Position numbers and translations under genes: made by a program
Origin: a virus
IMG/VR virus record: IMGVR_UViG_3300025669_000009
Location: 1-43,985 of that record
Length of the DNA stretch: 43,985 nucleotides
Strand: one strand, 5' to 3'
Notes under the pieces: model-generated
Database searches by the model: none
What the model saw: the letters and a program-made list of their open reading frames with translations, nothing else
What the model was told of the DNA's origin: nothing
Part shown: positions 1 to 43,985 of the stretch, piece by piece
How the letters are laid out: each line of letters opens with the position of its first letter
How positions within the stretch are numbered: the first letter of the stretch is position 1

Positions 1-127
1 CTACTCTTTAAAGCTTCGGATATTTCATCATCATCAACCGGAAGTCTACTTCTGATATCATCACCCATCCTCTTAAACTCCTCACGTATGAAGGCTTTAA
101 CCTTATCTACACGATACCCCTCAACGA
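1..127. repeat. Left copy of the 127-base terminal overlap
   Basis: These 127 bases are identical to 43859-43985. Exact repetition of this length at both contig ends is what a de Bruijn assembler with k=127 leaves on a circular or circularly permuted molecule. I read it as an assembly overlap rather than a biological terminal repeat. Removing one copy gives a circle of about 43,858 bp and restores the gene broken by the window edge. Confidence 0.93.
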
Positions 128-593
128 AGGGCTGCTCGAATGGGCCTTTCCCTGATGCTAATATATCCTTTATCCCATCAAACCTCTTCTCCCACTCAGG
201 AAGAGCTGTCTCAGGTATAGGCTCCTCATACATGGGGGATTCCCCTCGGTGGTCTTTACCAAGACAGTAAGCCTCAACCAGAGTCTTAGGTAGCATATCA
301 ACGGGGATATGTGAAATTCTTGATAGCTGCTTAATGTCATATTCGTTAGGCTTCTTAGGAAGATCCTGAACTACAAACACTACCCCATCACCCATTCTCT
401 CAAGATACCCATATTCCCCCTCCTTTAGCTCTTTATCAAATACTATAGGAACCCCCTGAAAGGTAAGCTTTGGTGGCTTATCCTCATCAATAGCCATAAT
501 AGCATCAGCTATGTTCTCCACCCCTGTTGGAGTAAGGATATAACTTTTATTTGCCCTATCTATAGCCTCTATAATCTTATCTCTCTTATTCAT
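1..593 (-). CDS. Hypothetical protein, continues across the contig join
   Basis: I do not recognise this protein. Reading left from the ATG at 593 through base 1 and on through 43858-43849 of the circle gives 200 residues ending in TAG. The ATG overlaps the TGA of the upstream zinc-knuckle gene (TGATG) and has a strong ribosome site, AGGAGGAGACACTG. The chain is acidic, with a charged C-terminal third containing the run PVDDDEISEALKSRGI; I see no signal peptide or membrane segment. Its stop is immediately followed by the ATG of the next leftward gene at 43848, so the recombination genes and the 43 kb genes may share an operon through the join. Confidence 0.85.
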   Translation of the reverse strand, partial: MNKRDKIIEAIDRANKSYILTPTGVENIADAIMAIDEDKPPKLTFQGVPIVFDKELKEGEYGYLERMGDGVVFVVQDLPKKPNEYDIKQLSRISHIPVDMLPKTLVEAYCLGKDHRGESPMYEEPIPETALPEWEKRFDGIKDILASGKGPFEQPFVEGYRVDKVKAFIREEFKRMGDDIRSRLPVDDDEISEALKS

Positions 594-937
594 CAGTGTC
601 TCCTCCTTACATTCTTAACCTTATCCTTCTCATTAGCTAACCTACGCTTATATAGCTCTACACAGGTCTTATCACAGAATCTAAAGTGAGGATCGAATTG
701 GTTATATCTTTCTATATGATCTGTACCACCACAGTATATACAAGGTCCTCTTACAGGGTCATACTGTCCTTGGTAATAGGACTTCTCTTCTGGTATCTCT
801 TGACCTTCTCCTTCTACTAACAGAACATAACCATGAGGAGTTTTCTGTATCTCTGAATATCTACCTTTAAGAGCAAAGTGTTCTTTCCAGTTAGCTAAGT
901 CTGACTTAGAGGGTTGAGGTTTAGTAAAGGCATACAT
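593..937 (-). CDS. Small zinc-knuckle protein
   Basis: A 114-residue protein. The frame is open to an ATG at 964, but AAGGAGATAACA lies just before the ATG at 937, giving the start MYAFTKPQPS. A CIYC pair and a CDKTC motif about 20 residues later could hold one zinc ion; the C-terminus is strongly basic (KRRLANEKDK to VRRRH). It lies between RuvC and the 200-residue gene and overlaps the latter by TGATG, so it is co-transcribed with the recombination genes. A nucleic-acid-binding role is inferred only from the zinc knuckle and basic tail. Confidence 0.82.
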   Translation of the reverse strand: MYAFTKPQPSKSDLANWKEHFALKGRYSEIQKTPHGYVLLVEGEGQEIPEEKSYYQGQYDPVRGPCIYCGGTDHIERYNQFDPHFRFCDKTCVELYKRRLANEKDKVKNVRRRH

Positions 938-966
938 TGTTATCTCCTTGGTTATTATATCCATTA

Positions 967-1488
967 TTATATATCTCCTATAATGTTACCTGCCAATGCG
1001 ATAGCTATACTATCAGTGACATCAAAGGACTTGTTGTCTATTAGAGATTGTACCATGTTAGGGTTAGTTACCATCTTCATTACAACCTTAGCTAAAGGTT
1101 CTTTATCTATCTTACCATTACCTGATACAGTCTTCTTTACTACTGAAGGGTTTATAAGACCTATTACAGTATCATGCTTATACATATGAGCTGCTATATC
1201 AACGCACGCAAGTAGACGATTCATCGACTTACTGGCATTACGGAACTTGATGAATGGTTCTTCACAGTATATCTTATCTGGTTGATGGTCTATGAATATA
1301 GATAATAGTTGATCTATATAATCCTGTAACCTACGACCACCCGCTACCTTGCTACCCTTACGTGATGCAGGCATTAAGGATACTGGATAAGTATTAAGTA
1401 CAGTTATAGACTCCTTTACTGAGGTATTGATTATCTCTAGTATGGCTACCCCACTATGTGCGCCAGGATCTATCCCTGTTATTATCAC
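967..1488 (-). CDS. ruvC: RuvC-like Holliday junction resolvase
   Basis: RuvC-type enzymes are dimeric, metal-dependent nucleases of the RNase H fold that cut four-way DNA junctions. This 173-residue protein, close to the bacterial length, shows the family pattern: D7 in GIDPG at the N-terminus, E76/E77 in IYCEEP, a KKTVSGNGKIDKE segment around 118-130 and D156/D159 in FDVTDSIAIAL. It starts with GTG at 1488, overlapping the TGA of recA (GTGA) and preceded by GGTGGAGA. Adjacent to recA, it probably resolves recombination intermediates or debranches DNA before packaging. Confidence 0.9.
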   Translation of the reverse strand: MIITGIDPGAHSGVAILEIINTSVKESITVLNTYPVSLMPASRKGSKVAGGRRLQDYIDQLLSIFIDHQPDKIYCEEPFIKFRNASKSMNRLLACVDIAAHMYKHDTVIGLINPSVVKKTVSGNGKIDKEPLAKVVMKMVTNPNMVQSLIDNKSFDVTDSIAIALAGNIIGDI

Positions 1489-2474
1489 TCTCCACCCCCT
1501 ACTATACTCAACCTAAGCTCTTCTAGTTCATTAGGATTATCCTTAAGCCATATCTTCATATTCTCAGCACCTTGGAACCTTTGTTCTTTATAAGTATACC
1601 ATGCACCCCCCTTCTTTGTCAACCCCTTTTCGATAGAAAGATCAATTAAGTCTCCTATAATAGAGAAGCCCTTACCATGGAACATATCTACAGTAGTATG
1701 TTTAGATTCATTACCCGATATCTTATCCTTCTTAAGCATAATCTTTATCTTAGCTCCTACTACAGCATCCTTACACTTAATCTGTCCTATCCTTCTTACA
1801 TCTACTCTTGATGAAGCATAGTACTTAATAGCATTACCACCTGTAGTACCTGTCTTAGGGGCAAAGGGACCACTATTAATAGTACCTCTCAGTTGATTGA
1901 TATAGAGGATGGTGACGTTCCTGTCGTGTAGTAAGGGGGTGAGTATCCTACAAGCCTTAGAAGTCATCCTACCCATAAGCCCTACATGACTATCACCCAT
2001 CTCAGCATCCTTCTCTGCTCTGGGTAGTAAGGCTGCTACACTATCTATAACCATTATCCCTAACTCAGAAGGTAAGCCTGTCTTATCCGCTACCTCATCC
2101 CATCTATCTGCCATCATAATAGCAGCATCAATAGCTGATTCTCCATCATCAAAGGTAGGAGCTATAATCATCTCATTATCCACACCCAGCAGAGCTGAGT
2201 ATAAAGGATCATATGTTCTCTCTAAGTCTATGTAAACACAAGCTAATCCCATCTTCTGTGCTTCTGCTATAGCTAGTAGAGCTAGTGTACTCTTACCGCT
2301 GCCTTCTGGCCCAAAGTATTCTAATGCTCTACCTCTAGGCCAACCACCACCTGTAAGGATATCTAGTGATGGTATACCTGTAGGTATTATATCAGGTCGT
2401 TTAGTATCACTACCCTTACGTAGTACATTAGCTCCATAAGCTCCTAGATCTTTAAGTATATCCTTCTTAGCCAT
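1485..2474 (-). CDS. recA: RecA recombinase
   Basis: An ATP-dependent strand-exchange protein of 329 residues that forms filaments on single-stranded DNA. The Walker A motif GPEGSGKST is at 55-63, the catalytic-glutamate segment IDLERTYDP at 82-90 (E85), Walker B IMVIDS ends near D144-S145, followed by the INQLR segment and TTGGNAIKYYASSRVDVRR, which matches the DNA-binding loop 2 region. The C-terminal domain is shortened compared with bacterial RecA. The start has AAGGAGATATA before ATG. It overlaps ruvC. With the exonuclease and SSB-like protein at 9-10.5 kb it forms a complete recombination set. Confidence 0.95.
   Translation of the reverse strand: MAKKDILKDLGAYGANVLRKGSDTKRPDIIPTGIPSLDILTGGGWPRGRALEYFGPEGSGKSTLALLAIAEAQKMGLACVYIDLERTYDPLYSALLGVDNEMIIAPTFDDGESAIDAAIMMADRWDEVADKTGLPSELGIMVIDSVAALLPRAEKDAEMGDSHVGLMGRMTSKACRILTPLLHDRNVTILYINQLRGTINSGPFAPKTGTTGGNAIKYYASSRVDVRRIGQIKCKDAVVGAKIKIMLKKDKISGNESKHTTVDMFHGKGFSIIGDLIDLSIEKGLTKKGGAWYTYKEQRFQGAENMKIWLKDNPNELEELRLSIVGGGE
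1593..1622 (-). promoter_or_regulatory. Possible promoter inside recA
   Basis: On the minus strand TTGACA (1622-1617) is followed by an 18-base spacer and TATACT (1598-1593). It lies in the 3' part of recA and would boost ruvC and the genes beyond. The -35 is perfect, the -10 has one mismatch and there is no TGn extension. The bases also encode LTKKGGAWYT, so chance is possible. Confidence 0.35.
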
Positions 2475-2498
2475 TATATCTCCTTGTGTAGTTTACCT

Positions 2499-2780
2499 TT
2501 AAATATATACAGGCTCCCTAAACCACGCACCATTAAGGAACTGCCTTAACTTCCACCTATTCCCTGTCTTATCTACCATGTCATAAAAAGTATCGCTGTT
2601 GCTTATAGGTACTATCTTTATCTCCATCATCTCACACCAGCACTTCTTTGCTCCCCTTGACTTACCTGCTATGTCTTCAGCAAGTGTCCACTCTCGTTCA
2701 CATTTAATTATGGGGCCTGTAGGCAGCCTCCACTTCTCGTCCTCGGTCATATCCCTTGGGTCTTTCATCCAGAACTCCAT
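2499..2780 (-). CDS. Hypothetical protein
   Basis: I do not recognise this 93-residue protein. The frame extends to 2813, but AAGGAGATATAGG precedes the ATG at 2780 (start MEFWMKDPRD), which I prefer; that start also clears the preceding stop at 2782. It is rich in Trp, Met and charged residues (DMTEDEKWRLP, KKCWCEMMEI) and has no membrane segment. It sits between the YopX-like gene and recA, 24 bases from the recA start. Confidence 0.75.
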   Translation of the reverse strand: MEFWMKDPRDMTEDEKWRLPTGPIIKCEREWTLAEDIAGKSRGAKKCWCEMMEIKIVPISNSDTFYDMVDKTGNRWKLRQFLNGAWFREPVYI

Positions 2781-2781
2781 C

Positions 2782-3144
2782 CTATATCTCCTTAAGTAAG
2801 TCAGGGTTCTCATATATATTACCTATTACTTCACAGTCTTCGGGATCTTCTTCAAAGGTAAAGCCTATACACCAGTCCATTGAACAGTCATAAGAATCTA
2901 CTGGACCCCTTGTCCAGTCTATGTACTCTACTCCGGGGAGTACACTCCCCTGGTAAGAAAGTACATCACCTTCATATATCTCTATACCATTCTTATCTTT
3001 AAGACCTGTGTACTGCATAGCACTGAATCGAGCTTGGTTCATGTTTGGCATAGTGAACTGTAATAGCGTACGTTGTAGGGTTTCACACCATGAAATCATG
3101 CGCTTCTCCATACCATCCCACACCCTAAACTTTATCTCTCTCAT
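2782..3144 (-). CDS. YopX-like protein
   Basis: A 120-residue protein with the layout of the YopX family, common in phages and prophages and of unknown function: an N-terminal REIKFRVWDGMEKRM strand, a central MQYTGLKDKNGIEIYEGDVL motif and a C-terminal CEVIGNIYENPDLL. The family forms a small beta-barrel-like dimer. It starts inside the end of the 48-residue gene upstream (20-base overlap) and ends two bases before the next start, so expression is probably coupled. Confidence 0.85.
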   Translation of the reverse strand: MREIKFRVWDGMEKRMISWCETLQRTLLQFTMPNMNQARFSAMQYTGLKDKNGIEIYEGDVLSYQGSVLPGVEYIDWTRGPVDSYDCSMDWCIGFTFEEDPEDCEVIGNIYENPDLLKEI

Positions 3145-3271
3145 CTTTATCCCCCCAGGGGCCGTACTCCCCTAACATGTCATGTAATATATCCAGTATC
3201 CTCTGGTCTTCCTCGGTCCACTCTCTTTCATCCATCACTACTATAGGCAGTCCCTCTACATTCTCACTCAT
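3125..3271 (-). CDS. Small acidic protein, 48 residues
   Basis: The ATG at 3271 overlaps the TGA of the DNA polymerase gene (ATGA) and GGGGGC lies just upstream, typical of coupled translation. The protein starts MSENVEGLPIVVMDEREWTE, is strongly acidic, and its end overlaps the YopX-like start by 20 bases. No family recognised; it fills the only gap between the two genes. Confidence 0.65.
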   Translation of the reverse strand: MSENVEGLPIVVMDEREWTEEDQRILDILHDMLGEYGPWGDKDERDKV

Positions 3272-5001
3272 TTAGCCCCCCATGTTGTTCCTACATTAAC
3301 TTCAGCTTCTAATGGAACCCTTAAACCCTGTACCTTCTCTATCATATGATGTTGTATTATATCATTAACATTATCTGTTATATCAGGAGTATGTTCTACT
3401 ATAACCTCATCATGTATAGTAGCTACTAACCTACCCCCTATCTCTCTTATAGCAGGCCCCATACCTATTAAGGAGAATAAGGTTAACTCCCCTGCACTAC
3501 CCTGTAGCTTAGTATTAAGAGCAAAGAACCTAGCATTCTCTTCATCTAACCACAGCTTACGACCAAATAGGGAGGTTACATATAACTGTCTTTCTGCTAC
3601 AGCTCCTAAGGTAAAGCCGTACTGTCTTAGTTGAGGGAAGGTAGCATAGAACTTCTTCAGTATTTCCCTACACTTAGCTTCTTCCATGTGTATATCTTGA
3701 GCTTGTAGGTTACCTTGGAACCTTGCTACTCCACCACCGTATAGGGTAAGGTATACTAGGGTCTTAGATATGTCTCTAGCAGCAGGGTACTTCTTCTTTA
3801 CTTCATTAGGTTCACAGTCTAAGCCCATTATGTCTTTAGCTACCCATCCGTGGAAGTCTACACCACTTGATATAAGGGCTATCAGGTGCTCATCACAGGA
3901 GAAGTGAGCTGCTAATCTTAGTTCTATTTGGCTATAATCTGCTATACTGAATAGTTTACCTTCTGCTGGTATGAATATCTCCCTTACTCTACCATCTCTT
4001 CTTACAGGTACTTGTTGTATGTTAGGTTCTGATGATGACGCTCTACCTGTTCTTACCTTGTATGTTGAGTATGATGGGTATATCATATCCTCTATTCTTA
4101 CCTCATCCCACTTAGCAAAGAACTGGGCTATCTTTATAAGACTTCTATATTCTAGTATTATGGTAGCTATAGGACTGTCTATGGCTGATAAGGCTTCATT
4201 ACTGGTACTGTTCTTCATCTTCTTTGTCTTAGGGTCTATTACCTTAGGGTATAGGCCATCTAGGTGGAACAGCTTAAGCATCTGTTGTACTGAGTTAATG
4301 TTGAAGGTAGCTTTATACTTGGCAGGGTTAGCTGTTCTTAGGTCTTTATAGCTCATACCCTTTACCTTAGCTCTAGCTTCTCTAAGTAGCTTCTGTTCTA
4401 TTCTCTTTATATACTTAGGGTATGATGATTTAAGGGTATCTACTTGTTCCTGTGCCTTGGTGTTATACTCTGTAGCTAGTTCATGTAGTTTATCTACATC
4501 TATACGTACTCCTCCTTCTATCATATGTAGTAGTTCTCTAGCTAAGGGCATGGAATAGTTAAGATAATAGTCTAACATACCCCTCTTCTCTACAGCCTTC
4601 CACAGTACGGGGAATAGGTTATATGTCTGTTCACAGTCTATCTTATTGTATGCTTTAGTATCATCACTATCATCTAGCTTCTTACGGTTAACCATCTTCT
4701 TCCATCTCTTAACACCTAGGAAGTCTACAGCTAGGTCTTCTAAGCTATGGCTTTCTACGGGTAGGAGGGAGGAGAGGATAGCTGTATCATGATCTAACCT
4801 TAATCCTTCTATACCCCATTGACAGTCGAATAGACCATTGTGATATATCTGTTGATAGTCAAGGAGGTTAGGGGGTACATTCTTACCCTTACCACATACA
4901 AACTTCTTAGGGCTATATATACCAGTACATAACACATCTTCCTTATGACTGTTAAGACCAGTTGTTTCTATGTCTATGGCTACGTAGTTGATACTACTCA
5001 T
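3268..5001 (-). CDS. DNA polymerase, family A, with 3'-5' exonuclease
   Basis: Replicative or repair DNA polymerase of 577 residues without a 5'-3' exonuclease domain. The proofreading domain shows ExoI DIET (D10, E12), ExoII HNGLFD (N55, D59) and ExoIII AYNKID (Y118, D122). The polymerase domain shows motif A IADYSQIELR (D355), motif B R409-K413-Y417-Y421 and motif C TIHDEV (H530, D531). The residue matching E. coli Pol I Phe762 is Tyr417, as in T7 polymerase. The ATG at 5001 overlaps the end of the upstream zinc-ribbon gene and follows AAGGGATAGCC. No helicase or primase gene was recognised beside it or elsewhere. Confidence 0.97.
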   Translation of the reverse strand: MSSINYVAIDIETTGLNSHKEDVLCTGIYSPKKFVCGKGKNVPPNLLDYQQIYHNGLFDCQWGIEGLRLDHDTAILSSLLPVESHSLEDLAVDFLGVKRWKKMVNRKKLDDSDDTKAYNKIDCEQTYNLFPVLWKAVEKRGMLDYYLNYSMPLARELLHMIEGGVRIDVDKLHELATEYNTKAQEQVDTLKSSYPKYIKRIEQKLLREARAKVKGMSYKDLRTANPAKYKATFNINSVQQMLKLFHLDGLYPKVIDPKTKKMKNSTSNEALSAIDSPIATIILEYRSLIKIAQFFAKWDEVRIEDMIYPSYSTYKVRTGRASSSEPNIQQVPVRRDGRVREIFIPAEGKLFSIADYSQIELRLAAHFSCDEHLIALISSGVDFHGWVAKDIMGLDCEPNEVKKKYPAARDISKTLVYLTLYGGGVARFQGNLQAQDIHMEEAKCREILKKFYATFPQLRQYGFTLGAVAERQLYVTSLFGRKLWLDEENARFFALNTKLQGSAGELTLFSLIGMGPAIREIGGRLVATIHDEVIVEHTPDITDNVNDIIQHHMIEKVQGLRVPLEAEVNVGTTWGAK

Positions 5002-5224
5002 GGCTATCCCTTTTTATACCGTTATCGGCTCGTGACAGGCAGTCTGCACAACTTGGGGGGTATTCCTGAAGTGTAGCTGCCTTAGTGTAATATACAGAGG
5101 CACATCCGGTACAGCGGTATGCTATACCATCCTCAGTAAGAGCCTCTAAAGGCTCCTCACACTTAGGACAATCCTTACCATTCCCCTTATAAAGAAGTAG
5201 CCAGTATGGTTTAGGTGCCATCAT
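4994..5224 (-). CDS. Small zinc-ribbon protein
   Basis: A 76-residue protein with two CxxC pairs (CPKCEEPL, CTGCASVYY) spaced as in a zinc ribbon, plus a third pair CADC near the C-terminus. Starts are possible at 5224 or one codon on. It overlaps the polymerase start by eight bases and directly follows the Cys-rich gene at 5225, so it is translationally coupled to the polymerase. A DNA- or protein-binding accessory role is inference. Confidence 0.78.
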   Translation of the reverse strand: MMAPKPYWLLLYKGNGKDCPKCEEPLEALTEDGIAYRCTGCASVYYTKAATLQEYPPSCADCLSRADNGIKRDSHE

Positions 5225-5680
5225 CTATTCCCCCAATGATTCCAACAGTTTATCCTCTTCCAACAGTGCATTCAACATACCTGTAGCATTAAGTATTATC
5301 TTAATAAGAGCTGTATCTATACCTTCTTCACCTTCCTTATCACTTCTATGTATCCTACGTACCTCTGCTATGCCATCTAACATCTCTTCCATATAATCAT
5401 CCTTAATCATGTATGTACCCTTGTCTGACGTACAATCGTTGCATGAGGAGCATCCTGTACAGCCTTCACCCCTCTGATCTGGTGTATAGTACCCGTCACT
5501 TAGCTGTACCATATCACCTGAGGAATAGGGCGGTACAACTGCAGTCCTTGAAGGCTTGCTTATACACATGTCAAGACCATATACTTTAGCTTCCTGCTCC
5601 GCTAGTGTCACGCTATCCTCAACACAGTCACACTTAGCTTGGAACTCCTCATTCCACTTCTCACATACTTTACATACCAT
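5225..5680 (-). CDS. Cysteine-rich hypothetical protein
   Basis: A 151-residue protein with Cys clusters at the N-terminus (CKVC, CDC) and centre (GCTGCSSCNDC), enough for one or two metal sites, followed by an acidic helical C-terminal half (EEMLDGIAEVRRIHRSDKEG). No family recognised. Its ATG overlaps the stop of the gene upstream and its stop abuts the zinc-ribbon gene, so it belongs to the polymerase operon. Confidence 0.75.
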   Translation of the reverse strand: MVCKVCEKWNEEFQAKCDCVEDSVTLAEQEAKVYGLDMCISKPSRTAVVPPYSSGDMVQLSDGYYTPDQRGEGCTGCSSCNDCTSDKGTYMIKDDYMEEMLDGIAEVRRIHRSDKEGEEGIDTALIKIILNATGMLNALLEEDKLLESLGE

Positions 5681-5874
5681 TACTTATCCTCCTCAGAATA
5701 GTCAAACCATAAACCATCGAGCAGTTTACGAGCACTCTCTAGAGTAACATTTATGTGACCACCACTAGTGAACCCCATCCTTACCGTATCACTGCTGGGT
5801 AGTATATAGATAACCCTATCCATGTCAATGAGTATCTTCTTCCCTTCTGTAGTCATATAGTCCTTAATCCTCAT
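5680..5874 (-). CDS. Small beta-rich protein, FlbD-like pattern
   Basis: A 64-residue protein with alternating hydrophobic strands: KKILIDMDRVIYILPSSD followed by GHINVTLESARKLLDGL. The pattern resembles the short FlbD-like proteins often annotated in phages, but the match is loose and I would not transfer a function. Its stop overlaps the start of the Cys-rich gene. Confidence 0.72.
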   Translation of the reverse strand: MRIKDYMTTEGKKILIDMDRVIYILPSSDTVRMGFTSGGHINVTLESARKLLDGLWFDYSEEDK

Positions 5875-5887
5875 ACTATACCTCCCC

Positions 5888-6010
5888 TTACCAAACCTTA
5901 CTAATAAAGTGAATACTTACATATACAATAGCTCCTATAGCTCCTAAACCTAATAGAAGAGACATTAATTGTATACCTATAACCATTACCACTAACCTTG
6001 ATTTTCTCAT
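5888..6010 (-). CDS. Membrane micropeptide, 40 residues
   Basis: The ATG at 6010 overlaps the TAA of the HAD gene (TAATG). The peptide begins MRKSRLVVMVIGIQLMSLLL and is one hydrophobic helix (about residues 6-33) after a basic N-terminus, predicting inner-membrane insertion with the N-terminus in the cytoplasm. It is one of several single-helix micropeptides in this genome. Confidence 0.65.
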   Translation of the reverse strand: MRKSRLVVMVIGIQLMSLLLGLGAIGAIVYVSIHFISKVW

Positions 6011-6381
6011 TACTTATCCTCCTCTTCTCTCGTATAGTTATCATGGAACCAGTCTCTACTATACTTAAACAGTTCTTTGTCTGGTAAAGACCACCACTTC
6101 TTAGGGTCTACTACATGTAGTATAGCAGGGAACTCTATTATACTCTCTGGTCTATCATCTACTATAACATCAGGCTTATCTATAAAGTGTGTAAAGTATT
6201 TCTCTATCTTATGCTTCTTACATACTCTCTTAGCATGATCTCCTCCACTATGTGACCAACATATAAGGGTAGTATATCTTACCTTCCACTCCTTAAGCTT
6301 ATTCTCTACACCAGGGAACAGTTCATCATGTCCGTTAATAAGAGTATAATCTACATCCACAGCTAAAGTCCTTACAGGCAT
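6010..6381 (-). CDS. HAD-superfamily phosphatase-like protein
   Basis: A 123-residue minimal HAD fold. Motif I is AVDVDYTLI (nucleophile D9, acid D11), motif II the serine in ICWSHSG, and motif IV VIVDDRPE (D87-D88 region). There is little room for a cap domain, so the substrate could be a macromolecule or a small phosphoester. The C-terminus is aromatic and acidic (DWFHDNYTREEEDK). It lies between the HNH-like gene and a membrane micropeptide in the leftward operon. Phosphatase activity is inferred from the motifs. Confidence 0.85.
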   Translation of the reverse strand: MPVRTLAVDVDYTLINGHDELFPGVENKLKEWKVRYTTLICWSHSGGDHAKRVCKKHKIEKYFTHFIDKPDVIVDDRPESIIEFPAILHVVDPKKWWSLPDKELFKYSRDWFHDNYTREEEDK

Positions 6382-6382
6382 C

Positions 6383-6712
6383 CTATACCTCCTCTTCTAC
6401 TACATCTCCATGTATCTCTATATACCTTAGTCTATACTCATGTGATACTTTAGTTAATATAGGTCTATAATGCTTCATCTTCTTATGTACTGTGTCATGG
6501 TGACAGTTATTATTACCATATGATGATGTCTTAAAGTCACATAAGGGTACTGTATCATAATCATTCCATCTACCATTAACATGATGAGCAGCACTATGAT
6601 GAGGTTTACCTGTAGGCTTATCACCATAAGACTTATGTCCACATATACAGCATGGTTGCTCTCTTATATAATCAAGGTAATCTTCATCCTTTACTTCATT
6701 CCTTCTCATCAT
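6383..6712 (-). CDS. HNH-like nuclease (DUF968/Ref-like pattern)
   Basis: About 109 residues. CCICG near the N-terminus, HHSAAHHVNGRWNDYD, a cysteine in VPLC and the C-terminal CHHDTVHK give the zinc and His arrangement of small phage HNH nucleases such as the DUF968 or Ref-like group, which nick or cut DNA during recombination. The frame opens at a TTG (6727), but the double ATG at 6712/6709 after GAGGAAGAAGG is the likelier start. It overlaps the end of the GroES-like gene. Confidence 0.72.
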   Translation of the reverse strand: MMRRNEVKDEDYLDYIREQPCCICGHKSYGDKPTGKPHHSAAHHVNGRWNDYDTVPLCDFKTSSYGNNNCHHDTVHKKMKHYRPILTKVSHEYRLRYIEIHGDVVEEEV

Positions 6713-7010
6713 CACCTTCTTCCTCAATCAGTTCACTAAGTATCTCAGCTGCTACTACAATATGGAACTTACCACCATCTAGCTTTATCTCTGTAGCATA
6801 CTTAGGATATACTACCTTCATACCCTCAGTAAAGGTAAGGTCTGCATATGAACCGTCATACAGTAGCTTACCTGGACCTGCTTCTATTACAGTACCTATA
6901 AGTAGATCTGATGCTACATTAGTATCTACAAATATCCTACCTACCTTCTGTACTCCATCTGGATCTGGCTTAAGTATTAGATAATCAGCGTGTGGTTTAA
7001 GTCTTGACAT
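6696..7010 (-). CDS. groES: GroES-like co-chaperonin
   Basis: A 104-residue Cpn10-type protein. The N-terminal strand LKPHADYLILKPDPDG, a mobile-loop-like segment (RIFVDTNVASDLLIGTVI), the GTVIEAGPGKLLYDG turn and the closing GMKVVYPKYATEIKLDG/KFHIVVAAEIL strands follow bacterial GroES, with an added acidic tail (EEEGDDEKE). Phage GroES homologues such as T4 gp31 replace the host lid so that GroEL can fold the capsid protein; no GroEL gene is present, so it would work with the host chaperonin. The ATG at 7010 has AAGGAGAATAAC upstream. Confidence 0.88.
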   Translation of the reverse strand: MSRLKPHADYLILKPDPDGVQKVGRIFVDTNVASDLLIGTVIEAGPGKLLYDGSYADLTFTEGMKVVYPKYATEIKLDGGKFHIVVAAEILSELIEEEGDDEKE

Positions 7011-7027
7011 GTTATTCTCCTTGTAGG

Positions 7028-7318
7028 TTAATCCTTCAATAGCTTGTTAGTTTTAAGTACTTGATATAGACCTGATTCTAATGATGATATATTCTTATGA
7101 GGCATCTCCATCTCCAGTAAGGTATTAAGAGTTTCTATTATCTCATGTATAAGAGTACACTCTTGTACCTCTTGAGGGAAGGATGTATTAATGTGTATCT
7201 CCTGTTTAGCTGCTATAGAACTACCACATAATACACTACCTGTCTCATCTGATAAGGCCTTGTTCTTCTTTACTATAAACATCTGTCCTAGTATATCTAG
7301 TTTAGTGGGTATCTTCAT
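7028..7318 (-). CDS. Putative metallopeptidase-like protein with HExxE motif
   Basis: A 96-residue protein with QEIHINTSFPQE followed by TLIHEIIETLN and, about 22 residues on, SSLESGLYQVL. This resembles the compact HExxH-type core of IrrE/ImmA-like or SprT-like phage proteins, with Glu in place of the second His (HEIIE). The third ligand would be the Glu in LESG. Activity is uncertain. It overlaps the gene upstream by four bases and precedes the GroES-like gene. Confidence 0.7.
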   Translation of the reverse strand: MKIPTKLDILGQMFIVKKNKALSDETGSVLCGSSIAAKQEIHINTSFPQEVQECTLIHEIIETLNTLLEMEMPHKNISSLESGLYQVLKTNKLLKD

Positions 7319-7551
7319 ACCTTATCCCCCCACTCTTTAAGAGCCTTCTTAAGGTCAGCGGTGCGGTTAGTCTCTACATACTCATTTCTATAGTCAACCT
7401 TATCTATCTTAATGCTTTCCACCACATCACATAACTTCTCTATAGTAGTACATAACTTATCAACACTCCTCATACCATAATCATAGTAATCTAAGTCCTC
7501 ATACAACTGCTCCTGTAGTTCCTTAACCCTATCCCGTATCTTCTGTGTCAT
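7315..7551 (-). CDS. Predicted helical protein
   Basis: A 78-residue, highly charged protein with heptad-like spacing (IRDRVKELQEQLYEDLDYYD; KALKEWGDKV), probably a helical bundle or coiled coil. No family recognised. It starts directly after the stop of the 54-residue membrane protein and overlaps the metallopeptidase-like gene by ATGA. Confidence 0.72.
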   Translation of the reverse strand: MTQKIRDRVKELQEQLYEDLDYYDYGMRSVDKLCTTIEKLCDVVESIKIDKVDYRNEYVETNRTADLKKALKEWGDKV

Positions 7552-7716
7552 CTATACCCCCCAATCAAGTTTCGCTACCCTATCGTAACATAGCCAACTA
7601 ATTGCCCATATGGGTAGGAATACAAAGAACCCTATAGTACCACTACCATAACGCATAGCAACCAATCCTATACATACCTGAATACCTATACGTAGTATAA
7701 CTTTATATATACTCAT
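7552..7716 (-). CDS. Small membrane protein, 54 residues
   Basis: The ATG at 7716 overlaps the TGA of the HNH gene (ATGA). The protein begins MSIYKVILRIGIQVCIGLVA and has two hydrophobic stretches (about 6-22 and 26-45, the latter FFVFLPIWAISWL) separated by a short turn. Two membrane helices, or one long one, are likely. TAG is followed directly by the next ATG at 7551. Confidence 0.68.
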   Translation of the reverse strand: MSIYKVILRIGIQVCIGLVAMRYGSGTIGFFVFLPIWAISWLCYDRVAKLDWGV

Positions 7717-8189
7717 CTCTTCCTCCCCTTGGAACCACGTTTCTTATGAGCATCGTACTTGTCTCTGGCGTGTACCTTCCTATGACAATTGGCACATAAC
7801 ACAACACACTTGTCAAGCTCTGTCTCTATCCTATCTCCCCAGTTTTGTCTAAGTAAGATAACTATATTATTCTTAGGGTCTTTAGTAGTATGGTCTATGT
7901 GATGGAATTCAAACACAGATAGTTCTCTGTCATAAAGTCCACACATGTTGCATCTCCCTCCCAGGCGTTGAATGGCCTTGTCCTTATTGTCCTGATACTT
8001 GGTCCACTTCCACTTATCTCTGTACATCTTCCTTCTGGGTGTATCCTCTTTGGAGTTCTTTGCTCTCCATGCTCTAAGGTACGCACTATAACAATGATTA
8101 CACAGATTGTACCCCTTCTTCCGTCTGTTTGGAGCCCAGTTATCTTCCGTTAGTACCTCGTTGCATGTCTTACAAAAGCATGTGGTCAT
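7713..8189 (-). CDS. HNH endonuclease with N-terminal zinc domain
   Basis: About 158 residues. The N-terminal CFCKTC...GYNLCNHCYSAYLRAWR module is a zinc beta-ribbon often found before HNH domains. The HNH core shows CNMCG, FEFHHIDH, the Asn-containing KDPKNNIV and CANCHRKVH, so the catalytic His and zinc ligands are present. The frame is open to 8243, but the promoter -10 lies inside that extension and AAAGGAG sits before the ATG at 8189. Free-standing phage HNH genes are usually homing or packaging-linked nickases; this one leads a leftward transcript of many genes. Confidence 0.88.
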   Translation of the reverse strand: MTTCFCKTCNEVLTEDNWAPNRRKKGYNLCNHCYSAYLRAWRAKNSKEDTPRRKMYRDKWKWTKYQDNKDKAIQRLGGRCNMCGLYDRELSVFEFHHIDHTTKDPKNNIVILLRQNWGDRIETELDKCVVLCANCHRKVHARDKYDAHKKRGSKGRKR

Positions 8190-8214
8190 ATGGTCAATCT
8201 CCTTTCGTACCCTT

Positions 8215-8243
8215 ATTATAACACGAAGGGGTCCATATGTCAA
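8215..8243 (-). promoter_or_regulatory. Consensus sigma70 promoter, leftward
   Basis: Minus-strand TTGACA (8243-8238), a 17-base spacer and TATAAT (8220-8215), with TGT directly before the -10 (extended -10). Both hexamers are perfect. Transcription should start near 8208, about 20 bases before the HNH gene, and feed the GroES, polymerase, RecA and RuvC genes. Confidence 0.9.
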
Positions 8244-8267
8244 CGAGTAGTATTATACCCACCCCAG

Positions 8268-8282
8268 TAAGTGTATGATATA
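8268..8282 (+). repeat. 15-mer shared with the late promoter region
   Basis: TAAGTGTATGATATA occurs here and at 17358-17372, where it forms the spacer and -10 of the rightward promoter. Here the base after it is T rather than A, giving an extended -10 TGATATATG but no recognisable -35. Any transcript would run antisense into the phosphoesterase gene. The rest of the gap 8244-8347 holds only a weak ACCC/GGGT hairpin near 8310. Confidence 0.45.
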
Positions 8283-8347
8283 TGTACTCTTTTACCATAA
8301 TACCCGTTTCCTGGGTGTAAACCTACTTTTAACATTCGGTCGATATG

Positions 8348-9070
8348 CTAGCGTTGTCTTCCCTTGGCGCCTAATTGCATCGGCACGAAGATAGCATGGC
8401 TAGGACCATATATTATAGCTGCTCCTAGGATACCCTTCTTCTTAGAATACTTAGCATATCTCATAGCTAATGCTGTATTATCACATAAGCAGCCTGTATT
8501 GATAGCAAACCTTAAGGCTTCATGGTTAGCAAAGTAATGTACTGATGCCTCACTGTGACAGTGGCCTTGAGCACATGAGCAACCTTCTAAGATAGCCTTA
8601 TTAAGAGCACCCATAGGCCCTGATGTGTTAATACCATGGTGTACTAATACATCCCATGGTTCTATTATATGCTTAAGAGGTTCTACCTTCCACCCTTTAG
8701 GTAGATGATATAGGTCATTGTATGTCTTGAGGATAACATCTGATAGACCCGCTTCCTTCATCTGTCTTTGAGGTATAAGGTCATGGTTACCTAGTACTAG
8801 TATACCTTTAGGGAACTCTTTAGTTAATGTCTCTACAAACTTCTTAGCTTTCTTATATTCCTTATCAGGTGATGGTGCATCTGGTTCTGTTGTATGGCGA
8901 GACATGGCATGGAAGTCATATAGATCACCTACACATACTACCTCAGCTGCACAACCATAATCCTTATGTACTCTCTTAAGGAAGGATAAGGCTAGTCTAT
9001 GGTGGTATGGTGAATGTAGATCACCGAATACTAATACTGGTTTATGTTTCTTCTTTTTAACAATACTCAT
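8348..9070 (-). CDS. Calcineurin-like metallophosphoesterase
   Basis: A 240-residue two-metal phosphoesterase. The motif series is complete: VFGDLHSPYH (D and H ligands), GDLYDFH, GNHD, HHGINTSG and a late GHCHSEA. Relatives in phages act on nucleic-acid ends, cyclic nucleotides or nucleotide polyphosphates; the substrate cannot be told from sequence. The frame runs to 9127, but AAGGGGGTGTATA before the ATG at 9070 (start MSIVKKKKHK) is the likely site, since the extra 19 codons cross a perfect inverted repeat. Confidence 0.9.
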   Translation of the reverse strand: MSIVKKKKHKPVLVFGDLHSPYHHRLALSFLKRVHKDYGCAAEVVCVGDLYDFHAMSRHTTEPDAPSPDKEYKKAKKFVETLTKEFPKGILVLGNHDLIPQRQMKEAGLSDVILKTYNDLYHLPKGWKVEPLKHIIEPWDVLVHHGINTSGPMGALNKAILEGCSCAQGHCHSEASVHYFANHEALRFAINTGCLCDNTALAMRYAKYSKKKGILGAAIIYGPSHAIFVPMQLGAKGRQR

Positions 9071-9097
9071 TATACACCCCCTTGTTCCTATGGGAGA

Positions 9098-9117
9098 GGT
9101 ATACACTATTGTATACC
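9098..9117. promoter_or_regulatory. Perfect inverted repeat between SSB-like and phosphoesterase genes
   Basis: GGTATACA-CTAT-TGTATACC: 8-base arms around a 4-base loop. It lies 19 bases after the SSB-like stop and 28 bases before the phosphoesterase ATG. There is no T tract, so an operator or mRNA-stabilising hairpin is more likely than a terminator. Confidence 0.6.
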
Positions 9118-9136
9118 CAACCCACAAGAAAGGAAA

Positions 9137-9688
9137 TTAATATGGAGCTGTTGTACTGGTATCTGCATTTTCTAACTGCTTCTTTACTCTTGCTTCATAC
9201 ATAGCTTTAAGATCAAAGGTTTGTACTTCAGCCATGATGGTCTTAAGGTTATCTAACCCTGCTGGAGCTTTGATATCATCTACTGCAAAGGCTGTCTTAT
9301 CTGTTCTATTGATGTGTATAACTGTACCATCGAAGTAACCTTCACCTTTAAGCTCTTCTTTCTCTCTTAAGGCTCTAGCAAAGGAAGCAGGACCTTCTGC
9401 TATTGTCATAGTAGGAGTACCTGTACCATCTAAGGTAAGGAAGTTTATCTGCATAGCAAACCTAGCCTTATTACCTTCTTGACACATTACACAGTTCTCT
9501 CCTGTACATACACCTGCGAACTTACTGTTAGGATATTCACCTTCCCAGTGGGTATATGTCTCTTGAGGTTCACCTACAAATACACCTGTAGTCTTACTGT
9601 TTACCTTAAACCTAGTACGTACTATCTCTGCGAAGTCATCTCCTCCACCTTTCTTAGCCGCTGCTGGTAGATCTAGTTTACTAAACAT
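9137..9688 (-). CDS. Single-stranded DNA-binding-like protein
   Basis: A 183-residue protein with a Gly/Lys-rich N-terminus, a Cys cluster CTGENCVMC that could bind zinc, beta-rich segments compatible with an OB fold (ARFAMQINFLTLDG, YFDGTVIHINRT) and a helical tail ending QLENADTSTTAPY. Zinc within a phage SSB has precedent in T4 gp32, although I see no direct sequence match. Context supports the call: its ATG overlaps the stop of the exonuclease gene, with a good ribosome site (AGGAGGAAAGTA). The typical acidic SSB tail is absent. Confidence 0.72.
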   Translation of the reverse strand: MFSKLDLPAAAKKGGGDDFAEIVRTRFKVNSKTTGVFVGEPQETYTHWEGEYPNSKFAGVCTGENCVMCQEGNKARFAMQINFLTLDGTGTPTMTIAEGPASFARALREKEELKGEGYFDGTVIHINRTDKTAFAVDDIKAPAGLDNLKTIMAEVQTFDLKAMYEARVKKQLENADTSTTAPY

Positions 9689-10509
9689 TACTTTCCTCCT
9701 TGGTTAAACTGCTCTAAGTTAAATTGCTCTAGGAAGTCACTCAACACGAGCTTCATATCCCATTTAAGTAGTATCTTCTCATCCCCTGGTGCGTAGAATC
9801 CTTTCACTAACATGTTAAAGTTCTCGTGTTTCCATGCTTCTAGTCTATGTAGGAAGCCTTTGTATAGGTAGTCTATATGAGTATATACATTAGTAGCTTC
9901 CATTCTATTGGTCTTAACTGATGGGTTTACTACCTGTAGTTCATCTACCTTTATACCTGTCATAGATTCATAAGCCTTAGCATAAGCTGCCATCTGTTCA
10001 CCTGTCTTAACCATCTTAGAGGGACTATATCTAAAGTATGTATGTTTCTTAGGGTCATATCCTCTTAGATCACCTGTCTTATAATCTATAACTCTTATCT
10101 TATCCTTCTTAGTTCTTACTATAAGATCTACAGTACCTCCAAATACATGGTCTAGATGTACTAATGATACCTCTGTACCTATAACCTCCTTCCACTCCTG
10201 CTTGTCAATCCATTGACATGTCTCTGTATATAAAGCCTTATACTTCTCTGGTACTTCTACTGTCACGCCTTTGGTGTAGTTCTCAAAGGCATCATGTAAC
10301 ATAGTACCTATAGCAGCAGAAGCATCTCTTATAGCATTAGACTTAGCTATACCTACCTTAGCTCTCCAGTTGTCTAATCCTCCACTATCCCACTTCCATA
10401 ACCCTAATATAGATGATGGTGATGGATGAGGTTCAGGTCTATGATCATATATACTATACCTAAACCCTGTATCCTTATCTTCCCACTTCTTTATCCTATT
10501 CGGTATCAT
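9688..10509 (-). CDS. PD-(D/E)XK exonuclease, RecB/Cas4-like
   Basis: A 273-residue nuclease with the full PD-(D/E)XK set: H72 in GTMLHDAFE, E113 in GTEVSLVH, D128 in GGTVDLIV, D142 and K144 in VIDYKTGD, and the QMAAYAKAY helix (Q172, Y176). Such phage enzymes process DNA ends to give single strands for recombination. No cysteine cluster is visible, so it is not a Cas4-type iron-sulfur form. It overlaps the SSB-like gene downstream and the 49-residue zinc protein upstream, which fits an exonuclease-SSB-RecA pathway. Confidence 0.93.
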   Translation of the reverse strand: MIPNRIKKWEDKDTGFRYSIYDHRPEPHPSPSSILGLWKWDSGGLDNWRAKVGIAKSNAIRDASAAIGTMLHDAFENYTKGVTVEVPEKYKALYTETCQWIDKQEWKEVIGTEVSLVHLDHVFGGTVDLIVRTKKDKIRVIDYKTGDLRGYDPKKHTYFRYSPSKMVKTGEQMAAYAKAYESMTGIKVDELQVVNPSVKTNRMEATNVYTHIDYLYKGFLHRLEAWKHENFNMLVKGFYAPGDEKILLKWDMKLVLSDFLEQFNLEQFNQGGK

Positions 10510-10645
10510 CCTCTTCCTCCTCTAGGTCTTCCTCACATATCTCATGATCATGTCCTTCATCCCACACAAGGCTAGTACACCCACACTCAGGACAATTACA
10601 CAAATTACCCATCCAACCACAATTAGGACATTCCATACATGCCAT
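10496..10645 (-). CDS. Small Cys-rich acidic protein, 49 residues
   Basis: Starts MACMECPNCGWMGNLCNC and carries CPNC and CPEC pairs typical of a zinc ribbon, then a very acidic tail (EEDLEEEEDDTE). The ATG at 10645 follows AAGGGGGTATATA. Its last 14 bases overlap the exonuclease start. It may be a zinc-dependent accessory of the exonuclease, by position only. Confidence 0.72.
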   Translation of the reverse strand: MACMECPNCGWMGNLCNCPECGCTSLVWDEGHDHEICEEDLEEEEDDTE

Positions 10646-10679
10646 TATATACCCCCTTATTCAGCCGCTAGTGGGGGTA

Positions 10680-10717
10680 CATTGAACGATTACCCCCTAA
10701 CCCATACCCTTACCCCT
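10680..10717 (-). repeat. Interspersed intergenic element, copy R1
   Basis: Contains TACCCTTACCCCT (10705-10717), an exact 13-mer also found at 14616 and 43137, and upstream CATTGAACG, a weak match to the CACTGGACG core of the other copies. It fills most of the gap between two very small genes. This is the most diverged member of the family. Confidence 0.55.
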
Positions 10718-10815
10718 TATTTTGTTCTTATCAGTCGCCTACATCTCTGACAGATTATACCGCCCATCTTCTGTATAGGCTTATGTCCTAGTAGCCAGCA
10801 TAAGAATAATCTCAT
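10717..10815 (-). CDS. Tiny CxxC protein, 32 residues
   Basis: The ATG at 10815 has AGGAGAGTGAT upstream. The peptide begins MRLFLCWLLGHKPIQKMGG and ends ICQRCRRLIRTK: a hydrophobic start, a CxxLxGH motif and a CxxC, the pattern of the very short DUF1660-like phage proteins. The CxLxGH cysteine and histidine with the later CxxC could form one zinc site. Confidence 0.68.
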   Translation of the reverse strand: MRLFLCWLLGHKPIQKMGGIICQRCRRLIRTK

Positions 10816-10816
10816 A

Positions 10817-11140
10817 TCACTCTCCTATCTTGCGGATGGCTTCTGCTAAATCATAACACGTTCTTATGTGGCTTCTTATCGCCATTTCAACAGGCTTACC
10901 CATGCGTGGTTGGCTCTCATACTTCTTTCTTGAATCGGTTACAACCTTCGCACACTTCTCTATAGTAAGCTCTTCAGTGTGTTTTATAGTCTCTGCTATC
11001 TTCTTGCGGAGGAAGGCTTCAAATCGTTCAAGTCCTGTGTCCGATAGCAAATTGTCACCAGTCTCTATATTGTCAATATCTAGGAGGCTATGTGCTTTTG
11101 TTCTAAACTCCTCCACTATATCGTCTATATATTTACTCAT
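10817..11140 (-). CDS. Hypothetical helical protein
   Basis: A 107-residue, mostly alpha-helical, charged protein (DIVEEFRTKAHSLLDIDN; ERFEAFLRKKIAETIKHTEE), resembling small phage proteins that pair with nucleases, but I cannot name a family. The ATG at 11140 overlaps the stop of the 84-residue gene (four bases), with GGGGGGAGTT upstream. Confidence 0.75.
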   Translation of the reverse strand: MSKYIDDIVEEFRTKAHSLLDIDNIETGDNLLSDTGLERFEAFLRKKIAETIKHTEELTIEKCAKVVTDSRKKYESQPRMGKPVEMAIRSHIRTCYDLAEAIRKIGE

Positions 11141-11391
11141 AACTCCCCCCGTATCTCTTTCTTAATGGCTTCTAGTTCGTCCTTCATGTCCTGCGCACCG
11201 ATAAGGTAAGCGATCTCATCGCTCGATGGGTTAATACTGTGTATTTGTTTCTTGATCTCGAATATCTTCTTCTCCAACGTAAGCCTATCGAGGATAGAGT
11301 CTATCTTGGATAGCCACCAATCCTCTATTCTACATGTTATGATCGCTTCAGATATCCCTATCTCTTTCCTAAACTCTTCTTTTAGTTTCAT
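11137..11391 (-). CDS. Hypothetical helical protein
   Basis: An 84-residue charged protein with predicted long helices (LTLEKKIFEIKKQIHSIN; AQDMKDELEAIKKEIRGEL). AAGGAGGAGAT precedes the ATG at 11391, which overlaps the stop of the 36-residue gene. No family recognised. Confidence 0.75.
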   Translation of the reverse strand: MKLKEEFRKEIGISEAIITCRIEDWWLSKIDSILDRLTLEKKIFEIKKQIHSINPSSDEIAYLIGAQDMKDELEAIKKEIRGEL

Positions 11392-11498
11392 ATCTCCTCC
11401 TTAAAAACCATCGTTGCGGGTGGCAGACTTAATGGCTTCTCTGCATGACCCAATGTTGCCAACACATCAGCACCCGCTTCGATGATTCTATTCTGCAT
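11388..11498 (-). CDS. Possible 36-residue protein
   Basis: A short frame starting MQNRIIEAGADVLATLGH whose ATG overlaps the end of the 40-residue gene and whose TGA overlaps the next ATG (ATGA). Overlap at both ends is typical of this genome's coupled genes. There is no independent ribosome site, so expression would depend on re-initiation. Confidence 0.5.
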   Translation of the reverse strand: MQNRIIEAGADVLATLGHAEKPLSLPPATMVFKEEI

Positions 11499-11610
11499 TA
11501 AGTGCTTCTAAAGCTTCCTCGTGTGTTTCGTAATAGATCTCATCTTTAACCTTGTCTAAAGGTCTAGACCATATGACACCTTCCTCTATAACAAATACAA
11601 ACTTAATCAC
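11488..11610 (-). CDS. Small acidic protein with GTG start, 40 residues
   Basis: A GTG at 11610 follows a strong AAGGAGGCCAA. The protein runs VIKFVFVIEEGVIWSRPLDK and ends in an acidic helix (THEEALEALNAE). A short beta strand plus helix, no family recognised. Good ribosome site and codon pattern make it credible despite its size. Confidence 0.65.
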   Translation of the reverse strand: MIKFVFVIEEGVIWSRPLDKVKDEIYYETHEEALEALNAE

Positions 11611-11657
11611 TTGGCCTCCTTGTCAATGCGGGACATCTCTTTAAGTATACACTTCAT
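11607..11657 (-). CDS. Possible 16-residue leader peptide
   Basis: MKCILKEMSRIDKEAK follows GGGAAGGGCTT and ends with TGA overlapping the GTG of the next gene. The ribosome site of the downstream gene is encoded inside it, so it could couple or time that gene's translation. Too short to be certain. Confidence 0.35.
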   Translation of the reverse strand: MKCILKEMSRIDKEAK

Positions 11658-11685
11658 AAGCCCTTCCCACATTATGTTTCATTAT

Positions 11686-11711
11686 GTCGGTACTTACAGA
11701 TATATACCGAC
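11686..11711. promoter_or_regulatory. Inverted repeat, possible operator
   Basis: GTCGGTA and TACCGAC arms separated by 12 bases in the gap upstream of the small genes at 11.4-11.6 kb. There is no T tract. It lies 44 bases from a second inverted repeat (11755-11772). Confidence 0.45.
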
Positions 11712-11754
11712 TTATCTATTACTACTAAACCATGATAACTTTGTTATACCTTGA

Positions 11755-11772
11755 CACAATATTAGTATTGTG
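11755..11772. promoter_or_regulatory. Inverted repeat after the 77-residue gene
   Basis: CACAATA-TTAG-TATTGTG, a perfect 7-base stem with a 4-base loop, just beyond the stop at 11778. Immediately upstream on the minus strand is GGAGGAGATAACA, this genome's usual ribosome site, but followed by GTC instead of ATG. The gap 11611-11777 holds no credible gene other than the leader-like peptide. Confidence 0.45.
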
Positions 11773-11777
11773 GACTG

Positions 11778-12011
11778 TTATCTCCTCCACATATGAGGCA
11801 CTGTAAACCTCTCTAAAAGTTGCACTACTTTACACCAGAAATCACACTTTGTAGTGTAAGCCGTGTTGCTATCCCTAGAATTTTTTGTTGTCAATGTGTT
11901 GCTATCATGACAGTTTCCTTTACACTTGTTCACAAGTGTAGATGTTTTGCACACCTCGAATACATCGAAGCCTCCACCTACTGGGAACCTTCTGTATTCA
12001 CATCTGTCCAT
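11778..12011 (-). CDS. Small cysteine-rich protein
   Basis: A 77-residue basic protein with six cysteines spread through it (MDRCEYRRF, VCKTS, NKCKGNCHD, KCDFWCK). Spacing does not match a standard zinc finger. The ATG at 12011 follows AAAGGAGATAACA and is about 33 bases from the predicted start of the 12.05 kb promoter, so it would be the first gene of that transcript. No family recognised. Confidence 0.68.
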   Translation of the reverse strand: MDRCEYRRFPVGGGFDVFEVCKTSTLVNKCKGNCHDSNTLTTKNSRDSNTAYTTKCDFWCKVVQLLERFTVPHMWRR

Positions 12012-12050
12012 TGTTATCTCCTTTAAAGACTTTCTTTTATTGTATGTCCT

Positions 12051-12079
12051 ATTATACCATACTATGTGTGGTATGTCTA
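12051..12079 (-). promoter_or_regulatory. Near-consensus sigma70 promoter, leftward
   Basis: Minus-strand TAGACA (12079-12074), a 17-base spacer and TATAAT (12056-12051) with TGG before it (extended -10). One mismatch in the -35. A tandem repeat abuts the -35. It should drive the 77-residue gene and probably the exonuclease and SSB-like genes. Confidence 0.85.
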
Positions 12080-12110
12080 CTAGTAAAGTTAATATCTAGT
12101 AAAGTTAATA
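12080..12110. repeat. Tandem 15-base repeat beside a promoter
   Basis: CTAGTAAAGTTAATA occurs at 12080-12094 and 12096-12110, a 16-base period. The copies lie directly upstream of the -35 at 12079-12074 and after the stop of the zinc protein gene, a natural place for an activator or repressor to bind. Confidence 0.6.
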
Positions 12111-12302
12111 ATCATCATCAGGTGTAAATACTACAGTTAGCTCATCCTCTTCCATATAAGCCTCACCATCATCATCACTAAACAAACCACCATGAAGTAA
12201 TACTCTACATATATCACATAGATGTTTACCATCTAGTAAGGCTTCTTCTACTTCACACATATCTAGTATATTCTCACACTCATCACATGTTAGGTGGTTC
12301 AT
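12105..12302 (-). CDS. Small acidic zinc-ribbon protein
   Basis: A 65-residue protein with CDECENILDMC and CDIC near the N-terminus, matching a zinc ribbon, followed by a very acidic half ending TPDDDY. The ATG at 12302 overlaps the stop of the sigma-like gene and has AAGGAGATAAT. This coupling suggests it could be a partner of that protein. Confidence 0.75.
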   Translation of the reverse strand: MNHLTCDECENILDMCEVEEALLDGKHLCDICRVLLHGGLFSDDDGEAYMEEDELTVVFTPDDDY

Positions 12303-12823
12303 ATTATCTCCTTAACCCAGGGAACCTTACTGTTACCCTCTTGTAATTGTTTATAGTATCTCTTAATATACTTCTTACGATATATACCATGAGAAGCTGT
12401 TATACCTCTATCCTTACATACATCCTTTAGCTTCTGTCCTTCCATAAGAGAGCATATAAAGGATCTTCTCCATTCATCAAGGGTATCTAAGAACTCAGTA
12501 CAAGCTACTGTAGATAATGTATTATTGGTGTCTTCTAACCACTCTACGTTAACCACAGGCTTATAACCTCTCTTACCATTATAATATATCTTCCTTAAAC
12601 AATCAGTAATACACCACCTAGTATTCAACTTCAACAGCTTACGCATAGACAGCTTATCCAGATCAGGGAACTTACATATAGTCTCCCACAGGTGCAGCCT
12701 TAAAGCCTCATCTATCTGCTCCATAGCCCAAGCATTACTACTACTCCTAATAGCTGCCCACATCTTGCCATATTTAAGCATATCAAGGTATAAAGCTACC
12801 TTCTCATCCCTCGTCAATATCAT
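12299..12823 (-). CDS. Divergent sigma-factor-like protein
   Basis: About 174 residues. The N-terminal half (LYLDMLKYGKMWAAI, then EALRLHLWETICKFPD and NTRWCITDCLRKIYYNG) follows the helix pattern of sigma70 region 2. The C-terminal segment SLMEGQKLKDVCKDRGITAS followed by HGIYRKKYIKRYYKQL looks like the region 4 helix-turn-helix. It would recruit host RNA polymerase to phage promoters or act as a transcription regulator. The similarity is structural in pattern, not strong in sequence. The start at 12823 follows GGAGAGG; the ATG at 12838 is an alternative. It lies downstream of the 13.8 kb promoter. Confidence 0.6.
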   Translation of the reverse strand: MILTRDEKVALYLDMLKYGKMWAAIRSSSNAWAMEQIDEALRLHLWETICKFPDLDKLSMRKLLKLNTRWCITDCLRKIYYNGKRGYKPVVNVEWLEDTNNTLSTVACTEFLDTLDEWRRSFICSLMEGQKLKDVCKDRGITASHGIYRKKYIKRYYKQLQEGNSKVPWVKEII

Positions 12824-12968
12824 AATCAACCTCTCCATTCCTCTCCAACCTCTCAGCCTCTATCGTCCACCTCTCCAGCTCAGGATTATCAGCATCCCAA
12901 TGAATCTCTATCTCCTTACCTTCTCTATCCTTATCAATACTCAACAATATAATCCCCTTAACCATCAT
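12804..12968 (-). CDS. Small charged protein, 54 residues
   Basis: Double ATG at 12968/12965 after GGAGGTGGGAA. The protein has an N-terminal strand (MMVKGIILLSIDKDREGKEI) and a long charged helix (NPELERWTIEAERLERNGEV). Its end overlaps the sigma-like start. No family recognised. Confidence 0.7.
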   Translation of the reverse strand: MMVKGIILLSIDKDREGKEIEIHWDADNPELERWTIEAERLERNGEVDYDIDEG

Positions 12969-13023
12969 TTCCCACCTCCAACCTCTCAATACAGGCTAAT
13001 AATAAAATCCTCAAACCACTCCA

Positions 13024-13464
13024 TTAGTAATCACCTTTCTTGCACTGAAGGCAGGTAAGTCCCAGCTCCCTCCATGCTTCAACGACGCGCTGTCTATCGT
13101 CTATGCAGAATAGAACGTCATAATGGGGTTCTATGTGATAGTGGTATATTTTCTTCTTTACCTCACTGTCTTGTGTACTATCTCCATCGGCTCGCATGTA
13201 TAATCTATCATACTCTATATGATTTTGACTCAGCCACAGTTCAGTGACATCTCTAAATTCTTCGTACCTACCAGTTACTAGAATAATCCTATAAGCGTCG
13301 CTAAATCTCTCTAAGACGGTCTTGCACCAAATATTCAGGGCATCAGTAACACAAGACTCTGAGAAGGATCTCCAGTCCTTATGCGCTCCACTTAAGAAGT
13401 GAATTCGATGGTCTATATTTGCAAGCGTCCCATCAATGTCACATATTATTGCTTGTTGTTTCAT
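13024..13464 (-). CDS. HAD phosphatase like polynucleotide kinase 3'-phosphatase
   Basis: About 146 residues. Motif I IICDIDGTLAN, motif II IILVTGRYEE, then LYMRADGDSTQDSEVKKKIYH, and motif IV LFCIDDRQRVVEAWRELGL followed by a short GDY end. This arrangement matches the phosphatase half of T4 polynucleotide kinase, which removes 3' phosphates from DNA or RNA ends. The kinase half is absent. The start at 13464 has AAAGGAG at good spacing. It could heal ends for a ligase of the host, since none is seen here. Confidence 0.85.
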   Translation of the reverse strand: MKQQAIICDIDGTLANIDHRIHFLSGAHKDWRSFSESCVTDALNIWCKTVLERFSDAYRIILVTGRYEEFRDVTELWLSQNHIEYDRLYMRADGDSTQDSEVKKKIYHYHIEPHYDVLFCIDDRQRVVEAWRELGLTCLQCKKGDY

Positions 13465-13512
13465 AATCATTCTCCTTTATACCCAGCGTCACAATATAAA
13501 CCAGTCACATTA

Positions 13513-13716
13513 TTACTTACTATCCTCTATATATACTATCTTACTCTTACATACCTCAGTAGTACCCCCCATACTTTTGACAGTAAGAGTATAATCATCC
13601 TTCCTAATATCCACAAGCATACCTCTCTGAGGCTTAAGATCATCATCACTAGTAGATATAACATTCTCTATACATAACTCATGTCCATCATCAAACCTTA
13701 TAACTATCTTCCTCAT
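13513..13716 (-). CDS. Small beta-rich hypothetical protein
   Basis: A 67-residue protein of alternating strands (MRKIVIRFDDGHELCIENVI; DDYTLTVKSMGG; KIVYIED). TTGGAGGTTAT precedes the ATG. First gene of the transcript from the 13.8 kb promoter, about 45 bases downstream of the predicted start site. No family recognised. Confidence 0.7.
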   Translation of the reverse strand: MRKIVIRFDDGHELCIENVISTSDDDLKPQRGMLVDIRKDDYTLTVKSMGGTTEVCKSKIVYIEDSK

Positions 13717-13767
13717 ATAACCTCCAATATCCTAGTATGTAGGTGCACGGCTGCCCCTTATGCTCTT

Positions 13768-13796
13768 ATTATACCACACAGAACCTCATTTGTCAA
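13768..13796 (-). promoter_or_regulatory. Consensus sigma70 promoter, leftward
   Basis: Minus-strand TTGACA (13796-13791), 17-base spacer and TATAAT (13773-13768) with TGG before it (extended -10). Both hexamers are perfect. The -35 overlaps the last codons of the 97-residue gene. It drives the small beta-rich protein, the HAD phosphatase and the sigma-like gene. Confidence 0.9.
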
Positions 13797-14079
13797 GTAG
13801 CAGCCCTTCTCGTCGCTCTAACTCCTTGAAATATATCCACAATTTCTCAGGGTGTTTTAACCCCTCCAATATACACAGTCGAGGCACGTTGATTTTATTG
13901 AGGATTTCCGCCCCAAAAGTCCTAAGCCACCGTTTTGCTTCAGCTTTTGAATAACTGTACCCCCTATCTTCCTCATAAGCTACAGGATACTCCATCGTTA
14001 TGTCCTCTATCGCTTGTATAATAACCTTAATCAATAGCATCCTCTCCCCAGGCTCTAGCTCTTCTATCGGTGTTCTCAT
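13786..14079 (-). CDS. Hypothetical protein
   Basis: A 97-residue helical protein (EELEPGERMLLIKVIIQAIE; KAEAKRWLRTFGAEILN) of a type seen in phages beside DNA metabolism genes, with a possible short DNA-binding helix pair, but I cannot name it. Its ATG overlaps the stop of the 54-residue gene; a consensus promoter starts inside its 3' end. Confidence 0.75.
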   Translation of the reverse strand: MRTPIEELEPGERMLLIKVIIQAIEDITMEYPVAYEEDRGYSYSKAEAKRWLRTFGAEILNKINVPRLCILEGLKHPEKLWIYFKELERREGLLLDK

Positions 14080-14240
14080 ACCTCCCCCTCCAGCCCCATA
14101 ACAGTACGTAGAAGCTGTATATACATCTGTTTAGTACCATTATCTATATTCATCTCATCCCACAACATATCACAAGCTACAAGAGCCTCCCACCTAAGCT
14201 TCTCCACCCTATCATCCTCTAGCATAGTATCAGTATCCAT
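14076..14240 (-). CDS. Small acidic helical protein, 54 residues
   Basis: The ATG at 14240 follows AAGGAAGATAGATC. The protein reads MDTDTMLEDDRVEKLRWEAL and continues as a helix-rich chain; the TGA overlaps the next ATG. No family recognised. Confidence 0.68.
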   Translation of the reverse strand: MDTDTMLEDDRVEKLRWEALVACDMLWDEMNIDNGTKQMYIQLLRTVMGLEGEV

Positions 14241-14243
14241 GAT

Positions 14244-14312
14244 CTATCTTCCTTTCATTATAAAGTGACATACTATAGCTATAAACACAACAAACATAAA
14301 CAACTCATACAT
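14244..14312 (-). CDS. Membrane micropeptide, 22 residues
   Basis: MYELFMFVVFIAIVCHFIMK followed by GR is a single hydrophobic helix with a basic end. GAGGAGGATGGGGCTT lies before the ATG at 14312; an in-frame ATG at 14321 would add three residues. It overlaps the end of the upstream gene and stops four bases before the next start. Confidence 0.5.
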   Translation of the reverse strand: MYELFMFVVFIAIVCHFIMKGR

Positions 14313-14547
14313 AAGCCCCATCCTCCTCATTATCCAACATCCACTTACTCATTATACCCAGTAAACACTTAGTACATACATGAACCTCCTCAGCTGGCAC
14401 CATCCTACCAAACCCCTCCTCATCCCCACTTAACCTAACCTTACCAAACTTCCCCTGAAACACGTAACTAGTCCCCCTATTCTTAAACAACAACTCAAAC
14501 CTCTCTTTAGTCAACATACCACACAAACTACACCTATCATAAGCCAT
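14305..14547 (-). CDS. Small zinc-binding protein
   Basis: An 80-residue protein with CSLCG at the N-terminus and CTKC about 50 residues later, a treble-clef-like spacing, separated by a beta-rich stretch (SYVFQGKFGKVRLSGDEEGF). ATAGGAGGTGTT precedes the ATG at 14547. Element R2 lies directly upstream and replaces a recognisable promoter. Confidence 0.75.
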   Translation of the reverse strand: MAYDRCSLCGMLTKERFELLFKNRGTSYVFQGKFGKVRLSGDEEGFGRMVPAEEVHVCTKCLLGIMSKWMLDNEEDGAYV

Positions 14548-14565
14548 AACACCTCCTATAAAACA

Positions 14566-14628
14566 TACCCTTTAAACGCTCTGAGAGGCTCACCACTGGA
14601 CGCAATAATTAGGTGTACCCTTACCCCT
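14566..14628 (-). repeat. Interspersed intergenic element, copy R2
   Basis: On the minus strand it reads AGGGGTAAGGGTA, then CACCTAATTATTGCGTC, CAGTGGTGAGCCTCTCAGAGC split as a core ending in GAGC, then GTTTAAAGGGTA. The first 13-mer is exact at 10705 and 43137, the last 12-mer exact at 32601, and the core is close to 32661-32704 and 39904-39925. It is the most complete copy and sits 19 bases before the ATG of the zinc protein. Confidence 0.7.
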
Positions 14629-14644
14629 CTTTTCCCTCTTTTCT

Positions 14645-14860
14645 TCACTTTACCCCCAACACAATGCTCATAACAGCCATTAGAACAGCTCCTATAAAGG
14701 TAACCAACACGTAATTAGCTACTTTACTAAACCGCCGAGCTTTATTCAGCCGAACGTAGCACATAGCGGGCAACATAAACCCGTCATAAACATCTCTCTC
14801 CCCATTCCTGGCATACCATATCTTATAATCTATCTTATTAACTCTAGTGAATATATTCAT
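14645..14860 (-). CDS. Small membrane protein
   Basis: A 71-residue protein with a charged N-terminal half (NKIDYKIWYARNGERDVYDG) and one C-terminal membrane helix (YVLVTFIGAVLMAVMSIVLG). A tail-anchored topology is likely. Its ATG overlaps the stop of the zinc protein at 14857. No family recognised. Confidence 0.75.
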   Translation of the reverse strand: MNIFTRVNKIDYKIWYARNGERDVYDGFMLPAMCYVRLNKARRFSKVANYVLVTFIGAVLMAVMSIVLGVK

Positions 14861-15063
14861 AACCTACCCTTCCGCATCTCATCAATGCAATTATCACATA
14901 CCAGTATATCCTTATTAATATCCTCCTCATATACATTAACTAACATAACATCATCACTATCCTCAATACCGCAGTAATAACAAGTACTTATCTCTATAAA
15001 CCCATCATCAATAGGACTAGCACCCTTATAATCATCATAACCTTTAATACTCTCCACAATCAC
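14857..15063 (-). CDS. Small zinc-ribbon protein
   Basis: A 68-residue acidic protein with CYYC and a later CDNC, giving a four-Cys zinc site. AAGGGGGGTG lies close before the ATG at 15063. Part of a run of tightly packed small genes in a leftward operon. No family recognised. Confidence 0.75.
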   Translation of the reverse strand: MIVESIKGYDDYKGASPIDDGFIEISTCYYCGIEDSDDVMLVNVYEEDINKDILVCDNCIDEMRKGRL

Positions 15064-15068
15064 CCCCC

Positions 15069-15218
15069 TTATAAGAAGTCAACAATACTATGACATTCAT
15101 CAAAACACCTTTGATCTAACTCCTCATCGCCCATTTGCACTAGTTCTTCCCGATCATACGCGCAACCCTCCAAGAAGTCAATAGCCTCTTCCCTATCCTT
15201 ATCATTATCTATGCCCAT
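15069..15218 (-). CDS. Small acidic protein, 49 residues
   Basis: The frame is open to 15308, but that overlaps the gene upstream; GGGAGGTGTTAT sits before the ATG at 15218, giving MGIDNDKDREEAIDFLEGCA. Very acidic and helical, ending FDECHSIVDFL. No family recognised. Confidence 0.7.
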   Translation of the reverse strand: MGIDNDKDREEAIDFLEGCAYDREELVQMGDEELDQRCFDECHSIVDFL

Positions 15219-15450
15219 ATAACACCTCCCATATCTTATGTTCAGCAAGATCACATACAGTCTGAGCAATATTCTCATTAGCTTCCAGTCCATCTTCATC
15301 CGTAACACTTACACTATCTATCTCAACATACAGCTCAGGCTCTCCACGTTGACCATCAGGCCACGTTGTAATGTCTAACCTTGTTACGGTATAGTCTAAC
15401 TCACAAGTCCACTCTTTATCATCATATGTTATCTGCCAAGACTCAATCAT
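15205..15450 (-). CDS. Hypothetical beta-rich protein
   Basis: An 81-residue acidic protein with beta strands (ESWQITYDDKEWTCELDYTV; ELYVEIDSVSVTDEDG) and a short C-terminal helix (CDLAEHKIWEVLY). The ATG overlaps the stop of the zinc gene upstream by four bases. No family recognised. Confidence 0.75.
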   Translation of the reverse strand: MIESWQITYDDKEWTCELDYTVTRLDITTWPDGQRGEPELYVEIDSVSVTDEDGLEANENIAQTVCDLAEHKIWEVLYGHR

Positions 15451-15665
15451 TTCATACGCCCCTTTCTATAAGCATCATTATTATACTCAGCCTCATCTAA
15501 CTCATTAATCAATATCTCACCATACATACTAATACCAGCTTCCATCATCTCATGCCAAGTGATCGGCATAGTAAACCCACAAGCCTTACAAGCAAAGCAA
15601 GCTACACCTCTATGCACTGTAAGACTAGACTCGAACAGCTTCCCACATTTAATACAATACTTCAT
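15447..15665 (-). CDS. Small zinc-ribbon protein
   Basis: About 72 residues: MKYCIKCGKLFESS, then CFACKACGF, a classic CxxC-CxxC ribbon, followed by an acidic helical C-terminus. The frame opens earlier at a TTG (15707), but AAGGATGG before the ATG at 15665 makes this the better start. An intermediate ATG at 15692 cannot be excluded. Confidence 0.72.
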   Translation of the reverse strand: MKYCIKCGKLFESSLTVHRGVACFACKACGFTMPITWHEMMEAGISMYGEILINELDEAEYNNDAYRKGRMK

Positions 15666-15699
15666 AATATCACCATCCTTATCTAATAACATTGTATAA

Positions 15700-15972
15700 C
15701 TATTCAACAGCTAACCCATCATGGAAAGCGGACATTCTATTATACAAGTCGCGCTTCGCCACATGTCCACACCTAAACACATCACTTGTGCCACTACCCG
15801 TAGAACACATCTGATGTAGACTATAACCACCATACGCACCCGATAAATGATAATTGCCCGCATTAGGCTTATATTCACCATTAACCTTCGTGTAAGGCTC
15901 TGTAGCATGTCCTGTACGCTCATTTATAAACCTTACTAGTCTTTCCAAGTCATCTTTAGATATTCTAGTCAT
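15700..15972 (-). CDS. Conserved phage-type hypothetical protein
   Basis: A 90-residue protein, MTRISKDDLERLVRFINERT then GEYKPNAGNYHLSGAYGGYS LHQM in two blocks. The DLERLVxFINERTG helix followed by a YxLxGAYGGYxL strand is a pattern I associate with small conserved phage proteins of unknown function. GGGAGGTTATGTT precedes the ATG at 15972; the upstream ATG at 15987 lacks such a site. Confidence 0.75.
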   Translation of the reverse strand: MTRISKDDLERLVRFINERTGHATEPYTKVNGEYKPNAGNYHLSGAYGGYSLHQMCSTGSGTSDVFRCGHVAKRDLYNRMSAFHDGLAVE

Positions 15973-16006
15973 AACATAACCTCCCATTTAACCTACATTA
16001 TACATC

Positions 16007-16186
16007 TTATTTTAACCATGCGATATACCTATCACGCAGTCCGTAACCTTTTACATTAATTAATGATGCCAACCGATTGACTTTATTCTCAGGTAAGTTA
16101 TTCTCAAAGAATCTCATTTCCTCATCACCCGCTACAATTCTTTTGCCATTAAGTAAATCCCTCATCTTTTTAGATAAACTGTCCAT
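16007..16186 (-). CDS. Small basic protein, 59 residues
   Basis: The ATG at 16186 follows GGGGTGATATA. It begins MDSLSKKMRDLLNGKRIVAG and continues with VNRLASLINVKGYGLRDRYI, probably two or three helices. It could bind nucleic acid by its charge. It lies in a gap between the conserved protein and a membrane micropeptide. Confidence 0.65.
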   Translation of the reverse strand: MDSLSKKMRDLLNGKRIVAGDEEMRFFENNLPENKVNRLASLINVKGYGLRDRYIAWLK

Positions 16187-16206
16187 TATATCACCCCATT
16201 AGTTAA

Positions 16207-16296
16207 CTACATTACAAACAATAAACATACTATAACATACCCTAAAACACCTATCAATACCATACCGATTGTATTCTCTATTAGATACCTAGCCAT
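16207..16296 (-). CDS. Membrane micropeptide, 29 residues
   Basis: GGGAGGTGTGATT precedes the ATG at 16296. The peptide starts MARYLIENTIGMVLIGVLGY and is one hydrophobic helix to its end. One of at least five such micropeptides in the genome. The 67 bases between it and the next gene upstream hold nothing else. Confidence 0.62.
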   Translation of the reverse strand: MARYLIENTIGMVLIGVLGYVIVCLLFVM

Positions 16297-16363
16297 AATC
16301 ACACCTCCCATTACGTTTAAGGTTATATCCTATACAACCATATCTGATTATATAGGTAAAACC

Positions 16364-16561
16364 TTAACTTGTTTTAGCTAACTTGCGCTGCTTTACCACC
16401 GCATCCATTAATACTTTAGAATCAAGACCTAGCAGGTCTAATACTCGCTCTGCTACCTCAACATGCTTAAATGTAAGCTCTGAAAACGTTTCAACATCTA
16501 TTACGACCTTTGCTTCATTATTCTCCAACTTCATTTTCTCGTATGCAGTTACTTTAGCCAT
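16364..16561 (-). CDS. Small helical protein
   Basis: A 65-residue charged protein (MAKVTAYEKMKLENNEAKVV; AERVLDLLGLDSKVLMDAVV), probably helical. AACAAGGAGGATATATA gives a strong ribosome site. A 6-base inverted repeat (ACTTAC/GTAAGT, 16583-16603) lies just upstream. It is the first confident gene of the leftward arm. Confidence 0.75.
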   Translation of the reverse strand: MAKVTAYEKMKLENNEAKVVIDVETFSELTFKHVEVAERVLDLLGLDSKVLMDAVVKQRKLAKTS

Positions 16562-16576
16562 TATATATCCTCCTTG

Positions 16577-16759
16577 TTATTTACTTACCAATGATAAGTA
16601 AGTCGTTGTTTTACTGCTATGCAATGCCATCCATACCTTGATCATGACTTTAAACCCGAAGTTATCATAAGTCAAGCGTAAAAGGTGCGGAGTACTATCA
16701 TTTATATGCCCTACTATGTGCTGTGTATTCTTCATACCATTATAGTATGCAAACGTCAT
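16577..16759 (-). CDS. Doubtful 60-residue protein
   Basis: An open frame (NTQHIVGHINDSTPHLLRLT, then KVMIKVWMALHSSKTT) with no ribosome site at either possible ATG. A TATAAT box at 16744-16739 lies inside its start, which fits better with a leader transcript for the gene at 16561. No family recognised. Confidence 0.3.
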   Translation of the reverse strand: MTFAYYNGMKNTQHIVGHINDSTPHLLRLTYDNFGFKVMIKVWMALHSSKTTTYLSLVSK

Positions 16760-16796
16760 GCCAAACTATGACAACGCAATATCAGCTACTTAGAGC

Positions 16797-16841
16797 GGTC
16801 AAGCTAGGGAATAACGTCAAGAGATTGACCACATATTGACG
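16797..16841. repeat. Cluster of GTCAA/TTGAC repeats
   Basis: GGTCAA (16797), CGTCAA (16815), TTGACC (16825) and TTGACG (16836) form two nested inverted pairs: the two inner sites are separated by GAGA. It lies at the switch between leftward and rightward genes. The layout resembles an operator array or iteron group at a replication origin. Confidence 0.5.
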
Positions 16842-17231
16842 TAATGGCTAACTACCTGTAATGTAATAAGATATACCTATCAAAGTGATAACCATACCCT
16901 ATCATAATGATAACCATAATACCAGTATAACCTAATGATATCAATAGCTTATACCATATGATAGTAATGATAGTAGATACACTTCGTCCCCCCAATACCC
17001 TATACACCCCCGCCACCCATAGAAGGATAATCATCATCACTACACCAGTAGGTAATACACTAGGTGATCCACCGATCGGCTGGCTCATGGCCTTGCAAGC
17101 GCCCTCCTCTACAGTCGTATAATAAACCCGTTCATCCACAAGGGGGAGGGTACCCCAAGGGGGCCCCACGGAGGGAGATAGGCAACCCCACCTAATTATA
17201 ATATTTTATAGCAGTTTCCTGAACATAGTCC

Positions 17232-17266
17232 ATTTAAACAGCCTCTAAGCTACCCTAGCTCACCAC
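17232..17266 (-). repeat. Interspersed intergenic element, copy R6 (partial)
   Basis: ATTTAAACAGCCTCTAA (17232-17248) matches 32753-32769 in 16 of 17 bases. GCTCACCAC (17258-17266) equals part of the R2 core. Relative to R2, an extra segment separates the GTGGTGAGC block from the GTTTAAA block. It lies about 80 bases upstream of the rightward promoter. Confidence 0.55.
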
Positions 17267-17345
17267 ACAGGGTACAAATAGACCGAGTAGTTATATACCC
17301 TCTATAGACAACATCAATGATATCAACGAGTTACAGAGCTACTAC

Positions 17346-17374
17346 TTGACAAACAGCTAAGTGTATGATATAAT
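17346..17374 (+). promoter_or_regulatory. Consensus sigma70 promoter for the structural operon
   Basis: TTGACA (17346-17351), 17-base spacer, TATAAT (17369-17374), with TGA before the -10 (extended -10). It is the only recognisable rightward promoter and would transcribe terL and the virion genes. Its leader of about 127 bases is far longer than those of the leftward promoters. Confidence 0.92.
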
Positions 17375-17383
17375 GTATGTATA

Positions 17384-17409
17384 AACAAGACATGACTATA
17401 ACAAGACAT
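17384..17409. repeat. Direct repeat in the terL leader
   Basis: AACAAGACAT at 17384-17393 and 17400-17409, spaced 16 bases, just downstream of the predicted transcription start (about 17381). The position fits an operator or an RNA-binding site in the leader. Confidence 0.5.
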
Positions 17410-17507
17410 AACACACTCCCTCCTCATGGGCCTTCTGCATCCGTTATACGCCCAACCCCTATATGTCGGTGAAGCACAGAGGATACAACTGACACCCTCC
17501 TTAAACT

Positions 17508-19955
17508 ATGGATAAACCACAATACAAGGAATGGGAAATATTTAAAGCTTTCTGCTTATATTACCTAGAAGAGTATTGTGAAGCCCCCTTTGCTCCTATG
17601 CATGATGAGTGGATGCAAGCTATCTTTGCAGGAGAGGGTATGGTTATAGCAGCTCCACGTGGACATGCTAAGGCCCAAAGCCTTAACTCCAAGGTACTCA
17701 CCCCAGATGGATGGTCTACGATAGGAAGCCTCAGTGTAGGGGATAAGGTTATAGGCTCCAACGGTGCTCCAACCGCAGTTATAGCATTACATCCAATAAG
17801 CAAGATGGACTTGTATAAGGTATCCACCCGTGATGGCCGTAGCACCCTATGTAACGCAGAGCACCTATGGACTGTAGAAACACCCTCCAACACAGGGAAC
17901 AGAGAAATAACTAAAGAAACACAAGAACTAGCACAGAACTACAAGGCCCCACGATTGGATAAACGCAGTGGAGAAACATATACAGAATATAGACACTTCC
18001 TTCCAAACCCAGCTCCAGTAGACTTACCAGAACAGCATCTACCAGTAGACCCCTATACGCTAGGATTATGGCTAGGAGATGGAACATCTAGAGAAGGACA
18101 GCTCACAACAGCAGACCCAGAAATTCTATCATACATACCATACCCTAATACTAAATCCAAATCAGCACAGTATAGGTACCAGATAAAAGGACTCTCTAAA
18201 GACCTAAGAAAGGCAGAAGTTCTTAACAATAAGCATATCCCCAAAGCCTACCTAATAGGCAGCATAACCCAGCGACACGCTCTATTGCAAGGCTTAATAG
18301 ACACAGATGGTACAGTAGCCCCAGATGGCAAAACCTTTAGCTTTTGTAACAAGGACAAGAACCTAATAGACGGAGTGGTAGAACTAGTACGCAGCCTTGG
18401 CGGTACAGCCCTTGTAAGTTCTCAGCAAACACGGGTAAACAAATATTCAACCCATTGGTTTCAGTCCTATAGAGTATCCTGCAAGCTATCTAAGGATATC
18501 AACCCAGCAAGACTCTCAAGGAAAGCGGATAGATGGCAGGGGAGTAGAACACTAAAGAACGCCATAACAGCAATTGAACCCTACAGCGCAGCGTTAGGCA
18601 GATGTATAACAGTAGAAGCAGAAGATGGTAGATACATAACAGATGATTATCTCCTAACACACAACTCTATGATATTCTCAGTCTTTCTTCCACTATACCT
18701 ATTACTTACAAAGAACAACTGTACAATAGCCTTAGTAGGATCATCTATAAAGAACATACAGAAGAGAAGAATGACAGTTATTATAAGAGAGCTTAAACAT
18801 AACTCTATGATAATACAAGACTTCGGCAGTATCCTAATAGGTCAAGGCTCAGTAGAAGGTATCGTAACAACCAAGAACACCAAGATGACACCTTATGGTA
18901 TAGATACTAGATATAGAGGAGAAAGACCTCACTGGCTAATCCTAGATGATATAGAGAACGACATAAACGTAAGAAGTAAAGAACAAAGAGATAAGATAAC
19001 CCATCAATTCTCTAGCGAGTGGTTCGGCTCCTTACACGCTAAAGGCACCATGATCATCGCAGGAACAGTCTTACACCCTCTAGGCTTCATAAGCACCTTA
19101 ATCAATACCCAATACAGCGACAGAGTAAACTGGTTCAGGAAGCTATACAGAGCACTAGAAACAACTAAAGAAGGTGTAGAGTACAGCGTATGGCCTGAGC
19201 AATACCCCACAGAGAACCTCCTAATGCGCCGTGACGTAGCTCCAGTAGCCTTCCAACAAGAGTTCCAGAACAACCCCCTACCAGACGACATGTGTCACTT
19301 CAAGCTAGAGGACATACAATACTACGACAAACTACCCACCAACCTAAGATTCTGCACAGCAGTAGACCCAGCCAAGTCATTAGACCCTGACGCAGACGAG
19401 ACAGTCATAATCACCGCAGGTACAGATACAGAGAGTAATATACACGTAGCAGACATAACCTCTGATCATCTAACAACAGATAGAATAGTAGATGAAATAT
19501 ATAGACATGCAGATACATGGCATCCTAACCCCTTAGGCATAGAATGTGACGCATATCAACATACCCTCAAATGGTACTTAGACACTAAACGTAAAGAGGG
19601 TGGACATACTAACTTCTTCGTAACAGAACTCCACTCAGGTAATAAGCTAAACGCTAAAGAAAGAAGAATCCTAGCCTTACAACCATTCATCAAACTAGGC
19701 AGAATCAAGTTCCACTCCACAGACGGCACATACACAGGCTGCACTCAAAAGGGCCTAGTAGACCAAATATGTAACTACCCAGGCAGACACGACGACAGAG
19801 TAGACGCTCTATCCTATATCCTAGAAATGGTAACAACCCCCTCAGAAACAGACACACCCTCATACCCCAAAGATTCACTAGGAGAAGTAAAACAAAGATT
19901 TGTAGACAAATACCACAGAGAACGTGCAGCTAAACTCAGAAAGTGGCATTCATAA
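17508..19955 (+). CDS. terL: Terminase large subunit containing an intein
   Basis: DNA-packaging ATPase and nuclease, 815 residues as translated, about 484 after intein removal. The Walker A motif is APRGHAK (49-55) continued by S387 after the intein; Walker B is LILDD with E483 (477-483). The RNase H-like nuclease has D620 (AVDPA), E679/D681 (GIECDAY) and D766 (HDDRVDAL). There is no ribosome site: CCTCCTTA, itself like the 16S tail, precedes the ATG, and an in-frame TAA just upstream excludes an earlier start. The portal ATG follows the stop directly. No small terminase gene lies upstream. Confidence 0.96.
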   Translation: MDKPQYKEWEIFKAFCLYYLEEYCEAPFAPMHDEWMQAIFAGEGMVIAAPRGHAKAQSLNSKVLTPDGWSTIGSLSVGDKVIGSNGAPTAVIALHPISKMDLYKVSTRDGRSTLCNAEHLWTVETPSNTGNREITKETQELAQNYKAPRLDKRSGETYTEYRHFLPNPAPVDLPEQHLPVDPYTLGLWLGDGTSREGQLTTADPEILSYIPYPNTKSKSAQYRYQIKGLSKDLRKAEVLNNKHIPKAYLIGSITQRHALLQGLIDTDGTVAPDGKTFSFCNKDKNLIDGVVELVRSLGGTALVSSQQTRVNKYSTHWFQSYRVSCKLSKDINPARLSRKADRWQGSRTLKNAITAIEPYSAALGRCITVEAEDGRYITDDYLLTHNSMIFSVFLPLYLLLTKNNCTIALVGSSIKNIQKRRMTVIIRELKHNSMIIQDFGSILIGQGSVEGIVTTKNTKMTPYGIDTRYRGERPHWLILDDIENDINVRSKEQRDKITHQFSSEWFGSLHAKGTMIIAGTVLHPLGFISTLINTQYSDRVNWFRKLYRALETTKEGVEYSVWPEQYPTENLLMRRDVAPVAFQQEFQNNPLPDDMCHFKLEDIQYYDKLPTNLRFCTAVDPAKSLDPDADETVIITAGTDTESNIHVADITSDHLTTDRIVDEIYRHADTWHPNPLGIECDAYQHTLKWYLDTKRKEGGHTNFFVTELHSGNKLNAKERRILALQPFIKLGRIKFHSTDGTYTGCTQKGLVDQICNYPGRHDDRVDALSYILEMVTTPSETDTPSYPKDSLGEVKQRFVDKYHRERAAKLRKWHS
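17673..18665 (+). other. Class 3-type intein with LAGLIDADG homing endonuclease
   Basis: Residues 56-386 of TerL (331 residues) form an intein between K and S of Walker A. It begins with Ala56 (AQSLNSKVLTPDGW), not Cys or Ser, and ends THN before Ser387. Block B carries H119-L-W121, block F C366 (GRCITVE) and block G T384, the Trp-Cys-Thr set that defines class 3 inteins, in which the block F cysteine makes the first acyl shift. Two dodecapeptide motifs, LGLWLGDG (185-192) and LLQGLIDTDG (259-268), retain their acidic residues, so the endonuclease looks intact. Confidence 0.93.
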
Positions 19956-21947
19956 ATGAAAAAAGATACCAAACAATCTAAAGACAAGACTTCTAAGCTA
20001 GAAGAACAAAAAGAATACCTAGAAATAGCCTCAGCTGACATAGAGGTAGCAAAACTGTATCAACGCGAGAACCAATGGCTTGAGAAATCAAGACGCTACA
20101 TAGGTTATATCGATGGTATCTATCCCCCAGGCTTAGATACACCATACGTAGTAAACACCTTCTACACCCTCATAAACCTTATAATACCATCTTTATATTA
20201 CCAAGACCCAGTAATATCAGTAAACTCCCACAAAGATGATGTTATAATAACCAACCCAGATGGCATAACAGAACACTACCCAACAGCTCTAATATGCTCC
20301 CTACGCAGTGATATCCTCAACGCCCTATACCCATCCCTAAACATAGGAGATGAACTCCGTAAAGGCATCCAGAACGCCCTAATATACGGCTGGGGTGTCT
20401 TTAAAACAGGCATAACAACTAAATCAGAATCCTCAGCACCCTTCAGCCTCCCCAAGAAATCCATCTATGTAACATCCCTATGCCCTGAAGATGTCCTATA
20501 TGACCCTATGGCAACAGGCTCCTTCGACAACTGCGCCTTCATCGCCCACAGATACACCAAAGAAACCAGATTACTCCAAGACGACAAATCCCTTAAGAAT
20601 ACCAAGAACTTAGAAGGCCACACTATAGAACAAGACACCCCTAAAGGTGACCTATACAAAGCTGTACAACACCATACCCAACGCAAATACACAACTCTCT
20701 ACGAATACCACGAACAATCAGAAAACAACATAGCAACAATAGCCCAAGAAGACGCAACATCAACCCACCCAGTACAACCAGCAAACCTCCTTAAGCTCGT
20801 AACAAACAACAGCAAAACATCAGCCTTCACCCTCCTCCGCTTCTCCACCCTAAACGACAGACTAAGAGGAATATCCACCCTAGGAACCCAAGAAGACGAA
20901 GCCCTAGCCATCAACCAAGTCCTAACAGCTCAGATACGCCACATAAACATCTTCGGCGGTGTCTTAGTATACGAAAAGGGTGCCCTAACAGAACAACAGC
21001 TAGAAGCATGGCGCATGTCAAGACAAGGTGATATGCTAGAAGTAGAAGCAAACGCCCTAGCAGGCCCTTCAGGAGCAAGAGTAAGAAGAGAAGCTCCCCT
21101 CCAAATGGGCGCAGATTACTTCAACTCCATACAATCCTTCTCAGGCCTAATAGACAGAGGTCTAGGAGTATACGACTTCCAAAGCATGAACTCCACCAAA
21201 CGCAAAACAGCCACAGAATCAGCCTTCGAGCAAGGTACAGGCCGAGTAAGAAGAGACTACCTATTATCCTTCGTAAAACAAGCAGTACTAGACATATCCC
21301 AAAAGGTACTAGAACTAGCAGACAAATACTACACCCACAAAGAAATAGTAGAACTAATAGGCTACGACTTCCCTAAAGAACTATGGACAGCCCTACCAAA
21401 GAACAACCTCTTCAGCCTAGACCTAGACATAGAATCAATGGTTGTCTTCGACCAATCCATGGCTACAGGCCTAATGCAAGCAACACAGTTCCTAATGTCC
21501 AACCCCCTAACCCAACCAACAGCAGCAAGATTAGACGGTGAAAAGATATCCAAGAAGATCTTCAAAGGCTTCGGAGCCAACATAGAATACTTCTACAAAG
21601 ACTCCGACTTCATCCACAACGAAGCATCAGCCCTAGACGAGAACGAAGCCTTCCTAAACGGTCAAGTAGTACCATCACCCCAACCCTTCGACGACCACCA
21701 AGGCCACATAACAACTCACCAACGCTCCTTCGTAGAAGCCCAATCAAAGGAAGACGAAGACACAGCCCAACGCATAATGGAACACATGCAACTCCATGCC
21801 TTCTTCGCTCAAGCCTCACAAGCTATGCAAGGTGGCTCCCCCATGAACGCACAGGGACAAGGTGGAAACGTACCTCTTAACAATCCTGGACAAGAACAGG
21901 CCCCCGACCAAGCAGAAGTTCAAGGTAACTTCAGAAGGCCAACATAA
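19956..21947 (+). CDS. Portal protein
   Basis: A 663-residue protein right after terL, the usual place and size for the dodecameric portal of podoviruses. It has an N-terminal charged helix, a membrane-like stretch around VNTFYTLINLIIPSLYYQDP, a central helical part (QVLTAQIRHINIFGGVLVYE; SRQGDMLEVEANALAGPSGA), a T-A-T-E-S-A-F-E motif following FQSMNSTKRK, and a long stem-like helix region. The C-terminus is Gln/Gly/Pro rich. It has no clear ribosome site and probably depends on coupling to terL. Function is inferred from position, length and helix pattern. Confidence 0.88.
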   Translation: MKKDTKQSKDKTSKLEEQKEYLEIASADIEVAKLYQRENQWLEKSRRYIGYIDGIYPPGLDTPYVVNTFYTLINLIIPSLYYQDPVISVNSHKDDVIITNPDGITEHYPTALICSLRSDILNALYPSLNIGDELRKGIQNALIYGWGVFKTGITTKSESSAPFSLPKKSIYVTSLCPEDVLYDPMATGSFDNCAFIAHRYTKETRLLQDDKSLKNTKNLEGHTIEQDTPKGDLYKAVQHHTQRKYTTLYEYHEQSENNIATIAQEDATSTHPVQPANLLKLVTNNSKTSAFTLLRFSTLNDRLRGISTLGTQEDEALAINQVLTAQIRHINIFGGVLVYEKGALTEQQLEAWRMSRQGDMLEVEANALAGPSGARVRREAPLQMGADYFNSIQSFSGLIDRGLGVYDFQSMNSTKRKTATESAFEQGTGRVRRDYLLSFVKQAVLDISQKVLELADKYYTHKEIVELIGYDFPKELWTALPKNNLFSLDLDIESMVVFDQSMATGLMQATQFLMSNPLTQPTAARLDGEKISKKIFKGFGANIEYFYKDSDFIHNEASALDENEAFLNGQVVPSPQPFDDHQGHITTHQRSFVEAQSKEDEDTAQRIMEHMQLHAFFAQASQAMQGGSPMNAQGQGGNVPLNNPGQEQAPDQAEVQGNFRRPT

Positions 21948-22276
21948 TGCCAGTATATTCTTATGAATGCGAAACATGTAATGAATACTATGAAGAGTTC
22001 TATAACTGTGAAGAATATCCAGAAGAAGTACCATGCCACTGTGGCGAATACGCAAGGATAATCATAGCTTATGCAGCATCCCTAGGTAAAGGTACAAACG
22101 ACGATGCCTTCCATCCATACTATGATGGTCAACTAGGCCAACACTTCCAATCTAAACCAGAAAAAGACAAGTGGCTTAAGGACAACGGCTACAAACAAGA
22201 ATCCGGCTCATCTAGCCCAATAGAAGATAAGATCGGCAACTTTAAGTGTACCAAGTCCCAAGCCGCTAAGTTATAA
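21947..22276 (+). CDS. FmdB-like zinc-ribbon protein
   Basis: A 109-residue protein starting MPVYSYECETCNEYYEEFYN with a CHCGEYARIII second half, matching the FmdB-type zinc ribbon (here CxxC and CxC). The rest is charged and ends near SPIEDKIGNFKCTKSQ. FmdB-like proteins are common next to phage head genes, with no defined role. The ATG overlaps the portal stop (TAATG). Confidence 0.85.
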   Translation: MPVYSYECETCNEYYEEFYNCEEYPEEVPCHCGEYARIIIAYAASLGKGTNDDAFHPYYDGQLGQHFQSKPEKDKWLKDNGYKQESGSSSPIEDKIGNFKCTKSQAAKL

Positions 22277-22342
22277 CAGATATAACCTCACCCCCTTATA
22301 GGAGTCACTACATGATAGCCTATAAAACAAAGGAGATACAAA

Positions 22343-23332
22343 ATGCCAGAAGAAACAGAAGTACAAGAGTTTGACGTACAGGCCATCATGAATGAAACTA
22401 TCGAAGAAGAAGAAGCTGCCAATGCTGATTCCCCCTCAGATGACCCATCCATAGATACCCCTGAAACGCCCACACTTGCCGCTGACGAGGACATAGCCCC
22501 TATAGACGAAGATACCCCTTCCGAAGAAGCTACAACCGAACCAGACCCCCTTCCCTACGACTTCTACAACCCCTCAACATGGGGCGACAGAACAAAGGAA
22601 GATGTAGTAAAAGAAATACAACAGTACAACAACTCAATCTCAGAAACCAACGCAGGTCTAAAGGATAGAGTTAACCAGCTAGAAACAGGAGCAGGTCAAG
22701 TACAACAGGAAGTACAACGCTTCCTTGCCAACCCCGACCTATACAACGATGCCCGCAAGAAAGCAGGCTACAACGAACCAGCTCCAGCAGCCAACATCGA
22801 AGACGAACTGTCAAACATCCAAGATGTCCCAACCCTAATAAAAACAGTTCAATCTATCGTAGCAAGAGAACGTGAAGAAAACCAGAAGGCCACCCAAGCT
22901 CTCTTACAGCAAGCCCAAGCCACTTTCACCAACCAGGCAAACGAAGCTCTAATGCCCCAGAAAGCAGCCAAATGGGAATCAGCCATAAAAGAACTCGCAG
23001 GTGACCCCTCAATAGGAAAAGACTTTACAGAAGTAAACGAAGGACTAAGACAGGCCCTCTTAACCTCACCTAACTGTGAACACCTAAGAAACGCCTTCTC
23101 CTCCAACAAACTCTCTGAAAAAGAAACTCTCTTTGAAGCCTTCAAACTCCTCCACGAAGACCGCTACGTAGAAGCTCTCATCGCTAAACGCCAATCCGCA
23201 GCAAAAGACCTAAAGGACGCTTCCACAGAACCCAAAGGTAAACGCACAAAGAAAGGTGCCAAGGTAGATGAGATAGACACAGGCAACTTAGCCCTCGATA
23301 TAATGTCTGAAGTATCAGCTGAAAACTCTTAA
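22343..23332 (+). CDS. Scaffolding protein
   Basis: A 329-residue, strongly acidic protein. The N-terminal 85 residues are Glu/Asp/Pro rich and probably disordered. A long coiled-coil-prone middle follows (KEIQQYNNSISETNAGLKDR; REREENQKATQALLQQAQAT), and the end has a basic patch (EPKGKRTKKGAKVDE). Such composition, placed between portal and capsid genes, is typical of scaffold proteins that shape the procapsid. AAAGGAGATACAAA precedes the ATG. No protease domain is visible. Confidence 0.82.
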   Translation: MPEETEVQEFDVQAIMNETIEEEEAANADSPSDDPSIDTPETPTLAADEDIAPIDEDTPSEEATTEPDPLPYDFYNPSTWGDRTKEDVVKEIQQYNNSISETNAGLKDRVNQLETGAGQVQQEVQRFLANPDLYNDARKKAGYNEPAPAANIEDELSNIQDVPTLIKTVQSIVAREREENQKATQALLQQAQATFTNQANEALMPQKAAKWESAIKELAGDPSIGKDFTEVNEGLRQALLTSPNCEHLRNAFSSNKLSEKETLFEAFKLLHEDRYVEALIAKRQSAAKDLKDASTEPKGKRTKKGAKVDEIDTGNLALDIMSEVSAENS

Positions 23333-23360
23333 TAACCTGCCATAACAAAAGGATCAACCA

Positions 23361-24320
23361 ATGGCAATATCATATCCCTATGAATTAGACAGAGAGCGTA
23401 GTAACGAACGCCTCGCCTCATTCTTCGCAAAAGTAATAAAGAAATCCCCCGTAGACACAGAATTCCGTAAACGCCCTCTCCTCGACATGATGCAGAGCAA
23501 GCGTAAGAAAACAGTTGGTGCTCAGCCCCTATCTTTCCCAGTTGGCTACGGCGAATCCCCCAACTTCCGCAGAGGCGATCCAGCTGATCTCTACGCTGTC
23601 GTAGCTTCCAGTGGAACCAGCAAGATGAAGGTAGCAACCTACGACTTCGTAGATATGTATGACAAACTCGTCATATCAGGCCGTGAACAGCGTGAACTCT
23701 CTGAACCACGCCTTATCGACAGAATGAAATACAAACATGACCTCATCATCAAAACCAACATCCTCAACAAAGCAAAAGATCTCTTCGCAGCAGCAGCAGT
23801 AGCAGGACATTGTTCCTCACTCGCTCTCGGCGTTGACTCGTCTGGTTCGTTTGCAGGCGTTGACCCAGCAGTTGTAACAGGTTGGGCCTCACAGGAAGAC
23901 AATCACGCAGCAGCATTCGCCGTAGGTGGATACGAAGCTATGATTGCTCTCTCCAAAGACATCCAAGAAGTAGGTGGAATGACGGACGTTATCGTAATGC
24001 CTAAAGACCTCCACGCTGACCTTGAAATGTCCTATGATGCAGATATCCGCTATTCAAGCACCAAAGAGCTTGATAGAGGCGCAGATGGCATCAAATTCCG
24101 TGGCGTTAAATGTATCTTTGACAGCGACTGCACAGATGACGCTATGTACTTCCTTGACTTAGATTCATGTTACCTTATCTGTAACAGCCAAGCTGACATG
24201 AAGTTTGAAGCTCTTGTCAACAACGACGACCAAGATGCTATGTCCGCATTCTTCCTCGACGAATTCCAGGTTGTTATCGAAGACCGCAGAGCACAGGGCA
24301 AGATCTACGCAATGACGTAG
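23361..24320 (+). CDS. Major capsid protein
   Basis: A 319-residue protein after the scaffold gene and before a small decoration-like gene. It has a charged N-terminal arm (ELDRERSNERLASFFAKVIK), a glycine-containing loop region (AQPLSFPVGYGESPNFRRGD), a spine-helix-like segment (DRMKYKHDLIIKTNILNKAK) and a DVIVMPKDLHADLEMSYDAD motif seen in HK97-fold capsids. Codons here are shifted to GC-ending synonyms compared with neighbours, as expected for the most abundant protein. The assignment relies mainly on position and size; fold is inferred. Confidence 0.85.
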   Translation: MAISYPYELDRERSNERLASFFAKVIKKSPVDTEFRKRPLLDMMQSKRKKTVGAQPLSFPVGYGESPNFRRGDPADLYAVVASSGTSKMKVATYDFVDMYDKLVISGREQRELSEPRLIDRMKYKHDLIIKTNILNKAKDLFAAAAVAGHCSSLALGVDSSGSFAGVDPAVVTGWASQEDNHAAAFAVGGYEAMIALSKDIQEVGGMTDVIVMPKDLHADLEMSYDADIRYSSTKELDRGADGIKFRGVKCIFDSDCTDDAMYFLDLDSCYLICNSQADMKFEALVNNDDQDAMSAFFLDEFQVVIEDRRAQGKIYAMT

Positions 24321-24365
24321 AAACAACCCTAACTCTCTAACACACTAACCAAAAGGAGTAACATA

Positions 24366-24794
24366 ATGTTCTTATATTCAGCAAACAGCCGTGGACAGAA
24401 AGTATTACCTGTCCGTGCAGTAGCAGCCCGCACCAAAGGTGACGTTGCATGGCTCGCTCTACCAACAACCGCAGGTGACGAAGTAATGACAGATGTAGCA
24501 GTATCGTCCTCAGCAGCAGTATACACCGCATGTGTATGGCTCGACGACTGTGACGCAGCCGATATCGGCCTCGTCTGTGTAGAAGGCCCTGTCCAAGCTA
24601 CAGTAACCAGCGGCACTTTCACAGCCTTTAACGGCATTGAAACCGATGGTGGCAACGTAGAAGACAGCGGAAGTTCAGCAGACATCACGGGTGGAGAAGC
24701 CATAACAGACTTCGCTATCGCCCTTGAATCAGGCACTACGGTAGTGACCCTCAAGATTTATCTTCTTGGTCATCCGTATACCAGCACGACCTAA
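24366..24794 (+). CDS. Probable capsid decoration protein
   Basis: A 142-residue beta-rich protein full of small residues (MTDVAVSSSAAVYTACVWLD; ATVTSGTFTAFNGIETDGG), without cysteine-based metal sites or membrane helices. Directly after the capsid gene, with AAAAGGAGTAACATA before the ATG. Size, composition and position suggest a head decoration or stabilising protein; no family match is claimed. Confidence 0.72.
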   Translation: MFLYSANSRGQKVLPVRAVAARTKGDVAWLALPTTAGDEVMTDVAVSSSAAVYTACVWLDDCDAADIGLVCVEGPVQATVTSGTFTAFNGIETDGGNVEDSGSSADITGGEAITDFAIALESGTTVVTLKIYLLGHPYTSTT

Positions 24795-24818
24795 GTAACT
24801 TAACAACTAACACCAAGC

Positions 24819-24844
24819 TGGACGGGGAATAAACCCCCCGTCCA
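24819..24844 (+). promoter_or_regulatory. Stable hairpin after the decoration gene
   Basis: TGGACGGGG-N8-CCCCGTCCA, a perfect 9-base stem, in the gap at 24795-24864. There is no T tract, so it is more likely an RNA-stabilising or attenuating hairpin protecting the capsid mRNA than a full terminator. Confidence 0.6.
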
Positions 24845-24864
24845 CCCAATGGAAAGGATTAATT

Positions 24865-25782
24865 ATGCCTATCAGATGGGGCCGTGGAATGAAAGGCCTT
24901 AAAACACAAAACCCAGCAGACGAAGGTGACGATCAATTATCTATCAAAATCCCTAGCCTAGTTCTGGCAAGCCAAGACGCAGCAGCCGCCGCTAACGAAG
25001 GTAACATCTTCTATGACGAAACAAACGATGTAGTAAAGTTCTCAGATGGTGCCACGTGGGCCGCTATCACCTCAGGTGCAGCTACCTTAGATGATATCCT
25101 CACAAACGGAGCAGCTTCAGATGTAGCAAGCGTAACCCTCACAGGTGCAGCTTCAGCAGCCACGGCTCTTGCAGTAGGTGATGCCACAGACGCTATTGAA
25201 ATGTATGCCCTAGCAGGTGCAGTATATCTTGTATCTACAGGTGCTTCAGATCTTACCATTGAACCAGATGGTGGTAACATCAACCTAGTAGGTGCTACAG
25301 ACGTAGATGGTGTCTTCACATGTGATCTAACAGCAGCTCAGATCCTCGTAGGTAGTGGAGCAGGTGAAGCAGTAGACGTTGCAGTATCAGGCGTTATTGC
25401 TTTAGCTAATGATGGTACAACCTCATATGCAGCTAACGTAGCCTGCCCTACCCGCCCTGTAGTTGATACAGCAGCCGGTACTCTTACCCTCGCAGGTCAG
25501 ACAGTTGATACGATTAACACAATATCAACCAACGCAGCAGCAGACTGTGTAGTAACACTAGACGCAACCGCAGCAGTAGGCCAAGAAATCACCTTCGCTT
25601 TCGTAACAGATGGTGGCTTTGATGTAGTAGTCAACTGTGGTGGAGCAGACGTATTCTGGTCCGCAGGTGGTATCGTTGAAACAGGTGCAACAATGGAAGA
25701 CGCAGGAGATTTCCTTATCGTTCGTAAGGTAATGCCTGATGTCTGGCTTGTCGTATCAGAACGTGGCAATACAATTGCATAA
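24865..25782 (+). CDS. Head or tail fibre-like structural protein
   Basis: A 305-residue Ala/Gly/Thr/Val-rich beta protein. The N-terminal part contains DETNDVVKFSDGATWAAI, a short repeat common in phage fibre stems; the middle repeats strand-turn units (GASDLTIEPDGGNINLVGAT; ADCVVTLDATAAVGQEIT). Likely a trimeric fibre or head fibre. GGAAAGGATTAATT precedes the ATG. Position after the capsid genes suggests head attachment; receptor binding is unproven. Confidence 0.72.
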   Translation: MPIRWGRGMKGLKTQNPADEGDDQLSIKIPSLVLASQDAAAAANEGNIFYDETNDVVKFSDGATWAAITSGAATLDDILTNGAASDVASVTLTGAASAATALAVGDATDAIEMYALAGAVYLVSTGASDLTIEPDGGNINLVGATDVDGVFTCDLTAAQILVGSGAGEAVDVAVSGVIALANDGTTSYAANVACPTRPVVDTAAGTLTLAGQTVDTINTISTNAAADCVVTLDATAAVGQEITFAFVTDGGFDVVVNCGGADVFWSAGGIVETGATMEDAGDFLIVRKVMPDVWLVVSERGNTIA

Positions 25783-25799
25783 TTAGATCGGATGGCCCC

Positions 25800-25821
25800 T
25801 ACACAGGGGTCACCCCGTGTA
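25800..25821 (+). promoter_or_regulatory. Intergenic hairpin
   Basis: TACAC-A-GGGG-TCA-CCCC-GTGTA forms a 9-pair stem with one bulged A in the 107-base gap between two fibre-like genes. No T tract. Similar in place to the 24.8 kb hairpin, so possibly also an mRNA boundary. Confidence 0.5.
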
Positions 25822-25889
25822 ATTATAACCATTACCATAAACGGACCTAATCAAATATATACGTTAATTATGGTATAAAGGAGAACAGT

Positions 25890-26900
25890 ATGACAGTATC
25901 AAACAGACGCATCCAGAACGAGAACGCCAAGTTCCAAGAAGTAGCCCCAAACGACATAGCAGTAAAGAACGTATCCCTAGAAGATAGACTAGTAGTATCC
26001 TCACTAGACTCCCTCACAGGCGTAGCATCTCTAGGAGCAGCAGGCACAGGCCTTGCCTTAGATATAGACCACAAAGAAGGCCAATACTCAGTAGAAATAG
26101 ACAAAGTAGCAGATGGTGCTATAAAGGTAGCGGGTATCTCCAATGTAATAGACCTAGCCCTCTCACGCTTCAGCGATGGTAAGATATCCTACTGGGTAAA
26201 CGTATCCTCCCTAACGGATATAGCTTCAGTATCCTTACAGATAGGTACAGATGCCTCTAACTGCAACGTATATACCACAGCAGATAGTGGCTTATCCACA
26301 GGCTGGAACGAACTATCATACGACTGTAATGCCCCAACATCATCCACAGGTAACGGATGTATATGGGGCAATGTTGATTATATTGACCTCTTCGTAACCT
26401 TCGACGCAGCAGCAGATACCCTAGCAGACATCCGCTGGGATGCCATAACCATCTCCAACCCCCTAAAAGCCCAACTCGTAGCAGGTGACGTAAACATCGG
26501 CGATGTAGATGCAGTATGTACTAACATAGGTGTCTTCCCTGTCCAAGCCTCTTCAGCAGCTATTGCCTCAGGCGGTGTATCAACCCTCTTCGACGCAGAT
26601 GGTGACAATGTAAAAGCAGCCCTATCAGCAGCTCCAGCTAACCTCTACAGCATTGTAGCATATAACGAGAATGCTGTACCAGCATGGGTACAGATATGGG
26701 ATCTAGCAGCAGGCGATGTCACGGTAGGCGCAACCGCTCCTAAAGTATCCTTCTTCGTCCCAGCTCAAGGCGCTTACCACGGAGACTTCAACTTCCCTAT
26801 CTCTTGCGCTACCGCCATAACCTACGCATGTACTACTACAGATAATGGTGCAGGTGATCCAACAGTAGGCCTTGTTGTCAACTTCATGTACAAAGCATAA
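25890..26900 (+). CDS. Structural protein with jelly-roll-like domain
   Basis: A 336-residue beta-rich protein. Residues about 60-190 (GQYSVEIDKVADGAIKVAGI to DIRWDAITI) have the strand pattern of a carbohydrate-binding jelly roll, including WVNVSSLTDIASVSLQIGTD and GWNELSYDC. The C-terminal 130 residues (AAPANLYSIVAYNENAVPAW; PISCATAITYACTTTDN) resemble a small phage appendage domain. AAAGGAGAACAGT precedes the ATG. Probably an appendage component; sugar binding is inference. Confidence 0.72.
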   Translation: MTVSNRRIQNENAKFQEVAPNDIAVKNVSLEDRLVVSSLDSLTGVASLGAAGTGLALDIDHKEGQYSVEIDKVADGAIKVAGISNVIDLALSRFSDGKISYWVNVSSLTDIASVSLQIGTDASNCNVYTTADSGLSTGWNELSYDCNAPTSSTGNGCIWGNVDYIDLFVTFDAAADTLADIRWDAITISNPLKAQLVAGDVNIGDVDAVCTNIGVFPVQASSAAIASGGVSTLFDADGDNVKAALSAAPANLYSIVAYNENAVPAWVQIWDLAAGDVTVGATAPKVSFFVPAQGAYHGDFNFPISCATAITYACTTTDNGAGDPTVGLVVNFMYKA

Positions 26901-26912
26901 AGGAGGCTAACA

Positions 26913-28127
26913 ATGTCAGGATTCTCTACATATGTCCCCTTACCCGAGGTAGGTGCAGCAGTAATAGGAAGAGCATCAACAGCCACCCTATACGTATCTC
27001 CCAACGGCTCCAACGCTGACGGCAAAACATGGTCATCAGCCTATAACACCATCCAAGCAGCCCTAGACGCAGCCTCAACCGACGCTGACGATTGCACCCT
27101 AATCCTCATAGGCCCTCACGCTACCTACTACGACATAAACACAACAGGTGATCCTACATGGACAGGTAACTATATCCTTAAAGGCAGCCACAGACTATGG
27201 GCACCAGTAAGAAACGAACATAACAACGCTACCTCAGTATTCAAGTTCACAGGAAAGATATCACTAGTAGACCTAGCAATATTCTCCACTGACAACGGTA
27301 TAGGAGGTTCAGTTGGCGGTGTCATCTCCACCCAGTCTGGCTTTAGAATTAGACATTGTGGATTTAACTCAGAATCTGTAACCCACGCTTGCACAGGAAT
27401 TCACATCGATGGCAGCGGTGGCTTCATAAGAGGCGGTATAATTGAAGAAGTAAAGATACTAGGAACCGCAGCTTATACAACTGGCCTTTACCTAGACACA
27501 GCAAAGATTAACAACTTCACGGACATGATTATTCATGGCTGTCTAAAAGGTGTACAGATAATCAACGCAGCTAGTGACGATAACGAGTTCTGCGGTATAG
27601 ACATAGGTAATTGTAGTGCTACAGTAGCTGTAGAAGGAACAGATGGTATAGCCTTTGATATAGATGCAGGTAACGAACAACACTTCAATAATATTCTACT
27701 TCATAATAACACCATCAACTTCGCCACAGTAACAGAAGACCACCACTATCAGAACATAATTGGTGAGTTCCCAATTTACCTATTACCCTTAAATGATGTT
27801 GATACTGGAGTATCAGTTTCTGCTACAGAGGATGGTTGGGGTGGGGACACGGTACTAATTGCAGCCGATGCACTAGACAAACCATTTAAAGTAGTTGGCT
27901 ATGTACTTGAACCGTCAGCAGACGAGAATATGAGAATGAGATTCTCTGCGAATAGCGGAACGACTCACTTCGCAGAAACCATGTTTGCATCAAAGAAGAA
28001 CAAAGCATCTGCTGCTGGCACTACCACTGATTTCGTATTCAATGCCAACACTAGAATAAGCGCAAGTGCATACGCCGGCTCAGGTGGTAGGACAATTAGA
28101 GTTTGGTTAGAAATTCAAGAAATATAA
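26913..28127 (+). CDS. Right-handed beta-helix protein, tailspike-like
   Basis: A 404-residue protein. Residues 25-60 contain LYVSPNGSNADGKTWSSAYN and TIQAALDAA, the typical entry of pectate-lyase-like beta helices, followed by coils with periodic hydrophobic positions (FKFTGKISLVDLAIFSTDNG; FIRGGIIEEVKILGTAAYTT; DMIIHGCLKGVQIINAASDD). A C-terminal beta domain starts near 300. Such folds form tailspikes or depolymerases; I see no catalytic set I could name. AAAGGAGGCTAACA precedes the ATG. Confidence 0.8.
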   Translation: MSGFSTYVPLPEVGAAVIGRASTATLYVSPNGSNADGKTWSSAYNTIQAALDAASTDADDCTLILIGPHATYYDINTTGDPTWTGNYILKGSHRLWAPVRNEHNNATSVFKFTGKISLVDLAIFSTDNGIGGSVGGVISTQSGFRIRHCGFNSESVTHACTGIHIDGSGGFIRGGIIEEVKILGTAAYTTGLYLDTAKINNFTDMIIHGCLKGVQIINAASDDNEFCGIDIGNCSATVAVEGTDGIAFDIDAGNEQHFNNILLHNNTINFATVTEDHHYQNIIGEFPIYLLPLNDVDTGVSVSATEDGWGGDTVLIAADALDKPFKVVGYVLEPSADENMRMRFSANSGTTHFAETMFASKKNKASAAGTTTDFVFNANTRISASAYAGSGGRTIRVWLEIQEI

Positions 28128-28136
28128 GGAGATAAC

Positions 28137-28268
28137 ATGGCTAATGCAACTAAAGGTAGTTGTGGTGGAACCCCAGTAAGAGGTAAGAAAGGTGACCCTA
28201 AACCCGCTAGAGGTGGAAGAGGTAAACCAACTAAAGGTAACAAAGGAAGAAGACGTAAAGGAAGATAA
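28137..28268 (+). CDS. Very basic Gly/Lys/Arg protein, 43 residues
   Basis: A small gene between two structural genes with AAGGAGATAAC before the ATG. The protein starts MANATKGSCGGTPVRGKKGD and ends GRRRKGR; it has 15 Lys/Arg against one Asp, and glycine in nearly every third position of the second half. It is probably disordered. Candidates are a nucleic-acid-binding or packaged peptide, or a charged partner of the appendage proteins. No family recognised. Confidence 0.78.
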   Translation: MANATKGSCGGTPVRGKKGDPKPARGGRGKPTKGNKGRRRKGR

Positions 28269-28291
28269 TATAACAAACAAGGAGAATTAAC

Positions 28292-29251
28292 ATGTCAGCA
28301 TTCTACTACGATACAACTACCCCAACCCCAACATTCAGTTGGGCCTTAGCAGCTGGTACTTTAACCATATCAGCTGAAGGTATCTCTAAGATGACGATGG
28401 AGAAACAAGGCTCCCCAGGTGAAAAGATAGAACTAGACATATCAGGTATGTCATGGACTATCGACGACGACAACGGCTCTGATGAGTTCGTAGGCCGCAT
28501 GGGAACCACAGCCTCCAGAGCATGGGGCAGTGCTATGCCTTACTTTGTATATCTAATTAACTACGACAATACTCCTGGTAATGTACGTATGGCTATCTCC
28601 AGAGACCCTACAGCAAGAGTAACCCCAGCCTCAACAGATGGCATAGGCAGTAATGGAGGAGGAGCAGCAGCTACCCCAGCCCAGACTAACTTCTTTGTAG
28701 CATATACTAATAATACCTCCCTTAACTCCAAGCCTTGTCAACTAATAGACGTAGGTCTATCAGCTATCTGTGATGACTCAGCAGGAGGTATCTGGACCTT
28801 CACCGCCCCAGCAGCAGGTGATTGCTTAGAGAATACCTTCTCCACTATGTATACGTACCCAGAGGGGCAGGGCGGGGCATCAGCAGGTGGGTACTTTAGT
28901 TTAGCAGGAGCTGCTTGCACCCTAGATTTTGCTACAATGTATTACATCTACACCGTGTCCCCCAGTGGTATGTTAGAACTTCTATTTAACACAGGTAATA
29001 GAAGTGCTGGTGATGCTGCCGCCACAGCTTTATATATTCATATGCCTTTATCTTCCTCAGCAGGAATAGGTGTATACCACTCCTACGCAAAAGTAAACAA
29101 CAACTTCAACTTAACAACGTTAGTACCAGCAGCCGCATCCACCTACTTCACTATATTAGCTACCGCATCAAACACTCCCTTTACAGCAGCTAATTTTGCC
29201 AATGCTAATGACAATATAAAGTCTGTGCGTATCACCTGTAAGGTATTCTAA
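28292..29251 (+). CDS. Structural protein
   Basis: A 319-residue beta-rich protein without cysteine-based motifs. The start SAFYYDTTTPTPTFSWALAA and the middle (NFFVAYTNNTSLNSKPCQLI; GMLELLFNTGNRSAGDAAAT) suggest a virion surface protein. AACAAGGAGAATTAAC precedes the ATG. It closes the block of appendage-like genes and abuts the membrane protein gene. Confidence 0.7.
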   Translation: MSAFYYDTTTPTPTFSWALAAGTLTISAEGISKMTMEKQGSPGEKIELDISGMSWTIDDDNGSDEFVGRMGTTASRAWGSAMPYFVYLINYDNTPGNVRMAISRDPTARVTPASTDGIGSNGGGAAATPAQTNFFVAYTNNTSLNSKPCQLIDVGLSAICDDSAGGIWTFTAPAAGDCLENTFSTMYTYPEGQGGASAGGYFSLAGAACTLDFATMYYIYTVSPSGMLELLFNTGNRSAGDAAATALYIHMPLSSSAGIGVYHSYAKVNNNFNLTTLVPAAASTYFTILATASNTPFTAANFANANDNIKSVRITCKVF

Positions 29252-29629
29252 ATGAGTAAATTCCTTTTAGAACTACTTAGAAAGCTGTATCCAAGGGGTA
29301 CGTGGGGTCGTGAAGACCTGACTAATCCGAAGCAGCTACACCTATTCGCTCAAACCTATATACATCTACTGCTGGGGTGTACATTACCCCTTATAGCACT
29401 ACCAATCGTCGCGTGGTGGCCCTTGTGTGGCCTCTCAATAGCATTCCTTATAGCCCTCATAACACCTTTATACAGGGAGTTCCACAATGACAAACATCCA
29501 ATATCTGATATATACAATAACACACCCGCTGGCATTGATTGTCGCTCTGATATCCTAAGCTGTTATGTAGGTAGTATCATAGCTCTAATCCATATAGGAG
29601 TTCTAACATGCCTAATCTCGTTTATCTAA
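29252..29629 (+). CDS. Membrane protein
   Basis: A 125-residue protein with three hydrophobic segments: IHLLLGCTLPLIALPIVAWW, CGLSIAFLIALITPL and SCYVGSIIALIHIGVLTCLI, separated by charged loops (YREFHNDKHPISDIYNN). It has no ribosome site of its own and starts directly after the previous stop, so it is coupled. The role is unknown; a holin or a membrane factor for head assembly are options, but a better holin candidate lies at 40603. Confidence 0.75.
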   Translation: MSKFLLELLRKLYPRGTWGREDLTNPKQLHLFAQTYIHLLLGCTLPLIALPIVAWWPLCGLSIAFLIALITPLYREFHNDKHPISDIYNNTPAGIDCRSDILSCYVGSIIALIHIGVLTCLISFI

Positions 29630-30570
29630 ACTTAAAGAACCGTATAAAGTCAAGGGTACATAACCCTAACTTAGATGCTGATGATCTATCCTTATGGGTA
29701 AACGCAGCTAGAGACAGACTTATACGTACTATTAAACCTTCCTTCCTTATGGACTCTACTAACTTCACAGCTGTAGTAGACCAAGCTACTTATTACTTAG
29801 CTAATATAGACCCCACTTCTATAACTGATATGGTTAATGAAACCTTGGATAGACAGTTATACGAAGTATTAGAAACTAACCTTAACTCCTTTGATGCAGA
29901 TAGAAGTAACGAATCATCCCCTGTCTACTATGTAGTAGGAGATATGGAATATATCCAAGCTCAACCATCAGCAGCCTCTGTAATTGCTTTATCCTCCTCA
30001 GCGGTAGGTGACACATCAGCATCAGTACTTGTCAAGGGTATCGTCGGAGGTCTAGAAGTATCAGAGGTAGTAACCCTCAATGCTTTAGATGCCACAACCC
30101 CTGTCAATAGCACCAACACATACACCTCCCTTCTATCCATATCAGTAGCAACAGTCCTTACAGGCTCTCTAACAGCTACCTCTAATGCTACAGTCATAAC
30201 AAACGTAACAATACCAATAGGTTATCACTATACTCAATACACCCCTATAACCTTATGGGGTACTCCTACAGAAACAGACGTATATAGAATACACCACACT
30301 AAGACAATAACCCAACTTACCCATGATGCAGACCCTCTAGGTGTACCAGACGAATGGGCCTCCCTGCTCTTCAACCTCTCCATAGTAGAAGCCCATAGAC
30401 ACGGCTACGAAGTAGAAGTATCAGAATTCCTCCTTAACCACATAGAACAAGACATCTTCTTCTTCCAATCTCTCTACAAATCCTCAAGACGTAAACGCAA
30501 CTCCATGGTAAGAGACCACTCCTTCGGCAATCCCTTTGATAGATTCGACCACTCCTCAGACCTCGGATAA
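29608..30570 (+). CDS. Head-tail adaptor-like protein
   Basis: A 320-residue protein. The start LKNRIKSRVHNPNLDADDLS and LWVNAARDRLIR and the end (VPDEWASLLFNLSIVEAHRH GYE; then LLNHIEQDIFFFQSLYK) form the helical bundle pattern of head-completion or adaptor proteins (gp4/gp6 type). Between them, about residues 105-215, lies a beta-rich Ig-like insert (SASVLVKGIVGGLEVSEVVT). AGGAGTTCTAAC precedes the ATG, inside the end of the membrane gene. Assignment is by pattern and position. Confidence 0.7.
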   Translation: MPNLVYLNLKNRIKSRVHNPNLDADDLSLWVNAARDRLIRTIKPSFLMDSTNFTAVVDQATYYLANIDPTSITDMVNETLDRQLYEVLETNLNSFDADRSNESSPVYYVVGDMEYIQAQPSAASVIALSSSAVGDTSASVLVKGIVGGLEVSEVVTLNALDATTPVNSTNTYTSLLSISVATVLTGSLTATSNATVITNVTIPIGYHYTQYTPITLWGTPTETDVYRIHHTKTITQLTHDADPLGVPDEWASLLFNLSIVEAHRHGYEVEVSEFLLNHIEQDIFFFQSLYKSSRRKRNSMVRDHSFGNPFDRFDHSSDLG

Positions 30571-30578
30571 AGGATATT

Positions 30579-32567
30579 ATGTCCCTTAAAGATGCTAACA
30601 TAGAACCAATAGAGTTCAAAGACTTTACAGGCGGTTGGTCTCAATCCCGTACACCCAACCCCAACCAGTCCCCTGACACCTTAAACTGTCAAACTAAGAA
30701 CTCCAAGCTAACCCATTCAAACGGTGAAACCGCCCTTGAATCGGGCCAAGTTCTACCTGTAGACTCAACTGTCCCTATATACGGTATACATATAAATGAA
30801 TCAACTAAAGACATTATATGCCGTACAGATACAGAGCTACATAGAATAGACAATGTAACAATACCCTTTAACCTAACTACTACAGACATAACCTCAGGTA
30901 TTAACTTAGGTATACCAGATCATCCTACATCATCAGTAATGTATAACGATGCCCTAATAGGCTGTGATCCTAATAGTGATATATGGAGGGTAGTAGGTAA
31001 CTCTGACGCTGTATCTATTAATGCCTCAGGCCCTGAATCAGCTTATGCCTGCGGTGTCTTTAAAGATAGACTTGTCTTTGCAGGTATTAAGTACGCAGGT
31101 GCATGGTATCCCACCGCTGTTGTATACTCAGACCAAGATGACGCTAATGGCTGGGATGTCGCCTTCCAACGCTGGGAATTAGAAACAGATAAAATAGAAT
31201 ACTGTTGTCATGTATCTCAGATAGGTGAAGATCTATTTGTATATAAAACTAACTCCATAGCTAAGATATCAGGTTATCCTCCCTATGACTGGGTTGTTGA
31301 TCGTACCTTCATTAATGGTATAGGTCCTATGTCTACAGGAGCAGTACAACGCTGCTTCATCCAAGCTCAATCCCAACTATTAGAAGTAGATATCTTCTTA
31401 GCCTATACGGGTCTGTATGCCTTTGATGGCTCCTCTTTAATGGCCTTACCCTTTTCACAAGATAACACTGCTTTAAAGGACTTCTGGAACTCTATACTAT
31501 GGTCTTCTACCTCTCTTAACAGAGTAGCTTCTACATATGATAAAGCTAATGGTATGTATAAGGTATGGTTTACAGATGGTAATGCTGGTTCTATACAAGG
31601 TATTGCTTATGATTGTATCAATAACTCTGTATGGCCCTTATCATCACCTTCAGTACCGTACTCAGCAGCTTGTACTATAACCCCTGATGATACCCATGAC
31701 TTAGCAGATCATGTTGTATATGGTCATGATAATGGCCTTGTTACAAGAGAAACCTCCCTACATCCTCTTATCCCCTCTACTACCCAACTAATAACTAATG
31801 GTGGTATGGAGCTAGACAGTGATTGGACTACCTATGATCCTACCGCCTCAGGCACAGTAACTAACGAACGCTCTGCTATCTTTGAATATAAGAACACCTA
31901 TTCCAGACATATCCTCTTAGGAGCAGCAGCTACCTCAGGTGGTGCTTATCAAACAATAGCTGGTCTAACTGTAGGTAATGTATATGAAGTATCCTGCTTC
32001 GTCAACCAGACTGTGGCAGATACCTCTCAGATAGTAGTACGTGCAGGAACAACCACACTAGCTACAGGTTACAGTGATAGCTCTTCCCCATGGGAGAACA
32101 TCAAGACATCCTTCGTTGCTACAGCTACATCAGTTAATATACATCTAGAGGTTATAACAGTAGGCTCTGAAGCATACTTCGATCATATACAGATGTTTGA
32201 TATGACTCGTAATGTATATTATAAGACACCTATCCTAGACATGGACTCTAAGTATACTAAGAAGATAATGAAGGAATCAGGTGTAGAGTTTGAATGTATT
32301 GACGATTCCTCCTTCACTGTAGAAGCTACATATGATGATGGTAGAGACACCTCCACAACCTCCTCGATTAACCAATCTGCTCTATCAACGGAGTCCTCAC
32401 GCATATCATCATTAACAACATCCTCAGCAGGTATAGCAGGTAAACAATTCAGACAGGTACAATATACCCTATCTCTAACAACTACATCTAACCTCGTACC
32501 TAACTGGGAAATATCAGCTTTAGTAATGGCTTATACTCCAACAGGCTCTATCTGGCTATTCAATTAA
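30579..32567 (+). CDS. Beta-propeller tail protein with carbohydrate-binding-like domain
   Basis: A 662-residue protein. The N-terminal 400 residues repeat propeller-like blades (TVPIYGIHINESTKDIICRT; DRLVFAGIKYAGAWYPTAVV; GEDLFVYKTNSIAKISGYPP), as in podovirus tail-hub or stabilisation proteins. Around residues 408-545 a jelly-roll module follows, beginning NGGMELDSDWTTYDPTASGT and ending SEAYFDHIQMFD, like CBM4/9 domains. The last 110 residues are Ser/Thr rich. AAAGGATATT precedes the ATG. Likely a tail tube or hub component. Confidence 0.75.
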   Translation: MSLKDANIEPIEFKDFTGGWSQSRTPNPNQSPDTLNCQTKNSKLTHSNGETALESGQVLPVDSTVPIYGIHINESTKDIICRTDTELHRIDNVTIPFNLTTTDITSGINLGIPDHPTSSVMYNDALIGCDPNSDIWRVVGNSDAVSINASGPESAYACGVFKDRLVFAGIKYAGAWYPTAVVYSDQDDANGWDVAFQRWELETDKIEYCCHVSQIGEDLFVYKTNSIAKISGYPPYDWVVDRTFINGIGPMSTGAVQRCFIQAQSQLLEVDIFLAYTGLYAFDGSSLMALPFSQDNTALKDFWNSILWSSTSLNRVASTYDKANGMYKVWFTDGNAGSIQGIAYDCINNSVWPLSSPSVPYSAACTITPDDTHDLADHVVYGHDNGLVTRETSLHPLIPSTTQLITNGGMELDSDWTTYDPTASGTVTNERSAIFEYKNTYSRHILLGAAATSGGAYQTIAGLTVGNVYEVSCFVNQTVADTSQIVVRAGTTTLATGYSDSSSPWENIKTSFVATATSVNIHLEVITVGSEAYFDHIQMFDMTRNVYYKTPILDMDSKYTKKIMKESGVEFECIDDSSFTVEATYDDGRDTSTTSSINQSALSTESSRISSLTTSSAGIAGKQFRQVQYTLSLTTTSNLVPNWEISALVMAYTPTGSIWLFN

Positions 32568-32600
32568 ACGGTAAGCAACAGCTATTTACTGCCTCACAGC

Positions 32601-32769
32601 TACCCTTTAAACACCCGCTAAGGCCTATTCTGTGACTAAAAGAGGGAAACCCCTTGCCTAGGTACTACCTAAATACTGCACCTCGTGATGGGCCTCTCAG
32701 GAGCTCTCAGACCCCTTCCTGACATACCATGGGATATAGCCCCTTAAACCCTATTTAAACAGCTTCTAA
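32601..32769. repeat. Interspersed intergenic element, copy R3
   Basis: The 230-base gap 32568-32797 contains TACCCTTTAAAC (32601-32612, exact in R2), then GGTACTACCTAAATACTGC and GTGATGGGCCTCTCAGGAGC (32661-32704), close to R2 read from the other strand, and ATTTAAACAGCTTCTAA (32753-32769, 16/17 to R6). CTCTCAG recurs at a 10-base step (32694 and 32704). No gene or promoter was seen in the gap. Confidence 0.68.
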
Positions 32770-32797
32770 CCAAAACTACTAGCTTCTTAACAATCTT

Positions 32798-33265
32798 ATG
32801 AGAATACCACGCTGGATACCAACTCAAGTACTACCATCATCCATAAACCAATGGATGGATAACCTACAGAAGAGGTTATATAAGATACAATGCTATGCTT
32901 GTGGTAACTGGGAACACTCAGTAGCTAAAGCATCCACAGCTTATACAGCCATAGACCTCACAGGTTCAGCAGCAGCTCAAGATGTAGCTATGCCACAGAT
33001 GGGTAGAATAACAGGTATAGGTATGACATGTAGTGATCCTATATCAGCAGGCTCTATAACAGTAGATGTAACTATAAACAGTATAAAGCAATCATTAGAG
33101 TGTGTTATAGATACAGACGACCCCTACTCACAAGTAGCCGTACCTAACAACGCAGTAAACACTGAACTCCTAGAGTTTGATGTAGGTGATCTAATAGGAG
33201 TAGAAGTAAAGTTTACAGGTATAACAGATGTATATATCATTAATGTAACCGTCTTTGTTATATAA
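32798..33265 (+). CDS. Small structural protein
   Basis: A 155-residue protein with a basic start (MRIPRWIPTQVLPSSINQWM), a CYACG pair, and a beta-rich body (GRITGIGMTCSDPISAGSIT; GDLIGVEVKFTGITDVYIIN), resembling small phage tail accessory proteins. There is no ribosome site before the ATG, and the R3 element lies just upstream, a situation shared with terL and R6. No family recognised. Confidence 0.7.
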   Translation: MRIPRWIPTQVLPSSINQWMDNLQKRLYKIQCYACGNWEHSVAKASTAYTAIDLTGSAAAQDVAMPQMGRITGIGMTCSDPISAGSITVDVTINSIKQSLECVIDTDDPYSQVAVPNNAVNTELLEFDVGDLIGVEVKFTGITDVYIINVTVFVI

Positions 33266-33305
33266 GAAGACACTACAGTAGATCTTTTCTACAGAGGAGT
33301 AGATA

Positions 33306-33821
33306 ATGCTTAAGTCTCCAACCAAAGAAACTCTCCATAACCTCTACAACTGCTACACATCTAAAGAATACCCCCACTACTTCAGACACTTCCCACAAGA
33401 ACTAGATATACAACAGTTCGTACAAGCTCTCCTACCTTGTGGCTTATTATATGAAATACAAGATAAAGGTATAACAATAGGCTTCTTAACATCTTGTATC
33501 AACACCATAACCCATAACGCTACCTTAGGTATATTAATACTAAAAGAACACCAAGGCAGTAAGTACGCTCTAGCAACATTCACTAAATATATATCACTAC
33601 TATTCAACCGTAAAGTGCACAAGATAATATGCTCCATATCATCATCAGATACAAGAGCTATAAAGATAGCAGAAGAATCAGACTTCATCAAAGAAGCTAC
33701 ACTAAGAGATAATAACAAGTATAACGGTAAATATAATAATGATGTAATATATGTACTACCCCATAAGAGATATAAACGATTACTAAGACTACGAACTAAG
33801 GTAAATAAGAAAGAAGGTTAA
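33306..33821 (+). CDS. GNAT-family acetyltransferase-like protein
   Basis: A 171-residue protein with the GNAT core: a beta strand (ATLGILILKEHQGSKYALAT) with the EHQGSKYA loop equivalent to the acetyl-CoA pyrophosphate loop, followed by FTKYISLLF, then the SSSDTRAIKIAEESDFIKEA segment in which one N-acetyltransferase helix packs. The C-terminus is very basic (HKRYKRLLRLRTKVNKKEG). Such genes occur among phage structural genes. The substrate is unknown. AGGAGTAGATA precedes the ATG. Confidence 0.78.
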   Translation: MLKSPTKETLHNLYNCYTSKEYPHYFRHFPQELDIQQFVQALLPCGLLYEIQDKGITIGFLTSCINTITHNATLGILILKEHQGSKYALATFTKYISLLFNRKVHKIICSISSSDTRAIKIAEESDFIKEATLRDNNKYNGKYNNDVIYVLPHKRYKRLLRLRTKVNKKEG

Positions 33822-33822
33822 T

Positions 33823-34638
33823 ATGTATTCAGGTGGCGAACCAATCTCCGCAATAATGGGCATAGCTTCTATGCTAAGCATGGCATCAGCAGGACAAAGC
33901 GACAACACCCTAGGAGGCCTCTTAGGAGCCTTATCAATGGGTGCAGGACCTCTCTTAAGCGGAGCAGGCTCTATGAGCGCAGCAGGTAACCTAGCTACCC
34001 CAGCAGCACAGGTAATGGGTGAAACAGTCCCTAACTTAGGAACAGGAGCAGGCTTATCCCTAACGGGTGGTGTTAATCCAATATCACAGACAGCTAATAC
34101 CACAGCTAACTTAGGCATGGATGCTTTAGCAGCCTCCCCACGTGCAGGCTTTGATAAACTCCTCACCTCACCTGCTATGACATCTACCCCCTCATTCACC
34201 CCACAGCAGCTTACAGGCCCTACCCCTAGTCTATCCACAGGTGCTAACCCAGCAGCTCAGGCCACCATGGAACCAGCTAAGGCAGGTAAGAATGGCTTCA
34301 TCAACAACATCTTTGGCCGTAAAAGCTCAGCTAACCAGAAGCTAGGATTATCCAACGCAGTAGCTGGTATAACCGACCCTAACGAGAAACTAATGGCAGG
34401 TCTTATGTATATGCAAGACCTTAAGTCAAGAGAAGCTCTACAGACAGGCCTAGTTACAGGTGGAGCTAAAGGTTTAATTGGAGGTGTAGGAAAAGCCCTT
34501 GAAGATAAACCATATACCCCTGACTACAGAATGTCCACAGTAAGAAAGAACAGAGAGAATGCTATGAACAGTGGTAGTAAGTCAGATGAAATAATCAATC
34601 GAGTTAGAAATAGAAGGAAAATGGGAGGATTACGATAA
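33823..34638 (+). CDS. Internal virion protein candidate
   Basis: A 271-residue Gly/Ala/Ser/Met-rich protein. The start (EPISAIMGIASMLSMASAGQ) is a glycine-rich amphipathic segment, the middle is low-complexity, and the end is basic (KNRENAMNSGSKSDEIINRV). Similar low-complexity proteins precede the large ejection protein in podovirus operons. AAGAAGGTTAAT precedes the ATG. The next ATG overlaps its TAA. Function inferred from position. Confidence 0.65.
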   Translation: MYSGGEPISAIMGIASMLSMASAGQSDNTLGGLLGALSMGAGPLLSGAGSMSAAGNLATPAAQVMGETVPNLGTGAGLSLTGGVNPISQTANTTANLGMDALAASPRAGFDKLLTSPAMTSTPSFTPQQLTGPTPSLSTGANPAAQATMEPAKAGKNGFINNIFGRKSSANQKLGLSNAVAGITDPNEKLMAGLMYMQDLKSREALQTGLVTGGAKGLIGGVGKALEDKPYTPDYRMSTVRKNRENAMNSGSKSDEIINRVRNRRKMGGLR

Positions 34639-35612
34639 TGGCTATAAACAACTTCAGTGGTGGTTTCCCTAAAGCAGCCAAGAGAAATAAGAACAAGTTC
34701 GCTGGTAACACGGCTGGTCTTCAAGATACAGGCAGTACAGGAGCAGCCAGAGGTGGTTTACCCGCAGCTGGTGGTAGCAATATTAAAGCTCCCAAAGGTG
34801 GTCTAGCCCCTGTATACGATGCCCCAGCAGCTCCTGTAGACCCCTTTAATCCTTCAGCTTACTCAGATGCTTATGCAGCTAATAACCAGTACGACCCTGC
34901 TACAGACCCCATGCTAGGACAAGCCCATAAGACAGGTAAACTAGAGCTAGATGCGGGTCTTATGGCTCTTGACAGTCTCTTTGCTGAACAGCGTAAAGGC
35001 GTAGAAGGCAGGTCCTTCAACCAAGGCTTATCAGGCAGTGGTATTCAGGAAGGTATCTGGGGTCAGCAGTATAGACAAGAAGGTAGTGATGTAGGCCAAT
35101 TAGCAGCAGACAACGCAGCCGGTGTACAGGGTAATGTTACTGACCTAATGAATGCTGGTAATGATAGATATTATGCAGGCTTAGATGCAGCCTTACAACA
35201 GGATACTAATGCCATAAACCTTATGATATCTAATAATGAAATAACTTTAGCAGAAGGACAACAAGCTATAGATAGACTAATAGCTCAGAATGATAGCCGT
35301 AAAGCAGATGCAGAAGAAAGAAAGACTGATGCTATCCTTGCAGGAACCTTCTTCCCTGAAGGTGGTTCAGACGCTATTGAATGGTATGATGATTATACAG
35401 GTGGTGGTGCTAACAACAATAACACTGGGGGCAGCTTTGCTCAAAACTCAGGCCTTAACTCCTCAGCTCCTACTGCCGAAGGTCTACGACAAGACAGAGC
35501 ACAGTGGGATGCCTTAGTACCAGGCACAAGCATGACATATAAAGAAAGATTCCCAGGCAACTACAGTGAATGGAACAAATCAGGCAAGATGCCTACTAGC
35601 TTTGGCTATTAA
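34638..35612 (+). CDS. Internal virion protein candidate
   Basis: A 324-residue protein. The N-terminal 100 residues are Gly/Ala/Pro rich, followed by a helical part (ELDAGLMALDSLFAEQRKGV; QQDTNAINLMISNNEITLAE; IDRLIAQNDSRKADAEERKT) that is coiled-coil prone, and a Gly/Asn/Ser tail. GGGAGGATTACGATA precedes the ATG. It probably belongs to the set of proteins ejected with DNA. Confidence 0.65.
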   Translation: MAINNFSGGFPKAAKRNKNKFAGNTAGLQDTGSTGAARGGLPAAGGSNIKAPKGGLAPVYDAPAAPVDPFNPSAYSDAYAANNQYDPATDPMLGQAHKTGKLELDAGLMALDSLFAEQRKGVEGRSFNQGLSGSGIQEGIWGQQYRQEGSDVGQLAADNAAGVQGNVTDLMNAGNDRYYAGLDAALQQDTNAINLMISNNEITLAEGQQAIDRLIAQNDSRKADAEERKTDAILAGTFFPEGGSDAIEWYDDYTGGGANNNNTGGSFAQNSGLNSSAPTAEGLRQDRAQWDALVPGTSMTYKERFPGNYSEWNKSGKMPTSFGY

Positions 35613-35629
35613 ACATAAAGGAGTTCCCC

Positions 35630-36544
35630 GTGGGAATTGGTAAATCTATAGCAAGAACAATATTCTCTGGCTTAGGTGGTGCAGCAGATGATGTCGGTGA
35701 TATCACTAAGACACGCTTATCTAAGGAGCAAGACCTTAATAATGCCTTAGCTAGACTACAGATGGGTCAGTCTCTTGAAGAGAACTCTCCCCTGTATAAA
35801 GCTAAGATTAAATCCCGTAAGGATGCTGCCTCTGAACGTGCTAGAATAGTAGCTGAAAGAGAAAGGCGTAAGGAGATAGGCGGTCTTATAACTTCAGGTA
35901 GGATGGAGAAGGCTACTGATGAAAGAGCTGGTGCTTTATCTGAAGATAGGGGCACTAGACAAGCCTTAGCTGACCTAGTAGGGCGTACCAATGAACTAAG
36001 TACTGATGATATATTAAAGTCTAAGTATGGTGGTGTTAAGGAAAGAATAGCCTCAGACCTTATCCCAGGCTACGGCCTTGTAGACAGCCTCTCTAGGCTT
36101 GTAGAAGGCAGTCAAGGTGAATTTGGTAGAATGATAGGTAAAGACCCTGTAGATACCCTTGGCGTTCCTCAGGCTATACAGGATAAGACCAACCGTCTTG
36201 AGAACCTTGTAGGACAAACTAGATCAGCAGCTAATATTGCCTCCATACCAACAGAAGCAGAAGACTTAGCTAGTTATGGTATATTACCCGAAGAAATAGC
36301 TAAATATGCTGGTGGTGCTGAAACAGGTATTGAAGATGTAGGAGCAGCCGCTTATAGTCCAGAAGTACAAGCAGGGTTAGCTATGGGTGATGCAGATACA
36401 GCTAATAAGTTTATAGGTAACAGGATAATGGAATTAGCAAGACAAGGTTACGATGTAGATAAGATACTAGAGATGGAAGATGATGAAATGCAGATACAGT
36501 TCCCCAACATCTATAAAGCCTATCAAATACTCAAAGGTCAATAA
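35630..36544 (+). CDS. Internal virion protein candidate, GTG start
   Basis: A 304-residue helical protein beginning at GTG 35630 with AAAGGAGTTCCCC upstream. It has an amphipathic start (GIGKSIARTIFSGLGGAADD), charged helices (SRKDAASERARIVAERERRK) and an acidic end (DKILEMEDDEMQIQFPNIYK). The next gene starts inside its TAA (TAATG). It resembles ejection or injection accessory proteins by composition and position only. Confidence 0.68.
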   Translation: MGIGKSIARTIFSGLGGAADDVGDITKTRLSKEQDLNNALARLQMGQSLEENSPLYKAKIKSRKDAASERARIVAERERRKEIGGLITSGRMEKATDERAGALSEDRGTRQALADLVGRTNELSTDDILKSKYGGVKERIASDLIPGYGLVDSLSRLVEGSQGEFGRMIGKDPVDTLGVPQAIQDKTNRLENLVGQTRSAANIASIPTEAEDLASYGILPEEIAKYAGGAETGIEDVGAAAYSPEVQAGLAMGDADTANKFIGNRIMELARQGYDVDKILEMEDDEMQIQFPNIYKAYQILKGQ

Positions 36545-39267
36545 TGTCCCTAAAAGACGTATTAGACAAACATAACGCATCTAGTAAGGTCTCTCCAGAA
36601 GAGTCCTCAAGGTGGGAAGATATAAAGCACTTCACCAAATGGTCACTCCTTGGTGGACCTGCTGGTGCATTAGCAGCTGTACCTGTACAAAAGACAGGTA
36701 ATGAAGCAGCTGATAAGGTACAAAGAGTTATTAAAGCCTTAGGTGTAGGTACTCATGCAGCTATGCCTCAATCGCTTATAACCGACTATCTTACAGACGA
36801 TAAGGCTAGTGGTGACTTTGAAGCTGAAGGTATCCCTGAGAATGTAGCTCAAGTAATAGGAGCATTAGGTGGTTCTATACCTACCTTTGGTATTGCTGGA
36901 GCAGCTGTAACTAAGGCTGCTAAAGCTGCTAAGGTTGGCTCTGCTTTAACTAAAGGTCTTAAGGTAGGGTCTAAGGTCATTCCACCCGCTATAATCAAGC
37001 CAGCAGCTATCCTAGGCCTTCTAGAGGGTGTTAAGAAGACTGATGAAGATGAATCTAGATTACAGAATATAGTTACAGGTGTTGGTACAGGTGCTGCTAT
37101 GGGTGCTATAGGTGCTAAGGTAGCTCCTAAGATATCAGCATTCTTTAAGAAGAAGTTAGGTATTGACATCACAGACGAGCAGGCAGCAGCCTTTAATAAA
37201 TCTATAGGTAATCCTAATGTAAGAGCTAAAGAAGCAGCTGTTATGGCTAAAGCCCTTAATAAGCCTAACCTAGCACAGTATATCAATAACTCCCCTGAAC
37301 TAAGTAAACGCCTTTCACAATTCACTACTAAGGTAGGCGGTAAAGCTCCTATCATAGGTAGAAGTAAGAAGGGTATAGGAGCCTTTGTAGGTGAGGGTGT
37401 AGAGCTTAATGGTAAGGTTGGAGCTGGTTATCGTAAATCTCTTAACCCTAAGCAGATGTCTAGATTAAGAAGAGAAATAATAGTACAGGATAGAGAGAGG
37501 CTATTAGGTAAAACTACAGTCCCTAGAGCAGCCTTTACTAAGTTAGAGAAGTGGATGAATCCCTCTGATAGACAGGCATTAGAAGCCTCAAGAGGAAATC
37601 AACCACAGGAATCTACCAACCTTATACAAGATACTCATATGATTATCAATAGAGCTCATGACCAAGGTCAGACAGCTACTCTTATGAGAGGTAAGCTATT
37701 AGAGTATATGAAGAAGGTGGGTATAACAGAAGCTAGAATGGAAGAACTTACTGAAGCTGTAAGTAGAAGACAGCCTATCAAGATGACCCCAGTAGAGGGT
37801 AAAGCTGTTAAGGAGTTCTGGAAGATAACCAATCAATTACATGGTTGGGAGAAAGAAGCTGGCGTTAACGTAGCCTATAAGAAGTTCTATAAGTATGGTA
37901 AAACAGCTGAATCTAAGATCCCTACCCATGCACGTAGCGGTAAGCCTAAGCCTGGCAAATCTAAGGCTTCATTTGAGTATAAATCTAAAGAAATAGTAGA
38001 AGACAAGTTACCCGCTATGCAGGGCTTAGAAGATCGTATTAAAGCTCATACCTTCCGTATGCTACAAACTAATGGTAAAGATTGGGATAAGTCTATTATG
38101 TTCTATAAGGCTCAAGGAGCTAAGGCTAAGGCCGACTCTATGGTAAGTCTATATTCAGATATAACAGGTGTATCTAAAGAAGCTATAAACAATACTATGA
38201 AGCAAGACTTTGTACGTAATGGTGTATATGCTGCTGAAGATGCTCTTAAGAACATGGGCCTTGAAAGACAATCTCTATCTGATGAGGTATATAAACATCT
38301 AACAGAACTAATGTATAACTCATGGTTAGGTACATCAGCAGGTATTATCGTTAAACAGGCAGCCTTTCAGCTACCTAACGTAGGTGGTGTAGAACTAACC
38401 CCCACATACCTTATGAGGGGTATACAACACTTAGCTAAGAAAACTCCTATGTATAGAGAAGCCTTTGCTCGTAACTTCCATAGAATGGCTCCTACAGACA
38501 CTATTGACTTTGCAGAGCAGGCAGCTAATGCAGCTAAATCTAAGATGTTACCTAAGTATGTAGAACAGACAGTTAAAGCTCTTACTATCCTACCTCGTAA
38601 GACCACTATGAAGGGGTTTATGAAGTTAGATAAGTTCTGGAATAGACAGGTAGCTTTTAATGGGGGTATGTCTAGGTTTATGGATACTGGTGGTGATGTA
38701 GCTAAAGTAACAGAGATAACACAGAATCTATGGCCTGCACAGCGTAGGGCTTTATTACAGACATTGAAGGATAAGGGCTTACAAGCAGCTGCTGAGGATT
38801 ATGGTGTATTAAAGTCACTTAGAGTTAACTATATGTACTTTGTAGGTGATAAGCCTGATATGTTAAGAGGAGAAATAGGTAAATATATCCCCTTTACTAC
38901 GTGGACTAGAAACCAATGGATGAGGTTTATGGGCGACGCTGTTAATGATCCTCTATCCCTAGCAGAGAGAGTAGGATATCCAGCAGCCTTCACGGCTATG
39001 GTAGCAGGTCTTACGGGTATAGAAGTACCTCGTAGTGAGCCTGTAACCTCCCTTGCTGGTGTATCTATGACACCTGCTCCTATGATATCTAATGTAGCTG
39101 AAGAGTTAGGTATGGGTAACTTTAAACAGGCAGGTAAAGAAGCTATGTCTATATTCCCTGTAGCTAATGCTTATAACAGAGCAGAGAGAATACAGAAGAA
39201 GGGACTACTTAAAGGTATGTCAATGAGAAAGGCTAAGACTGTAAGCCTGGCAGACCTATTCAAATAA
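36544..39267 (+). CDS. Large internal virion (DNA ejection) protein candidate
   Basis: The largest gene, 907 residues. Residues about 95-165 form glycine/alanine-rich amphipathic segments (IGALGGSIPTFGIAGAAVTK; KVIPPAIIKPAAILGLLEGV) able to insert in membranes, followed by a long basic helical region (RLRREIIVQDRERLLGK; LKNMGLERQSLSDEVYKHLT). A middle stretch is strongly basic (SGKPKPGKSKASFEYKSKE). No lytic motif was seen. Size, position and lysine content match the large ejection proteins of podoviruses that form a channel through the host envelope. Confidence 0.75.
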   Translation: MSLKDVLDKHNASSKVSPEESSRWEDIKHFTKWSLLGGPAGALAAVPVQKTGNEAADKVQRVIKALGVGTHAAMPQSLITDYLTDDKASGDFEAEGIPENVAQVIGALGGSIPTFGIAGAAVTKAAKAAKVGSALTKGLKVGSKVIPPAIIKPAAILGLLEGVKKTDEDESRLQNIVTGVGTGAAMGAIGAKVAPKISAFFKKKLGIDITDEQAAAFNKSIGNPNVRAKEAAVMAKALNKPNLAQYINNSPELSKRLSQFTTKVGGKAPIIGRSKKGIGAFVGEGVELNGKVGAGYRKSLNPKQMSRLRREIIVQDRERLLGKTTVPRAAFTKLEKWMNPSDRQALEASRGNQPQESTNLIQDTHMIINRAHDQGQTATLMRGKLLEYMKKVGITEARMEELTEAVSRRQPIKMTPVEGKAVKEFWKITNQLHGWEKEAGVNVAYKKFYKYGKTAESKIPTHARSGKPKPGKSKASFEYKSKEIVEDKLPAMQGLEDRIKAHTFRMLQTNGKDWDKSIMFYKAQGAKAKADSMVSLYSDITGVSKEAINNTMKQDFVRNGVYAAEDALKNMGLERQSLSDEVYKHLTELMYNSWLGTSAGIIVKQAAFQLPNVGGVELTPTYLMRGIQHLAKKTPMYREAFARNFHRMAPTDTIDFAEQAANAAKSKMLPKYVEQTVKALTILPRKTTMKGFMKLDKFWNRQVAFNGGMSRFMDTGGDVAKVTEITQNLWPAQRRALLQTLKDKGLQAAAEDYGVLKSLRVNYMYFVGDKPDMLRGEIGKYIPFTTWTRNQWMRFMGDAVNDPLSLAERVGYPAAFTAMVAGLTGIEVPRSEPVTSLAGVSMTPAPMISNVAEELGMGNFKQAGKEAMSIFPVANAYNRAERIQKKGLLKGMSMRKAKTVSLADLFK

Positions 39268-39275
39268 GGACTATT

Positions 39276-39869
39276 ATGACCAACGAGCCAACTAAATACT
39301 GTACCAAGTGTAAGAGATCCCATGCCATATCCTCCTTCTCTAAGGATGGTAGATCTAAGGATGGATTACAGAAGTGGTGTAAGATAGCTATGCAAGATCA
39401 TAAGGAGTTAAGGAAGACAGCTAAGAGAAAGAAGGCTAAGGTTCTTAAGGAGGTTATTAATGAGACTCCTAAGATACAGAAGCTTGTAGAAGTATCTAAT
39501 GAATTAGGTGGTGATCTTGTAGGTGCTTATCAATCTATTAATGGTAATGTATCAAGAGCTAGAGCTAGAGAAGGTCTTAATTGTTACCTTGAAAGGATAG
39601 CAGATAATACCTCTCTATCTAAGACAGCTGAGAAGATAACAGAGTCTTCCTTGTTTAAGTCCTTTGTAGATAAATACCTTAACTTATGCTATGAATCATC
39701 TAACCCTTCTTATATGAAGGATGCTATATTGACTATGGGTAAGCTCTCTGGTCAATTAATAACTAAGACAGAAGTTAATGATGTATCAGCTGAAGATGCT
39801 AATGCTAGGTTTGAGAGTAAGATGGCTAAGGTATTGGATAAGATACATGGTAAAGAGACTGTACAATAG
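39276..39869 (+). CDS. Zinc-ribbon protein, possible small terminase candidate
   Basis: A 197-residue basic protein. The start KYCTKCKRSHAISSFSKDG followed by KDGLQKWCK matches the zinc ribbon of HNH proteins such as the one at 7713, but the fourth cysteine is missing (WCKIAM). After a lysine-rich linker come helices (RAREGLNCYLERIADNTSLS; KDAILTMGKLSGQLITKTEV). Its DNA-binding start and helical oligomer-like end make it one of few candidates for the missing small terminase, though it lies 22 kb from terL. ATAAGGACTATT precedes the ATG. Confidence 0.7.
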   Translation: MTNEPTKYCTKCKRSHAISSFSKDGRSKDGLQKWCKIAMQDHKELRKTAKRKKAKVLKEVINETPKIQKLVEVSNELGGDLVGAYQSINGNVSRARAREGLNCYLERIADNTSLSKTAEKITESSLFKSFVDKYLNLCYESSNPSYMKDAILTMGKLSGQLITKTEVNDVSAEDANARFESKMAKVLDKIHGKETVQ

Positions 39870-39884
39870 GTATGTTAGGGGCTG

Positions 39885-39955
39885 TTAAACATGCCCTTCA
39901 CAGGCTCTCACAGGCCCATCACTGGCTTTTAATTGGTATGTGCTGCCTTACCCCT
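39885..39955 (-). repeat. Interspersed intergenic element, copy R4
   Basis: On the minus strand: AGGGGTAAGG, a 22-base spacer, then CCAGTGATGGGCCTGTGAGAGC; R2 has the same blocks with a 21-base spacer. GCCTGTGA is repeated at a 10-base step (39906-39913 and 39896-39903). It fills the gap 39870-39979, where the frame of the next gene is open but not coding. Orientation is opposite to transcription here. Confidence 0.68.
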
Positions 39956-39979
39956 TACAATTTATACGGAGTGTACACA

Positions 39980-40543
39980 ATGGCTGACAATGACTTTATG
40001 AATAACTCGGGATTAGAGGGTATGTTATTACCTACTGCTCAACCTGCTCCTTCTCCTATACAAGACTTTGTACCTGAAGAATATAGGAATATACTTATAG
40101 ATGCAGCTAATAAGCATGGTATATCCCCTAGAGCTTTAGGGGCTATGGCTAAGCAAGAGAGTAGCTTTAATCCTGATGCTGTAGGTGCTGATACTAAGTG
40201 GGGTACAGCTAAGGGTATGTTTCAGTATTTAGATTCTACAGCTAGGGGTATGAATATAGATCCCTTTGATCCTGTACAGGCTGCTGATGCTGCTGCTAAG
40301 CAGTTAGCTGATAACACTAAGAAGTATGGTAATATACAGGATGCCTTTAGAGCACATCATGCTGGGCCTAATAAGAAGGGGTGGGGGCCTAAGACTAATC
40401 GATATAGTGAGATATTAACTAAGTTACTTGGTGGTGATGGTGCTATGCCTACTGGTGGTGATGCTGGGCTTATAGAAGGAGTAGATAAGGAAGTAGCAGC
40501 TGATCCTAGGTTAATGGCTTTGTTATTTGCGGAGGCGTTATAA
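39980..40543 (+). CDS. Lytic transglycosylase (SLT-like)
   Basis: A 187-residue peptidoglycan-cutting enzyme. The goose-lysozyme-like core starts at PEEYRNILIDAANKHGISPR, with catalytic E60 in AKQESSFNPDA, followed by GMFQYLDSTARGM and FRAHHAGPNKKGW, the SLT motifs. The frame is open to 39872, but that extension is repeat R4, and the ATG at 39980 has CGGAG upstream. It lacks a signal peptide and lies after the ejection proteins, so it is probably virion-associated and acts at entry rather than lysis. Confidence 0.88.
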   Translation: MADNDFMNNSGLEGMLLPTAQPAPSPIQDFVPEEYRNILIDAANKHGISPRALGAMAKQESSFNPDAVGADTKWGTAKGMFQYLDSTARGMNIDPFDPVQAADAAAKQLADNTKKYGNIQDAFRAHHAGPNKKGWGPKTNRYSEILTKLLGGDGAMPTGGDAGLIEGVDKEVAADPRLMALLFAEAL

Positions 40544-40593
40544 TGGAAGTTATAGGAATTATAGCTATATTGACACTATTAGTATTTATGTAA
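40543..40593 (+). CDS. Possible membrane micropeptide, 16 residues
   Basis: MEVIGIIAILTLLVFM, a single hydrophobic helix, with GCGGAGGCGTTATA upstream and its ATG overlapping the SLT stop (TAATG). It ends ten bases before the holin candidate. The ribosome site is good, but the size leaves doubt. Confidence 0.45.
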   Translation: MEVIGIIAILTLLVFM

Positions 40594-40602
40594 AGGATTA
40601 TA

Positions 40603-40815
40603 ATGGCCCCTGAAAGAATTACATTTGAGACTATTATGGCAGCTGTAGGTTGTATTACTACAGTATTGTTAGCTTTGAAGGGTATGATAAGAGTATGTGT
40701 AGAATCTATAGAACTTATACCTAGAGCTATTAAGGGGTGGAAAGACTCTGCTATAGCTTGGCGTAACAGGCGTATAAAGAAAGTAGGTAACAATGAAGAA
40801 GAGAAGCGTAAGTGA
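40603..40815 (+). CDS. Holin candidate
   Basis: A 70-residue protein with one membrane helix (TIMAAVGCITTVLLALKGMI) and a strongly basic cytoplasmic tail (RNRRIKKVGNNEEEKRK). Size and layout match the T7 gp17.5 type of holin, and it overlaps the amidase start by 23 bases. It would make the inner-membrane lesion that releases the amidase. AAAGGATTATA precedes the ATG. Confidence 0.75.
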   Translation: MAPERITFETIMAAVGCITTVLLALKGMIRVCVESIELIPRAIKGWKDSAIAWRNRRIKKVGNNEEEKRK

Positions 40816-41248
40816 TAAGAGGAGTATTAATGAGATAATCATTCATTGTAGTGCTAGTAGACATGGCATCACCATTAAGGATATTGACAGATGGCATAAG
40901 GCTAGAGGCTGGGATGGGTGTGGTTATAATATAGTTATAGAATCAGATGGAAGGGTAGGTTGGGGTAGAGATATTAATACTGTAGGTGCTCATTGTAAAG
41001 GACATAACTCACACTCTATAGGTATATGTATGATAGGTGGTGATGATGGTAATAAGATGTATAAGTTTAATAGTGAGCAGCTTAAGGAGCTTAAGATAGT
41101 TATAGAAGGTATATTCATGACTTATGGTGTTATGCCTGTAGTAGGTCATAGAGAGTATAATAAGCATAAGACCTGTCCATGCTTCAACGTGGAAGAGTGG
41201 ATGGAGGATGGAATGCCTGATAAGATATATAAGTATATGGATAAGTAG
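40793..41248 (+). CDS. N-acetylmuramoyl-L-alanine amidase, T7 lysozyme type
   Basis: Endolysin of 151 residues, the size of T7 lysozyme. Zinc ligands H18 (EIIIHCSAS), H119 (VVGHREYN) and C128 (KTCPCF) and catalytic Y45 (GYNIVIE) are in the expected places, with K126 matching T7 Lys128. GAHCKGHNSHSIGI is the usual central motif. It has no signal peptide, so it needs the holin. T7 lysozyme also inhibits T7 RNA polymerase, but no such polymerase is encoded here. Last gene of the rightward operon. Confidence 0.95.
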   Translation: MKKRSVSDKRSINEIIIHCSASRHGITIKDIDRWHKARGWDGCGYNIVIESDGRVGWGRDINTVGAHCKGHNSHSIGICMIGGDDGNKMYKFNSEQLKELKIVIEGIFMTYGVMPVVGHREYNKHKTCPCFNVEEWMEDGMPDKIYKYMDK

Positions 41249-41257
41249 ATACAAATA

Positions 41258-41280
41258 AGCCCCCGTAACTGGGGGCTTTT
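41258..41280. terminator. Bidirectional hairpin terminator
   Basis: AGCCCCC-GTAACT-GGGGGCT, a 7-base GC-rich stem, followed by TTT on the right and preceded by an A-rich stretch on the left. It lies between the converging amidase (stop 41248) and protease (stop 41282) genes, so it can end transcription from both sides. Confidence 0.92.
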
Positions 41281-41281
41281 G

Positions 41282-42226
41282 CTATTCATCTCCTATAGGG
41301 GAGGGGGCTAGAGGGAAGTAGGGAGTACCTAGTTGTTGGTTAGTGTCTGTAGTACTGCGTATAAGTATCCTTCTTCCTGTTACTGGGGTGGTGGGTAGGT
41401 TATCGGGGAACCCTGCCTCTGACAAGAATGTCATAACAGACTCCCAAGGGATGTTATATCCTATATTATGCATACCTCTTATACCTGCAAAGATAACACC
41501 TGATAGCTCACCTTGCATATTAAAGACAGGTGAACCACTATTACCTGGATAGGTATGTGAAGCTAACTGCTCTGCCCATGAGCCTAATACCATCTGGTTC
41601 TCTTTAGATACAAAGCCTATATCAGTAAACCACTCTAGACACCATGGACAGCCTACTACAGCTGTGGTGTCATGTAGGGATAGGGGCTTATCGGACAGTG
41701 GTGATACCCTCAGTGGACGTTCTGCTCTTATAAGGGCTAGGTCTGCTTGTGTTGATACAAACACTGTGGAGCCTTTGATAAGGCCCATGTGCTGTGGTGA
41801 TTCTATCATCTGACCACACATAAGGCTTGCTCCTCCTATGTGCTTATTGGTTAGTATATATGAATGAGTATCTGTAGAGTATATAACTGTACCTGTACCA
41901 CATGATGTGCCAGCTTCATCACATGACTTATTACCCAATCCTCTATCATGTACAAAGTTAATCCTTACTACACTATCATACATCCTATTGAATATCCTCT
42001 CAGGTATATCTCCTATATACTCTGCTCTGCCTGTAAAGGGTTCTATATCCTTCTCATTCTCATGTACTATAATACTATCTTGTAGACTATCATACAGAGC
42101 TATAACACCACCCATAGCCTTCTTAGCTTGTCTTATAGTAACATCCTTACCTACTGTTACATCCATAGCTGTTACTCCTACTAACATACCTATCGCTGCT
42201 GCTGTAAACTTAGATATCTTATTCAT
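41282..42226 (-). CDS. Membrane-anchored or secreted trypsin-like serine protease
   Basis: A 314-residue protein. A short basic start and hydrophobic helix (KFTAAAIGMLVGVTAM) give a signal anchor. The chymotrypsin-fold triad is visible: H129 in ILTNKHI, D162 in TQADLALIR and S230 in PGNSGSPVF. Two Cys pairs (SCDEAGTSC; GCPWC) could form disulfides in the periplasm. The start at 42226 has AAGGAGGTACG; the frame opens at 42244. It overlaps the outer spanin gene by ATGA. Such proteases are unusual in phage lysis operons; the target is unknown. Confidence 0.88.
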   Translation of the reverse strand: MNKISKFTAAAIGMLVGVTAMDVTVGKDVTIRQAKKAMGGVIALYDSLQDSIIVHENEKDIEPFTGRAEYIGDIPERIFNRMYDSVVRINFVHDRGLGNKSCDEAGTSCGTGTVIYSTDTHSYILTNKHIGGASLMCGQMIESPQHMGLIKGSTVFVSTQADLALIRAERPLRVSPLSDKPLSLHDTTAVVGCPWCLEWFTDIGFVSKENQMVLGSWAEQLASHTYPGNSGSPVFNMQGELSGVIFAGIRGMHNIGYNIPWESVMTFLSEAGFPDNLPTTPVTGRRILIRSTTDTNQQLGTPYFPLAPSPIGDE

Positions 42227-42468
42227 CGTACCTCCTTCACGCATGGCAGGGCATACATCTTATCAATAAGCTCCTGCAAGTCCTTACTGTTAAGAGCAGC
42301 ATCCCTCAGCATATCGTCACATATACAACCATTCTCATTTATCTTTATTGGTCGCATTAGTGGGTATCTCACCCCTATAGTGACTGCTGACCTGGCCTGA
42401 GAGCATCCTAGCTGCATTAACGGGCATAGACTTATAAGTATTAGTAATCCTATCCATCTCACACGCAT
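42223..42468 (-). CDS. Outer-membrane spanin lipoprotein, Rz1-like
   Basis: An 81-residue protein with a signal peptide (RVRWIGLLILISLCPLM) and a lipobox-like QLGC, cysteine at 22. Its first half is encoded in another frame inside the inner spanin gene (42335-42468), the layout of Rz/Rz1. The mature chain has further cysteines (CICDD; LPCVKEVR) as in disulfide-linked spanins. The lipobox has Gln at -3, weaker than normal. GGAGGTGGTATCAT precedes the ATG. Confidence 0.78.
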   Translation of the reverse strand: MRVRWIGLLILISLCPLMQLGCSQARSAVTIGVRYPLMRPIKINENGCICDDMLRDAALNSKDLQELIDKMYALPCVKEVR

Positions 42469-42625
42469 ATGATACCACCTCCTTTAAGGCTTTCCTTTGG
42501 TACTTATGTTGCATATCTGTTCTACCTTTAAAGTATGCTCCTATAGCTATACATATAATAACTGTACCTATTATAGTATACTTGTTTATAACTAATGACT
42601 TTAACATTGATGCTGCGAATATCAT
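42335..42625 (-). CDS. Inner-membrane spanin, Rz-like
   Basis: A 96-residue protein with an N-terminal membrane helix (NKYTIIGTVIICIAIGAYF) and a charged periplasmic helix (TDMQHKYQRKALKEVVSYAC). It is short for an Rz protein (usually 110-150). Overlap with the lipoprotein gene supports the role: together they fuse inner and outer membranes at the end of lysis. GGAGGAGGG precedes the ATG, which overlaps the previous stop. Confidence 0.75.
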   Translation of the reverse strand: MIFAASMLKSLVINKYTIIGTVIICIAIGAYFKGRTDMQHKYQRKALKEVVSYACEMDRITNTYKSMPVNAARMLSGQVSSHYRGEIPTNATNKDK

Positions 42626-42858
42626 CCCTCCTCCTTTCCTACGTTATACTCCCCAACGGAGTAAGATTCTAATAAGGTATATAAAGGTCCTTCTAGTGTA
42701 TCACATATAACATATCCCTTCTCTGCTCTAAGCTCTATCTGTTGATCCCCTGTTATAGTCCATATCCAATCCATTGTAGTAGCTATTACCCACTTACCAT
42801 CTGATAGGTGGGTATATAATAACTCATCTCTTGTAGCTGTAGGACACAGTACCTTCAT
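42622..42858 (-). CDS. Hypothetical protein
   Basis: A 78-residue beta-rich protein (GKWVIATTMDWIWTITGDQQ; KGYVICDTLEGPLYTLLESY) without membrane segments. GGAGTATGAT lies before the ATG at 42858. It is sandwiched between a membrane protein and the spanins, so lysis-related by position only. No family recognised. Confidence 0.72.
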   Translation of the reverse strand: MKVLCPTATRDELLYTHLSDGKWVIATTMDWIWTITGDQQIELRAEKGYVICDTLEGPLYTLLESYSVGEYNVGKEEG

Positions 42859-42859
42859 A

Positions 42860-43012
42860 TCATACTCCTTCCACTATACTATTAACTACTATACTATAAA
42901 TAGTATTAACTATATAAATAACTCCTAACATACACAAGGTAACTACAGCAGCCCACACCATATTACATATACAATACTTCTTATTTAACTTGTTATAATA
43001 TCTGGCTGTCAT
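42860..43012 (-). CDS. Small membrane protein, 50 residues
   Basis: The ATG at 43012 follows AGGAGAAACA. A short basic start (MTARYYNKLNKKYCICN) leads into a hydrophobic helix (MVWAAVVTLCMLGVIYIVNT). Placed next to the spanins it could be an antiholin or second holin, but nothing in the sequence proves this. Confidence 0.68.
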   Translation of the reverse strand: MTARYYNKLNKKYCICNMVWAAVVTLCMLGVIYIVNTIYSIVVNSIVEGV

Positions 43013-43056
43013 TGTTTCTCCTAAAGGGTATTAGCACCCACTGTAATGCCACCAAC

Positions 43057-43178
43057 TCACTGTAGGGCCTTGTGAGAGCATCTCCAATAACGACCCCTAA
43101 TGATATCAAGTACTTACAGCTCTCCATAATTACCCCTACCCTTACCCCTACTAAAGGGGTGATCGTCCAGTGACGGGC
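43057..43178. repeat. Interspersed intergenic element, copies R5a and R5b
   Basis: In the gap 43013-43241. R5a is TGTAGGGCCTTGTGAGAGC (43061-43079), matching the R4 core with one inserted T. TACCCTTACCCCT (43137-43149) is exact in R1 and R2. R5b is CGTCCAGTGACGGGC (43164-43178), matching R2 on the other strand. The block order is reversed relative to R2 and R4. No gene or promoter was seen in the gap. Confidence 0.65.
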
Positions 43179-43241
43179 ATCCTGTGGACACTGAGGGGTA
43201 TGTCTGATAGGGCATTGTATAGTATATTCTACTGTATATCC

Positions 43242-43667
43242 TCATATAATACCACACCTTCCTAAACCTATTGAGTACATTAAAGTTGATTGAGTCATTG
43301 CTGTCTGCATCATACTAGCTTGCATCATATACATCGGTGTATAGAGAGGAGTCATACTGGGGAACCTAAAGGGGTTATTATCCCTTGGGGGTGGGGGCGG
43401 TCTATTCTGCCACCACTTATACGCCTTATAAGCTCCTGCTGCTACTCCTGCTATTAACTGCCCTAGTAGGATATAGTCTCTCCATCCTATATTATCCTCT
43501 ATCTCTACTGATACCTCTATCTCTTCATCCTTCTTGATAGGCTGCTTAGGTCTTATCCTAACCCTCGCTACCTTAATCTTCTTCTTATTCCTGTTCCCCC
43601 GAACTGGTATCTTCTTACCTTTAGTCCGAGTCCCAACCTTTATAGGCTTTCTCTTGGTCTTCGGCAT
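43242..43667 (-). CDS. Basic, membrane-spanning, Met-rich protein
   Basis: A 141-residue protein of three parts: a very basic N-terminus (MPKTKRKPIKVGTRTKGKKI, then RGNRNKKKIKVARVRIRPK), one membrane helix (YILLGQLIAGVAAGAYKAYK), and a Pro-rich RPPPPPR hinge leading to a Met/Gln/Thr tail (MYMMQASMMQTAMTQSTLMY). It overlaps the gene upstream by 47 bases. No family recognised. The basic part could bind nucleic acid at the membrane; this is speculation. Confidence 0.7.
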   Translation of the reverse strand: MPKTKRKPIKVGTRTKGKKIPVRGNRNKKKIKVARVRIRPKQPIKKDEEIEVSVEIEDNIGWRDYILLGQLIAGVAAGAYKAYKWWQNRPPPPPRDNNPFRFPSMTPLYTPMYMMQASMMQTAMTQSTLMYSIGLGRCGII

Positions 43668-43848
43668 ACATATCCTTTACTATACGTTCTATGTCATCCT
43701 TACGTTCATTAGCAATAGTATAAGCTCTATCATTATCTCTTCTATATTCCCACCCACCTGTCTGAGGATAATACCAGAACAGTATACCATCATACCATGT
43801 GGGTACTTCTACTCCTACCTTCTTCTCAGTAGTTCCTTCTTTAGTCAT
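43621..43848 (-). CDS. Hypothetical protein
   Basis: A 75-residue protein with Trp/Tyr-rich beta part (EVPTWYDGILFWYYPQTGGW) and a charged helix (IANERKDDIERIVKDMYAED). Its ATG directly follows the TAG of the gene that crosses the contig join. No family recognised. Confidence 0.7.
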   Translation of the reverse strand: MTKEGTTEKKVGVEVPTWYDGILFWYYPQTGGWEYRRDNDRAYTIANERKDDIERIVKDMYAEDQEKAYKGWDSD

Positions 43849-43985
43849 CTATATACCTCTACTCTTTAAAGCTTCGGATATTTCATCATCATCAACCGGA
43901 AGTCTACTTCTGATATCATCACCCATCCTCTTAAACTCCTCACGTATGAAGGCTTTAACCTTATCTACACGATACCCCTCAACGA
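43849..43985 (-). CDS. C-terminal part of the gene broken by the window edge
   Basis: The end of the 200-residue hypothetical protein whose start is at 593. Bases 43849-43858 supply its last codons and the TAG; 43859-43985 repeat bases 1-127. Confidence 0.85.
   Translation of the reverse strand, partial: VEGYRVDKVKAFIREEFKRMGDDIRSRLPVDDDEISEALKSRGI
43859..43985. repeat. Right copy of the 127-base terminal overlap
   Basis: Identical to bases 1-127. See the left copy for interpretation. Confidence 0.93.

Follow-up and report, generated by a model that had tools for sequence, protein, structure and literature searches.

A conserved family of very basic Cys-Gly microproteins in environmental virus contigs, a candidate late and accessory nucleic-acid-binding factor

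The window analysed here is an entire virus record of 43,985 bases, and the features around the gene of interest are collected in Table 1. The short ORF encodes the 43-aa peptide MANATKGSCGGTPVRGKKGDPKPARGGRGKPTKGNKGRRRKGR, which contains eight Lys and seven Arg but one Asp, together with 11 Gly and one Cys. The first-pass annotation had described a super-basic 43-residue gene with a perfect ribosome site between two structural genes, and its coordinates and the 15 Lys/Arg to one Asp were reproduced; the glycines number 11, and the ribosome site is an AAGGAG 5 nt upstream of the ATG. This AAGGAG shares bases with the stop codon (28125-28127) of the 404-aa gene, and the downstream gene starting at 28292 is preceded by an AAGGAG of its own.

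Table 1. Features at the microprotein locus, in window coordinates
Feature	Coordinates	Strand	Remarks
Upstream 404-aa gene, probable appendage	26913..28127	+	No PHROGs or Pfam match
Shine-Dalgarno AAGGAG	28126..28131	+	5 nt ahead of the ATG (sequence)
143-bp segment (most of the Shine-Dalgarno sequence and the gene), missing in L003	28127..28269	+	Junction computed
Basic microprotein gene, 43 aa	28137..28268	+	Core KGxCGGTPxxGxxGDxKP and Arg/Gly tail
18-residue conserved core KGSCGGTPVRGKKGDPKP	28152..28205	+	Residues 6-23; Cys is residue 9
C-terminal Arg/Lys/Gly-rich tail	28206..28265	+	Composition kept among relatives, sequence not
Downstream 319-aa gene	28292..29251	+	Protein 68% identical in L002/L003

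Upstream on the same strand, a head and packaging module was verified, with TerL at 17508, a portal gene (19956, a weak match) and a major head protein gene at 23361. The two immediate neighbours of the basic gene (404 and 319 aa) had no match in PHROGs or Pfam, and their earlier label as appendage genes is plausible. A pattern search of viral contigs for relatives of the 404-aa gene yielded six stretches, none of them confirmed, and searches of isolated phages with the downstream gene and a 3.9-kb DNA stretch gave no match. The TerL of the window (17508-19955) has 815 aa, with separate PHROG matches at residues 46-391 and 387-788; 12 isolated-phage TerLs among the matches listed are 24-29% identical to it, and all 999 isolated-phage records that match it do so at <60% identity. 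The 662-aa protein encoded at 30579-32567 has a sub-threshold match to the carbohydrate-binding domain CBM_4_9 (E 0.00047) and is possibly a receptor-binding tail protein. Downstream of the structural genes, at 39276-39869, endonuclease VII/HNH and Lar-like restriction-alleviation PHROGs were matched.

The net charge of the peptide is by itself unexceptional in this window and weak, not decisive, proof of a gene. The window has 379 stop-free stretches that reach 40 codons, and their top 43-residue net charges were 20, 16, 14, 14, 14 and 14; the ORF at 28137-28268 is one of the four stretches at +14, and two exceed it. Charge was rejected as stand-alone evidence because other stop-free stretches are equally basic, and this, like the short length, speaks for a chance ORF. 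That the ORF is more than chance follows instead from its conservation as a family.

Viral contigs were scanned with three DNA patterns, the third of which omits the Cys. The KG[S..]CGGTP pattern gave 58 loci, consisting of 47 family members, five of a sister type, one nuclease fusion (L021) and five unrelated sequences, and the CGGTPRVG pattern gave 72 loci, consisting of 61 members, L021 and 10 unrelated sequences. All 78 loci found with the Cys-free TPRVGxxGDxKP pattern were members, one of which (L141) is cut by the contig end. Including the window, the union of the scans holds 81 ORFs in 81 contigs, of which 68 are distinct and 67 of these complete, at 23-55 aa and with a median length of 36 aa. 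The family consensus is KG[S/D/E]CG.TPRVGxxGDxKP followed by an Arg/Gly tail. This family, found in environmental virus contigs, is previously unlabelled, and no name for it was found. The first-pass annotation had given a frame not conserved in relatives as a ground for refutation; the 81 ORFs answer this, although L002 and L003, the closest relatives in which the region is present, lack the gene.

Judged by its residues, the window peptide is a divergent member of the family. Residues 6-13 read KGSCGGTP, within the KG[SDE]CGGTP core, and GDPKP is followed by the basic, Arg/Gly-rich tail ARGGRGKPTKGNKGRRRKGR; a single Cys, no aromatic residues and a short ORF behind a Shine-Dalgarno sequence are likewise as in the other members. 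It has VRG where the family usually has RVG, with R first in 51 and V second in 50 of 53 distinct peptides. Two other members deviate here, L041 (RIG) and L056 (KNG), and since the G is kept in the deviants, RVG was not treated as required. L041 is also the best local match of the window peptide with the low-complexity filter off. Its gene order is a 447-aa ORF (truncated where the fetched DNA stops), the family gene, a 76-aa ORF and a further gene that BLAST-clusters with the window gene at 29608, at an alignment identity of only 21%. A looser pattern gave a single match in each of 13 chosen records scanned whole, and L043 and L051 share one peptide.

Within the 18-residue core, which is partly fixed by the search patterns, 53 distinct sequences differed pairwise by a mean of 0.108 at first and second codon positions, against 0.559 at third positions. 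In KGxCG, which lies outside the third pattern, 61 peptides gave 0.129, 0.129 and 0.525 at positions 1, 2 and 3. Third codon positions thus vary 4-5 times as much as first and second positions, indicating that selection acts on the protein. A chance ORF is thereby already refuted and retains a practically negligible probability, and the claim of a real but easily missed gene is strongly supported by a family of this size. None of the 64 untruncated distinct peptides from the Cys-free scan lacks the Cys, not even those of L131, L132 and L137, which have extra residues between it and TPRVG; its invariance was thus not created by the search. In CGG, the second G varies, being replaced by R, K, A, S or N. 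With a loose motif list, Shine-Dalgarno sequences of at least five bases precede 52 of the 67 complete ORFs and four-base ones the remaining 15; with a stricter list, 36 of 53 were strong, 16 weak and one absent.

Each of the 67 complete peptides carries a single Cys, a residue required by two of the three search patterns, and lacks Phe, Trp and Tyr; net charges range from +6 to +15. Leu, Ile and Met total 17 in 53 peptides, start Met excluded. In the tails of the 53 distinct members, R makes up 36% and G 33% of the residues, the make-up being kept and the order not. AlphaFold2 with the 53-sequence alignment gave a pLDDT of 62.5 and a pTM of 0.19 and predicted no secondary structure or fold; the microprotein is best read as soluble and intrinsically disordered. 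The first-pass annotation had offered an antimicrobial-like peptide as one function, which could take the form of an outer-membrane-disrupting lysis peptide of the cationic disruptin type. The peptides are indeed small and cationic, and cationic lysis peptides of phages are reported to exist (Holt et al. 2022, a reference of PMC9239132). However, an amphipathic structure with a hydrophobic face was not seen, aliphatic residues being few, aromatic ones absent and the model of low confidence without a predicted helix, and the family gene recurrently adjoins head, packaging and tail genes. Action on membranes is unlikely because hydrophobic residues are lacking, and a peptide of this kind is very improbable.

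The downstream gene of the window matches two loci, L002 and L003, which do not differ from each other in the 1,000 bases that precede the match. L003 aligns with the window DNA at 92% identity over 587 bases from 28262. The 143-bp gap in L003 is flanked by 20 and 22 identical bases, and its placement is ambiguous by 1 base (28127/8 to 28269/70). A 7-base direct repeat at this indel was considered and dropped, the computed junction overlap being 1 base. The sequence TGYGGNGGNWSNCC was sought in the 41.5-kb L003 record, which may be incomplete, and had no match. Since L003 lacks exactly these 143 bp, the basic gene behaves as an accessory unit with its own ribosome site. In L003 the 404-aa gene is represented, at 4884-4979, by an ORF of only 31 aa that retains both termini of the protein, a natural presence/absence difference of its entire middle part. 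The records of three TerL relatives, L126 and L127 (TerL 100% identical) and L062, are fragmentary, and their fetched DNA stops short of the locus, so that they are no test of conservation.

Genomic position was analysed for 53 distinct members, 15 distinct peptides from the third scan being left out. Within 5 kb of these members, same-strand ORFs of at least 100 aa add up to 86,847 residues and opposite-strand ones to 5,351. The nearest ORF of at least 80 aa was on the same strand in 38 cases upstream and 45 downstream, on the opposite strand in five cases on either side, and absent in 10 and three cases, respectively. Recurrent neighbours are TerL (three PHROG families), head-tail adaptor, portal, major head protein and tail genes. 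Matches were to 55 families for the 68 upstream genes and 72 for the 93 downstream genes, with 25 each among the matches listed, and many neighbours were unmatched. The family gene lies directly before TerL in L008, L026 and L053, between TerL and portal in L061, after the adaptor in L009 and L042, and in L043 between the head protein gene and a preceding gene whose PHROG matches are an unknown and a protease family and which may, as a guess from position, encode a scaffold. Furthermore, the slots differ between related phages: L009 and L043 have head proteins 65% and adaptors 61% identical, and L006 and L067 head proteins 76% and adaptors only 33% identical, with the family gene in different slots in each pair. 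The family gene is thus probably late, mobile and accessory, and because its slots change, L003 lacks it and L021 carries it fused to an HNH gene, it is not essential in all phages. The earlier idea of an electrostatic clamp between the two structural neighbours is disfavoured, since in relatives the same core occupies other slots, next to unrelated genes, and the clamp was rejected as a general function.

Changing slots could also mean that the gene is a passenger of homing endonucleases, travelling with HNH elements and serving their mobility over the phage. HNH or endonuclease VII genes adjoin it in L005 and L052, and in L021 (4979-5422, minus strand) the first 15 core residues run on in frame, from KGSCGGTPRVGKKGD, into an HNH endonuclease. 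The L021 contig begins inside this fusion gene, the start codon lying outside the contig, and the HNH part extends up to the start of an ORF that looks like the L026 TerL by eye. However, phrog_1035 accounts for three of the 68 upstream and one of the 93 downstream genes, and other HNH families for one or two each (among the matches listed, 25 of 55 and 25 of 72). Moreover, selection at the protein level implies that the gene has a function, so that a mere passenger is highly unlikely.

A set of sister microproteins was found by pattern at 33 viral loci (L012, L018, L023, L040, L046 and L098-L125), mostly reading G[A/S]CGGTP[R/K][R/K]DGSGGGxGNRGTxRQP. With a stricter regular expression, 18 distinct core-to-end sequences were obtained, 17 of which lie in ORFs of 32-59 aa. 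The two families have the CGGTP core in common and the sister ORFs are mostly basic, but after CGGTP[R/K] the sister family has [R/K]DGSGGGxGNRGTxRQP in place of VGxxGDxKP and often carries extra N-terminal sequence; a common origin is not proven by this resemblance. Longer ORFs contain the sister motif as well: one of 205 aa in L018 and a 342-codon open frame in L114, where the form is acidic. In L100, L102 and L103 the next gene after the sister ORF is a long ORF resembling TerL by eye. Roseobacter phage RDJL Phi 1 (INPHARED, E 5) was rejected as a sister member, as it reads RPSCCGGSPKPGG across gp02. A PDB match to myelin transcription factor 1 obtained with the sister profile (E 0.18) and two PHROGs matches of sister members (E 2.7 and 2.8) were judged to be chance. 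The search of isolated phages for the sister family is weak because, as a control indicated, the low-complexity filter masks most queries.

Among 50,697 isolated-phage records, the window peptide, the consensus and the short core of the main family had no match. In a control with the filter switched on and the database size set to 4.6 billion, the three queries recovered 59, 76 and 79 of 80 known loci, and since most family loci are recovered, the absence from isolated phages is real at that sensitivity. The short core had no match in plasmids, where a control at 14.6 billion recovered 77 of 80, and the Ser variant GSCGGTPRVG, the only one searched in GTDB contigs, gave eight loci, none a family member. 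The window peptide had no match in Pfam, PHROGs, NCBIfam or PADLOC. Profile scans of relatives, which left out the 15 distinct peptides from the third scan, gave no family in Pfam or PHROGs at E up to 10 for 13 family and two sister peptides and no PADLOC match for 53 members. The motif letter strings did not occur in the literature searched. As far as such limited searches go, the lack of members in sequenced species suggests that these phages have no prophage state.

Considering these results, we tentatively propose the following scenario, to which we give slightly less than an even chance: the family gene is mobile and accessory and encodes a late, disordered microprotein that binds nucleic acid and is presumably tethered or dimerised via its Cys-Gly core. 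The gene would be expressed late, as its position suggests. The RG tail would bind nucleic acid without sequence specificity, in the manner of RGG or protamine-like sequences, and the rigid Cys-Gly core may dock the microprotein on a common partner; alternatively, a disulfide through the Cys may join two copies. The microprotein could then help, in an accessory role, to compact DNA or RNA while packaging and assembly proceed. The basic composition is only suggestive evidence for nucleic-acid binding. Because nearly the same core adjoins three terminase families, one particular virion protein is a less likely partner than nucleic acid or a conserved host component.

The same near-invariance of the core across three TerL families and varied neighbours, pointing to a partner common to all, together with the accessory and mobile behaviour, would also fit host takeover, in which the Cys-Gly core binds a conserved host machine (e.g., ribosome or RNA polymerase) and the basic tail strengthens RNA or DNA binding. 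However, PHROGs matched none of the 13 members scanned and the gene adjoins structural rather than early genes; packaging and assembly are favoured over early takeover because the adjoining genes are late, and host takeover is somewhat unlikely, though the second candidate. The earlier suggestion of a packaged DNA-condensing peptide, protamine-like and carried in the virion, is possible in that the composition fits: the charge, the Arg/Gly tail and a single Cys able to dimerise agree with it, as does the adjacency to head and packaging genes. In contrast, no solved chain in the PDB matched the profile of 13 family and two sister peptides, and by arithmetic a 44-kb genome has approximately 88,000 phosphates, so that thousands of copies would be needed; we consider this reading unlikely, more so than host takeover. 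The readings are thus ranked with late nucleic-acid binding first, host-machine binding second and the packaged condensing peptide third. A broader hypothesis, which we hold to be rather doubtful, is that this is a widespread family of lytic-phage microproteins, missed by the annotation libraries and absent from the isolated phages that were searched, in which the near-invariant Cys-Gly core engages one conserved host machine and the Arg/Gly tail holds or condenses nucleic acid, that it spreads between late-operon slots as a free-standing module, and that the sister family, which has the CGGTP core but another second half, has the same target.

Small phage genes are poorly annotated, and this family shows a motif tight enough to be found with DNA patterns. 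It is a case of tiny accessory genes moving inside otherwise conserved late gene orders, and it spans phages with different packaging genes, yet no isolated representative was found in the searches.

Among known systems, PatX ends in an RG-rich stretch and in this resembles the family; only one of 53 members matches NF047413 (heterocyst PatX, NCBIfam, E 0.0067), which is approximately chance level over 53 scans and was judged to be chance; the window peptide itself has no match. The cationic disruptins of phages, described by Holt et al. in 2022, are reportedly small cationic phage peptides; unlike them, the window family has neither Phe, Trp or Tyr nor a predicted helix and recurs beside head and packaging genes. 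According to PMC6163548, protamine-like condensing proteins are a class in dsDNA viruses of eukaryotes. The window peptide, a basic, Arg-rich small protein with an Arg/Gly-rich tail, resembles this class in size and charge, and its family differs in having a conserved Cys-Gly core. Disordered tails of the RGG/RG type bind nucleic acid, and the Arg/Gly tail of the window family is likewise kept in composition only and has no predicted fold. Unlike such tails, however, the members are stand-alone microproteins of median length 36 aa, built around a near-invariant 18-residue core.
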